From Basidiobolus meristosporus CBS 931.73 (taxonomy: Eukaryota > Basidiobolomycota > Basidiobolomycetes > Basidiobolales > Basidiobolaceae), in NCBI GenBank assembly GCA_002104905.1, contig MCFE01000359.1, positions 23,470 through 87,469 on the forward strand: a stretch of 64,000 nucleotides of DNA. Reading direction: 5' to 3'. A model generated the notes under the pieces. The model made no database searches. It was not told the origin of the DNA and saw only the letters and a list, made by a program, of their open reading frames with translations. Made by a program: the position numbers and the translations under genes. Position 1 is the stretch's first letter. Each line of letters starts with the position of its first letter. Shown here one piece after another: positions 1-64,000 of the stretch.

Positions 1-2588
1 ACACCTGAGACTAGACGAGAGTATATTCACCGGGGGGTATCACGAGGTACAGAAGTACACTTCTAACGAGCCATATGAAGCCAATGGTAAGCAAACGAAA
101 ATCCCCGTTGTTATGTGACTGCTAGCGACCGCCCATTAATTTTGCCTCTGGAAAGGGAACCTCGTCTCCTCCGGCTATCTGTACTTCGGAAGCAGCGTCG
201 TCCAAGGAAAAGGTCAGTCCAGTTGGTATGGAAATCCCCCGGGGCGTCATGTGATAACGTCGATAACAACTAGGGGTCCTGATAGTGACCGCCACTGGAA
301 AACATACTCGCTTGGCCAATGTCAAGAGCTCCACGATCTACGAAGACAAAAAGACCCCGCTGCAAGCGCTGACAAGAAATGTCACCCTTTGTTTGGCTCT
401 CTTGGCATTGCTCGTATCCAGCGTCTTGCCGGTGGTCGGTTTGCTGAACGGGATCGACTGGCACGATGCACTGCTGACCGGAATGGGAATGGCCTTCGTG
501 TTGATCCCCAGCAAGCTCCCTTCATTGGTCAACGCCATCCTGATCGTGTCGGCGCACCGGCTGTCGCAAAGACGGCTTCTTTTACGTAGATTGGATGCCA
601 CGGAGGCCTTGGGCTCCGTCTCGGCCATTGTGACGGACAAAACGGGAACTCTGACTTGCAATGAGCTGAAAGTGGCCTCGGCGATAGTCCTCACCCGACC
701 GGACCGCCAATCCCCTGAGAGCTTTCAGATCAACTGTCGAAGAATCCCCGTCACCTCCAGCAAGGACATTGCCCAGTACCTACTGCCCCTTACCATCACA
801 TGGACCCTCTCGATGGACCAATTCGCGAGCGACATGTTGTTCCAAATGGTCCAAGAAGGCCATGGAGCTGGACCTGCGCATTCCTCACCATTACCGTTGG
901 CAAGGGGGATCGACAAGGATGTGTTTGACTCGGCGATCTTCGATTTCTTTAGCTCGGCCGAGATCCCGGTGGAGGTGCAGCGCTATCTGATCCAATCCGC
1001 GCTACTCGTCTTCTCCAAATTCCCGGTGCCCATTTCTGAGGAGCCGTTTGACGTGGTCAACCGGGTATCCTTCAGGACTCGCGGGTCCACGCGCAACCGG
1101 ACGAGCGGGAGCAGGATCACCGTGGTCAGGGGTGCTCCGGAATCCATCCTGGACCTTTGCAATCGCATCTGGGTGAGTGGGTATGAGCGGGAATGCTCGG
1201 AATTTGACGAGAACCATCCCCCTCAGATTGACCCCGACATGCTGAACGATGTGGAGGTCCTGACGGGGTATATCACTTCAAAGCTGACGGAGTCTATCAA
1301 CGACGTCGCTCGAAAAGGCAGCCGGATTTTCGGCTACGCTTACTCGACCTCGGCTCACACCGAAGGCGAGGAGCTTCCTCGAGACTTCATCTTCGTCGGA
1401 GCCTATGTTTTCACGGACCCCATCCGGAAGGAAGTCCCTCACGCAGTTTCAGAATGCCAGGGGGCCGGGATCAAAGTTGTCATGGCCACGGGTGATTACC
1501 CGGGGACTGCGTTGGCGATTGCATCCAAGGTTGGCATCAACCAGGTCGCTTCTACTGAGCAAGCACCGGTTCTCCTTGGAAGACACCTCGACGAGATGTC
1601 TAGCGGGGCGTTGCTTGGGGAAGCGATTGAAAGAACCGATGTCTTCGCCAGGGTCACTCCGGCCCATAAGCTTCGGATCGTCCAGGCTTTGCAATCGCAA
1701 GGCCACGTGGTCGCCTTCATCGGGGACGGGATCAAGGACGCCACAGCGTTGTATGCGGCCGACGTGGGTATTACAATCGGAGGGGCGGCCGCCACGGCAG
1801 ATATGGCTTCGGACCATGCCTCGTTGGTCGTTCTTGGAAACCACTTCGACGCAGTGGTTTACTGCCTCCGAGAAGGACGGCATATGTTCGACAACATGAA
1901 CAAAGTGGTCACCTTCTATCTGGCGTGCAAGCTAGGCCTCGCATCCTTGTTCACGCTCGCCATCATATTGCGCGCCAGCTTCCCGTTGAACCTGGTGCAA
2001 ATCATACTGCTCGAAATGTTCGTCAACCTGGGGTCTGCCATCACGTTCGTGGTGGAGAGGGCGGAAATCGACATCATGAGGATCCCGCCGACTCTGGTGA
2101 ACCAGCGTGGGGTCCGGAAAGGCCACCTGGGCTCTGCCATTGGTCGCCAAATCGTCTTCTATGCCGCTCTACTGCTTTTGTCGACTGGCAGCTCCTACTT
2201 CTATGGGGCCATGTACAGCGCCCAAGAGGAGTCCGCAGCAACCATGCTCTTTGTGTCCTACCTTATCAATCACATCACCTTAGGCCTGGCCATCCGGTCC
2301 CGCAGGACACCCATCAGAAAGCAAGGTCTCTTTAGCAATGGAAACTTTCTGATGTGGTTCGCGCTGGTGGTGAGTTGTATACTGGCCTACATATTTCTTC
2401 CCACCCTCCGAGCCACCCTTGATCTCACCACTCTGAACCAATGCGAATGGTTGATGATCCTGACAGGCGCCCTATGCTTACTGATCGTATCGGAAGTATG
2501 TAAAGAGCTGTGTTGGCACTACGCGAAGCGTGAGAAGGAACGGCGCGATGACCATCGAAGCTCCGAACGAGCACCGCTCCTGATTTAA
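1..2588 (+). CDS. Degenerate P-type cation ATPase (5' end missing)
   Basis: Membrane protein of the P-type ATPase superfamily; its N-terminus lies outside the window. Exons read as 1-86 (in frame from base 2), 156-212 and 274-2588, with introns 87-155 and 213-273 (both GT-AG) restoring a continuous A-domain. Landmarks in order: the actuator loop reads DESIFTGGY where the family has DES.LTGES; TM4 reads PSKLP instead of PEGLP; the phosphorylation motif DKTGTLT is intact; the P-domain has TGDYPGTA; the hinge reads GDGIKDATAL instead of GDGVNDAPAL; about six C-terminal membrane segments follow. The glutamate needed for dephosphorylation and a TM4 ion-binding glutamate are therefore missing. The architecture resembles P2-type (Na/K or Ca) pumps. 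Given the substitutions it may be a non-pumping relative, which is inference. The stop is TAA at 2586-2588. Confidence 0.85.
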
Positions 2589-2699
2589 TTCAATGGCACT
2601 TGTTCCTGGCAAAAGAATGTACAGATCCCACACTATCTACAAGTGTATCCAAATAGAACAAAACGTATCAATAAAATTCTGTGGGGATTAACATTGGAA

Positions 2700-3833
2700 C
2701 TACGCAGGACTAGATGCCCTACGGTATATATAAAATTTATGAAGGACCGGGTGGTTCCGGCCAGAGTCCTGGTTGTCCTGGTCGACGGCATCGGGCTGGT
2801 TCCTCCAGTCGACGATCTCCATATGGATTAGTTCGAACTTCGCCTCCCGCATCTCCTCCTCGAACAGCTCGATTTCGGTCAGGTAGCGGTTTCGCAACGG
2901 AAGCACGAAATAGATCCGGGAGCTAGTGGCCCGGCTGAGGAACTGCTCCAGAACGATGGGGATTGCCCGCGCCTGCCAGGCATCATAGATAGCGTCAGTG
3001 GCGATGATGTTTTCGAATTGGTCTTGATACAACTCCTCGCCACGGTCCGCACTGATGGGGATGTTTCGGTTGATGTTGTCTATGTTCTTGGCGCTGTCTT
3101 TGAAGTACTCCCACCAGTCAAGCTTCTGCACCTGACATATCTCTTCGCATTCGTTGCGATTGACATTGATCCGGACGTTGTCGAGGACACTAGGATGGTA
3201 ATCGGTAAGCATCACATGGGACGCACCCAGCTTGGCACACATCAATCCAGCCAATCCAGTGCCGCATCCCAACTCCAGTATTCTTTGTCCGGACAGATCC
3301 AACACGTAGCCAGCTTCCCCGACCACCACCTCACGCTCGTACCCCTTGGTGTGGCCGCATAACAACTTTCCCATCACAATGCTAGCAGACCAGGTTCGAC
3401 AGCCCAGATCGGCCTCCGCAAAGGTAGGCTCCCGAATATCCAGCCGAACGCTCTCCATACCTTTACGTTGACACTCGAATATCCAGAGTTGAGAGACTGG
3501 TCCGGTAGCAGCTCTACCACAACGGTTTGCTATCATGGAAGTCAACCGCTCCATAAGCGGATCCTCGTCGAACATGTCCTTTGACCGACGCTTCAACACC
3601 CTGATCACCCAGTCGTTGCACATATTTCTGACCATGGTGGAGTTTGTGGAGGGGTCGGAGGTGGTGTCTTCGACCTTGGGGGGCTCTGGCCGGTCCCAGA
3701 TCTTTATGTCGACGTTTTTCTCGCCGAAATGTTTGTCTATGGTGTCCAGTATCGAGGTCACCTCCGCCTCGTCCATAGGATCGCAGCGCTTCAGTCGTAG
3801 CAGCAACTCGAGATGCTCTTCGTTGGTCCCCAT
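2700..3833 (-). CDS. METTL21/EFM2-like protein methyltransferase
   Basis: Single-exon gene for a 377-residue seven-beta-strand, SAM-dependent methyltransferase. Motif I reads ILELGCGTGLAGL, followed by the acidic strand-2 end MLTDYHPSVL. A post-motif block (ATDAIYD) replaces the usual DxxY-type motif of METTL21-class lysine methyltransferases. The N-terminal ~150 residues are a helical, acidic extension like that of yeast Efm2, which methylates translation elongation factor 2. The substrate here is not provable from sequence. The ATG at 3831-3833 opens the longest frame and is preceded by in-frame stops. Its 3' end converges on the ATPase gene with a ~110-bp gap. Confidence 0.75.
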   Translation of the reverse strand: MGTNEEHLELLLRLKRCDPMDEAEVTSILDTIDKHFGEKNVDIKIWDRPEPPKVEDTTSDPSTNSTMVRNMCNDWVIRVLKRRSKDMFDEDPLMERLTSMIANRCGRAATGPVSQLWIFECQRKGMESVRLDIREPTFAEADLGCRTWSASIVMGKLLCGHTKGYEREVVVGEAGYVLDLSGQRILELGCGTGLAGLMCAKLGASHVMLTDYHPSVLDNVRINVNRNECEEICQVQKLDWWEYFKDSAKNIDNINRNIPISADRGEELYQDQFENIIATDAIYDAWQARAIPIVLEQFLSRATSSRIYFVLPLRNRYLTEIELFEEEMREAKFELIHMEIVDWRNQPDAVDQDNQDSGRNHPVLHKFYIYRRASSPA

Positions 3834-4090
3834 GATCGGAATATCTGCAGTGTGGTGCTAAAAAGAAGGAGCCCAGAACTGCACGAACTCAAGCGACAAG
3901 CCTCGAATCTGAAAAAAAATCAACGGATATTTATTCAAGTTCGATTTAAACTTCGCTAAACTACGGATAAGTCTGCCTCAAGAATCCAGATTGTTTGATG
4001 TACATCAACTGGCTAGCATCAGAACACCCCCGACACGCGAGGTGCGTGCCCAGTGGAGATACGACCTGCGCGCGGATTGCTTTCGGATGT

Positions 4091-4568
4091 TCATTGCAAC
4101 TGAGGCTTTGGCACGCTATCAGTTACCCAATTCATGTATTCTTTGCTTCCATCGTCGATCTTGCAACATAACAACCTCGATTTTAGCCGTCGGAAGGTTC
4201 GAGTAAAGTTTCAACGACATACCTTGATCGAAATAACCTCCGGAACGTCATACGGGTGGTTCTCGTTCACGTGTTGAATGACGTTCTCCACTTTGTCGGC
4301 GGCGGTTTTCATCATCAACAGGACCTCGGTGGACTCCTCGATCTCCCCGTCCCACCCTAGCGATAGAAAAAAACGTTTACTAACCGGACCTATGGCCAGG
4401 AGAAACCAAGACTAGAAGGCACGAACAATACATGGAGGTCACCTTGGGGATGACGTTGATGCATGCCACCAACTTCTCGGTAAGCAACCCCCGGGAAAGC
4501 TTCTTGGCTATTTCCTCGTTTGGGCAGGTGACGAATATGGCCCGAATATCAGGCACGCATTTGGACAT
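4091..4568 (-). CDS. CUTA: CutA-family small trimeric protein
   Basis: Three exons on the minus strand (4568-4427, 4356-4223, 4159-4091) give 114 residues, the usual length for CutA. Introns are 70 nt (4357-4426, donor GTTCGT) and 63 nt (4160-4222, donor GTATGT). The joined protein has the CutA core: IFVTCPNEEIAKKL, then MYWWDGEIEE across splice 1, then VPEVISIKIDDGSKEY across splice 2, ending WVTDSVPKPQLQ. CutA forms trimers and is linked to divalent-metal tolerance in bacteria. Its role in fungi is unclear. The frame is open upstream to an ATG at 4763; that Arg/Leu-rich 65-residue extension could be an organellar leader, so the longer form is a real alternative start. Confidence 0.85.
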
Positions 4569-4763
4569 GTTGGTAAGGGTTCGATAGCAAAGGCGGGATA
4601 AAGGTCTTCCTCTCGGCCAAGCGGTTCGTCGGCAAGTGTGGTTAAAGACAGGAGTGTGGATTCCGGGCAGTGGCCGAAACGGGTTACAGACTGAGTTGTT
4701 CGAGAACCTTTTAATCAAACCCAAGTTCAAGGCGAGTGGCTTCAGAATGGTCACTTGCCTCAT

Positions 4764-5376
4764 GGAAATATCATCAATGATTCTGAGAATGGAGTACTGA
4801 TCGTTCAGGCGTTCAAGTGGACTTGGCTAAAACCCGAAACCTGCATCATTCATGTTGGGGAGCTGATTAATCGTTAGTCGATCCGGCGGGTAGCAGGCGG
4901 GTAAGGTAAGGAACCAGGTAAAGGGAGGGAAAGGCGGTAGGAACGCCGAATGCAGTAAAAAAGTATAAAATGTAAGTATACAGTGTAAGTAAACATTGTT
5001 CGTGACTGCAGCCGTGGTTCGGTCGGGAGAATGTATTCGAGAATGAGCAAATTAAGGTGATATTTGTGTAATTGCCTATTATGGTGCAGCCAAACCGAGA
5101 AATTGAGAAATTTCGAAACATCACTTTTGGTTATCTGAGGAAGCTGTATGGCGATGTATGGTGATGGTGATGGAAATCAACAATGGGAATTTACGGATAT
5201 ATCACTCATTTGCATACCGCGTGGAATACTAGATTTGTACGTATTCTTGAACCTGATTTGCACGTATTCTTGAACCTGATTTGTGCTCGCCATAGCCAGG
5301 CGATCAGAATCCGTATTTAAACAGGGCCAGCACCCCGTCAGAGGCCAGCACTCCAGCCAATTCAATATCCTCCTTA
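4764..5376. other. Intergenic, divergent promoter region
   Basis: Shared upstream space of CutA (minus) and the protein kinase (plus). I see no further gene. A short direct repeat (TTCTTGAACCTGATTTG) occurs twice near 5242-5283, and an AT-rich TATTTAAA-type element lies just before the kinase ATG. Confidence 0.4.
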
Positions 5377-6504
5377 ATGGTTCTTGTAAGATTACAATCC
5401 ACCGACCCAAGTAAGGGAGTCCCCATCCCCTTCCATAAGGTGGACCTGATGGATGTTAGCCACGTCGAGCCATTCTCGGATTTCTCATCCAGCTCAAGTA
5501 GCTCCACCGAAACCTTATCAGGCTCGCCAATCCCACCTCGCTTCGTCTTCAAAGCCCCCAAACCATCACCACAGAAAAAGAGCCGCCCCGCAAAAAAAGA
5601 GGCCTGCCACCGGGGTACCCTCTGCGAGATTCCCCTTCTTGCGGCCCTCAAGAAACGTAAGAGCAACCTGTCCTTCAAGGAGCTCTACGGAAACATCACC
5701 AACGCATTCTGTATGGGTTCTGGCGGGGAAGTCTACATGGCAACCTCCCCCAAGACGGGCAAGAAGTATGCCATCAAGTCGTTCCGCCCGCGTTTTTCGT
5801 ACGAAACCCCCGCCGAGTACTGCATGAACATCAGCAACGAGATCTACATCGCCGCCTCCCTAGATCACGAAAACATCGTCCGCACTGTTGATGTGTTGGA
5901 GGAAAATGGCAAGATCTACGAGGTCATGGAGTATTGCCCGCGCGATCTGTTCTCGGTGTTTGAGACCTCAAACCCCACCGAGAGCGAAGTCAACAAATAC
6001 TTCGTCGAGCTGGTCCATGGCATTGCTCATCTCCATAGCCGTGGCATCGCCCATCGCGACCTCAAGCTGGAGAATGTGTGCATTGGCGAAGACGGCCACC
6101 TGAAGATCATCGATTTCGGGTTTGCCACCAACTTCTACAGCCCTTACCACCTCGAGTATATCCCGGCCAGCGGGGTGATCGGTTCAAGCACGTTTATCGC
6201 GCCTGAGGTGTGGACAGCAGAGAGCTACGACCCATCGAAGGACGACATATGGGCCTTGGGCGTTCTCTATATCTGCATGCTAACGCGACTCTTCCCATGG
6301 GAGAAGGCCACCGCGGACGACAAAAATTTCGCCCTCTTCATGAACTCCTGGGACTCAGTCCCCCTACTCAAGAAATGCCCAGCCGAGGCGCTCCCCCTGC
6401 TTAAGCGAATGCTCGCGATCGACCCCAGCCAGCGTGCTAGTATCAAAGACGTCATGCAAGATCCTTGGTTTCAATCGCTTGAGGCCCAAGTCAAGGGCAA
6501 CTGA
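5377..6504 (+). CDS. NPR1/HAL5-family serine/threonine kinase
   Basis: Intronless gene, 375 residues. A Ser/Pro/Lys-rich N-terminus (~1-100) precedes a complete kinase domain: glycine loop GSGGEVY (~113-119), catalytic Lys in YAIKSF (K133), HRDLKLEN (225-232), DFG (245-247) and APEV (~273). The order and wording of the catalytic half (short activation segment with GVIGSSTFIAPEV, then DDIWALGV, then FPWEKA) match the fungal NPR1/HAL4/HAL5/SAT4 group. That group stabilises nutrient permeases and K+ transporters at the plasma membrane. The match is to the group, not to one member. An internal Met at residue 25 is an alternative start. All catalytic residues are present, so an active kinase is expected. 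Confidence 0.85.
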   Translation: MVLVRLQSTDPSKGVPIPFHKVDLMDVSHVEPFSDFSSSSSSSTETLSGSPIPPRFVFKAPKPSPQKKSRPAKKEACHRGTLCEIPLLAALKKRKSNLSFKELYGNITNAFCMGSGGEVYMATSPKTGKKYAIKSFRPRFSYETPAEYCMNISNEIYIAASLDHENIVRTVDVLEENGKIYEVMEYCPRDLFSVFETSNPTESEVNKYFVELVHGIAHLHSRGIAHRDLKLENVCIGEDGHLKIIDFGFATNFYSPYHLEYIPASGVIGSSTFIAPEVWTAESYDPSKDDIWALGVLYICMLTRLFPWEKATADDKNFALFMNSWDSVPLLKKCPAEALPLLKRMLAIDPSQRASIKDVMQDPWFQSLEAQVKGN

Positions 6505-7746
6505 GATTCAGCGCCCCACTTAACGAATTGTACATTACCTAGATCTAATTTTAATGGCAGTAACTGTAATTACGCAACCTTCATAATGGCACTACTAGCA
6601 TGTTGATAAAATCCCTGAACCACAACCCAAACCGCACCATGTAATTCTAGCCTTATCGTCCAAGTAAATCCACCCTGTTATCGATTCTCGCAATCGGGGC
6701 TTTCAGGAAAGAAAAATTCCAAGATTACCCAAAAAGGGAATGGAGAAATCCCGTTTTTGCCTCCTGCCCACGTCTGATTTGGAAAGTAGAACTCCCATAA
6801 CGACACCTATGGAAGTTGAGAGTTCGTTCGGGAAGGCGAGTTGACTTGATGAAAACATGAGGCTTGCCTTATTCACCACTCAAGGATACTTGCTCCGACA
6901 CAACTTGCCGACCCACATGATTGTCAAGCCTTGATGTAGTAATGTAATATAGGCCTCTTTTGGCGAGCAATGTAGAATAAAGCCATGTAGAATAAATCCC
7001 ATTTGATGAGCCATATGGAATCAATCCTTTTGAAGCGCAGCCTGAAAATTTAACCTACCCTTGCGGTGGATGCAGTGTGTTTCTATTCCAAGATTAATTC
7101 AAGGTTCTAGCACCTAACAGTTGGGTTGAAAAGCGTTTTCATTAGCCAAATAAAAATAGGCTTATTTGTAGACATTGCTAAAAATCGCTCATATCTAAGC
7201 CTGATTTGGAAGCTAGGGTCATGCTAAAATATATCCCGAAATATTGATTATCAATCCACTGCTGGGTATTCTACCAGCGGATCCTGGAAGATACCGGATC
7301 ACCGGGTACCATCATTGTTCGACGACGGATATCGGGAATATTTGACCGCATGCGCATTTTCCAAGTTGAGTCCTGGATGCTTAGGCATCGCGGTGAGGTA
7401 ATGAAGAGCAGCAATGGTAGCAGTGTGAGTGGAAGTAGCAGTGGGGATCTCCTCTGGTAAATGGTGCAGTGTTGGTGAACATTTTTATTTACTTGGGCTA
7501 CAGCTTCCTCGCCAGTAGGGGCGTAATCGTCATTACATTACAAAGAGTATCGCCTTGAGAATAGATGAATAGCGCTATTGAAAACCTAATAAATAACCCC
7601 ACTGGTTCTTGATTCAGTACGGTCAAAACGAGCGGTAGCGACCGGCATATGGTCAACCTAAGTGGAGCACAAACTACACAACAGCAACGCCTTCCTCTCA
7701 ATCATGGCTAAATTCGCGGCACACTGATCAGCAGCATGGCTGGCCT
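6505..7746. other. Long convergent intergenic region
   Basis: 1.2 kb between two converging genes. No convincing reading frame, tRNA or repeat is visible. AATAAA-type signals occur near 6976-6996 inside a short imperfect duplication (TGTAGAATAAA twice). Confidence 0.4.
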
Positions 7747-8956
7747 TCAATGTAGAGTGAATTCGGGGTTTGGATCGTCGTTGGATAACTCCAGCATGCT
7801 CTCTTCATTGGCCATCTCGGAGACGAGCAGAGACCGATGTCCCGTTAGCCACTGCAGGTGAGCATCCCGAAGTTGGTGGAACTCCGCTTGCATCGACGCC
7901 AGCACGTTTCTTTCATCCTCCACCAGCAGCTTCTCCGTCAGGACTTTGTGAGCCTTGGAGCATCTTTGCTAGGATTCCCACGCGGTAAGCAAGTGGCCAC
8001 GTAGACGCATGAATGAACGAAATGCAGTACCTTGGAATCGTTTTCGATGAAGTCGTTCAATCGTTTGTAGAGGCGGTTTTTCTTGGATACTAGCTGAATG
8101 GCAATGGCGCCTGCTATGAAATTAAACATCAGGAACTTCCCCGTGGTAAGGTGCTTGACGCGCTCATCGTAAGTGCGGATGGAGATACGGGAAAGCAATA
8201 CACACCTTCGGTTTTGCTGATCTTGTCGTTATTCGAAAGATCCGAATCAGGATACTGATATATATGGTAGGGCAATAACCGATTCACCGCATCATCTAGG
8301 GAGTTGAAGGGGGTGGTGTAGTCCGGCTGGTTAGTAGCGTGCTGGTCGGACGTAATCACCTCGTGAAATCTAAACGCGTGTCAGTTGGGCGAGAAAGAGA
8401 GAGAAACATGCCCTTCGAACCTTGCTCTAACGAATTCGTGGTGTGAAAGTTGCTCCGGTAGCTTTTCAGCGGTCAGCTGTCTATTCGATGCGCTTGGCGA
8501 AGAGAGCTGCGGCTTGGCTTGCGGGATTTGCGCGCTAAATAACCCGTGTTGTGGTTGCTGCTGCTGCTGCTGCTGCTGTTGCTGAAGTTGCTGCTGCTGT
8601 TGCAAGATCCGTTTTTTGGAGTATTTCCCGGTTTTGTTGTATTTACGAGTGGTTTTGACGGAGCCATTGGGGGTGCCGGTCGGTGTTTGAGGCAAAGATT
8701 GTGGAGTAGAGCCGGTGGTGGTGGGTAGCTTTGCTGAGCGTGAGGATTGGGTTGCTGAGGGTAGAATCGGCACTTTGACTGGCGTGATGGATTGGATTTC
8801 CGAGTGGGTGTATTGAGATTTGCTGGGAGTGCTCTGAGACTGGCTGATTGCGCTTCCAAGTGAGGAGTGGAAATCCAACTGCGATAGGATGGGGTGAGTT
8901 AAACTGGAAGCTTGTAGATCGTGTAGCTCGTTTTGCGTTAACTCCAGGTTGTCCAT
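7747..8956 (-). CDS. GLTSCR1/BICRA-domain protein (SWI/SNF-type subunit candidate)
   Basis: Four exons (8956-8421, 8369-8204, 8162-8031, 7968-7747) give 351 residues. Introns are 51 nt (donor GTTCGA), 41 nt and 62 nt. The N-terminal half is low-complexity Ser/Thr/Pro/Gln with a polyglutamine run encoded at about 8546-8590. Across the introns the protein has the GLTSCR conserved region: PFNSLDDAVNRLLPYH, then a helix with VKHLTTGKFLMFNF, then VLTEKLLVEDERNVLASM. In animals this domain (BICRA/BICRAL) anchors the non-canonical BAF complex; a chromatin-remodelling role here follows from that. The weakest point is the 41-nt intron 2, whose donor could shift by a few bases. Confidence 0.8.
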
Positions 8957-9413
8957 TTTAGCCTTATCCGAATCGTCAAGAGTGAGCTCTCTAATCTGGT
9001 GATGAGAATTACCCTGAAATCGCCAGTATTTTTTCAGCCTCAGGAATCCACGTGTTTCTGGAGAAATGAAGGGTTGGTGGGCTAATCATGTTGGTTGCAG
9101 TTGAGGTGTTTGATGTTTTTGATTTCCAAAAATATGAATGTATCCAGTTGTAGAGAATAGATTGTATTGGCGCTTATTGGCGCTTATTGTTAGTATAAAG
9201 TTGATTATTCGTTGTGTGCGTATTTACCAACAAAATCTCCACTCCGGTTTGTGACTGACACTGGCTAACCTTGATTTTCTTATTCAACCCAGAAGAGAAT
9301 AACATCCCAAGCTTCTACCAAGCGGTATTGTCTTTTGGTAATCTTCCTTTTATACCTTCTTCCCTCAAGCCCCAGTAACTATCAAGAGGATAGTTTCTTT
9401 TGCAAAGGTTAAC
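8957..9413. promoter_or_regulatory. Divergent promoter with tandem TTGGCGC boxes
   Basis: Space between the GLTSCR1-like gene (minus) and TMEM94 (plus). At 9166-9185 the decamer ATTGGCGCTT occurs twice back to back. TTGGCGC resembles an E2F/MBF-type core. Function is inferred only. Confidence 0.4.
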
Positions 9414-12400
9414 ATGGATTCGGCACACAACCAGGCCGATACTGTATGTAAAATTTTTCTGCCCAGCGTTCAATTTCTGCCGCTCATTTTCTTCTCTTTA
9501 GCCATCGAGATGCAATGAATTTTCTGAAGACTGCAACGCACTTCTTGACGAGGATCTCTCGAAAAGCCGGTGCGTGGAGACCGCTTGCATTGTGGATTTC
9601 AGCTCAGAAACAAACCTGGAGAATTATTCGCAGCAGGGGGATTTTCAGCCCATCGTTTCGAAAATCCTGAATTCCCCACGCTGCGCGGAGGAGGTTCTTA
9701 CAGAAAAGAACTCGCTCACCAACAGCCAGGCGAACAAGTAGGTGTGATGCGTCGTTGATGAAAGACCTTTCGCTAACCTCTGACCAAGAATCCTACTAGA
9801 CACACTCACCGAGTTGATCAACACTTATTCAGACACCCTTGAGCGGAAAACTTGTAAGCACAACACCTAACCTCCGATTATTACCGAGGCCCGTGCTAAC
9901 CTGGCGGTTCGTTAGACATCGTGGAGTACATCAAAAAACCAATATCGCTCTTTGCGTTGTTGTGTGGGCTACTTTTGATAGGGTTCTACATCTATGCGAC
10001 TATAGTTACTTCGCCGTACCAGTGGCGAGTCACTGGTGTACTGATTGAAGGGATTCTGGTTCTAGCGCTGTATGTATGGAACGGATATTTATACCAACGA
10101 GAGAAATACCTCACTGCCACTGAAGTGCGTGACCGAACCCAAGCCATATACGAGCAGATCGAGGAGATTGGAACGAATCTAGCTCAGCCGGTAGCGTATC
10201 TTTTGACCATCTGGCTTGATGCGTACAGATCATTAACAGCCTGCTAGATGCTGCGAATTCCAGGGATACCGTCGGTGTCTACGGCGAAGGTTATTCGGGA
10301 CCGTGTTCATAAAATCCTGCCCGACAACCTGCTCGTCAAGGGGGATATTGTGGAGATGAGATACGGGGACGTAGCGCCATGCAAAATGGTTTACGTATAT
10401 CATGACGACGCCGGGTCGCATGAATCTGCACTCGAGTATACTTTGGAGAGGAACCAGGTATTCAAGCCGACCCTGTTCGGGATACCTCCGCAGGTTCCAA
10501 TTTCCAAAAAGAACATCCAGTATCAAGGCAGATTTTGGTTCATTCTCCAAGCAACCCCGATATCCTACAACCTCCCACCGGCTTTTGTTCAAACCCGACC
10601 CGATACGATCATCCACAACCAGCTCAAGATCCTTAACCAACAGCTGCTAAAGCGGCTGCTCTGCGTGGTCCTGGTGGCATCGATGATAGTCAACATTGCG
10701 CGCTATGTTTTCCAGGACGTGGTCCAGGAGCACCAGCCTGAAGACGGGTTTGAGGCAATCGTTCTTCTCCAAGTGTACGTTGTTCTCCCGTTTCTTCCTT
10801 TGTCCTTTCCCACGCTGTGGCTATTGGCCCGATCCTACGGAAACGCCAAGATCTTGTCATTGTTTGAGGCATTACAGATATCGAAAACCGACTTTGAGGA
10901 CGAAGAGGATGAGTTCGACGCCGAGGCTCCACCTCCCACCAAGGATGTGGAGTTGAGTCGAGGTACAGTATTATGCCCTTCTGGAACGTTGTTGTCCAGC
11001 TTTTCTCACGCTTGTCAACCTAGCCGCCGTGTGGAATCGGTTTTGGTCCCTGCTGACCAAATGGGATCGTACATCCCTGGCTCGCTCGACCAACCTCCTC
11101 GAATCGCTGGGCTCGACAACGGTGATTTGCTCAATCGACAAAGAGGGCACGATTACTTCGGTACGTAGGCATGGCTTACACTGCATATAGGACGCGCCAT
11201 GCTGACCGCCATCACAGCCCTACCCATCAGTGGAACAGGTCCTTTTCCCAACCGACGGCGATGAGCTGACCGCGCTGGATTTGACAGAAAACGAGTACAA
11301 TGTCAATGGGATGCAGTTCGAGGACAGAGACTGGCAGAAGTATCTCCCGTAGGTGTCACCGGCCCCGAAACCATGCTTCTATTGCTGACGTGCAGTTGTT
11401 AGGTCGCTCAAGCCACTGGGGTTGAACCTGTTGCTCAACACCGATTGTGGGGTGCGTCAAGGGCGGCGTCGTGCAGACCACCACCGGAAGTTCTCATCGA
11501 TCCACAAGCATGCACGGCTGCTTCCATCGCGGCAATGTAGGTTTTCTTTACGCCGAGTCGTGCTCGATTTGAGTCTCATCCCCGCAACAGCGTGTCTTTG
11601 TCGATTAGGAAAAGAGATAGGCTTCTCCGACGGTGCGCTGGCATCCTTCTCCAAAAAGAAGGATATTGGGACTTTCTCGCCCTACCGGCCTTCGCTGTTG
11701 CATTCGCTTAGACATCACCAGTACGAGGTCCCCAGCGTCCTGTCCACCATATACGAAGAGATGAATTCAGGTAATTCCCCCGAACCAGCGCGCCACCGCC
11801 TCCCTGGTTACTGACGGCTACTGTGTAGGCAGCTACCAGCTTCTGTGCGACGGAAACATCGAGCTCATCCTGGACTTCTGCTCGGATTACTGGAACGGCG
11901 AGCAACTCAACGTCCTTGATGATGGGGTAATTCCGGTTCACCGATCGAGACTGTGTGTCGATGCTTACCCAACGTTTTCCTTTTTGAAAGATGGTGGACA
12001 AAATCCTTGATTTCTACGAGACGTCCGTGGTCAATGATATGCAGTGCATTGGATTCTCCTACCGTCCAATCAACATCGACAACGATGGAAAGATTCCATT
12101 CTTGAAGGGCAGAGCCGACGCGGACTTCGTCTACATGGACATTCCATGGTCTCAGGAGCAGCCCGCCCTATCCGACGACGACGAAGCCAAGCAGTGGAAG
12201 CGCCGCACCCGAAAGATATCCGTCTCGGTGGACAATGACGACGGGTTCCACTTCAGTGGACAGGTCAGCAAGGAGGAGGAGGCGCTGTTCTTCAAAGAGG
12301 TCGTCAAGGGGCAGATCTTTCTGGGAATGGCCACTCTGTCACACCAACCCAAAGCGGTAAGCCACACCTCACTGCGCATGGAGCCCAGGCCCCGTTTCTC

Positions 12401-14199
12401 AACCGCAAGTTTTCTTTCAGGATGTCTGCAACTCCATCGAGGATTTTGGACTGGCGGGGATTCGATTCGTGTACTTCTCTTCCTCCGCTGAGCGAGAAAG
12501 CAAAGGTTCGTGGTTCGCCGGCGGTGTAGTATGGTGCTCCATCTGACCTTCTTTGTAGCGTTCGCCGAGAGGCTAGGACTGGAAACGGACTGGAACTCTT
12601 GTATTCTGTTGTCCTCGCCTGATGACGACGAGGGGGCTGGCTCCGGTTACCTGGAAACCCATGATATCAAGGCTCGACTCCCGCGTGGCATCGAGAACAT
12701 CCGTCCCCACCTGGAAAACGTGGACGATATCCCGTTGCACGTGTCTCTTTTTGCAGAGTGCAACCCCGATGCCGTTCGGGAGATGATCAAGATTTTCCAG
12801 GAATACGGCGAAGTGGTCTGTTGTGTCGGCAGCGCACTGAACTCCAATCACACCGGGGCATTTGCCAGTGTAAGTTCCCTGTCTTCAGCTGGAATTGAAC
12901 ATCGGACTGACCGAACACCAACATCCGTGGTTGTAGGCTGATATCAGTGTTGCCATCGAGCCGATGCATACTCGTTTTCAATCCCGCTCGCGCTCCTCCG
13001 AATCCAGACAGGTCCAATCCCCCTTCTCCATTGGCGCCGCCCTCACTAGCCTTCCATGTGCTTTGTTTTTACAACACGACACAAGTCTGTATGCCCTGGC
13101 TCAGGTCATCAGAGAGGCACGGCATCTGCTGAATGGGATTCGCCAGGTTGGACTCTTCTTGTCTCAAGTGCTGCTCCACGCGTGTCTAACCCTTGTCACA
13201 GGGGCTTGCCTTCGCGGCCTCCGCCCATCTAGCCATATCCCTATCGTTGCTCTTGTCTTATTGCTTCCTACAGCCACTGCTGTTCACTGGCTACCAAATC
13301 CTCTGGGTTCTGTGGATCATCTGCCCGATACTTGCCATATCGCTGCTGTTTTCGCCCCATGAGGCGAACACCATGACGCTTATGACAGGTAAGCTTCCCC
13401 GTGGGTGGCCAACATCGCTAGCGCCAAGGCTAACCGGTTTTCTAGGGAAAAACATAGAGCACCTGAAAGATTACTGGCGATATTTCTTCTACGCCATATC
13501 CCGGTTCCTGCTGACCGTGATACTCACCGTGTTGGTGTATATTTTGTAAGTAGCGATGAAACCAAGCACCGCGGTACCACTCGAGACTGACCATTTATGC
13601 CATGCCGGATCAGGTCACTGTATTATTTCGGGAACCGCACGAAGTCCGTCTTCAACTTCACCGATCGCACTAGCTGGACTCGTCTAGGACACGCGCAGCA
13701 GTGGGAACTGCAATACGCACAGAACTGCGCGCTGTTTGTTTTCGTTTGGAACACAGGTAGGATTCACGATGCGGGACGCTCGAACCCTTGGCTGACATGA
13801 ACCATTGATGTATAGTATGGATCTCGTCCACCTTCGTGAACCGTACGTCCTCCTTGAGGAAGTTCCCGCCCTACAAAAACGTAGTCTGGTTGATCTCGGC
13901 GGTGGTTTGGTAAGGATTCGGCAGTAGGCGGTACCTTGCATGCATACTTACCTGTTGCCATTCCTGTCACGAATAGTGTGATCCTCCAGGTGGTGTTCTG
14001 CGCGTTGTCTCTCCTCCGTGGGCCCATCAAACTCTCGGTGCTACCTTGGTTTGTGTACTTGATTGGCCTAGCGTCCCCATTGGTGGTGGTCCCGATTCAG
14101 GAGATAGTCAAGATGCACGACCGCAAGCAATTCGTTCGTTTCCAGAAGCGATCCAAACTGGAGTTCAACACGAAATTGGGCCTCCACTCGCCGCTGTAG
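9414..14199 (+). CDS. TMEM94: TMEM94/ERMA-like P-type ATPase relative
   Basis: Nineteen exons: 9414-9443, 9502-9737, 9789-9853, 9916-10190, 10248-10962, 11024-11160, 11218-11348, 11403-11536, 11591-11770, 11829-11926, 11991-12356, 12421-12505, 12559-12869, 12937-13146, 13202-13388, 13446-13545, 13614-13756, 13816-13909, 13977-14199. Lengths sum to 3720 nt, 1239 residues. Features in order: paired membrane helices near residue ~125; an A-domain segment (LPDNLLVKGDIVEMRYGD); two more helices; the degenerate phosphorylation site SIDKEGTIT in place of DKTGT; a long nucleotide-domain-like region; a C-terminal membrane bundle. The last ~50 residues (LVVVPIQEIVK, FVRFQKRSKLEFNTKLG) match the TMEM94 signature closely. 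Vertebrate TMEM94 (ERMA) is an ER protein tied to Mg2+ uptake; the same role here follows from the family. Confidence 0.9.
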
Positions 14200-14596
14200 A
14201 GCCTACATATATACCACACCCCTCTTGTAGTATTCATAGATATCTCCGAACGCACCTACTCTACCTTCCTCTATTCTAATCTTAATCTCGGAGCATGGGA
14301 TGGGATGGGATGCGGTGTGATGTAATGTATGGAAGAACAAATTCTCATCTCTTCCAAGAATAGGTAAATAAAAGCAGCTTGGCCATGGCGGACTCTCGTA
14401 CCACCTTTCGCGATACATTTCGGGCGGGGACAGTGATCTTGGCTGATGAAGGATGTTTTTTATTTTATCAAGTTGACATGAACTCTAGTGCTATAGGGTA
14501 ATGTAGAAAAAATGCCGAGACTTCGCGAATTGATATGCGTAACTTCAGTTATGTTATGAGGATGGTTTACCCCGGGAATTGGGAGTGAGTGGGGAT
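14200..14596. other. Convergent intergenic region
   Basis: 3' flanks of TMEM94 and LAT1. Contains a short TGGGA microrepeat near 14293-14312. No gene is seen. Confidence 0.4.
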
Positions 14597-16252
14597 TTAC
14601 AAAAGCAACTTCAAGGGGTTCTCGAGGTAGCCCTTGAAGGACTTCAACCATTGGGCACCGACGGCACCATCAACGACACGGTGGTCGCAGGAGAGGGTGA
14701 CGTTCATCACATTGCCAACGGCGAATCCGGATTCTTTGCCAGCATCAGGGATGACCTTCTTTTGGGTGGCACCGACGGCAAGGATGCAGGATTGGGGTGG
14801 GTTAATGATGGCGGTGAAGGAGTCGATACCGAACATGCCCAAGTTGGAGATGGTGAAGGAACCACCTTGGTATTCTTGGGGCTTCAACTCGTTGTTTCTG
14901 GCCTTGGTGGCCAACTCCTTGACGGTCTTGGAGATGGAGACCAATCCTCTGGTGTCGGCGCCTTGGACAATGGGGGTGATCAAACCGGATGGAGTGGCGG
15001 TGGCGATCGAGATATCGGCGCTCTTGAATTGTCTGATGAAGTCACCATACCAGGCGCTGTTGACCTCGGGAACATCCTTGAGGGCGGCAGCAGAAGCCTT
15101 GACAACGAAGTCGTTGACGGAGAGCTTGTATTGGTCGTTGGCTTGGCTGTTGAGGACTTCACGCAACTTGAGAACCTTGTCCATGTTAACCTCGCTAGAC
15201 AAGTAGTAGTGAGGGATGGTTTGCTTAGATTCGGACAATCTGCCAGCAATGACTCTCCTCATGTTGGAAACAGGGATATCGCTGTAGTTACCGGTGGCGA
15301 CAGCGGCATCGGCGGCTTGAGGAGCAGCGGCGGGAACGAATCCTTCGACGTCGGCCTTGAGGATTCTTCCGTTGGGTCCGCTGCCTTGAATTTGGGACAA
15401 TTCGATGGAGCCCTCCTTGGCCAACTTCTTGGCGATGGGGCTGGCGAAGATACGGTCGGTGGAGGGAGCAGAGGCAGCAGGGGCAGAGCTGGTGGGGGCA
15501 GCGGCGGCGGGCTTCTCCTGGGCCTTGGGCTCCTCAGGCTTGGACTCGGCGGCAGCGGCGGGGGCAGAGGAATCCTCAAGAACATAGTCCTTGAACTTCT
15601 CGACATCCTCCTTGTTCTCGACCATGATGGCAATGGGGGTGTTGATGGAGACATCCTTAGCACCACTCTCGATGAAGATCTTGGCAAGATAACCCTCATC
15701 TTGGCACTCGAAGTCCATTTGAGCCTTATCAGTCTCAATCTCCACCAAAACGTCACCGGGAACGATTTCGTCCCCGATTTGCTTGCGCCAGGTACCGATG
15801 TTACCAGCAGTCATGGTAGGAGAAAGAGCGGGCATGTTGATCTTGGTGTGGGGAGGGAAAGCTAGAAAATAGTACGGGGCTCAGTATGGTCGTGCGAATA
15901 CTAAGCAACCCTTGGGCATTCTTACCATCGGAGCTGTAGGCACGGGCCAAGACCGAACGAACAGAGGTAGGAACAGCAGAACGCAAAATGTGGGTGGTTT
16001 GACTACAGTGAAGGTCAGAAAGAGACAACTGTTACTACGAGTCACTTGGAGCTTGGGGGCTTGGTCGGTTGTGTACGGGAAAAGAATGGAGGAACGCTGG
16101 TCAAGAAAAACCACTTACGTCACAGTAGACAAATATCTAGCAGACTTGAGAACAGTCTTGGTAGCGTGAATAGCGGGAACAACACGAGCGACGTTCAAAC
16201 CGCTTCTGGGGCAAGCTCTCAATAATACAGGGACTCTTCTAATAGCAGACAT
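14597..16252 (-). CDS. LAT1: Pyruvate dehydrogenase E2, dihydrolipoyl acetyltransferase
   Basis: Three exons (16252-16119, 16002-15926, 15861-14597), 491 residues. E2 transfers acetyl groups from E1 to CoA and forms the core of the mitochondrial PDH complex. Residues 1-~70 are Arg/Ser/Ala-rich with no acids, a typical mitochondrial presequence spread over exons 1-2. A lipoyl domain follows (MPALSPTM; lipoyl lysine in EIETDKAQ, about K116), then an Ala/Pro linker, a peripheral subunit-binding domain (FASPIAKKLAKEG) and the acetyltransferase domain, with the catalytic block LSCDHRVVDGAVGAQW and C-terminal LLL. Length and order fit fungal Lat1/Pda2 with one lipoyl domain. Codon use is strongly biased, suggesting high expression. 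The long open frame antisense to this gene is a by-product of that bias. Confidence 0.95.
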
Positions 16253-17468
16253 ATTGTGGGGAAGGTACGAAATAAAGAAATTCAGGACAATGACACCGCT
16301 AAGTTCGCAGCGAAACGTAATTTTTTTTGCGGATATTTATAAGATCGGGTGGTCAGATATGCTGGATTAATCTTTCCTACTGGATTTTAGCAAATCAGCG
16401 CCCCACTTTTGGGACCAATTTGTTCATGGAAAATACCGGGGTACAAACTACCGTCACCCAACTTAGCAATGTGGCTCAAAAGTCCCTCTGCCCAGCAATG
16501 CCTGTAGTCTAACCTCGCTCGTTTCGGGGCTCGGTTAATCCTCGCTGAAGATCAAGATGCGATGCTGATGTTGATGCTGATGGCGATAGTGATTGATCAA
16601 CTGATGGTCAGAAGCAGAAGCATCACCCGCCATGTGTGACGATTGAAGATTATCGCACTCTCCTGGCCTCAACATCCTCACTTCTACTCCTTTGGTGAAT
16701 GGAACAAGCCTCCTGGTGGGCGAGGATCGGAAGAGATCAGAACCCTCATGCTTCCTTCTTTGGCCCCCAGTATGTGCACAATGTATATAACACTTTCACG
16801 TCGGAGATCATGATTTGCCACGATTGCCTCTTATGATTGGCCCAATCAAATGGCCTTGTCGCGGTAATTACCAGTGTGATGTGGCGTACCCCCTTCCTAC
16901 TGGCTCCGCATGCACAAGATAATCAAGAATGAAGCGTACCACAACTGATAGCTTGCGCGGATAGCTTGCACACATACAAAGCGATCGATTGGATTTGAAG
17001 GGCCAGCCTACTGAGCAGCCTTATTACCAGATAATCAAGGTTGCGAAACTAATGCTCCCCTAGCAGACGTAAACTGATAAGCACTTGGGGCACTCATTTC
17101 AAATCCTAATCACATTTGGATTCCCGATGAGTTTTTCTTCAAGCCATCCAGTTGCCTTATATGTGGATGGTTTCGGTGACACAACGAGACATTGGTTTAC
17201 TGAGGTGTACAGCGATAGATTAGACGAGTGAATTCGCCACACAAACGTGTTTGTGTATCACCCGCCCCTATGTGAAAACCACGGTTAAGCCCCGTCCATT
17301 GCCAGTCACCTCAGTGTGGCATAACGGCAAATCGCAGCAAAATTAACATTTTATTAGAATCGTATTCGTAATAATGATCGCTATTACGGAGGGTGATGAT
17401 TTTCGAGTTTATACACAGAAATGCCTTTTGGATAGAGATCGGATATATATATATACAAGGCAGCACGT
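16253..17468. other. Intergenic, LAT1 upstream region
   Basis: 1.2 kb holding the LAT1 promoter and the CDC20 3' flank. I see a poly-T tract beside LAT1, a GATGCTGATG microrepeat near 16557-16582 and an AT-rich TATATATATA run near 17445. No gene is recognised. Confidence 0.4.
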
Positions 17469-19005
17469 TTAACGGATGGTCATTCCTGAATAACCAAAGG
17501 ATTCCGAGGGCTTCTCCTTGCGAGCGGACTTCGTCCCCTTGCCTGAGCTCTCGAAAATCTTCCAGAACTTGAGGTTCTCATCACTGGCCACACTGGCTAC
17601 AGTTTGACCATCGGGGCTAAGTGCGGTGTGCAATACGCGAGTCTCGTGGGCTGGAATATCAATCACCTTGGAAAGTGAGGGATAGTTCCATATGGAGATG
17701 TGATTGTCTGGGAATCCATGCGAGGACATGATTTCTTTGTATTCGGGGGACCAGATCAATGAAGTAACCTGGGATCCAGTATCAATGGAGTTCAATCGAG
17801 CAGCAGTCGTGGTGTTCCAGAAGTGGATGTTACGATCGTTGGAGCCTCCTCCGGTGGCGAGCAGATTGGGCTGCCAGGGGCACCAGGCGAGCGCTTTCAC
17901 CGCTGCAGTGTGATTGTTCTTGGTGAACTTCGGCACGCTTGATCGCGCATCCCAGATGTTCACCAAATTGTCGTTACCGCCGCTAGCAAGCTGTGTACCA
18001 TCCGATCTCCACTTGAGACCACACACCTCGGAGGTGTGAGCAAGTAACTCGGCGACCTTGTGGTTGGCAATTCTCACATCATGATTCCAGATGCTTCCGT
18101 CGCGACAGCCCGAGGACAAAATGTGCTTGTCCCAGGAGAGTACACCAACTCTCGCAAGGTGGCCGGGCATCGACCGGATCTTGGTGCTGGATTCGATATC
18201 CCAGATTTGAGTGTCACCCTCGTCAGTTCCAACCGCGAGGTAAGCACCGTCATTAGACCATGACAGAGAGGTGATCAAGTCTGAGGATTCAGTTTCACAC
18301 AAACAGTTCACATCACCAGTGTCAGCATTCCACAAATAAATATTCTTGTCCAGACCAATGGCTACAATATTGGCGCACGACCAGTCCAACAGATTCAGGT
18401 AGTAATCATCGACCAGCCCTGGGGCATCTAGGACTCGCTCAGGGGAGTTCAAGATCTTCCGCTTGGTTAGTTGTGTGATGGCCGTCTTCAATGGACGGTT
18501 GTATATTTTGCGCAAGTCCTCCTTGTCATTGGTCGGTGGGGCCCCTTTGAAAGCTAGGATCCGCTTATCAAGGGCAATACCGCATGCTTTGGCCACCTGC
18601 TCTTGGTATGCCAGAGCCGCGCTATCGAGCATCTGCTCTTTGGTCATATCTTTGTGTGCGATATGGAATTGCGAGTTCGACAGGTCCATGGCCTCTCGGT
18701 TTGGAATAAACCTGTCATACTAAAGGAACGTCAGCTATTGCTCCATGCCATCAATATGAAGGGTGACTTACGTGTGCTTGGATTTTCTTGCCCTTCTTGG
18801 GGGTTGTTCCGGTAGCAAGCCAATCTTTGGCAACTACCTCGAAGGAGGATGTACGATAAAGAGACTTGGGGGTCTTTCCTCTGGGGGAACGAGACTTTGG
18901 CGAGCGTGTCTTCTTTCTGCCAGAGTTTAGATAGTTAATGAGAGGCTGTGCCTGCTTGGGAGTCAATGGACTGAAGGGGGCGGTCTTGACGGGTGTCCCA
19001 GGCAT
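17469..19005 (-). CDS. CDC20: CDC20/slp1 APC/C activator
   Basis: Two exons (19005-18772, 18719-17469) and a 52-nt intron give 494 residues. Cdc20 recruits substrates to the anaphase-promoting complex. The N-terminus is basic and Ser/Pro-rich; the C-box DRFIPNR lies just after the splice (~80-86). Seven WD40 blades follow, starting YYLNLLDWSCANIVAIGL and including GHLARVGVLSW, TSEVCGLKWRSDGTQLASGG and SDENLKFWK. The protein ends in the Ile-Arg tail that docks on the APC/C. The blade wording is closer to fission-yeast Slp1/Cdc20 than to Cdh1 (LDWSCANIVAIGLD; no Cdh1-type sequence at that blade). A GRKKTRSPKS stretch may be a nuclear signal. Confidence 0.95.
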
Positions 19006-19412
19006 ATTACAATGTGAGGCGAGCTGAAGGAAAATGATACGTTGGCCATTGGAATGATACACCGCACTTAAGTGTTTTTAGTTGCCCCTGCTACACTCCC
19101 ATGTCGAATCTTCCGCCAATCATAAGCGGGCTACGGTTGCATTTGTAAACATCCCAAAACAAAAACGGTTGGCTTCACTGCATTTCGATTAAATTTATCG
19201 CGTCACGCTCGAATATAAACAACACATATATCGCGCGATCAGCTTTCAACGGATTTTTTTCACCTATCATTGTGACTACGAGATATTCATTCCATCAGAC
19301 TTCATCACCACCATTGATGGGCACAATTACTGGGGGTAGGTGATGTGATCCAGGTAAAATGGCTATTAAGACCGAGCAACAATAACTATTAACTTTCTAG
19401 CCCGCAACCACC
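19006..19412. other. Divergent intergenic region
   Basis: Shared upstream region of CDC20 (minus) and the ArsC-like gene (plus). A frame starting with ATG at 19359 runs only a few codons. AT-rich, no other feature. Confidence 0.4.
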
Positions 19413-19769
19413 ATGTCACTAGCAAAGGCTTTTACTTATTATCACAACCCAGCCTGCAGTAAATCTTGCGCTGGTCTCAAACTCCTCCAACAACGGATAA
19501 ATAACTTTGATGAGCAGGTTGACTTGGTGGAGTATCTGAATTCACCTCCTTCCGCCGCAACTGTTCGGAAACTTGCCGAGGGACTTGGGCTTCAAGAGGA
19601 TTATTCTTCCATCATCCGGGAAGAGGTGGCAGACAAACAAAACATTGACCATATCGTTAGCATGATTGTTGAACAGCCAAAACTCTTGCAAAGGCCTATT
19701 TTGGTAAACAATCTGACTGGTAAAGCGGCCATCGGAAGGCCACTCGAAAATTTCGAGGGGCTTTTCTAA
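19413..19769 (+). CDS. ArsC/YfgD-like thioredoxin-fold protein
   Basis: 118 residues, the size of bacterial YfgD/ArsC. The N-terminal strand-loop YYHNPACSKSCAGLKLL carries the conserved ArsC cysteine (CSKS) plus a second cysteine four residues later. The C-terminal half has the family's PILVNN and IGRPLE blocks. Arsenate reductases of this fold use glutathione/glutaredoxin, but the YfgD branch has no proven substrate, so function is left open. Such proteins are common in bacteria; a fungal copy could reflect old transfer, and base composition is like its neighbours. The ATG is preceded by a CTAG that could be an acceptor for a tiny upstream exon. Confidence 0.7.
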   Translation: MSLAKAFTYYHNPACSKSCAGLKLLQQRINNFDEQVDLVEYLNSPPSAATVRKLAEGLGLQEDYSSIIREEVADKQNIDHIVSMIVEQPKLLQRPILVNNLTGKAAIGRPLENFEGLF

Positions 19770-20031
19770 GAAAACTCTCTGCTTTTATACCCTTGTAAAG
19801 TGCCTTGAATAAACCTTGCCCAGCAGCGCGGTGGTTTAACTGGTATTGGTTTACTATTTTTGCTAGCACCTACTCATTTGGTCGGTTCCCTCGCAACGTA
19901 TCATACAATCAATTAGACAAACAGAGGAATAATGTATATGCACAAAAAATCCAAAACAGGACGGGGTCGATACTGCGGTGGTACAGAAGATATCAGATAG
20001 CACTCAGGGTGGGCTGGTTTCTTTTGTCTTT

Positions 20032-22231
20032 TCAACCTGCTCTGGGGGTCTCCCTATTGTTACGTAGCTCGTTCTCAAATTCAAGATCATCCTTCGTGAT
20101 CTTCGACATCCGCTTAGAGAGGAGAGCAACCCCACTGAAGATAACCAGTACTCCTAGGAAGAACATGCCGTATTGGAATGCGGAGAAGTCTTTGAACTCG
20201 TTGTAATAAATGCCTAAATTCAATAGAGATGGGGTTACTGCAAATCCAACAATCACTTCTTTGTTCATTCACTTGCCTCCGCCAATAATATCGAAAACGG
20301 ACCAGATAACATAGAAGACTGGAACTTGCAACATGGCATCGTATCTCTTCAATCCCATGTTGATCCAGTAGACCTGGGAGAATGCTGTAATGATAGTAAC
20401 AATCAAAATCACCCAAGCAAGTGCACTGGTAAATTGGTTTTCCTTCTGAATAATGGACACCGATAGCAAATTAATCAGCGATTTAGCAAACAATGTGGTC
20501 ATGGTGGCCATCATTGCTCCAATCGCTGCATATGATAAAGGCAATACATATCGGACTAATGGTGATGTTCGTGGAATCGTTCTTGGTAATGTCGGGATCC
20601 ATACTATCTTCTTATATAGCCGTTTCACAAAGTCCCATTTGGTTACCGATTGTGTGGGAGTCACGGATTCTTTCGGGGCTGAATCGCAGTTACTATCAGG
20701 TTCATCAAGTGACTCCATACTGGACTCTCGTTTTTCCTTGTCGCTCTCCTTCAGAGTGTTGTGTGTGTTTTGGATTTCAACATTAGTGAGTGTCTCCGAG
20801 GATGTCAGCGTGCTGTCTCGGTTGTCTGTTGGGTTGCGGGGTACTTCCAGTGTCGCTGGAGAGTGGGTAGGGTTAACCGCCATGGGAATATCGGAGGTTT
20901 CCGGGGCCATGTTCTTCTCCATAATTTTAATATAAAAGAAAGCCCAGACAATGAAGCCAAATATCACGACTAGATATACGATTGTTGCAGTTTGCCTGAA
21001 CAAATTCAAGAGCACGCAAAGTCGATAATCTAGAGGTAGGCAGCCAGTCAGCCATGTGAATCGTTGAGAATGAAAGTCACATCGCTACGAACCTTGAACT
21101 ACTACGCCAGAGAAAACTACAACCAGAACACATCCACCAATGATCACCATTACACCCAAGATATCAAACTTTCCAAGCGATTCTTTGTTCATCAAGGGTG
21201 CGATTACCACATTGGTCACTAAGGAGATGGCTCCTAGAGGTGCTACTAGTGATTGTGGCGCAAATTGTAATGCGACGAAGTTGAGCAGACTGGCTGCTAC
21301 ATAGATAGCAAATCCAACCACCCAGACCTATCAATTGGAATTGCTCACCTTAACAAATGGGTTCAGACGCTGTCGTTACGGTTACATACCAGGTTAGATT
21401 TTGTTAGTGAATGTGATGCTTTGCTCAGTAGCGAGTGATGCTGATTCGTATGATCCGCGCTGGTATCGTGCTGTGTAACTTCGCTGTGCTGTTCTGCGAT
21501 TTTCTTCTTTTCCTGGTTCTTTCTTAAAGCAAACTTTTGTAGGTTCAGGCCTATGTTTAATGTTGTGCCGCCCAGGAGCACAAGCACTACACCAACCCAT
21601 ATGGAATTCTTTTCATTGACATCGTGGCATATCCCCGACTCCGAAACTCCCCTCTGCTGAGTGAAACCAGGCTTATCAATATGGCACCAAGAGCCGGAAC
21701 TACAAGAGTTCACCTCTCCGGATAACAAGGTGCATTTTTGGTTCATTGAAACTCCCCCACAGCAGGAGCCACTATTCAGGTTGTTTGGAGAATATGGCAA
21801 AGTCCAGGCACCATCACACGTCGACTGAATGGTACAGTAATTTGGGGAACATAAATTTGCTGGTGGAGTCACGTTACTGCGAAGATAGCTTTGATATGAG
21901 GCGCATTCCTCAGGAACACGGCATAATTCACCTTGTTGAGTTGGTTAATTAGTAACGGTTAAAATGCCAACAGTAGTGAGTATTTCTTCTTTTCTTAATT
22001 ACCGACTGACACGACATATTGGCATTTGTTTTGTACGCATATGTAATCTCCAATACGAGAAGATTTGAACTGTGTTGCGTCCGAAGGACTACTCAAACCA
22101 AGACTTGGTTCAACGCAATCCTTATCAACAGTACATGTGGAGGGTGGTTGAAAGGCAGCCGCAAGCCCACAGTATATGCTCAAGGCCGTAAATATACTCG
22201 TAACCTGGGAATTGAGGAAGGGTATCCGCAT
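20032..22231 (-). CDS. NIPA-like magnesium transporter with Cys-rich ectodomain
   Basis: Five exons (22231-22003, 21931-21390, 21327-21093, 21029-20277, 20213-20032), 646 residues. The ATG at 22231 opens a signal peptide (cleavage near residues 24-26). About 150 residues of Cys-rich ectodomain follow, then the NIPA (DUF803) multi-helix domain: GVVLVLLGGTTLNIGLNLQKFAL, VGFAIYVAASLLNF, APLGAISLVTNVVIAPL, later the bundle ending VWSVFDIIGGGIYYNEF. A ~130-residue acidic loop sits between helices. NIPA proteins move Mg2+ across endosomal or plasma membranes. Intron donors are GTAATT, GTATGT, GTTCGT and, for the last intron (20214-20276), GCAAGT. Only the GC-AG reading restores the conserved GGGIYY. 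Confidence 0.85.
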
Positions 22232-23035
22232 TCTTTCTGGGCTTGTTGCCAAAAGAGTGATAACAATATACTTGGTTGCCTCTGGAGATTATTTCCAGAG
22301 AATGAGGTGTGCGCAGGAAAGTAAAGCGAGCTTTAGGGAGCAAATGTGGTCTTGGCGATAGATTAGTATCTAAATATAGCCGGCATTTAAAATGACAGTC
22401 AACAGCAGCATCAAAAACAACACCGATTTTAATATATAATGGATTAAGCCACAAATTCATCAAATTGAGCAAACAATCACCATTCCAAATCAAGGAGGAT
22501 ATAATTTCTTGGCTTCATATAATCGGTAGACGTTCCTTCAACAATGAACTATGTGTATGTTTCAAACAATGTATGCAGCGATCAAGAGCGTACACCAAGA
22601 GGGTTGAAGCCGCAGCACCCGCATCATTAAAATATATGCATCATTGAACTGTATTGACTTCAAGACAGGATTTCAATATGCTTTATGTAACGAGGACCTT
22701 ATTGGCCAATATAAAGACCGGTATTGATAGATGCGTATATTACATTTTATTTGGGTCGTAGAATGGTACTGTACAAATATAGAGGTGAGTTAAAGCTGGA
22801 AATCGCCACAGCAATAGAATAAACAACACTGTTGATGACGGTGCTACTATATGGAAGAATGGCCGAATCCCGATCATCCAACTCCTTTGCACCCCCTAAA
22901 CCTTAATATATAGCACTTGTTCATTGGGAAAAGGGTAGATTGCAGCGTGGTGATGGTGGTAATGCTAGCAGATGTGCTCGCAGCGTCAACATGTGGATAT
23001 GGCCTTCAAAATAGTGAATGGTTGGATCAGGTAAC
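22232..23035. other. Intergenic
   Basis: About 0.8 kb between the NIPA-like gene and FAM72, both on the minus strand. AT-rich with no convincing frame, tRNA or repeat. Confidence 0.4.
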
Positions 23036-23779
23036 CTAGCGACAGGGTGATTCGTCCGGATTTTGTGACTTCCTTTCTTCTTCGGCAGTAGGGAGAAACG
23101 CCCAGAGTAGTGGTTGGGAATCTTGAAGAGTTTGCATAAGCATCAGTTTCCGCCAATGGGCTATGCTATCTTACCTTTGGGATTGATCCTTTCTGATGCT
23201 GCCACTGCGCTGGAGTAGAACATCCAGTAGTGGCCATTGTTACAATCAGCTAGGCACGAGAAACACGCAGTAGTGACATTGTATCCGAGAACATTTCCGC
23301 TGTAAATTCCACGTCAGGAAGTCAGTCTACGCTGGAGTTGTCATATCTGAATTGTATTTACCAGCCCAAGCAAGCGACATCTCGTATCTTACAATGGCAG
23401 TTATTCGTTGTGTACTCTGGACCAATGCGCTGCACCCTAAGGTAATTACCAGCCATAGGTGAGTGGGAAAACCAAAGTAAAGGCCAGCTTACTCGTGGAA
23501 CAATACATACCCTGACGGGACAGAATCAGTGGAGAACAGTTCAACTCTTGTGTCTGCTAGTAGTATGGCATTCATTCCTCGCTGGCAAACGGTTGTATGG
23601 CATGAGCGGCAGGACAAAATGCACACGGTTTTGCTTCGGAATTGGGGATGAACATTTTGACTGCCCATAAGAGAACTATTGTTGCCTGTATTTCCCAGAT
23701 GAATGCCCCGTGAATTCAGATATTCCCCTTGACTCGAAATGCGGTGGCTTCTTCGAGGAGAATGATGCAATGGGGCCAT
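23036..23779 (-). CDS. FAM72-like protein
   Basis: Four exons (23779-23511, 23436-23362, 23299-23175, 23121-23036), 184 residues. The N-terminal ~50 residues are Ser/His-rich and variable. The rest is a Cys-rich, probably zinc-binding FAM72 domain: SCRSCHTTVCQRGMNAILL, ADTRVELFSTD, then CKIRDVACLGCGNVLGYNV across splice 2, ADCNNGHYWMF, and LLWAFLPTAEEE in the last exon. Vertebrate FAM72A antagonises the uracil glycosylase UNG2; whether that applies here is unknown. Introns are 51-74 nt with GT-AG ends. The ATG at 23779 is the first in frame; the frame stays open upstream without an ATG, so an extra 5' exon is possible. Confidence 0.85.
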
Positions 23780-24809
23780 TTGAAAGCTACTTTGAGAAGC
23801 AGACTTCTCGAAATTTCCGGAAGGTTGGAGATAGTGAGTCCACTGGTTGGAAAGAAGAAATATGGCCTGGGAGGAGTTCCGGTCGTTCCGTTGAGTCAGC
23901 CTTATTAAACGCGATTTGTGGTAAAGCAAAAATAGCCCGGTCCTAATGGAGTCGCAGGAATTCCGGTTGATAAAGCAAGAGGGGAATCCACAAGATTATC
24001 GGTGAGATTTGGGCAAGAGGACACTAGAAGTGCGTTAGAGTAGAAGCAGAATTTGTGGGCTACCTTCAGTGACTACTGTTTTGTGGGGGCCCCCTATTTT
24101 TCGATTGCAATTTATTCAATCGAATTCACCATCCATCAATCCATGGTTGAAGAATATTTCGCCAGCTGTAGAGCCAACCATAATATATATGTTGGCTAAC
24201 AATCATTTATATTTAATTACTAAAAGGAGTTTTTCATAATTATGGGGCAAATTGCATTGGCAAGCATGTATTAACTATTTTCGAGATACTTCCAAGGCGT
24301 AAGCTAGACGAGGCTAGCATCGACTATTGGTTCATTTCTAGCTGCTGATTCAGTGATGTACATTGATATTTTACCATTCGGTCTTTTCCGCGCTCGATTT
24401 TTTGTCACCATTACTCTTGGCACCTAATAAGGTTCAGCTGGTAGGGTAATGAATGGCTTTGGTATCCATGATGTAACCGCTGTCAAAGTTTCATGCACTT
24501 GTTGAATATTGTTGGTGGACATTTGGCGGTTTTTATTGATTAAAAGGCTCACAACTACTTGCTGCTCATGTGACCGTCTGATGTATCGATCCGTAAGGGC
24601 AATGGTGTTCCAAAACTGCTATAGGTTTCGTGTGATGGCGTTTTGTGTATTGTGCTTGTTATGCATAAAGATGAATCTCTCCTTCGGAGGATCCTATCAA
24701 CAAAAGTTGATTCTCGGGGACAATACCGAGGCTAGTAATGGCTGATTTGATGATTCCCGTACGGAACTTGGATGAATACGACTGTAATTGCTGAGGGAAG
24801 TTGTAAACG
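23780..24809. other. Intergenic
   Basis: About 1 kb between FAM72 and the 3' end of WDR81, both minus-strand. Contains a GGGGGCCCCC palindrome near 24087. No gene is recognised. Confidence 0.4.
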
Positions 24810-31469
<6,660 letters not shown>

Positions 31470-32129
31470 AACTTGCCTTTCTCGAAAGTATGGTCAACCA
31501 CGTCAATATCGATGCGGGCCAAAATTCCTTGGGATTATGATTTAATTGGAATTAAGCTAAACCGAATAGATTAAGATGTTGAAAGGGAATCGAGTCACAG
31601 CAATTGTTGACTGATTTCTGAACCAACGGCACGTGTTTTATGTACAAATCATCGAATGTGTAGCACCTTTGATCAACACAGCTTTTTATATGCGGACACC
31701 AGTTCGGTGATTGCATAGACTTGAGAGACAATGTCGCACCAACCTGCCCATCGCTGCATATGTATTATTGAGTGGTAAACGCAATCAAGTTAGTACAAAG
31801 CCATGCTACTGGAGTTGGCAGTGGTTAAGGTTTCGGGGTTCGTCTATATTTTATATTGTACTTGGCACCCCTTACAGGTGCAATTTTGAAGGTACAGTCC
31901 CACTACAGGGATGGATACTAGAAGATATATCAGCATCAGACAGGATGTATCCACTTTTCATTAACTTGTTGATCCTCAGCTACTAGTCTGTCTCTGACAA
32001 CTCTAAAGAATATTTAGTACTTTAACCTTTCATTTGATAATTTTGTTAACTCTTTGGACTCTCTTGTTCTGCACCTACACTATCTCTTTGAAAATAAGCC
32101 GGTCATTTCTGTCTTGACATATAACCCCA
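31470..32129. other. Divergent intergenic region
   Basis: 0.66 kb of shared upstream sequence for WDR81 (minus) and kinesin-13 (plus). No other gene or clear element is seen. Confidence 0.4.
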
Positions 32130-35028
32130 ATGATGACCAACGTTGATAACAAACCCTCCTTGAGACCACCCTTGAGCCTCACGAAGGTAAGCTTTCCCAT
32201 GAACACCGCTGCGGTAGTCGGGCGATATCGCTAACAAATACTTTCCTACCACAACCTCAACAACTACTTTTATTCCAATCTAGCCTTCAAGCTCCCGGTT
32301 TGCTAAAAGTCAACAAGCTAACGAAGAGCTGAATACCAGCAATGCTGGGTATGGCGATGCTGAAGGCTTGGAGGTCGGAAAACCAGGCAACATTGAAAGC
32401 GGCCTAAACAAACTCGGTGGTAACCTCAATACACTGCGCCCTGCACGCAGTAGACTAGGGCTACCTCCACCTTCAACCACTTTCAAATCGGGTGGTAAAC
32501 CAAATGAAGAGGAGTTAAGCAATTCGGAGGCACTGAACATACAGAACCTGACGATCACTACGAAAGAAACACCCCCTAAAGCCAAATTCCTTGATGCAGC
32601 AGCCAACGTTCAAGTTGGTGGCACTGGTACCCCAAAATCTGTGCCGCCCCCAGGAAAGCGAGAATTCAGTCCAGCGCAAAAGTCCCCAGCTTTGAACCGG
32701 AATAAGGTCAACGTGAATCCCTCCAAAACTGCAGTGGCGATAGACAAGATGAAGCAGGAGAGAGAGGAGAGAAGGAAACGATTCGCAGAAGCAAGGGTAC
32801 AAAAGCAGCAACAACAAGGAGAAGCTTTTGAGGTAGCCAAATACATGGAGATGATAGGGGAAATTCGCTCCGAGTTGGATACCAAAATAGTGCGATCTAG
32901 ACGCAAATCTATTGGTAACTGTGGTATCTCTGGTACTGGTAAAGACGTATCCATTCAGGTATGCGTAAGGAAGAGGCCCTTGAGCAGCAAAGGTCAGTAG
33001 TAACTACATGAATCGCTTCACGTATGGCCAGTCCAGCTCATTTCCTCGATATAGAGAGCAACGCTTATGCATTCGATATTGCAACTTCGGCACCAAGCAA
33101 GCATAGAAACTCGTTGAGCAGAGTTTATATCCATGAGCCGAAATGCCGCCTGGATCTCACCAAGACCATTGATACGCAATGGTTTGATTTTGATGAGGTA
33201 TTTGATGAAAATAGTACCAATCTGCAGATCTACCAGGTGGTTGGAAAGCCATTGGTGGAAAAGCTCTTCGACGGAGGAAGCTCCACATTGTTCGCATACG
33301 GACAGACTGGAAGTGTAAGCCCGATCTCATCTGGTCAAGATCTATCGAAAGTTACTAATTGTTGTCGTTTAGGGAAAAACTCACACGATTTTTGGCTCTC
33401 CTGGTGGGCAGCACTCGACTCTTGGAGTCTACGAATACGTATGTAAAGATCTGTTCCTAATGAAGGAGGGCTACGGTGCAGGTGAATTGACAGTGTCGAT
33501 GTGCTTTTTCGAAATCTACGGAGGCAAAGTATTTGATCTTTTTGGAGACCGGGCATCAGTGAACATCCTAGAAGATGGATCCGGAAACGTACAGGTGGTT
33601 GGGTTGAATGAGATCTATGTTAATTCTTTAGACGAAATGCTACAATGCATAGATCGCGGAAACCAGTCACGATCAACTGCCAGTACGGAAGCCAATGCGA
33701 CATCGTCTCGGTCACATGCAATCTTCCAAATCGTCATCCACAGAGCAGACCAATCCACCCTCGGGAAGTTCTCGTTGATTGATTTGGCGGGCTCCGAGAG
33801 AGCCTCGGAAAGTGGCTCTGCAACCAAGCAATCCCAATTTGAAGGTGCCGAGATTAACAAGAGCCTGCTGGCTCTGAAAGAGTGTATCCGTGCATTAAGC
33901 ATTTATGGAGATTCCAAAAATGGACATGTGCCATTTAGAGCAAGCAAGCTGACTCAGATACTGCGAGACGCCTTGACCGGACCTCGCTCCAGTACAGTAG
34001 TCATTGCCAATATTTCCCCCAGCTCGCATAGTTGTGAGCACACGCTAAATACCTTGAGGTATGCTGGAAGAGTCAAGGATTTGAGAAGCGGCACCATTGC
34101 ATACACCCCTGGTAAGAAAACTGGGAATAAGCAAAATCTTGGCCCAGAGACGCCAACATCCATCAGTGAAGAAGAAGATAATCTACTGTCAAGTGAGGAG
34201 ACGGATTCTGACAGCCTTTCCAATGCAAAGGAGGATGAGCTGATAACACCCGTTTCAAGCGATGCTACCAACTCCTCAATCGAAAAGCTCCAACGCAACC
34301 TAACATCATCATCATCGAATCATGAAGATCCGATCCCTCCAAAGCAGAGTATTAAGAGAAACCAGGGTAGCGAAGAACAGCCGCTCTCTGCAAAAGCATT
34401 GGTCAACTCCAAAAATGCGCCCCTGCCTTCACCGGAATCCTCCTTGAATGCCTCCCCGTTGGCTGGCTTACCACGAAGAATGGTCAAAACACCAGAGCAG
34501 ATCCAGGGAATCAACACCACAAAAGGAATTTCTCATGAGGAGAACATCAAAGCGGTGAATACTGCAAACACCGCTGTAGCTTCTAGGTTCAACAAGACGA
34601 TTCGCACTCCCAGTACTACCAACACGGCTGCAAAGATTTCACCTGTGAACACACGGAACAACTTGCGAAAGCCAAGCAAAGAGGCTGATCCAGCTCCTAC
34701 GACACCAACCGTGTCTATTTCTCTGGAGCCAACTTCTCCATCGGTCGTCAATAATACGGAACTGCAAGAATCTTTGGACCGTTTACTCAAGCAGCAGGCA
34801 TATGCAATTGAAAGTGTGAATAAATTAAGCGACCAAGAAAACAGAATGTTCTCGGAGATTAACCATACGGATGTGACGGCAATAGTAGACTATCCAAGCA
34901 AATTGGAGGACATTCTAACCGAAAAGATTGCTGTACTCACCGCCTTTAAAGATCTGGTCACCGGGTTCAAGCAGAAATCGAGGCAAGCTGTCGCCTGGGA
35001 GAACCTGAAAAATGCTGGTCTGGAATGA
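32130..35028 (+). CDS. Kinesin-13 family motor (microtubule depolymerase type)
   Basis: Four exons (32130-32186, 32284-32992, 33037-33314, 33373-35028), 899 residues. A Pro/Lys-rich N-terminus and a basic neck (TKIVRSRRKS) precede an internal motor domain that starts SIQVCVRKRPL. Intron 3 splits the P-loop, which reads GQTGSGKTHTIFG after joining. Switch I is NATSSRSHA, switch II LIDLAGSERA. The family's loop-2 block EPKCRLDLTK carries RLD at the position of the kinesin-13 KVD motif. The motor lies at ~240-600 with a disordered Ser/Thr tail and a C-terminal helix, the kinesin-13 (KIF2/MCAK) layout. Such motors remove tubulin from microtubule ends. Kinesin-24 relatives share this layout, so exact subclass is less certain than the family. 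Confidence 0.88.
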
Positions 35029-35350
35029 CCTGATCGTACATTAAAGATATTCATGTTTTTTGCCTGACCACTCATAGCTAGAAAACTCCTATCCTTCGCC
35101 TATATCCAAATAGAATTAAGCCAATAAACCCAAACATAGCTGCAATGGGTCAATGCATGGCTTCCTGTGCTACTTTGGAGTGTCAATGTAATGTCTTCAA
35201 CAAATACCATACCACTGAAACTCTCTATCATAGGTGCGAGTGTTTGGATTTGGATTTGAGAAATTCTTTATTATCATTATTGAAAATATGTGGACTTGAA
35301 GCTAGTATTTTGATAGTATATATGGTGAATATCGGTGTGACCTGCAATGC

Positions 35351-35879
35351 TCACAAATACATTAAAGCTGCTCCAACAGCCATCATTCCCACAGCTAGAC
35401 ATGGCTTTCCTATAGCTGCAGAGTTCACCTTGGTTGTTCCCGTCGGCCTCATGCTGGAAGAGGCTGAGCTTGGACGTGCTGATCCCGAGCTGGTGCACAT
35501 AGAGTTAGTTGATATGTTGGAATATAGCCACATCTCTTGTCTATTACCTTGAACGGGCACTATTTGCCGGAGTTACTGAAATGAACGAATTTGAAACTGT
35601 GCTGCTACTCGTTGGTGTAGACGACATAGCTGAGCTAACGGATGGGCTGAACGGGAGAGCCGTGTTTCTAGAGCTACTGGCGACGGAAGATTGAAGGAAC
35701 GAGGGAGTTGGTATTGCCGATGAGGAATGGCTTGTGAGCGCTGAAGTCTCGCTAGTGCGTTCACTGCTACTAGTTGGCTCTGCACTTATATTGCTATCCT
35801 CAGGTCTGAAATCAACCTCGTTCATTTGAGCGACCACAGCAGTACTCAGAGCAAGCACGATGATTTGACGGAAATGCAT
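35351..35879 (-). CDS. Ser/Thr-rich GPI-type cell-surface protein
   Basis: Two exons (35879-35548, 35489-35351), 156 residues. An N-terminal signal peptide (MHFRQIIVLALSTAVVAQ) is followed by a long Ser/Thr/Pro-rich stretch suited to O-glycosylation. The second exon supplies a short spacer and a C-terminal hydrophobic tail (AVGMMAVGAALMYL) without a cytoplasmic end, the pattern of GPI-anchored fungal wall proteins. No known domain is visible. A TATA element lies at 35941-35950, ~62 nt upstream of the ATG. Confidence 0.7.
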
Positions 35880-35940
35880 GATTGAAAAGTTGATGTAAAT
35901 CTAGATGGAATGGAGTGAGCAATCTCGAACTTGACACTTG

Positions 35941-35950
35941 CTATTTATAG
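35941..35950 (-). promoter_or_regulatory. TATA element of the GPI-type gene
   Basis: CTATAAATAG on the minus strand, 62 nt before the start codon of the secreted Ser/Thr-rich protein. Confidence 0.5.
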
Positions 35951-36468
35951 GGTATCCTCTTCCTTTTCAGCTCTCCCTGACCACTTCTACTACCCCTAGG
36001 GTGTCTCTGCACCTCAATTCAATCCCTACATCACACCAACAGTCTATTGAACATTTAAGGCCCACAAGCATTTCGGTGACGATAGAGATAGGAGAATGGA
36101 TCCACCCAGCTGGTAGGATCTACAGCAGTATGAAGGAGATGTAAACGATATTCATGACGATTTCACTTGGAGACAGGGCTGATGCAGCTCTCCCAGTATT
36201 TCTGTGCTATATCATATTTTTTTGACCAGTACTCTGCTTAAACTAGGCATATCCGATAGGCTTAATTAAACATGAATGTTTACACAAGATCAGTATTTTT
36301 CTTCCAGGAATTTGTGATTTTGCGAACGATAGTCATAAATGGCGATAGCCATCCAACCAAAATTTGGGCCTATCCATCATACCCTAAAGATTTTCCGATA
36401 TTTTCCAGTAGAGTAAACGATCCGTTATCAACGTTGCTCCCATCGCCTGGCCTTTCAGTATACTAAAG

Positions 36469-37149
36469 ATGGCTACTTCACAATTACTTCCACTTGGTAA
36501 GTACAGATTCCTCCGAGCAGATCGATATGTCCATATATTAGCCAATACACACTTGCGCAAGTAACACCCCACTAAAATTCCCTTACCAACGAAACCATTC
36601 TTTCGGCTATAGAACTCATTGATAAATGTATCGGATCTAAGATCTGGGTTGTTATGAAAAGCGAACGCGAGTTTACCGGGATCCTCTCTGGTTTTGACGA
36701 TTATGTCAGTATCCTTTTTGAGCGCTGATTGTTTGGTTTGGTGAAGATCGCAACCTTTTCAACATGGCCGTGCGATGTCGACCGTTATCGCTTTAACTCC
36801 ATCGATTCATAGATATGGTTTTGGAAGACGTGACTGAATAGTAGGTTTTTGTCTTCTAAGCTACACTGCGTGCACCTTAGTTAACTTGCTTCTGTTCGAA
36901 CCAGCGAAACCACGCCTGAAGGGGTCAAAAGCATGAAGTTGGATCAGATATTGCTGAACGGCAACAACATCTGCATGGTAAGTGAAGCGTTCGTTTTTGC
37001 CCTTGAGCGAAAGTTTACCTAGCGAGGCATTCACTAACTGCTTATTTACACAGCTTATTCCTGGTGGAGAGTAAGCAGCTTTTCTTCGCTTGATCATTTG
37101 TCAGACTATTTACCCGGTTGATTGTTATAGGGGACCTGTTCATCAATGA
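36469..37149 (+). CDS. LSM5: LSM5, U6 snRNA-binding Sm-like protein
   Basis: Six tiny exons (36469-36496, 36613-36708, 36813-36840, 36905-36977, 37054-37070, 37131-37149) give 86 residues, the normal Lsm5 length. The protein reads MATSQLLPLELIDKCIG at the start, Sm1 block GILSGFDDYVNMVLEDV across splices 2-3, Sm2 block ILLNGNNICMLIPGGEG, and ends GPVHQ. Lsm5 is part of the Lsm2-8 ring on U6 snRNA and the cytoplasmic Lsm1-7 decapping ring. All introns are GT-AG, 59-116 nt. Exon 5 is only 17 nt, so automated annotation will probably miss part of this gene. Confidence 0.93.
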
Positions 37150-38027
37150 TTTAACAATTTTGCAATGAATTAAAAATCGATTAATCACTTATCACAGCTG
37201 TGGCTTCCATAGTATGTGGTTGAATTTGGATATCAAGGGGAAAAGAATATTTCTAAATAGATGTAATAGCAGAGATCAGGATTAGGGTTGGTAGAGGTGC
37301 TATGCACTCAAGGCCACGGCTCGTTAATGTTGGAAAGAAAGGAGCCTTTTAAATGATGATAAGCCAAAGAAACTTAATGCACCAAAGTCAACACACTACT
37401 GACGTAATTTAGAGTTTCGCTTTGGGAACATTGTGAATGGCATCTCTGCCATCAGGATGGATCAACAATACCCCTTCAAGTAGCCTGCCTAGACTTTATC
37501 CGGCAGGCTTGAGGTGTTGAGCTTCGGTGGCATACAGGATGGCATTAACATTTCGTTTACACGCGGCAATACTCTCACGCTCGATGGCATTAACCCCTTA
37601 TAGAAAGCAAACAATTGGCTACTTTCTCACCATCCAATAACCCAGCGATCAACCAATCCAGGGAAATCTTATCGTTAAAGGGTGGACACTCACCTGACCA
37701 AAATGACTCATTCTCGAGTTGAGATGAAGTCCCGATCGGTGCCATATTTGTTTAGAACCCTTCTATCAACCAAAATTCAGCAACGTAAATACGAAGAGCC
37801 CCAACCGCATCACAAACCGAGGTTTGCCTTTTTCGGCCAAGGGGAAGCCAGATAATTGGGTGATGGGCGGATTTCGGATCAATCGGATTTCGAAAGAAAT
37901 GAACAATGGCAGGTGTATATCTTTATAAGGATCTGGTTTGTCACACTGGAATCAAAGCACCTACGCCTTCATCACCAAATAGAATCTCGGTTCATTCCCC
38001 CTCTAATAATTTCCTATTAATCTTAAT
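37150..38027. other. Intergenic
   Basis: 0.88 kb upstream of the first amino-acid permease. No convincing frame. A CATTAACATTTCG / CATTAACCCC near-repeat at 37541-37600 is the only local structure noticed. Confidence 0.35.
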
Positions 38028-39421
38028 ATGGGTGGTAACAGTGGTTTGGAAGAGAAAGAACCTCCTCAGTTGGAGTACGACGACACATCGAACGACCCTC
38101 ATCGTACGCGCACTGGGTCCAGTGTGGGTGCATACTTCAACATCGTATGCGTCATTGCTGGCACAGGCACACTGCAGCTGCCGTTAGCTGTGAGCCAGGC
38201 CGGGTGGATCGGTGTTGGAATGATCATTCTTTCTGCCATCATCGCTATATACACCGGGGGCCTGCTGATTAAATGCTTGTATTATGATGGGTATGTTTCT
38301 GTGCGACTGCTGTGTACCAACCACACACTAAACGTTATTCCTTAGAGTTTCGAGGCTGCCAGACTATCCTTCAATTGGCCAAGCTGCTTTTGGAAGATTT
38401 GGCAAAGCGTTCATTCGAGCGTTTCATTACTCGATCCTTCTTGGCGCCGCCTGCATTTACATTCTGCTGGCTGGCCAAAACATCTACAACCTGGTGGGTC
38501 ACCTGGGTGTTCACTTCAGCCAGAAATACTGGATCATTATTGCCGCCTCGATCATTTGGTTTCCGTACGTCAGCCTCAAGACAGTCAAGGAGGTTGCCTG
38601 GCTCTCGTAAGTACTTTCCAGGTGAAATGCCTGCAATCAGGTCCGAAATTAACCATTCTTCGAATAGTATTTTCGGTGCTGTGACAACATTGATTGTGGT
38701 CGTTATCTCAGTGGCCGTCGGGTTTCTGGATACCAGCGTAAAGCACGAGCACATCGTCCACTCGTCGGCGAATCTGGATGGACTGCCACTCGCGCTTGCA
38801 TCCATCTGCTTCTCGTTCGGTGGAAATGTCATTTATCCTCATGTAGAGGAGGGCATGCGCTCACCAAAGTCTTGGAACAAAATCGTCACCTACGCTATTA
38901 TTACTATTCTTGGCATGTACCTCTTGATCAGTATCCCTGGATATATCGTGTACGGCAACATCGTACAGTCACCTATCTACAATTCGCTTCCAGACTGGCC
39001 TGCCACCAACGCTGCGATTATCTTGATCACCGTCCATATCATCATGGCCGCCCCCTTGTACCTTACCAGCTTTGCTAATGAGATGGAGGATCTCCTGAAA
39101 ATCTCTCGCAAATACCACTCACGCAGCAAGGAGTTTATATTGCGGGTTATCCTTAGAACGCTGATCGTGATTGCTATGACGTTGCTCGCAATGTATGTGC
39201 CGTATGTGGATACTCTCATGTCCCTTATTGGCGCCCTTTCCTACAGTATCATTGTATATATAGCACCAGTTGTACTGTATCTGAAATTGTATGGATGGAG
39301 GAGCGTCGGAATACTGGAGCTGCTATGGTGTCTCATCATCGTTGCCATTGGTATGATTGCGCTTGTGCTTGGCTCGAAAGATGCCGTCCAACAGCTGGTT
39401 CAACAGTTCAGAGACCATTAG
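38028..39421 (+). CDS. AAAP-family amino acid permease, copy 1 (with introns)
   Basis: Three exons (38028-38290, 38346-38606, 38668-39421), 425 residues, about 11 membrane helices. The AAAP (Aa_trans) signature is clear: acidic N-terminus, GTGTLQLPLAVSQAGWIG in helix 1, ICFSFGGNVIYPHVEEGM in the central helices, SFANEMEDLLKI before a cytoplasmic loop. Family members move amino acids across vacuolar or plasma membranes. The downstream copy is ~60% similar by eye, so the two are tandem paralogues. Introns (55 and 61 nt) fall in the helix-2/3 loop and after KTVKEVAWLS. Substrate unknown. Confidence 0.85.
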
Positions 39422-40433
39422 AAAATCCATCACCAACATAACCCCCTACATATTTTGTATAATAAACCTTATAGTTTGTCATATTTTATGAAACATTCGG
39501 CAGATTTAGGAATGTGACATTTCGCCTTACACTTTATTAATGGTCCGCTTTTGGAAGGACCAGCTGGCGAGCTTGTATAAGGAGCAAATTATGTCAAAAA
39601 AAAAGCAAAGTGGCACAAATAGATGTAATACAGAACATTGATGTCCGTGGGAACAAGAGGATTTCACACAACCCAAAATTCAGTGAATAACCACCAATTT
39701 AACAAACATGAAATTAAACTGGAATTTACTCATATTTGGTACCTTAACCAAATACGAAATAAGGTACGAATTGCGTAGTCACCGCGACATCTCACCCATT
39801 CTTATCAGCGTTATGAAGCATTTCCTCTAAAGGAAGCGACTGGACTAAATGTGGGGAGTGGAAGCACACCCAACAAATGAAGAAATACGTAGATATTCGG
39901 AAGCACTTTCGTTGGTGATCTAATTGAGTCCCATGTAAGGTGTATGGGTAAGCCAAACACTAGGAATACAAAATGAGGAATGAGTGGTGCATAATTGGCT
40001 ATCATTAGATGCATTGATCCATGTGGGTCACATGAATTCTGCAGATACGAGAGATAAGTTCTGTTGCGCGAGATATCGCAAGAAGAAGACACCACATCTA
40101 GGTAGGAGCCAAATCCTCCCTCGGCGTCGCCTATGTTCTTGCTTTTAATTGTGACATATGTACGAGGTGAAGCTTGTGCTCGTTAAAGTAACAACTCAGG
40201 TGACCATCAAACGAATAATTCGATACTTAATCTCGAGCTAAATTTGGGAAAAAGATCCAAGTAGAATGTCCCATGCCATAACGGCCACTCAGAAAATTTA
40301 TTGGTTGACAAATGGTTCTTCGAATGAAGTCTGGAATAAGATAATGTCAGCCAATTGAGTAACCGGTTCTTCTTCTAATCTAGTGGTTGTTGCATACAAT
40401 AATTGTTACTGGATCCAGAAATTTTCGGTCGGA
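39422..40433. other. Intergenic, between the permease paralogues
   Basis: 1.0 kb containing the 3' flank of copy 1 (AATAAA near 39462) and the promoter of copy 2. No gene is seen. Confidence 0.4.
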
Positions 40434-40440
40434 TATAAAA
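40434..40440 (+). promoter_or_regulatory. TATA box of permease copy 2
   Basis: TATAAAA located 106 nt upstream of the ATG at 40546. It lies downstream of an in-frame ATG at 40387, which argues against that earlier start. Confidence 0.55.
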
Positions 40441-40545
40441 ACTGGCCTTGTCTCCAAGAGACAACATAGATCTCGAGGTTTATTTCAGTTCCCTTCTGCC
40501 ATCCTTTCACCAAGTCGTACACTCATTGGATCTCCTCTATCAAGC

Positions 40546-41841
40546 ATGTCCGAGAAAATTTTTGAAGCGCCTGAGCAAAAGGAGGTTCACGAACTTGAAT
40601 ACGAAGTTGACACTGTCAATGAGAGAACTGGTTCTTCATATGGCGCCTACTACAACATCGTCTCCATCATTGCAGGTACCGGAACCCTTCAACTGCCCTT
40701 CGCTTTGAACCAAGCCGGCTGGATCGGTGCTTTGATCATCTTGATAGCCACGTTAATGGCCATTTACACCGGAAACCTACTCATCAAGTGTCTTTACTAC
40801 GATGGTGTCAACAGACTCCATGATATCCCCGCTGTGGGTGAGGCGGCCTTCGGAAAACCTGGCAAATACTTCCTTAGAGTGTTTCATTACTCCATCCTTC
40901 TGGGTGCTACCTGCATTTACATCATGCTAATCGGTCTCAACATCAACACGCTTCTGGAGATGGTCAACGTCAACATCGACAAGAAGATTTGGATTGCAAT
41001 TGGCGCTGTCGTCGTGTTGATCCCCTACCTCTTCCTTAAGACGGTCAAGGAAGTGGCGTGGCTTAGCGCTATGGGTGTGCTCACCACTGCCTGTGTCATT
41101 GTCATCTGCGTAGTTGCTGGCTTAGTTGAGTATTCCGTAGACAACGTCAGAAACGATCACGATATCGTTAGATGGGCCAATCTCCCAGTTGCCCTCGGCT
41201 CCATTTGCTTCTCATTCGGTGGAAATGTGATTTACCCACATGTTGAGGCTGGTATGCGTAATCCCAAATCCTGGAACAAGGTTTTAGGATGTGCGATCAT
41301 GACTGTATGCGTGATGTACCTCCTCATCAGTGTTTGCTGCTACTTCGTATTTGGCGTAAGCACCGTCAGTCCAATCTACGACAATTTGAAAGGTGGAGGT
41401 GCCAAGGTTTCTGCCATTCTTCTCATCACCATTCATATTATCATGGCATCACCATTGTACCTCACCAGCTTTGCCAACGAGATGGAGGAGCTTTTAAAGA
41501 TTAACAGACAGCACCACAGCAAAGCCAGAGAGTTTATTCTCCGTTCTATCCTGCGTACCATCATTCTCGGATCCTGCACTCTCGTCGCCATGTTCGTTCC
41601 ATTTGTCAGTGATTTCATGTCACTCATTGGTTCTTTGTCCTACTCCATCATCTTATTCATGGCCCCAGTCACCCTATACATCAAGCTCTACGGCTTCAAG
41701 AAGCTCGCATTCTGGGAGAAGATCGCATGTACCTTGATCATGATTATTGCCCTCTCTGCTTGCATTCTCGGCACCAAGGATGCGGTCATCCAATTCTCCA
41801 ATAGTGTTCACGGAGAAGGCAGCTCTGCACCGAAGCATTAA
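40546..41841 (+). CDS. AAAP-family amino acid permease, copy 2 (intronless)
   Basis: 431 residues in one exon. The frame is open from an ATG at 40387, but a TATA box at 40434-40440 and the alignment with copy 1 favour the ATG at 40546 (MSEKIFEAPEQ). Same AAAP landmarks as copy 1: GTGTLQLPFALNQAGWIG, CFSFGGNVIYPHVEAGM, SFANEMEELLKI. Both intron positions of copy 1 are uninterrupted here. Codon use is much more biased to C/T-ending fungal-preferred codons than in copy 1, suggesting strong expression. An acidic N-terminus may be a regulatory tail. Confidence 0.87.
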   Translation: MSEKIFEAPEQKEVHELEYEVDTVNERTGSSYGAYYNIVSIIAGTGTLQLPFALNQAGWIGALIILIATLMAIYTGNLLIKCLYYDGVNRLHDIPAVGEAAFGKPGKYFLRVFHYSILLGATCIYIMLIGLNINTLLEMVNVNIDKKIWIAIGAVVVLIPYLFLKTVKEVAWLSAMGVLTTACVIVICVVAGLVEYSVDNVRNDHDIVRWANLPVALGSICFSFGGNVIYPHVEAGMRNPKSWNKVLGCAIMTVCVMYLLISVCCYFVFGVSTVSPIYDNLKGGGAKVSAILLITIHIIMASPLYLTSFANEMEELLKINRQHHSKAREFILRSILRTIILGSCTLVAMFVPFVSDFMSLIGSLSYSIILFMAPVTLYIKLYGFKKLAFWEKIACTLIMIIALSACILGTKDAVIQFSNSVHGEGSSAPKH

Positions 41842-42460
41842 ACTGCTGCATGCTTACTGGCCCAAAGCATGTTGACAAATTTGTAAATAATCATAATGAA
41901 TAAATTATTAATTTGACATATTTGGATCTACATTACCTAATTAGGGAAATGCTCGACATTCCATCCTTTCTGTTACACGGTGGAAGCCATTGGCTTATGT
42001 GGCTTGATTAACCAGCAGAGATTTTCGGGCTATTTGGAATGCGCAAGTGGATTTTCGCCAAATCGGCTTTTCCTCTCGCGGTTAAATCTGCCATGTTCTC
42101 AAGTCTCGTGGTTAAATATGCCATGTTCTTAAGCCTCTTACTGCGCGATCACCCTATTCGTCAATTAAATCAGGATTCTAATCACTGGTTTCTTCATGCA
42201 ACTGGTGACATTCGATAAATTGCTGAAGGTTGCGACGTAAACATGTTGAAACCTATTGTCGCATTGAACACTATGTGCTTGCCTCCGTCATCACCAGCTT
42301 GCTGGATTTATGGCTAAATGGCTAAATTATATAATCCGAGAGGTTGGCGAAGCATATGTAGGCGCTGCCATCATGGATGACTAATGGCATACCTGATTCA
42401 AATCGCATAACCTCCCACTATAAATGATTGCCATAGAACGCACGAATGCTTAAAACACAA
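41842..42460. other. Intergenic
   Basis: 0.6 kb; contains a short duplication (GTTAAATCTGCCATGTTCT and GTTAAATATGCCATGTTCT, near 42082 and 42112). No gene is seen. Confidence 0.4.
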
Positions 42461-43386
42461 ATGGAAAAGATTTACAGTAGGCGTTATTTACAATGAATAT
42501 ATGTCTTGTGCATTTGAACTGATTTTGCCTTTTAGTTATCGGTGCTACAGGTAACATAGGCCAACAAGTCGTAAAAACTCTGTTGTCTAAAGGGATTGAG
42601 ATAACGGTATTTGCTCGCAACGAGGAGAAAGTGAAAGGGCTGTTCGGGGAATCGAAGAATCTAACCTTTGTCCAAGGGGATTACGACAGCCTTGAAGGAT
42701 ATGCGAGCACTATCCAAGGCCATAGTCGGCTGTTTCTCGTCTTGTCAGATTTCAAAAAAATGGCCCAGGCTGCATCGAATTTCGCAAAGCTAGCTTACGA
42801 TGCGGGTGTGACTCAAATAGTGCACGTCTCCTCATTTTTAGTCAGTTTTCCCTGGCGGGCACATTCCATTGGTGCTATTCACCGACAGGCAGAGGAGGCT
42901 ATTTTCGGCATCCAAAACCGCGGCTCCTACGTGGCATTACGTCCCGCAGGGTTCTATACCAACCAATTCTGGGGAGATAACCATACAATCCAGAAAGAAA
43001 GCACGATCTTTGGCTCAGTTGGGAGGAATTTAAAATTAAGCTGGATTTCCATAGGAGACATCGCTGATCTGGCTACGGTGATCATGCAAGAGCCATTGGA
43101 GAAGCATTACGACGCTGTCTACGAGATGGCTAGTGAGGCCATCAGTGAGTCCGAGCGGGCCGATATCTTCAGCAAAGCTCTTGGTAAACCAATCACCTAT
43201 ACGAGGGTTGAGCCCGAAATCACATACAAGAAGTTCCTCTCCCTTGGTTTTCCGCATAATATTGCTTACAACCTTGCCTCATTTGAGGATGAATATAAAA
43301 CCACTCCAGGGCTGTCCATCTTACTCGGGAGAAAGCCGGAGTCATTCCAGGATTGGGTGGAGTTCAATAAATCCCGATTTATGTAA
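42461..43386 (+). CDS. NmrA-like NAD(P)-binding protein
   Basis: Two exons (42461-42476, 42536-43386), 288 residues. The 59-nt intron joins MEKIY to IIGATGNIGQQVVKTLL, recreating the first strand and the GxxGxxG dinucleotide loop of atypical short-chain dehydrogenases. The rest has the NmrA-type order: arginine in VFARNEE, IVHVSSFL, HRQAEEAIF, RPAGFYTNQFW. Relatives are redox sensors or quinone/azo reductases; the substrate cannot be read here. No catalytic YxxxK is present, as usual for this group. The 16-nt first exon is the uncertain part. Confidence 0.75.
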
Positions 43387-43583
43387 GCAATTCGGATGAA
43401 TATAGCCACGTCGATCCTTGCTCTTACGTATTTTACGTAAGAACCACATAATAAAATTCTGGGGTGTTTCTATTCCATAATACCTAACGTTACTTGGGGT
43501 GTTCTTGGCGCATGGCACGCTGGAATTTATTTGTGTAAATCAGCTATAATGGCATTACAACCGTCATTTCTTCAGCTTGCCGA

Positions 43584-43790
43584 TTACCAATTAGCTCCAC
43601 AGAAGTGCCTCCCCCAGTCACAGTTTCCATTGAAGTTCCATTTTAAGTTTTGATTATCGCAGGCATTGCGGCAGTCTTTATCCCTAATGCACACCCTAGT
43701 TTCTATACCACATCTTCTACAGATTGCGTGAGCAACTGCATAGAGATTTAGAAGTACGACAAGGACTATTATGAATCGTTGAGTCTTCAC
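43584..43790 (-). CDS. Small secreted cysteine-rich peptide
   Basis: 68 residues: a signal peptide (1-22, cleavage after VAHA) and a 46-residue mature part with seven cysteines, CxxC first and then wider spacing, plus three tryptophans near the C-terminus. This resembles small secreted antimicrobial or effector-like peptides in size and layout only; I recognise no family. It lies in the gene-poor subtelomere next to pseudogenes. An odd cysteine count suggests one free thiol or a dimer. Confidence 0.55.
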   Translation of the reverse strand: MKTQRFIIVLVVLLNLYAVAHAICRRCGIETRVCIRDKDCRNACDNQNLKWNFNGNCDWGRHFCGANW

Positions 43791-44643
43791 GAGGTATTTG
43801 GATTCCTCCTACCTCCCTTCTTTACGCCGACAATCCGATTAAGGTCCTGAGCTGTACATATGAGGGCCAAGTGATATATCCAGATTCTAATCCCCATGAG
43901 AACGCTTGACAATCAAGTTCTAATCTTGGCTTGTTTTTAATGCATTACTTATTCGGCCAGTAGTGTTAGAAGTGAGAAGGGTGTGATCCAATGTGGAGGC
44001 ACCATTTTCATTCGGGGTGAGTGTTGATTTCAATAAGTTATGTTACATCTGTCAACTCCAAGCCACTTGGTAAAGAAATGATCATGCCAAGTTGGATAGC
44101 TTGCGTGATTAATATGGAGGAGATGTAGGATTTTCCCACTCCTTGAAATATTCCTCAAATACGCAGGTGTGTTTTCCTCGGAGATTACATATGACTACTT
44201 TTAAGCACTCTTTGACCAAGTTGCCCAAATATCTAAATATGTACAAAGGCCTCACATAACACTTGAAGCTCCATGGCTTCTTTCTCAGGAAAGTCTTGCG
44301 CAAAGATATATACACTTTGATTCAATCCGATATAAGACATTCAGATTATATCTCTGTGCTCCCTCTTGTCTTAACCCTCTTGTTTGCAATATCCTTTTAG
44401 AATTGTATCAGGTGTGATTTGGTGGAATTTGTTAGGCCTAATCATAAGTTTCTTTACCAAAACACGCAGCCTAATTGTTATTATAATGTGAGCGAACCAA
44501 CCTGCTTGGTTTCGTTTCCATGATATTCTCTACTTATCAAGACACCTGAATTTAAAGGCGCGCCTTGCACAGGAAAGTGTTGGAGCCTCAAGAATAGTAG
44601 TGCAATATCACGAGTAAAAAGCGAGCAGATATGAGCGTTAAGG
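43791..44643. other. Intergenic
   Basis: 0.85 kb, AT-rich. A short minus-strand frame (44109-44315) has no recognisable features and is not called. Confidence 0.35.
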
Positions 44644-45730
44644 TTATTCAAAGACAATCACAGCTCGGAATCTAGGTTTGCCGCTCATCATATCTTCATA
44701 TGCCTGCTGAAATTGATCCAGTGTATAAGTCTGGATCAATGACTTGGTGTTAGTCAGAGCGCAGAAGTTCAAAGCATCCTCAGAATCCTGAAAAATATTC
44801 ATCAGTAATGCGATCGAATGTTCAGCAAGTACACATACGTACCGATTGAGTGCCACTTGGTCACCCATGAATTTTCGCTCTCTTGAGAATTAAACTTAGT
44901 GAGTCGATCTTCATTGGCTCGGGTAGCATGGAGACTGCAAGCATCGTACCGTCAAAAGCCAAACCTTCAGCTAGTTTTGATACGTCACCTCCGGGGCAGT
45001 TGCAATAAGCAGCTTGGCTCCACCTAATTTCTTTAGTTGCTCTACTGCATCTTGTTTGGATTGGTCAATGTATACATGTGTTCCCAACTCTTGGGTGAGG
45101 TCTTGGTTGCTTGATGGGCTGGCAAGGGCTACTGTCCGGTAGCCAAATTTGTTGGCGTATTGAATAGTAAGGTGGCCCAGGCCGCCAATACCAACAACAG
45201 CACAAACATCCCCGGGATGGAGTTGTAAACAGTAATTCCGGCACACAGCAATGGTGCAGCCTCAGTAGAGCTTAGTTCATCAGGAATTCTGCATAAGGCA
45301 CTTTGTCTGGCCACCATATATTACCCTCCGGCTTGTCTAACTCCGGTTACCAAAATATTTTCACGATGAGCCACGGCGACAAGTTTCACAGGTGCTGCAG
45401 TAACTAGCATTCCAACCAACACCAATTCGCATGCCTTCTTTATAGAGAGAAGAAACATGGAATAAAAGTCAACATCTTTGGCATAGGATTTCACTGACCA
45501 ACGTCTTATACGTTCTCACGCAGCTTCTGAATTCTTCCCACAACTTCATGACCGGGGATCACTAGATAATTGATTCCAGGCATTGCGTTATATTGAAGAA
45601 CACAATCTTCATAGAGATTACTGTGAATAATATGACTTACTAGGTGTAGTGTTGTGGGACTATAAATTCGACATCCGTAGCTGTCTTGTCGAGCCGAGTT
45701 GCAGGAAATTCATCGAGATAGGCTGCCTAA
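44644..45730 (-). pseudogene. Zinc-type alcohol dehydrogenase pseudogene
   Basis: Medium-chain ADH remnant. Recognisable pieces in order: GHEVVGRIQKL (zinc-binding region), GVGWNASYCSTCETCRRGS (structural-zinc cysteines), MVARQSALCRIPDEL, APLLCAGITVYN, VVGIGGLGHLTIQYANKFG (NAD(P) fold), LPEPMKIDSLSL and a C-terminal DALNFC...RAVIVFE. Lesions: a stop and frame loss after LRENV, a frameshift before MVARQ, another at ~45215-45230 just before the PGDV block, one at ~44985, and a TGA at 44861-44863 replacing the tryptophan of a GWPSG-type loop. At least one or two former introns are still visible. The wording fits cinnamyl-alcohol/NADP-dependent ADHs. Confidence 0.8.
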
Positions 45731-46827
45731 TTTGTAATCCTCGCAAACAACTCAGATTCCTGATTTGATCGATCAAAGTAACCCAGGAAGCCACATCGCC
45801 GCAAGGTAGAAAATGCTAATGGAGTGGGTCTGTCATCTAATACTATTGCGAGTCCAGCCCAACTACATCTATTATTATCGAGATTCAGACCCGGAGGACA
45901 GATACCCGTTATCGTTAACGTATTAGTAAATTATATACTAACAGAAGCTTTCAGATTCAAATCGCATATTGGTTCATGCATTGTAGTATACATAGTGCTG
46001 TTGGTGCGGATTCTGCTACCAGATATGAATACTTCACGTAAGTGTTCTTCTACTCTGCTATTGAACAATTCCAAAGCTCTAAGCTGAATCGTGACCTTGG
46101 TTTCGCTAGTACACTCGAGTATTATTTTGCTTTTGATATTTGCAGAAGTGCTTTGCTATGGAGTGTAGAGAGGTATAAACCCTGACTTGCCATACTTTCT
46201 AGTACCAACGGAATTTTCTTAGTTCTCAGTCAAGGTAGAGATTCAATTTCAATCCAATCCGAAGTTCCCATAACCATGATAGAGTTGATCAAGTTCCTAA
46301 TGTAGTGCCAGCATATATTCGGAGTATAATGCTGATTATTTTGTGAGGTCAGTTCTCTCCCATTATGGCAACTCCAATTACTTCTCAAATAGATCTTGCC
46401 GCTTTGAACTCAAGTCGAGGCGGAGGCCATACTATTGGTGCTCGGAGAAGCTGATATAGAGATCTGAGAAGAGCTTGGCGGAAAATTTGAAATCGTGCAC
46501 TGAAAGTCCGAGGCAGTCAATGCTTGGAACGTAATGCAGGAATACAGTAGCAAGTGTAGCACCAGGATGTGCCAGTTGTGTTCATAGTATAGATTTGCAT
46601 GTATGATAGATACTTCAATATCGTCGAACCACGTTCTAATTTATTTATAGAGCTTGATTTCACATGTAAAATATCCTTACAAGAATGAATGTAGCCGCGT
46701 TAGCCGCCAGCCCTCTATCTATATACCCCGAATATCGCGTAATGTACGCCATATCTTGAGTTTATAAGCAGGCCACTTTTACTCCCTTACAACATCAAGC
46801 TTATTTCTTTACTCAACAAACCCGATA
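45731..46827. other. Intergenic with TATA of the lipase gene
   Basis: 1.1 kb without a convincing gene. A TTTATAAG element at ~46761-46768 sits 60-67 nt upstream of the SGNH lipase ATG and is its likely TATA box. Confidence 0.45.
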
Positions 46828-47694
46828 ATGCATCTTATCTTTGCTGCAGCCACCCTCTTCATCTCTGCCACTACCGCTCACGCCTTTGACAAAATTATCG
46901 CCTATGCCGATAGCTACACTGACAACGGAAATGACTTCAGAGGAAGCAAATTTCCCCCAACTCCCTACTATGAAGGACGCTTTTCCAATGGTCGCACCTG
47001 GCTTGAAGAAGTGGCAATCCAATTGAAGGATGTACCAATCGTAAATAATGGCCACGGTGGAGCCACTACAAACAACAACCAAGTCAAATCGGTATTCAAC
47101 GGTTGGACTGTTCCTAGTCTGCTTGATCAGATTGACACGATTCCTGTGAATGGAACAGAAAAGGACCTGTACATCATCTACATTGGATACAACGACCTTA
47201 ACGGGATCTTGAACCCCAATCAATATACAGTTGTCAGGAACTACACCTACAAGAATGTCGCCGATAACGTTGTGAACGGCATTGAGAAAATTAAGGAGAA
47301 ATACAATGGCAAGGAGTTCCTTCTAATGCCTGTTCCTCCTTTTGACAGGTTCCCGGTAATCAAAGATTCAGATAAGCCTAGAGCCAAGAAGCTAATTAAT
47401 CGCTACAACCAGTTGATGATCGAAAAAGTGAAGGCTATTGGCGATATAAACGTCAATATTATGGATGACCATGCATGGTTTGAAACTGCACTCGATCATC
47501 CTGAGCTCTTTGGACTTCGTACGGATAATGGCCCCTGTATTCCTGGAATCGGTAATACTAATGAGTGCAGTGACTCTGATGCGCACTTCTATTGGGATAG
47601 CTACCATCCAAGTGCCAAGGTCCACAGAAACCTCGGCTACTGGGCCACTGAGCAGTTGAAATCCCTCTATCCTGACGAATTCAATGCTTACTGA
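46828..47694 (+). CDS. Secreted SGNH/GDSL lipase-like hydrolase
   Basis: 288 residues, intronless. Signal peptide 1-19 (cleavage after TTAHA). The nucleophile block I reads YADSYTDNGND where the family has GDSLSDxGN; Ser29 is kept but the glycine is Ala. Block III is YIGYNDL (GxND type) and block V DSYHPS holds the catalytic Asp and His. The layout fits the phospholipase/lecithinase-hemolysin branch of SGNH esterases, secreted enzymes acting on lipids or acyl esters. The Gly-to-Ala change could tune or reduce activity. TATA-driven and codon-biased, so probably well expressed. Confidence 0.8.
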   Translation: MHLIFAAATLFISATTAHAFDKIIAYADSYTDNGNDFRGSKFPPTPYYEGRFSNGRTWLEEVAIQLKDVPIVNNGHGGATTNNNQVKSVFNGWTVPSLLDQIDTIPVNGTEKDLYIIYIGYNDLNGILNPNQYTVVRNYTYKNVADNVVNGIEKIKEKYNGKEFLLMPVPPFDRFPVIKDSDKPRAKKLINRYNQLMIEKVKAIGDINVNIMDDHAWFETALDHPELFGLRTDNGPCIPGIGNTNECSDSDAHFYWDSYHPSAKVHRNLGYWATEQLKSLYPDEFNAY

Positions 47695-48099
47695 GATTGT
47701 CCGCAATAAATATTGATTATTTCACTATTCACAGTTTTCCTGATTTTCCTATCCATCATTATCATGAGCTGGAAGAAGTAGGCCAGGGTTAGTGATCTTC
47801 TTGGAGTACTGAATCAAAGCACCGGAGTATATGTGGTTGTCGGGACATTGTGTGAGTTTGTTATAGGATGATGCAATACGAGCTTGCAGTTGATGCCATG
47901 AACTGTTGTGTTGCCAGTCCAATAAGTCAAATCTGATCTATCCACTTCGCAAAACTAGTAACTGATACAAGTCTAGACTCAAAAGCTGAGAATAGGACTA
48001 AGAGTTATGGGAGTATGGTTTTGGCGCCAATCCGATTGGAAGTAAATGCCTTAGGGTTGGTAGTGAGACCAGAGGGACCTGGGTCGCTGTAGCTGCTGA
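47695..48099. other. Intergenic
   Basis: 0.4 kb between the lipase and the uricase remnant. Nothing is recognised; the sequence just before 48100 may be decayed uricase 5' sequence but I cannot align it. Confidence 0.3.
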
Positions 48100-48547
48100 C
48101 AGTGTGAGCATCAAGTCTGGATTGGAAGGCCTTCTTGTGATGAAGACCACCGGCTCCCATTTCACCAATTTCCATCTTTGCGAGAACACCACCCTTCAGG
48201 ATGCTGATGACCGTATCTTCTTCTCCACGGCCAAAGCCCACTACAACATCGATACCTCAGTTAGTGTCGAGAATATTTCACATTCGACCGTATCTTTGAA
48301 GGAGCTCGCAAGACCATCCTGGATGTGCTCACTCAGACCACCATGTACCGCATGACCAAGTTGATCATGAAGTGCTTTCCTGAAGTCCAAGATGTTCTAT
48401 GCACTCCCCAACAGCCACCACTTCACCACCAACCTTGCACCCTCCAACCTTCCCAATGCTGGCCAGGAGACGACGATTTTCTTACCAGTGATTGACTTCT
48501 CCGGATACATTACTGCCACCATTGATCGTCGCGGCAACAAATTTTAA
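48100..48547 (+). pseudogene. Urate oxidase pseudogene, C-terminal part
   Basis: Recognisable C-terminal half of uricase, which converts urate to 5-hydroxyisourate. Frame 1 has SIKSGLEGLLVMKTTGSHF and DADDRIF. After a frameshift near 48285 a second frame reads TILDVLTQTTMYRMTKLI. After another near 48392 a third reads YALPNSHHFTTNL and ends GNKF before TAA. The N-terminal half is missing. Two frameshifts and a missing start make it a pseudogene. It lies immediately inside the first telomeric LINE copy. Confidence 0.8.
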
Positions 48548-48860
48548 TCTACAATCGCATGCAAAATTTCTGAATAAATTCAACACCAACTTCCATTGAT
48601 ACAACTGGGTACTTTTCGACCTTCCGGAACAATTGATCTTCAAAAGCTATGGCATGCTCATTTATTTACTCATATCTTTCCACAACGTTGTTAGCTATCT
48701 GGTGGTTAGTCTCATGGAGTTAAAAGCCTTTCCTCGCAGTAATCTATGATCCAGGCGAAAGGCATTCCTTCGTCGTCAGCGCCAGAAGGATGGTGTAGGG
48801 GGGGGGAGACAGTCACCAACAGGTGAAATCTTTATTTCAGTTGAAACAAAGAAGCCAGCG

Positions 48861-51627
48861 CTACTGTTGTAGCTTTGATACAAGAGTGTGTAGCTGAGGG
48901 GAATTTGTAGGTAAGTTAATAAGAAGTGATGATAGTTCTTTGGTGCTCAAGACACTGTTCAGTGGGAAGGGGGGTAGCAAGAGAGGTAAGAATGACTTGT
49001 GAACAACATTAATGAGGGGAATGTGATAAGGATTGATATTCATCATAAAGGGAGTGTGCTGCTGCAGATATTGCTGCCAAAGGTGTGTCAAGTACTTCAG
49101 GTAGGCCAGCTTGGGTTTTTCTGATTGCAGAATATAATGAGCAAACTTCTTGACTTCAGGATCTCCAAGTATAGTTCTCCAGCAGGAGCCAGGTGTAGTG
49201 TGGTGTGTTCTCTTCCATGCCTTGATCAGTGGGTTGTTGCAGTGGTGAAGTCTGAGATATAATCTGGTTCTAAGGTTGAGAAGTCTGATCTTATAGGGCA
49301 TAAACCCAAAAGCACCAAGAATAGCATGTCTGTAGGGGCATTCAGGCAGATGAGGCACCAAGGAGGTAATGCACCATACTGCAAACTTGTCAAGTTTAGT
49401 GCAGTCTCTAGAAGTAAGAGAAAGAAGTGGTAAGCCAAATTCCAGGACAGGAAAGACAAACTGCTTGAGTAGAAGGAGGCAGCTGGGAGCTGAAGTTGCA
49501 GGAGGAGTAACAGCCAGTAGCTTGTGGAGTGCCTGTCTTGCCAGGATAATTCTCTTCTTCAGGTGTGCTCCAGAGTCTAGTCCAGTAGGAAGGAAAGGAA
49601 AGCCAAGATATGTAGCAGAAACCTGAGCAGGCAGAGTGGAGTTCTCCAAGTTGATGGGACAGCCCAAAGGTACTGTCTTTGCAATGGAAAGCTGGAGATT
49701 ATTCTTCTGCAGATACTGGTGGATGGTTGGGAGTCTTGTTGCACATTGGAGGAAGATATTCTGATGTCATCAGCAAAGAGAGTAACCAGGTAGTCAGCTG
49801 AGAGTCTTGGGAAATCATTCAAGAAGATGGCAGACAGTATAGGACCAAGCACAGAGCCTTGAACCACTCCATTAGGAACTGAGAACACAGCTGATTGCTC
49901 ACTTGGGTGCAGAATTCTTGCTTGTGGATCCAGAAACAGAGACCTGACAAGGAGGGTGAGAGAGGTACTGGTGAAGCATTGCAACTTGGACCAAAGCAGA
50001 TTTCTGTCAACTGAATCAAAGGCCTTAGTAATATCAAACAGAACAGAGGGATACTTGCACTGGAGAGAGTGATCTTGGCTAAGTATGACTGCATATTCCA
50101 AGGAGAGGCCAGGAACAAATCCAAATTGTGCAGGGTGAAACTTGAGGGAGTCAGAGTAGAGCTCCTGAGCAAGCAGAAGCTCAAACACCTTTCTGCAGGT
50201 GGGCAGCAGAGATATTGGCCTGTATGAGCTAGGATCCAGGTGCTTTCCTTTACCCTTGTATAGTGGCAGAACATTGGCAAAGGACCATTCCTCAGGAGTA
50301 GAAAGCTGGGCTGAGCATTGCTGAAACAGTGGAAGCAGAAGTGCAGACATGGCCTTGGTATTAGTCTTCAGAAGCTCATAGGAGATTGTGTCCACACCTG
50401 GGGCAGTAGAGTTTGGAAGCATCTTGAGCACATTATGGATTCTCTCTTGATCAAGTGCAACTGGGATGGGCAGAGTCTTGAAGTCAGGATGAAAGCCAGG
50501 AGTTGAGTACTGCTTTGTAGAGAAGAAGATATTAGCCAGCTGTTCTGTTGAAGGTAACTTCCTGGAAGAGGGCCTCATTGCCCTGTAGAGTCTTGACACT
50601 GTTCTTGTTATAGAGTTGGAAGATTGCAGAGGCAAAGAACTCATAATATGGTCCCAGAGCTGAGTATGCAGAGTGTGGTGAATTGCCTTGGAGTGGTGTA
50701 TGGCTGTCAGGAGGAGTTTCTCTGTTTTTGGGTTAGGGAAACTCAGGTAGCTTTGTTGCAGGGCTGAAACAATAGATTCCCATTTTCTTGAGGTAACAGC
50801 AGTAGTCTTGCATGGCAGTGAGAGGGAGGCAGAGACCAGAATCAGATGCTTCACAAAGAGCCAGGCATAGTTGAGATCATCTGGCAGAGAAAGTTGCAAG
50901 CTGGCAAGCTTCAAGTAATCCCAAAGTCTTTCTTCTGATTCTTGGTAGCTTTGTGGGTGAGCACAGTAAGTTTTGGCAGCTTCTTCTTCACAACTGGTTG
51001 CATAGAAAGGGACCAGGCTGGGTGATCAGAGGCTCTAAAGGATCCTAGCTCAGCTCCAGAGAATTGCTTGACTTCATTCACAAAGTAGAGGGCAGCAGCA
51101 GAAGGGCAGATCCAGTCAACACATCTTTTCTCAGATTGAGCACCTAGTGCTAGCAGATGGCTTTCTCTCAGGAAGTTCAGTAGGAATGTAGACCTTGGCT
51201 TCATTCTTGCAGTCAGAGTAGTCTTGTTCTCAGGATGGGGAATGTTGAGATCTCCAAGCAAGATGACAGGTGCTGATATAGATTGCTGGTATTGCTGAAC
51301 TTTCTGGCAAACAACTTGCACTTCCTGAAGGGGGAGACTTGGAGGCAGATAGCAGAGCACCAGACTGATAGTTGGCAACTGGAGAGCAGCACAGTAAGGG
51401 GAGTAAAGAGGAACACAGAGCTGAGGAGTATTGATGGTAGAAGAGATGAAGCTGATAGAGGAGGTATTCTTTGTTATAGGAGTAGAAAAGCAATGAAGAT
51501 TAGTCAAAAGTGTAGAGGGTAGCTGGACATCAATCAAACACAGGAGGGAAAATCTTGAAAGAAGTCTCTCTAGAGTTGTTCTTGATGGCTGTATGCTGTT
51601 GCTGTTAAGTAACAGAACTTCAGGTAG
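48861..51627 (-). pseudogene. LINE A1 ORF2: APE endonuclease and reverse transcriptase (frameshifted)
   Basis: The endonuclease starts LLLNSNSIQPSRTTLERLL just after the ORF1 stop, in the same frame, and shows LLGDLNIPH, DWICPS and SDHPAW, the motifs of apurinic-type LINE endonucleases. The RT domain has SYRPISLLP, FDITKAFDSVD, NGVVQGSVLGPIL and the catalytic FADDIRIS. A long C-terminal region follows, with no cysteine motif that I can assign securely. Two single-base deletions (~50915 and ~49729) split it into three frames. Clade assignment (I/Jockey/Tad-like) is by motif wording only. Confidence 0.85.
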
Positions 51628-52077
51628 TCAGGCAGAGGTTGTAGCTTCTTCAGAGGCAGCATTGACAATGTGACCTGCAGAGTCCCAGAGCTCTTCAAAT
51701 GGTGCATCACTTAAGTCAGCAAGGAGGGAAATGGCATGATTCTTGAGGAAGTATGCCACATCATAGGAGGGGGCTTGTCTCTTGATGGCAGCAAAGAAAG
51801 ACAGAATGGCAACATGGGCTGGAGGCTTGTTGAACAGTAGAGAGTCAGAGGATTCAGATTCTTCAGGCACTATCTTGAAGTCAGTTTTCAGCCAGTTAAG
51901 GTTCTTCTCCACAAAGGCTACAAATGGATCAGCAATGTTTTGGTCTAGGATAACCTCCAGAATCTTCCCTTTTCTCCAGGCCAGGTTGACAATTCTTGAG
52001 AGCTGAATATTGCATGCCTTAAGTGCTTTCCTGATGTTAGAAATGGGAGTCCAGGGAACTTGCTTCAAGTACACCAC
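51628..52077 (-). pseudogene. LINE A1 ORF1, C-terminal part
   Basis: About 149 codons of ORF1, missing its N-terminus because the element is 5'-truncated. The VPWTPIS...NIQLSRIVN...KILEVILDQ.IA segment aligns by eye with residues ~130-190 of the intact ORF1 in element C (57912-58640). ORF1 ends at TGA 51628-51630 followed by CTA, and the endonuclease continues in the same frame. Confidence 0.75.
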
Positions 52078-52098
52078 AGTCCAGGTAGAAGCTGGGTT

Positions 52099-52130
52099 AG
52101 GGGGGAGACAGTCACCAACAGGTGAAATCT
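52099..52130 (-). mobile_element. Minimal LINE 3' end, copy A0
   Basis: Only the last ~30 nt of a family-A element, including the TCACC-TGTT-GGTGA hairpin, abutting TAGGGTG on its 5' side and GTTAGGGG on its 3' side. The shortest 5'-truncated copy in the window. Confidence 0.7.
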
Positions 52131-52245
52131 TAGGGTGTAGGTGTTATAGTAAGGGCTAGGAAAAGGTTAGAAGAGCAGGGGGTCTGGGGGACGCAGTCCC
52201 CTAGAGAATAAAAAAGCAGGGGGTTTGGGGGATGCAATCCCCCAT
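52131..52245. repeat. Degenerate telomere-like tract and two G-run hairpins
   Basis: Decayed TTAGGG-like words (TAGGGTGTAGG, AAGGGCTAGG, GGTTAG) followed by two related units, 52174-52201 and 52215-52243. Each has two runs of five G and a closing C-run, so each could form a hairpin or take part in a quadruplex. Confidence 0.5.
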
Positions 52246-53465
52246 ACTGCTCCCATACTCTTTAAATTCCCTTTGATTCACTTTTCTTTCATTCTTGGTT
52301 CTGTTCCCTTAGGGTTACAATTCCTCCTCCTAACCCTTATCACCCTAACCATAAATAATTTTACCCTACAATTGGCACATTGGCTGGTCATATAGTGGGC
52401 ATGTCTGAGCCAATATTTGTCTCCCTGCACATTCTGTATGCTCTGTTTAAGTCTTGATGATTATTTATTTAATAAATTGTTACTTTTAATGTATCTCTAA
52501 TAATTAATGGGAATCATCCCAATCTGGCCACAATCCCATATTTTGATAAGCTTCGGGCACCATAAATTGCGCGGCCCTAATATGATAAAAAAACTCATGG
52601 CCAATGCAAATTTTCTGTAACCCGATTGCTTTTACCAAATACAAAGTGTATCCCAAAGTTCAATATATATTATGGCTATAATAGAAACTTTATTTGACAC
52701 CATTGCAACTACTACTTGTGTTCCATGCACACATGTATCCTGCGAGAATTGTAAAAACTTAGCCACGCAGTACAAAAGTGCTTTTATTTTTCATCATGAT
52801 AGTTTTACATGAGTTCCTAACGCACTTTCATAGTGCACGGTAACCATACCCCAACAGGTTTTAAGGATACCCACTTGCTATGTTTGCTTGTGTCTAGCGG
52901 GAGTCATCAATCATCAGCCACGTGGTAATAAAATGCTTTTATTTTTCATCACAATAGTTTTACATGAGTTCTAACGCACTTTTATAGTGCACGGTAACCA
53001 TACCCCCAAAAAGTAGTGTGGATGCTTACTTTAAACGCTTGCTTGTGTATTGTAGGGACTATCAACAAACAGCCACATAGGAATAAAACATCCTAGAAAA
53101 GCATTGCTTTGTTGTTAGCAAGTATTGATGCGCAAATAGTGGTACTAAGTGAATTATTGAGTAACTATATACTCAAGTTGGTTCCAAGATATTCCTAGAC
53201 AATATGCTCAAAATCAATATTAGCATCAATAGCTTGCTCTTTGATCACTAAACCACCGCACCCAATATGCGGTGGCCTTGGTTTTGTCTAGCCGTTGAGG
53301 AATGAAACCAGAGTACAGTCACAAGAGAGGCAAAAGTGAAATGTGATGAAGTAAGTGTATATGAAAGTAATATAAATCTACAGGACAGAACAAAACAACT
53401 AGTAGTCAAACAGCACTCACAGACACTCCACGGAGTAGAGCACCAACACGGACAATAAACAAGCC
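52246..53465. repeat. Intergenic with 155-bp tandem repeat
   Basis: A unit starting AGCCAC recurs at 52761, 52916 and 53071, spacing 155 bp each, two full copies and a partial third. Units share GCTTTTATTTTTCATC and TAGTGCACGGTAACCATACC. A TATAAAT element near 53371 may serve the ORF at 53466. No other gene is seen. Confidence 0.65.
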
Positions 53466-53927
53466 ATGAGGGGAAAGGTTAAGGACCGCTACTTGGGGAT
53501 CAAGACCAAAAGAGGAAGCTGCCTCTACCAGAGCAGTCCTCGCACTCCAAAGGAAGACCAAGAGTCTACTATAGACAAAGATTGCGGCAAGAAAAGCAGT
53601 ACAATTACCAGTTCTGGTAGTGGTACCTTTGGAAGTCCTGAATACCTGGAGAAAAGTCGGAAAAAATTGGCAGATGACTCAGTTGTCCTGAGGAGAAAAC
53701 GAACCAATGCGATTGAGCAGTTCCAAAACAAACTTCAGCTTAGTTCTTCTTTGCCTCATTATAAAGTACTCCAAGTGGCTTATTTGGATTATAAGCGTAT
53801 GAAGGAGAGTCAGGCAGAGACTGATAAATTAAGTGATAGTCAATTGCATCACTTCTTAGATCTGGTAGAGAAACAGTTGCACAGCCAAGAGACGGAACAA
53901 CAATTGATGATTACAGAAACCAAATAA
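53466..53927 (+). CDS. Hypothetical basic protein
   Basis: 153 residues, unrecognised. The N-terminal third is Lys/Arg/Ser-rich, the rest is charged and helical, with a possible coiled coil in the last 60 residues (YKRMKESQAETDKLSD...). TATA-like element ~95 nt upstream; AATAAA downstream at ~53954. It may be the first gene of the subtelomeric segment that also carries the RG-rich ORF and the kelch-SNF2 gene. Confidence 0.45.
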   Translation: MRGKVKDRYLGIKTKRGSCLYQSSPRTPKEDQESTIDKDCGKKSSTITSSGSGTFGSPEYLEKSRKKLADDSVVLRRKRTNAIEQFQNKLQLSSSLPHYKVLQVAYLDYKRMKESQAETDKLSDSQLHHFLDLVEKQLHSQETEQQLMITETK

Positions 53928-54159
53928 TTTTGCCAATGTAGTTTTGCATTTTAATAAAATAAAAGGGTTTTAATAAGAACAGAATAAAGTTAACTTATGT
54001 GTACATCAAATGATTCAATTACTGGCTAGATGGATGTTACGTAGGAGCAAGAAGCTCAGTAACCTCAAAGTAAAGATATGATGAATGGGCCACCGACATC
54101 ATCCAAGAATGAGTATAAAAGTGGAGAAAGTGGACATAATCCTTCATAAAACAAGAAGC

Positions 54160-54945
54160 ATGGAAGCAGGCAGTAGCCGGGTAGATGCTAGGAGTGAAGG
54201 TAGAGAACAAAGAGAGCAAGGAAGGGGACAAGGATGTGGAAGAGGACGCGGAACCGGGCGCGGAAGAGGAAGAGGGCAAGGAGGTGGCCAGATCCAAGAG
54301 GAGCGTGAAGGAGGTGTTGCAGCAAACGTGAATGATGCTGAGCAAGTTGCTGTAGTCACTACCAGGCGGCCGGTCAACCAAGTTTCCCAAGCATTGTCAG
54401 AGGTTTGACAAGAGCTTCCGGAATATAGGACAACATCGCACCATGAGATATTGCGTTGTATGTGCCAGGAGATTAAACAGAGGAGGGGTAATGTTGTAAA
54501 GCTAAATTGGGATATTGCTGGACTTCAAGCCCAGATTGATTTCAGTTTCCACCATTCTACTGAGGCATTAGTGGCACAAATGGTGGAAAAGTTTGCCCGC
54601 ATCAGGGCAAGCAATGAGCAGGGTGCATCTTCAGACCCAGGTGTACTTGCAAGCAACATTATTGGAGGGGATACTACTTCCTCCCTTGAACCTACCACAA
54701 GCCAAGAGACAAGAGCAGAATCCTCCACAACAATGAGAATGGCCCCCACGCAGGTTGATATGGAAGTGTGCAAAGAAGACGTGGAGAAGCAGAGTGGGGA
54801 TACTATAGGCCAACCAGATACTGTAATGGAGGCGGAGAGACCAAGTCATATTGTCATCTTAAAAATACCACAGGTTGATTCATCGCTATCACTTCCCCCA
54901 TCATCACTATCTGTGCCCTCATCACCACCGCCATCCTCTGGCTAA
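54160..54945 (+). pseudogene. RG-rich hypothetical protein interrupted by TGA
   Basis: One continuous frame from the ATG at 54160 (alternative ATG at 54085) to TAA-type stops at 54945, broken once by TGA at 54406-54408. Before the stop: an Arg/Gly-rich tract (GRGRGTGRGRGRGQGGG) typical of RNA-binding tails. After it: a helical segment with QEIKQRRGNVVKLNWDIAGL and a Ser/Pro/Thr tail. No family recognised. It could be a gene with a nonsense mutation or two adjacent short frames; the shared frame favours the former. Confidence 0.45.
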
Positions 54946-55136
54946 CTTGAGTAAATAAAGAATATCCACCATCCCAAATCAATGAATTGACAAGTAATAA
55001 GTTAAACTGATAAGATTGACGATTTACAGACTAATATATGTAAAGTATGTAGTACTTAAGAGCTTTCAAGTTGTGGTGTATTATCAAGTATTCACCGTCA
55101 CATAAATCACACAGCAGTTGTTGTATCCCTATCCCA

Positions 55137-57254
55137 ATGGCATTAGAAGCCAGCAGTTACAAGGAGCATCGGAAAAATTTTGGCGTTTACCTGGCGACGG
55201 TGGCAGGTGTAACAAAACGCAGCTATTGCTTGATGACCATTACCCCGTCTATGAGATACTTGCTATTATATGGAGGGTATTCTGTTGAGCACTTTCAATA
55301 CAGCAAAATATCCTTGCCTTATGATGAGTGTAGAGCTGAAGAAACATCCGGCTGTGGAATACTCTATGAGCCCAGCTCAAAGGTTCAAATGATTTACCTT
55401 GCAGATCTACACGGTGATGAAGACATTGCAGTGACAGTTCTCCCGACTCCAGACAATATATCAACTACAGAGGCAGCCAAAGAGGTGATTTTAATTGGCA
55501 ACAGCTGTGCTAGTGACCACGAGAATCTCTACATATATGGTGGTTTTGAGCTGAGCCGTAGAGAATACTCAGGGCAACATGAAAGTGCCAAAACACGGGG
55601 GAAAAAAGCGATACGAAGCAAGAGTGGGGAGAGTATCAATAGAAGACTGAGCAAGCTGGAGGTAATCACGTACAAAGATGGCAATGGAAGCTCCAGAGTA
55701 TTGGAGACAAGGCCGTTCTTGAATAATCCGGCAAATATACCTTCAGCAAGAGGTTGGGCAGTTCTTACATACGCATTTGATTGCTTATTCTTGCTGGGCG
55801 GCTATCCTACACCATCGGAACCACCTTATACTCAACCAAATGGGTGTTTTTTAAACAAGTTCTACTGTTTAAAATTGCAAACTGGTGATTGGGAAAGACG
55901 ATATGTACACTCAGCAATACAGGAGCTTGGAGAAAACTTTATTGCTGTGGTAAACGAGTATGGCAACCAAATTCAATACATCAATAATGCAAATGTTACA
56001 TTCACCTATGATGTTGATAATCTGATCTGGATTTACCCTCCCGATCCAAGTCAGGAAGAAATGAGTACAAAGCAGCTACTAGGGTGCATTCTTAATGAAT
56101 TGGCAGCAATCTCTCAGCGGCACAAGAGGGAAGGCAAAGGAAGTGCTGAGACTGAAAATATCTTGCGGCATAGTGCCCATGGTCTTACTGTCCCACTTAA
56201 GAACCATCAAGCATTTGGCATACGATGGCTGATGTATACAGAGGCCATCCATAAAGGAGCATTGCTTGCCAATTCCATGGGACTTGGAAAGACATTGCAG
56301 ATATTAAGTCTCATATTGGAGACACCTGAGCAAAGGCCAAATCTTATTGTTGTCACGCTTGGAATACTTCTCAATTGGGTGATGGAGATAAAGACAAAAA
56401 CAAGGATATCCGATGAAGAGCTTCATGTATTTCATGGAGAATTCCAAGCTATCAAGAAGTCAGATATGGAGACTAAGAGGATTGTGCTCACCACCTACCA
56501 CACACTATGTGTTGAAGCAAAGAACCCTGATTTGCCTATATGGAATGTGAAATTTGGCCAAGTAGTGGCCAATGAGGCAGATACAATTAAGAACTACAAA
56601 GGCGGTAGCTTAAACGCAGTGAGTAAAATTGATGGAGAATCCTTGATACTTGTCACTGCCACCCCATTCCAAAATGAGATTATGGATCTTTATTCATATT
56701 TCACATTATTCAATCTATGGGAAGGCATTCCAAAGGATTTCCATCAACTCCTACTTGAGGAGGCCAATGCAAATAGGCTAGTTGAATGGGTTGTTGAAAG
56801 ACTTGGCCCATTAATATTGAGACGCGTTCCAAAGTCGCAAATATTTGGAGAACGCGCAGTATCCATGCCTAGTATTCAAGAGCAGATTGTCTTGTGCCAA
56901 TTCTTGCCGGAGGAGCTGCAGGAGTACAAACAACTGCAGGGAAGTCTTCCAGAGGAAGTTGGTCGGATGGGTGCAAATACCTATTTGCGTCTGTACTCAT
57001 GCCATCCATATATGTATACCTGGAGCAGGAAGAGGAATTGACTGAAAAAAGCGGCTGATGTTAGCATTGTCCAAGATGTTGAGATGAGTGAGGATGATTT
57101 TCTACCTGAGATTGATGAGGATCTTGAGGCGGTTGCGGTTGAGGTTGAGGAGCAGCTTCAAGAGATTAATAGCGAAGAGGTTGACAGCTCATCCAACGTT
57201 CCATCTACTTCTGCACCAACTGCCATACGCACCAAAGACACCCCTACAATTGCC
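55137..57254 (+). pseudogene. Kelch-SNF2 helicase-like gene truncated by the telomeric array
   Basis: Start at ATG 55137. The N-terminal ~310 residues show kelch-like blades (LLLYGGYSVEHF, NLYIYGGFELS, CLFLLGGYPTP), then linker, then a SNF2 ATPase lobe 1: KNHQAFGIRWL, LANSMGLGKTLQIL (Walker A intact), VVANEADTIKN where the DEAH box should be, and LVTATPFQNEI (motif III). A TGA at 57039-57041 ends the frame, yet the same frame reopens as acidic sequence (MSEDDFLPEIDEDLE) up to 57254, where the first SINE begins. Lobe 2 (motifs IV-VI) is absent. Kelch plus SNF2 is an unfamiliar pairing. Confidence 0.7.
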
Positions 57255-57782
57255 CTTAGGGGGAGGAAAGTCACCAAGTGGTGAAATCTTTATTTACTTA
57301 TGACAAGTATTTAAAGAAGCCAAGTTAATCTGAAGTTGTTCCTAGAAAGCTAGGTCTGAGAGATATCTTCCTGGTAAGCCAGGTCTGAGAGTTGAGAAGC
57401 TGAGTGTTACTGTATTTCCTAGTTAGCTAGGTCTGAGAGAGGTTTCCTGGAAAGCCAGGCCTGAGAGGTGAGAATCTGAGTACTTCTAAGGTGAGTTGTA
57501 CTGATTTGCGGTAGCTGAATTGTGGCCCAGATGGCCAGAAGACTGGGGGAACTGAGGTGAATTTCTGGGCAATCACTGGCCAAATTTACTAGGCAAATCT
57601 GACCAATTAGCATTTCAAGGATTTTAGCCAATCAGAGCCTTTACTTTGCCCAATGGTTGATCAAGCCATCTCCCAATGAGCACACATCAATTTATTGATC
57701 AAATTTTGTTGGATCCAGGATTTGAACCCACAACCATGGGTATGGAAGGGTTAGGGATAACCACAAGGCTAAGTGTTCTTGG
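57255..57782 (-). mobile_element. tRNA-derived telomeric SINE, copy B1 (full length)
   Basis: About 528 bp, no ORF, 3' end at the left. On the minus strand the 5' head has a tRNA-like A box (TAGCCTTGTGG, 57761-57771) and B box (GGTTCAAATCC, 57718-57728). The body has four hairpins (57341-57354, 57370-57383, 57418-57431, 57446-57459). The tail has TGGCTTCTTT, AAATAAA and the hairpin TCACC-ACTT-GGTGA (57271-57284), then C-run and telomeric TAA. Both ends abut TTAGGG-like bases. Confidence 0.85.
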
Positions 57783-58751
57783 TTAGGGGAGGGAAAGTCA
57801 CCAAGGTAGGTGAAATCTTTATTTGATTTCAGACAAGTCTAACTACAAATAAAGAAGCCAGCTGGGAATAGAAGATTCCCAAAGTAAACACTAAGTTGAA
57901 TATAAATAAATCTAAGCTAAAGTTAAAGCAGTATCCCAGAGGACACTGGAGTTCAGGTTCATGGGGGAGTGAAGTAGATAAGCTTGAGAGATGTAATAAT
58001 CTTTGAGGAAGTGGGTAACAGCAGGTGAAGGAGAGTTTTTGATAAGTGAAGTGAATCTTGAGAGCAGAGATTCCTCTAATGAGAAGGTCTTGTAAACTGG
58101 AGAATCAGGAAACTCTTTAAAGGCATGGTCAGTAGGTTCCCAGTAAAACTGGTCAGAGACATTTTGAGAGAATTGCTCAGCAATACTTTTGTCAAGTACT
58201 ACCTCCAGAGTGTGATGGTTGATAAATCTCATGTTAACAATCTTGGATAAATTGTAACCTTGTTGCTTGAGATACATCCTATGTTCAGATAGAGGAATAA
58301 ATTCCACATTGGCAAAATAGCAGACAGCCCAGTCAGTGGCAGGAGGCAAATTAGAGGTGGCAGGAAACTTTCTTTTAGTCTTGAGAGGAGCAGCAGGATG
58401 TCTTGAGGAAGCAGGAACAGGCTTTTTGACAGCTTCAGAGTAGGAAGAGTGAGCAGGAGCAGATGGTTCTTGGGGAGTCTTGTTGACAGGAAGAGTTGGC
58501 ACAGGGACAATAGATTCTTGCAGATCAGAGAACGCAGAAAACAGCTTTTGAACTTGTTTCTTGAGTAGAGCATTTTCAGCTTCAACAAGTGCAAGCCTTT
58601 CCTCAAGGAAAGAAATCTGAAGGGAATGGAGTGAAGGCATAAGAAATAAGAGGAAGAGAGTAGTATGGGGTGGGTGGGAGGGAAAATTAGCAGGGAGAAG
58701 AGAAGGAAGGAGAAAAATTCCAGAAGTCAGAATTTATAGATGGATGGACAA
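57783..58751 (-). mobile_element. ORF1-only telomeric retroelement, copy C1
   Basis: About 970 bp with one intact ORF and no RT. Its 3' tail matches the LINE and SINE tails in design: TGGCTTCTTT, AAATAAA, hairpin TCACC-TACCTT-GGTGA (57798-57813), C-run, telomeric TAA. The 5' end (AG-rich leader, 58641-58751) abuts GGGTAGGGTTAGGG. Probably non-autonomous, dependent on the A-type RT. Confidence 0.8.
57912..58640 (-). CDS. Element C ORF1 (Gag-like, coiled coil)
   Basis: 242 residues, uninterrupted. Residues ~8-40 form a leucine-heptad coiled coil (SFLEERLALVEAENALLKKQ). A Pro/Ser/Lys-rich linker (~45-105) follows, then a folded region (WAVCYFANVEFIPLSEH..., LEVVLDKSIAEQF) that also occurs in A1 ORF1. 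No zinc knuckle. LINE ORF1 proteins trimerise through coiled coils and bind RNA; this is the likely role. The intact frame in a degraded neighbourhood suggests recent arrival or selection. Confidence 0.8.
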   Translation of the reverse strand: MPSLHSLQISFLEERLALVEAENALLKKQVQKLFSAFSDLQESIVPVPTLPVNKTPQEPSAPAHSSYSEAVKKPVPASSRHPAAPLKTKRKFPATSNLPPATDWAVCYFANVEFIPLSEHRMYLKQQGYNLSKIVNMRFINHHTLEVVLDKSIAEQFSQNVSDQFYWEPTDHAFKEFPDSPVYKTFSLEESLLSRFTSLIKNSPSPAVTHFLKDYYISQAYLLHSPMNLNSSVLWDTALTLA

Positions 58752-60670
58752 GGGTAGGGTTAGGGGGGGAGACAGTCACCAACAGGTGAAATCTTTATTT
58801 CAGTTGAAACAAAGAAGCCAGCGCTACTGTTGTAGCTTTGATACAAGAGTGTGTAGCTGAGGGGAATTTGTAGGTAAGTTAATAAGAAGTGATGATAGTT
58901 CTTCAGTGCTCAAGACACTGTTCAGTGGGAAGGGGGGGTAGCAAGAGAGGTAAGAATGACTTGTGAACAACATTAATGAGGGGAATGTGATAAGGATTGA
59001 TATTCATCATAAAGGGAGTGTGCTGCTGCAGATATTGCTGCCAAAGGTCTGTCAAGTACTTCAGGTAGGCCAGCTTGGGTTTTTCTGACTGCAGCATATA
59101 GTGAGCAAACTTCTTGACTTCAGGATCTCCAAGTATAGTTCTCCAGCAGGAGTCAGGTGTAGTGTGGAGTATTCTCTTCCAGGCCTTAATCAGTGGGTTG
59201 TTGCAGTTGTGAAGTCTGAGGTATAATCTGGTTCTAAGGTAGAGAAGTCTGATCTTATAGGGCATAAACCCAAAAGCACCAAGAATAGCATGTCTGTAGG
59301 GGCATTCAGGCAAATGAGGCACCAAGGAGGTAATGCACCATACTGCAAACTTGTCAAGCTTAGTGCAGTCTCTAGAAGTAAGAGAGAGAAGTGGTAAGCC
59401 AAATTCCAGGACAGGGAAGACAAACTGCTTGAGTAGAAGGAGGCAGCTGGGAGCTGAAGTTGTAGGAGGAGTAACAGCCAGTAGCTTGTGGAGTGCCTGT
59501 CTTGCCAGGATAATTCTCTTCTTCAGGTGTGCTCCAGAGTCTAGTCCATTGGGAAGGAAAGGAAAGCCAAGATATGTAGCAGAAACCTGAGCAGGTAGAG
59601 TGGAGTTCTCCAAGTTGATGGGAGAGCCCAAAGGCACTGTCTTTGCAATGGAAAGCTGGAGATTATTCTTCTGCAGATACTGGTGGATGGTCTGGGAGTC
59701 TTGTTGCACATTGGAGGAGGATATTCTGATGTCATCAGCAAAGAGAGTAACCAGGCAGTCAGCTGAGAGTCTTGGGAAATCATTCAGGAAGATGGCAAAC
59801 AGTATAGGACCAAGCACAGAGCCTTGAAACCACTCCATTAGGAACTGAGAACACAGCTGATTGCTCACTTGGGTGCAGAATTCTTGCTTGTGGATCCAGA
59901 AACAGAGACCTGACAAGGAGGGTAAGAGAGGTACTGGAGAAGCATTGCAACTTGGACCAAAGCAGATTTCTGTCAACTGAATCAAAGGCCTTAGTAATAT
60001 CAAACAGAACAGAGGGATACTTGCACTGGAGAGAGTGATCTTGGCTAAGTATGACTGCATATTCCAAGGAGAGGCCAGGAACAAAGCCAAACTGTGCAGG
60101 ATGAAACTTGAGGGAGTCAGAGTAGAGCTCCTGAGCAAGCAGAAGCTCAAACACCTTTCTGCAGGTGGGCAGCAGAGATATTGGCCTGTAGGAGCTAGGA
60201 TCCAGGTGCTTTCCTTTACCCTTGTACAGTGGCAGAACATTTGCAAAGGACCATTCCTCAGGAGTAGAAAGCTGGGCTGAGCATTGCTGAAACAGTGGAA
60301 GCAGAAGTGCAGACATGGCCTTGGTACTAGTTTTCAGAAGCTCATAGGAGATTGTGTCCACACCTGGAGCAGTAGAGTTGGGAAGCCTCTTGAGCACATT
60401 ATGGATTCTCCTTTGATCAAGTGCAAGTGGGATGGGCAGAGTCTTGAAGTCAGGATGAAAGCCAGGAGTTGAGTACTGCTTTGTAGAGAAGAAGATGTTA
60501 GCCAGCTGTTCTGTTGAAGGTAACTTCCTGGAAGAGGGCCTCATTGCCCTGTAGAGTCTTGATACTGTTCTTGTTATAGAGTTGGAAGATTGAAGAGGCA
60601 AAGAACTCATAATATGATCCCAGAGCTGAGTATGCAGAGTGTGGTGAATTGCCTTGGAGTGGTGTATTGC
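58752..60670 (-). mobile_element. Telomeric LINE, copy A2 (5'-truncated)
   Basis: About 1.9 kb of RT region and 3' tail. The 3' end (left) follows GGGTTAGGGGGGG; the 5' end breaks off at 60670 and is followed by TTAGGGTTAGGGTTTAGGGG, about three telomere repeats, then SINE B2. Confidence 0.9.
58903..60610 (-). pseudogene. LINE A2 reverse transcriptase (frameshifted)
   Basis: RT and C-terminal domain nearly identical to A3. An extra A near 59826 shifts the frame after the NGVV motif. An extra G near 58936 shifts the last ~25 residues. Frames 60610-59780 and 60246-58903 hold the two parts. Catalytic FADDIRIS is present. The start codon and endonuclease are lost to 5' truncation. Confidence 0.85.
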
Positions 60671-60685
60671 TTAGGGTTAGGGTTT

Positions 60686-61054
60686 AGGGGGGAGGAAAGT
60701 CACCAAGTGGTGAAATCTTTATTTACTTATGACAAGTATCTAAAGAAGCCAAGTTAATCTGAAGTTATTCCTAGAAAGCTAGGTCTGAGAGATATCTTCC
60801 TGGTAAGCCAGGTCTGAGAGTTGAGAAGCTGAGTGGTACTATATTTCCTAGTTAGCTAGGTCTGAGAGAGGTTTCCTGGAAAGCCAGGCCTGAGAAGTGA
60901 GAATCTGAATATATCTGAGCTAAGTTATACTGGTTTGCGGTAGCTGAATTGTGGCCGGAATGGCCAGTAGACTGGGGGAACTGAGAGGAATTTCTGGGCG
61001 ATCACTAGCCAAATTTACTAGGCAAATCTGGCCAATTAGCATTTCAAGGATTTC
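60686..61054 (-). mobile_element. Telomeric SINE, copy B2 (5'-truncated)
   Basis: 3' end preceded by GGTTTAGGGG. Contains the tail hairpin and all four body hairpins but lacks the tRNA-like head. It breaks off at CAAGGATTTC and joins TTAGGGGG of copy B3 with no full telomere repeat between. Confidence 0.85.
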
Positions 61055-61153
61055 TTAGGGGGAGGAAAGTCACCAAGTGGTGAAACCTTTATTTACTTAT
61101 GACAAGTATCTAAAGAAGCCAAGTTAATCTGAAGTTATTCCTAGAAAGCTAGG
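61055..61153 (-). mobile_element. Telomeric SINE, copy B3 (only ~95 nt)
   Basis: Tail module and the first body hairpin only. The 5' break falls in the first CCTAG...CTAGG hairpin and runs into GGGTTAGGG repeats sharing the G's, a microhomology join. Confidence 0.85.
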
Positions 61154-61176
61154 GTTAGGGTTAGGGTTAGGGGGGA
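61152..61176 (+). repeat. Interstitial telomere repeats
   Basis: About three and a half GGGTTA units between SINE copies B3 and B4, same orientation as the terminal telomere. Confidence 0.9.
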
Positions 61177-61695
61177 TGAAAGTCACCAAGTGGTGAAATC
61201 TTTATTTACTTATGACAAGTATCTAAAGAAGCCAAGTTAATCTGAAGTTATTCCTAGAAAGCTAGGTCTGAGAGATATCTTCCTGGTAAGCCAGGTCTGA
61301 GAGTTGAGAAGCTGAGTGGTACTATATTTCCTAGTTAGCTAGGTCTGAGAGAGGTTTCCTGGAAAGCCAGGCCTGAGAAGTGAGAATCTGAATATATCTG
61401 AGCTAAGTTATACTGGTTTGCAGTAGCTGAATTGTGGCCAGAATGGCCAGTAGACTGGGGGAACTGAGATGAATTTCTGGGCGATCACTGGCCAAATTTA
61501 CTAGGCAAATCTGGCCAATTAGCATTTCAAGGATTTCAGCCAATCAGAGCCTTTACTTTGCCCGATGGTTGATCAAGCCATCTCCCAATGAGCACACATC
61601 AATTTTATTAATCAAATTTTGCTGGATCCAGGATTTGAACCCACCACCATGGGTATGGAAGGGTTAGGGATAACCACAAGGCTAAGTGTTCTTGG
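61171..61695 (-). mobile_element. Telomeric SINE, copy B4 (full length)
   Basis: Full 525-bp copy with tRNA-like head, four hairpins and tail. Differs from B1 by scattered substitutions (for example GATGAAAG in the tail). Its left edge shares G's with the interstitial repeats; its head joins GGTTAGGGGG of B5. Confidence 0.87.
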
Positions 61696-62222
61696 TTAGG
61701 GGGAGGAAAGTCACCAAGTGGTGAAATCTTTATTTACTTATGACAAGTATCTAAAGAAGCCAAGTTAATCTGAAGTAATTCCTAGAAAGCTAGGTCTGAG
61801 AGATATCTTCCTGGTAAGCCAGGTCTGAGAGTTGAGAAGCTGAGTGGTACTGTATTTCCTAGTAAGCTAGGTCTGAGAGAGGTTTCCTGGAAAGCCAGGC
61901 CTGAGAATTGAGAATCTGAGTATATCTGAGGTGAAGTGTACTGATTTGCAGTAGCTGATTTGTGGCCGGAATGGCCAGTAGACTGGGGGAACTGAGGGAA
62001 ATATCTGGGCGATCACTGGCCAAATTTACTAGGCAAATCTGACCAATTAGCATTTCAAGGATTTCAGCCAATCAGAGCCTTTACTTTGCCCGATGGTTGA
62101 TCAAGCCATCTCCCAATGAGCACACATCAATTTATTGATCAAATTTTGTTGGATCCAGGATTTGAACCCACAACCATGGGTATGGAAGGGTTAGGGATAA
62201 CCACAAGGCTAAGTGTTCTTGG
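61696..62222 (-). mobile_element. Telomeric SINE, copy B5 (full length)
   Basis: Full copy, closest to B1 in its head (same TTTATTGATC, TTTTGTTGG variants), with A/B-box-like sequences and all body hairpins. Head abuts the 3' end of LINE A3 through GGTTAGGGGGGG. Confidence 0.87.
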
Positions 62223-62238
62223 TTAGGGGGGGAGACAG

Positions 62239-62252
62239 TCACCAACAGGTGA
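62239..62252 (-). promoter_or_regulatory. Conserved 3'-terminal hairpin of the telomeric elements
   Basis: TCACC-TGTT-GGTGA in copy A3. The same 5-bp stem is at 48813-48826 (A1), 52113-52126 (A0), 57271-57284 (B1, loop ACTT), 57798-57813 (C1, loop TACCTT) and in A2 and B2-B5. It always sits right after AAATAAAGAT and before the C-run/telomere junction. Probable RT-recognition or RNA 3'-end structure. Confidence 0.7.
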
Positions 62253-62286
62253 AATCTTTATTTCAGTTGAAACAAAGAAGCCAGCG

Positions 62287-63950
62287 CTACTGTTGTAGCT
62301 TTGATACAAGAGTGTGTAGCTGAGGGGAATTTGTAGGTAAGTTAATAAGAAGTGATGATAGTTCTTCAGTGCTCAAGACACTGTTCAGTGGGAAGGGGGG
62401 TAGCAAGAGAGGTAAGAATGACTTGTGAACAACATTAATGAGGGGAATGTGATAAGGATTGATATTCATCATAAAGGGAGTGTGCTGCTGCAGATATTGC
62501 TGCCAAAGGTCTGTCAAGTACTTCAGGTAGGCCAGCTTGGGTTTTTCTGACTGCAGAATATAGTGAGCAAACTTCTTGACTTCAGGATCTCCAAGTATAG
62601 TTCTCCAGCAGGAGTCAGGTGTAGTGTGGAGTATTCTCTTCCAGGCCTTAATCAGTGGGTTGTTGCAGTTGTGAAGTCTGAGGTATAATCTGGTTCTAAG
62701 GTAGAGAAGTCTGATCTTATAGGGCATAAACCCAAAAGCACCAAGAATAGCATGTCTGTAGGGGCATTCAGGCAAATGAGGCACCAAGGAGGTAATGCAC
62801 CATACTGCAAACTTGTCAAGCTTAGTGCAGTCTCTAGAAGTAAGAGAGAGAAGTGGTAAGCCAAATTCCAGGACAGGGAAGACAAACTGCTTGAGTAGAA
62901 GGAGGCAGCTGGGAGCTGAAGTTGTAGGAGGAGTAACAGCCAGTAGCTTGTGGAGTGCCTGTCTTGCCAGGATAATTCTCTTCCTCAGATGTGCTCCAGA
63001 GTCTAGTCCAGTAGGAAGGAAAGGAAAGCCAAGATATGTAGCAGAAACCTGAGCAGGTAGAGTGGAGTTCTCCAAGTTGATGGGAGTGCCCAAAGGTACT
63101 GTCTTTGCAATGGAAAGCTGGAGATTATTCTTCTGCAGATACTGGTGGATGGTCTGGGAGTCTTGTTGCACATTGGAGGAGGATATTCTGATGTCATCAG
63201 CAAAGAGAGTAACCAGGCAGTCAGCTGAGAGTCTTGGGAAATCATTCAGGAAGATGGCAAACAGTATAGGACCAAGCACAGAGTCTTGAACCACTCCATT
63301 AGGAACTGAGAACACAGCTGATTGCTCACTTGGGTGCAGAATTCTTGCTTGTGGATCCAGAAACAGAGACCTGACAAGGAGGGTGAGAGAGGTACTGGAG
63401 AAGCATTGCAACTTGGACCAAAGCAGATTTCTGTCAACTGAATCAAAGGCCTTAGTAATATCAAACAGAACAGAGGGATACTTGCACTGGAGAGAGTGAT
63501 CTTGGCTAAGTATGACTGCATATTCCAAGGAGAGGCCAGGAACAAAGCCAAACTGTGCAGGATGAAACTTGAGGGAGTCAGAGTAGAGCTCCTGAGCAAG
63601 CAGAAGCTCAAACACCTTTCTGCAGGTGGGCAGCAGAGATATTGGCCTGTAGGAGCTAGGATCCAGGTGCTTTCCTTTACCCTTGTACAGTGGCAGAACA
63701 TTTGCAAAGGACCATTCCTCAGGAGTAGAAAGCTGGGCTGAGCATTGCTGAAACAGTGGAAGCAGAAGTGCAGACATGGCCTTGGTACTAGTCTTCAGAA
63801 GCTCATAAGAGATTGTGTCCACACCTGGAGCAGTAGAGTTGGGAAGCCTCTTGAGCACATTATGGATTCTCTTTTGATCAAGTGCAAGTGGGATGGGCAG
63901 AGTCTTGAAGTCAGGATGAAAGCCAGGAGTTGAGTACTGCTTTGTAGAGA
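62287..63950 (-). CDS. LINE A3 reverse transcriptase fragment (frame intact)
   Basis: Open from the truncation point to TAG at 62287-62289, about 554 codons, with no frameshift. Motifs: SYRPISLLP, FDITKAFDSVD, NGVVQDSVLGPIL (G-to-D in the B motif relative to A1 and A2), FADDIRIS, TYLGFPFLP. The first in-frame ATG is at 63858. It lacks the endonuclease and the N-terminal part of the RT. It is a useful reference for locating the indels in A1 and A2. Confidence 0.87.
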
Positions 63951-64000
63951 GGGTTAGGGTTAGGGTTAGGGTTAGGTTAGGGTTAGGGTTAGGGTTAGGG
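63951..64000 (+). repeat. Chromosome-terminal telomere repeats
   Basis: Eight or so GGGTTA units, G-rich strand running outward to the window end, with one short variant (GGTTAG) near 63974. Marks this as a true chromosome end in the assembly. Confidence 0.95.

What the first reader, a model, noticed from the sequence alone, without database searches (positions are those of the whole stretch)
57255..64000. Chromosome end built from stacked retroelements joined by telomere repeats
Seen: eight elements of three kinds (A LINE, B SINE, C ORF1-only), all minus-strand, all with 3' ends toward the centromere, each 3' end meeting TTAGGG-type bases. Five of the array and interstitial copies are 5'-truncated, and the truncated ends run straight into telomere repeats or the next element's 3' end. 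The last one is capped by the telomere. No poly(A) tails or target-site duplications are seen. Known: Drosophila HeT-A/TART/TAHRE attach by their RNA 3' end to chromosome ends, and Magnaporthe MoTeRs insert in telomere repeats. Inference: the element RNA ends in CCC(C)TAA-like sequence that pairs with the G-overhang and primes reverse transcription, while telomerase (TTAGGG) caps between rounds. TRAS/SART-like cutting inside telomere repeats is the main alternative.
Basis: partly seen in the sequence, partly recalled or inferred. Interest (0 to 1): 0.95.

Follow-up and report, generated by a model that had tools for sequence, protein, structure and literature searches.

The report
Fungal chromosome ends built by retroelements
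In this fungus, several kinds of copy-and-paste genetic elements pile up one after another at chromosome ends, facing the same way and mostly joined by about one telomere repeat, which suggests that they are copied straight onto worn ends alongside the normal telomere enzyme.

Summary
The window ends at its contig's end, very probably in Basidiobolus meristosporus. At least five retroelement families (LINEs A and D, SINE-like B, ORF1-only C and F) share an RNA 3' end: hairpin TCACC-loop-GGTGA, C-run, UAA. Exact-core searches give 1,489 matches. Of the 300 places printed, 197 are on contigs of about 50 kb or more; 196 of these lie within 30 kb of an end with the 3' end inward, and the exception is an internal relic. 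Of 136 parsed junctions, 109 have at most one TTAGGG unit, while 6 of 12 segments reaching a contig end carry 153-243 nt caps. Resolvable truncated ends show more microhomology than chance (1.89 against 0.74 nt). Best reading: element RNA is reverse-transcribed directly onto eroded 3' chromosome ends and telomerase caps them. Cutting at random sites in a long telomere tract does not predict these tracts. It works like rotifer Terminons, with a HeT-A/TART-like division of labour, but uses an APE-type LINE. The RNA end, the primer and the endonuclease's role are inferred, not shown.

The parts
48796..52095 (-). Interstitial LINE A copy (ORF1 end, APE-like endonuclease region, RT); its 3' end joins non-element DNA by TAGGG plus a G-run; used as reference A
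52096..52130 (-). 22-nt stub of the A 3' end with its tail, followed by TTAGGG and repeat E
52131..57254 (+). Subterminal repeat E (fixed inner end after TTAGGG, no RT seen), holds an SNF2 helicase-like ORF at 55071-57041
57255..57782 (-). SINE-like element B, to its usual 5' end, with tail
57783..58757 (-). ORF1-only element C (ORF 57912-58640)
58758..60671 (-). LINE A, 5'-truncated (1895 nt)
60672..61054 (-). Telomere bases (imperfect TTAGGG units) then B, truncated (357 nt)
61055..61153 (-). TTAGGG then B, truncated (86 nt)
61154..61695 (-). Three further TTAGGG-phase units then B to its usual 5' end
61696..62222 (-). B to its usual 5' end; used as reference B; A-box-like and B-box-like motifs near its RNA 5' end
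62223..63950 (-). Terminal LINE A, 5'-truncated (1713 nt); RT ORF 62287-63858
63951..64000 (+). TTAGGG cap, 50 nt, ends at the contig end

Best explanation
A set of telomere-specific non-LTR retroelements. The RT-bearing LINEs A and D supply the reverse transcriptase; C and F (ORF1 only) and B (SINE-like) are non-autonomous and share their 3' end. The common RNA 3' end (hairpin TCACC-loop-GGTGA, C-run, UAA, perhaps one more CCCUAA) is bound by the RT and pairs through a few nucleotides with the 3' end of an eroded or broken chromosome. That 3' end primes copying without an internal cut, so each new element has its 3' end inward and its 5' end as the new chromosome end. Telomerase then adds a cap of TTAGGG. 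Later erosion into the element leaves a 5'-truncated copy on which the next element is built. Shown: anatomy, orientation, terminal location, tract lengths, microhomology, shared 3' end, presence of a TERT domain. Inferred: the RNA end, the primer, use of the LINE RT by B, C and F, and little or no need for the endonuclease.
For: 196 of 197 placeable printed copies are terminal with the 3' end inward, and so are 56 of 56 for a pattern inside the A RT, which does not depend on the 3' end. 203 element blocks in 56 held segments, none reversed. 72 junctions join a truncated element to the next 3' end; in the 47 resolved to the base the overlap averages 1.89 nt against 0.74 in a random-truncation null, not reached in 20,000 resamples. 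Families with different bodies share hairpin, C-run and UAA. C's ORF1 is homologous to A's. TERT RNA-binding domain over its cut-off at C880.
Against: The APE-like endonuclease region is kept: GD(L/F)N, DW and SDH are invariant in the window copy and three relatives, which argues that it does something. The join has a constant phase (a bare or partial TTA then the G-run in 134 of 136), which a sequence-specific cut would also give. 27 of 136 junctions have two or more units and 11 have three or more. 25 of the 72 truncated junctions have unmatched bases and were left out of the microhomology test. The one unit could be telomerase's work. One internal relic. Junctions were sampled through the 3' core, so copies lacking it were not seen.
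Confidence: 0.6

Rival explanations
1. TRAS/SART- or MoTeR-like insertion: the element's endonuclease cuts inside a TTAGGG tract and the RNA is copied there by ordinary target-primed reverse transcription; the inner tracts later shorten by slippage or breakage.
For: APE-like endonuclease region retained. Constant join phase. MoTeR arrays show the same polarity and tracts from half a unit up, and long interstitial tracts there are unstable (passages of PMC7367193).
Against: If insertion were uniform along a tract of 8-36 units without later shortening, 4-17 of 136 junctions would have one unit or less; 109 do. Truncated elements are followed directly by the next 3' end. SART1 needs at least three repeats and a poly(A) tail (abstract and passages of PMC7265360); poly(A) is not seen here. 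The spot where APE enzymes carry QE (recalled) reads ID in three A copies and one relative.
Confidence: 0.17
2. Two steps: telomerase first heals an eroded end, usually adding about one unit, and the element RNA is then copied from that TTAGGG end.
For: Seeds of 1-4 nt are also how new telomeres start in Magnaporthe (passage of PMC7367193), and the microhomology here is of that size. TERT domain present.
Against: Healed ends in the held segments carry 153-243 nt (50 in the window) where capped, not one unit; 2 of 136 junctions have no TTA or A before the G-run.
Confidence: 0.15
3. Spread by recombination (break-induced replication or unequal exchange) between chromosome ends rather than by reverse transcription.
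For: Some truncation points recur (C at 804 and at 911, three times each), and the D copies on C191 and C324 are 99.9 % identical.
Against: Most truncation points differ, all but one of the sixteen possible family orders occur at least once among 89 adjacent pairs (B to D and the like), and breaks in non-element DNA are also joined to the fixed 3' end.
Confidence: 0.06
4. Assembly artefact.
For: 1311 contigs; telomere repeats are read forward 8002 times and reverse 103 times, which suggests an assembler that loses one end of each contig.
Against: The placed copies lie on 125 contigs of about 50 kb or more with different flanks and junctions; copies are diverged (family medians 94.8-97.8 % to the reference copy).
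Confidence: 0.02

Closest known systems
Terminons / Athena (endonuclease-deficient Penelope-like elements of bdelloid rotifers)
   Same: Arrays at chromosome ends, 5' truncation by short telomeric stretches, a 3'-terminal RNA fold followed by complementary telomeric bases thought to pair with the G-rich end (passages of PMC6431247)
   Different: Penelope-class RT and a hammerhead fold there; here an RVT_1 RT with an APE-like endonuclease region, a small hairpin, and SINE-like and ORF1-only partners
HeT-A / TART / TAHRE of Drosophila
   Same: Copies attached by the 3' end to chromosome ends, 3' end toward the centromere; an ORF1(gag)-only partner beside Pol-bearing elements with APE endonuclease (passages of PMC5537684)
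   Different: There poly(A) at the join and no telomerase; here C-run/UAA, TTAGGG caps, a TERT domain and a SINE-like partner
MoTeR1/2 (Magnaporthe) and FoTeR (Fusarium)
   Same: Fungal telomeric retroelements with the 5' end outward, arrays, truncated copies, short TTAGGG tracts, and in MoTeR2 a partner sharing the 3' sequence (passages of PMC7367193 and PMC12857005)
   Different: They have restriction-enzyme-like endonuclease; FoTeR 3' ends typically meet 3-7 repeats; here APE-like region and mostly one unit or less
SART1 / TRAS1 of silkworm
   Same: APE-class non-LTR elements in telomere repeats of a telomerase-type telomere (passages of PMC7265360 and PMC5537684)
   Different: They insert within repeats, SART1 needs three or more, with poly(A), and the two families have opposite orientations; here one orientation, mostly one unit or less, no poly(A) seen
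GilM / GilT of Giardia
   Same: Same-direction head-to-tail arrays between subtelomere and telomere repeats, some 5'-truncated (passage of PMC5537684)
   Different: No sequence comparison was made here; a SINE-like partner is not mentioned in the passage seen

Membership tests
Non-LTR retrotransposon (LINE), elements A and D | Reverse transcriptase of the RVT_1 kind, LINE-like | tested here: met
   A: RVT_1 over cut-off, best solved matches are LINE-1 ORF2. D: an open RT-like frame with YADD, read by eye and homologous in part to P0003; not scanned with Pfam
Non-LTR retrotransposon (LINE), elements A and D | APE endonuclease | tested here: inconclusive
   Window copy matches below the curated cut-offs; relative P0007 just over (27.5 against 27.4 bits); GD(L/F)N, DW, SDH invariant; solved-structure profile search gave nothing significant
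Named LINE clade (R1, Jockey, L1, CRE, Tad) | Position in an RT tree | not tested
   No named reference RTs at hand apart from LINE-1 structures
SINE, element B | Short, no ORF, 3' end shared with a LINE | tested here: met
   About 0.5 kb, no ORF of 100 aa or more assigned to it, shared 3' core
SINE, element B | Pol III head derived from a tRNA or other small RNA | tested here: inconclusive
   A-box-like and B-box-like motifs found by pattern; ARAGORN and Rfam gave nothing
HeT-A/TART/TAHRE | 3' end toward the centromere, terminal | tested here: met
   196 of 197
HeT-A/TART/TAHRE | Oligo(A) at the 3' join | tested here: not met
HeT-A/TART/TAHRE | No telomerase | tested here: not met
   TERT RNA-binding domain, TTAGGG caps
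TRAS/SART | Inserted within a telomere tract, repeats on both sides | tested here: not met
   At most one unit at 109 of 136 junctions
TRAS/SART | Telomere-specific endonuclease | not testable with these tools
   needs biochemistry
MoTeR/FoTeR | Restriction-enzyme-like endonuclease behind the RT | tested here: not met
   Pfam scans of P0002, P0004, P0005, P0007 show only RVT_1, APE-type matches and one weak unrelated hit; no dedicated search for this domain was made
Terminon/Athena | Penelope-class RT | tested here: inconclusive
   Best solved-structure matches are LINE-1 ORF2, but no tree was built
Terminon/Athena | Hammerhead fold at the 3' end | tested here: not met
   Rfam search of window 48000-64000 with E up to 1 found no family
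Terminon/Athena | Telomere-complementary bases at the RNA 3' end | tested here: inconclusive
   C-run and UAA at the DNA junctions; no RNA data

The most novel reading that the evidence does not exclude
A telomerase-bearing fungus has independently evolved a second RNA-templated end-repair system: at least five retroelement families, among them a telomere-specific SINE and HeT-A-like ORF1-only elements, share one hairpin/C-run/UAA RNA tail that acts like a telomerase template and is copied, without cutting, onto eroded ends.
Probability: 0.5. Interest if true: 0.9.

Novelty: new variant of a known kind. Interest (0 to 1): 0.8.

Why it matters
It would be an independent case of retroelements building chromosome ends, with an APE-type LINE, in an early-diverging fungal lineage that keeps telomerase, with a division of labour like HeT-A/TART and a SINE-like partner. 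Some 1,500 copies give a natural record of end erosion and repair, so that how a LINE RT can start without a cut, and how telomerase and retroelements share an end, become directly testable. No description of it turned up in the nine paper searches made; that library lacks most subscription journals.

Tried and rejected
Artefact: rejected because the structure recurs on 125 contigs of about 50 kb or more with different flanks and junctions. Dispersed LINE that happens to be subtelomeric: rejected by position and polarity, also with a pattern inside the RT. tRNA or Rfam identity of B: nothing found, so 'SINE' rests on length, shared tail and box-like motifs. Covariation test of the hairpin: not run, because the stem is the same in the families and an invariant pair says nothing. 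Endonuclease structure: two predictions were poor (mean pLDDT 48.2 and 53.0) and are not used; a profile search of solved structures gave no significant match; a fold search was not accepted. RT clade: not attempted for want of named references. Repeat E: considered as a further retroelement; no RT seen in the window copy, left open.

Full report
What was checked. The window is G000:C601:23470-87469 and its last base is the last base of the contig. The genome has 89.0 Mb in 1311 contigs.

The elements. A is a LINE of about 4.5 kb, judged from copies that extend beyond the 3.3-kb reference; its 5' end is not firmly fixed. It has an ORF1, an APE-like endonuclease region and an RT; in the window copy the Pfam endonuclease matches stay below the curated cut-offs and its frames are broken. 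D, not found in the window, is a second RT-bearing element, of which at least 2.9 kb is held. C carries only an ORF1, homologous to that of A (39 of 97 identical, E 3e-19), and in four held contigs (C110, C212, C244, C354) has several 101-bp tandem units at its 5' end, like promoter monomers. F, outside the window, is a second ORF1-only family by the part held. B is about 0.5 kb, without a long ORF, and carries A-box-like and B-box-like motifs near its RNA 5' end; ARAGORN and Rfam found nothing.

The shared 3' end. On the RNA strand A-D end in AAUAAAG-AUUUCACC-loop-GGUGAC, a type-specific pyrimidine stretch, a C-run and UAA; F ends in the same hairpin with another tail. The commonest G-run on the + strand is 6 for A, 6 (nearly as often 5) for B and 4 for C and D, in the 128 junctions of 137 that this first parser could read, so the tail differs by element. 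Each of the four 3' ends folded shows the small hairpin. One copy has an A 3' end on a B body (C130).

Genome-wide position. Exact-core searches gave 1025 forward and 74 reverse (A and B), 153 and 17 (D), 193 and 27 (C-like), 1,489 in all; reversed-pattern controls gave 0. Each search prints only its first 100 places, and these were placed on contigs with measured lengths or, for most, lengths interpolated from size rank (the rank order fitted every measured length). Of the 300 printed, 197 fall on contigs of about 50 kb or more: 196 are within 30 kb of an end with the 3' end inward (measured lengths only: 47 of 48). A first pass with cruder lengths gave 192 of 197. The exception, C558:98721, is inside a 218-kb contig; a C element there follows transposon-like DNA and an A piece in the usual head-to-tail order, so it looks like an internalised old end. 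A pattern within the A RT gave 346 and 21 matches; of the 100 printed, 56 were on such contigs and 56 were terminal and inward. The other 103 of the 300 are on shorter contigs and were not used.

Junctions. From 56 annotated segments, the window's last 20 kb among them, 137 junctions with the 3' core were taken and 136 parsed. Telomere units before the element: none 2, one 107, two 16, three 5, four 5, six 1. In contrast, of 12 segments that reach a contig end, 6 carry 153-243 nt of telomere-like repeats and 6 carry none; the window carries 50. 89 junctions have an A-D element directly before them, 72 of them truncated and 17 B copies at their usual 5' end. Of the 72, 47 resolve to the base; the overlap between the truncated element and the telomere phase averages 1.89 nt (9 of 47 zero) against 0.74 (52 % zero) for random truncation points, and no resample of 20,000 reached it, with or without one 9-nt case. 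The other 25 have unmatched bases or irregular tracts. The remaining 47 of 136 have no A-D block within 60 nt (further families, host DNA, or 5' parts not in my references) and were not classified. 12 of 15 B 5' ends run straight into TTAGGG. In 203 blocks in 56 segments none is reversed; the segments were chosen by the 3' core and turned to one orientation, so this tests consistency within segments only.

How it most likely works. The + strand is the strand complementary to the element RNA, so the chromosome's 3' end is the natural primer and each element grows outward; this follows from the geometry. A long pre-existing telomere is not needed, since most copies sit on one unit or less, many of them on truncated elements. 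I infer that the conserved hairpin presents C-run and UAA to a frayed 3' end, that a few nucleotides of pairing are enough, and that the RT of A or D copies its own RNA or that of B, C or F. The extra CCCUAA at some junctions could come from read-through into the donor's own flanking unit. Telomerase, of which a TERT RNA-binding domain is found in two pieces at C880 (one with a stop read inside, perhaps an intron), then caps. In the three A copies where the upstream part could be read, of five with the GDLN-SDH stretch, the endonuclease reads LLCLIDVQL, and one outside relative LCLIDVKI, where APE enzymes carry QE (recalled); with GD(L/F)N, DW and SDH kept I read this as possibly weakened cutting, no more. 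The retained motifs and the constant join phase are the best arguments for cutting.

Against known systems. The passages seen on Terminons (PMC6431247) describe nearly the same logic with another RT class. MoTeR and FoTeR (passages of PMC7367193 and PMC12857005) share polarity and short tracts but have another endonuclease. SART1 (abstract and passages of PMC7265360) needs three repeats and poly(A). Drosophila and Giardia elements are described in passages of PMC5537684. Of PMC10088271, PMC4700185 and PMC8381367 I also saw passages only. The passages seen mention neither a telomere-specific SINE nor Basidiobolus.

Verdict. Real, abundant and, as far as these searches show, undescribed. I rate it a new variant of a known kind, because end-attaching retroelements are known while this combination is not.

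Noticed in passing
window 52131-57254: Repeat E: fixed inner end TGTAGGTGTTATAG after TTAGGG, variable outer end, 155-bp tandem units and an SNF2 helicase-like ORF; 116 forward and 25 reverse matches in the genome, 80 of 83 placeable printed ones terminal with the same polarity. May be a further end-attaching element or a subtelomeric repeat.
   Followed up: partly
L010 (C23:15780), L085 (C183:14086), L026 (C224:256274): Family F: second ORF1-only element with the same hairpin and its own tail.
   Followed up: partly
L017:157 (C130:12415): B body carrying an A-type 3' end, perhaps from template switching.
   Followed up: no
G000: TTAGGG x3 is read forward 8002 times and reverse 103 times, and elements show the same skew: the assembler may lose the first read of each contig.
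   Followed up: no
C27, C47, C227 segments and L100: DNA with TGTTGT...ACAACA ends interrupts several elements, perhaps a DNA transposon.
   Followed up: no
L001 (C1:184730): Internal TTAGGG x3 in GC-rich DNA with no A-D element near.
   Followed up: partly
window 1-64000: GC is about 0.56 at the left edge and 0.40-0.48 in most of the right three quarters.
   Followed up: no
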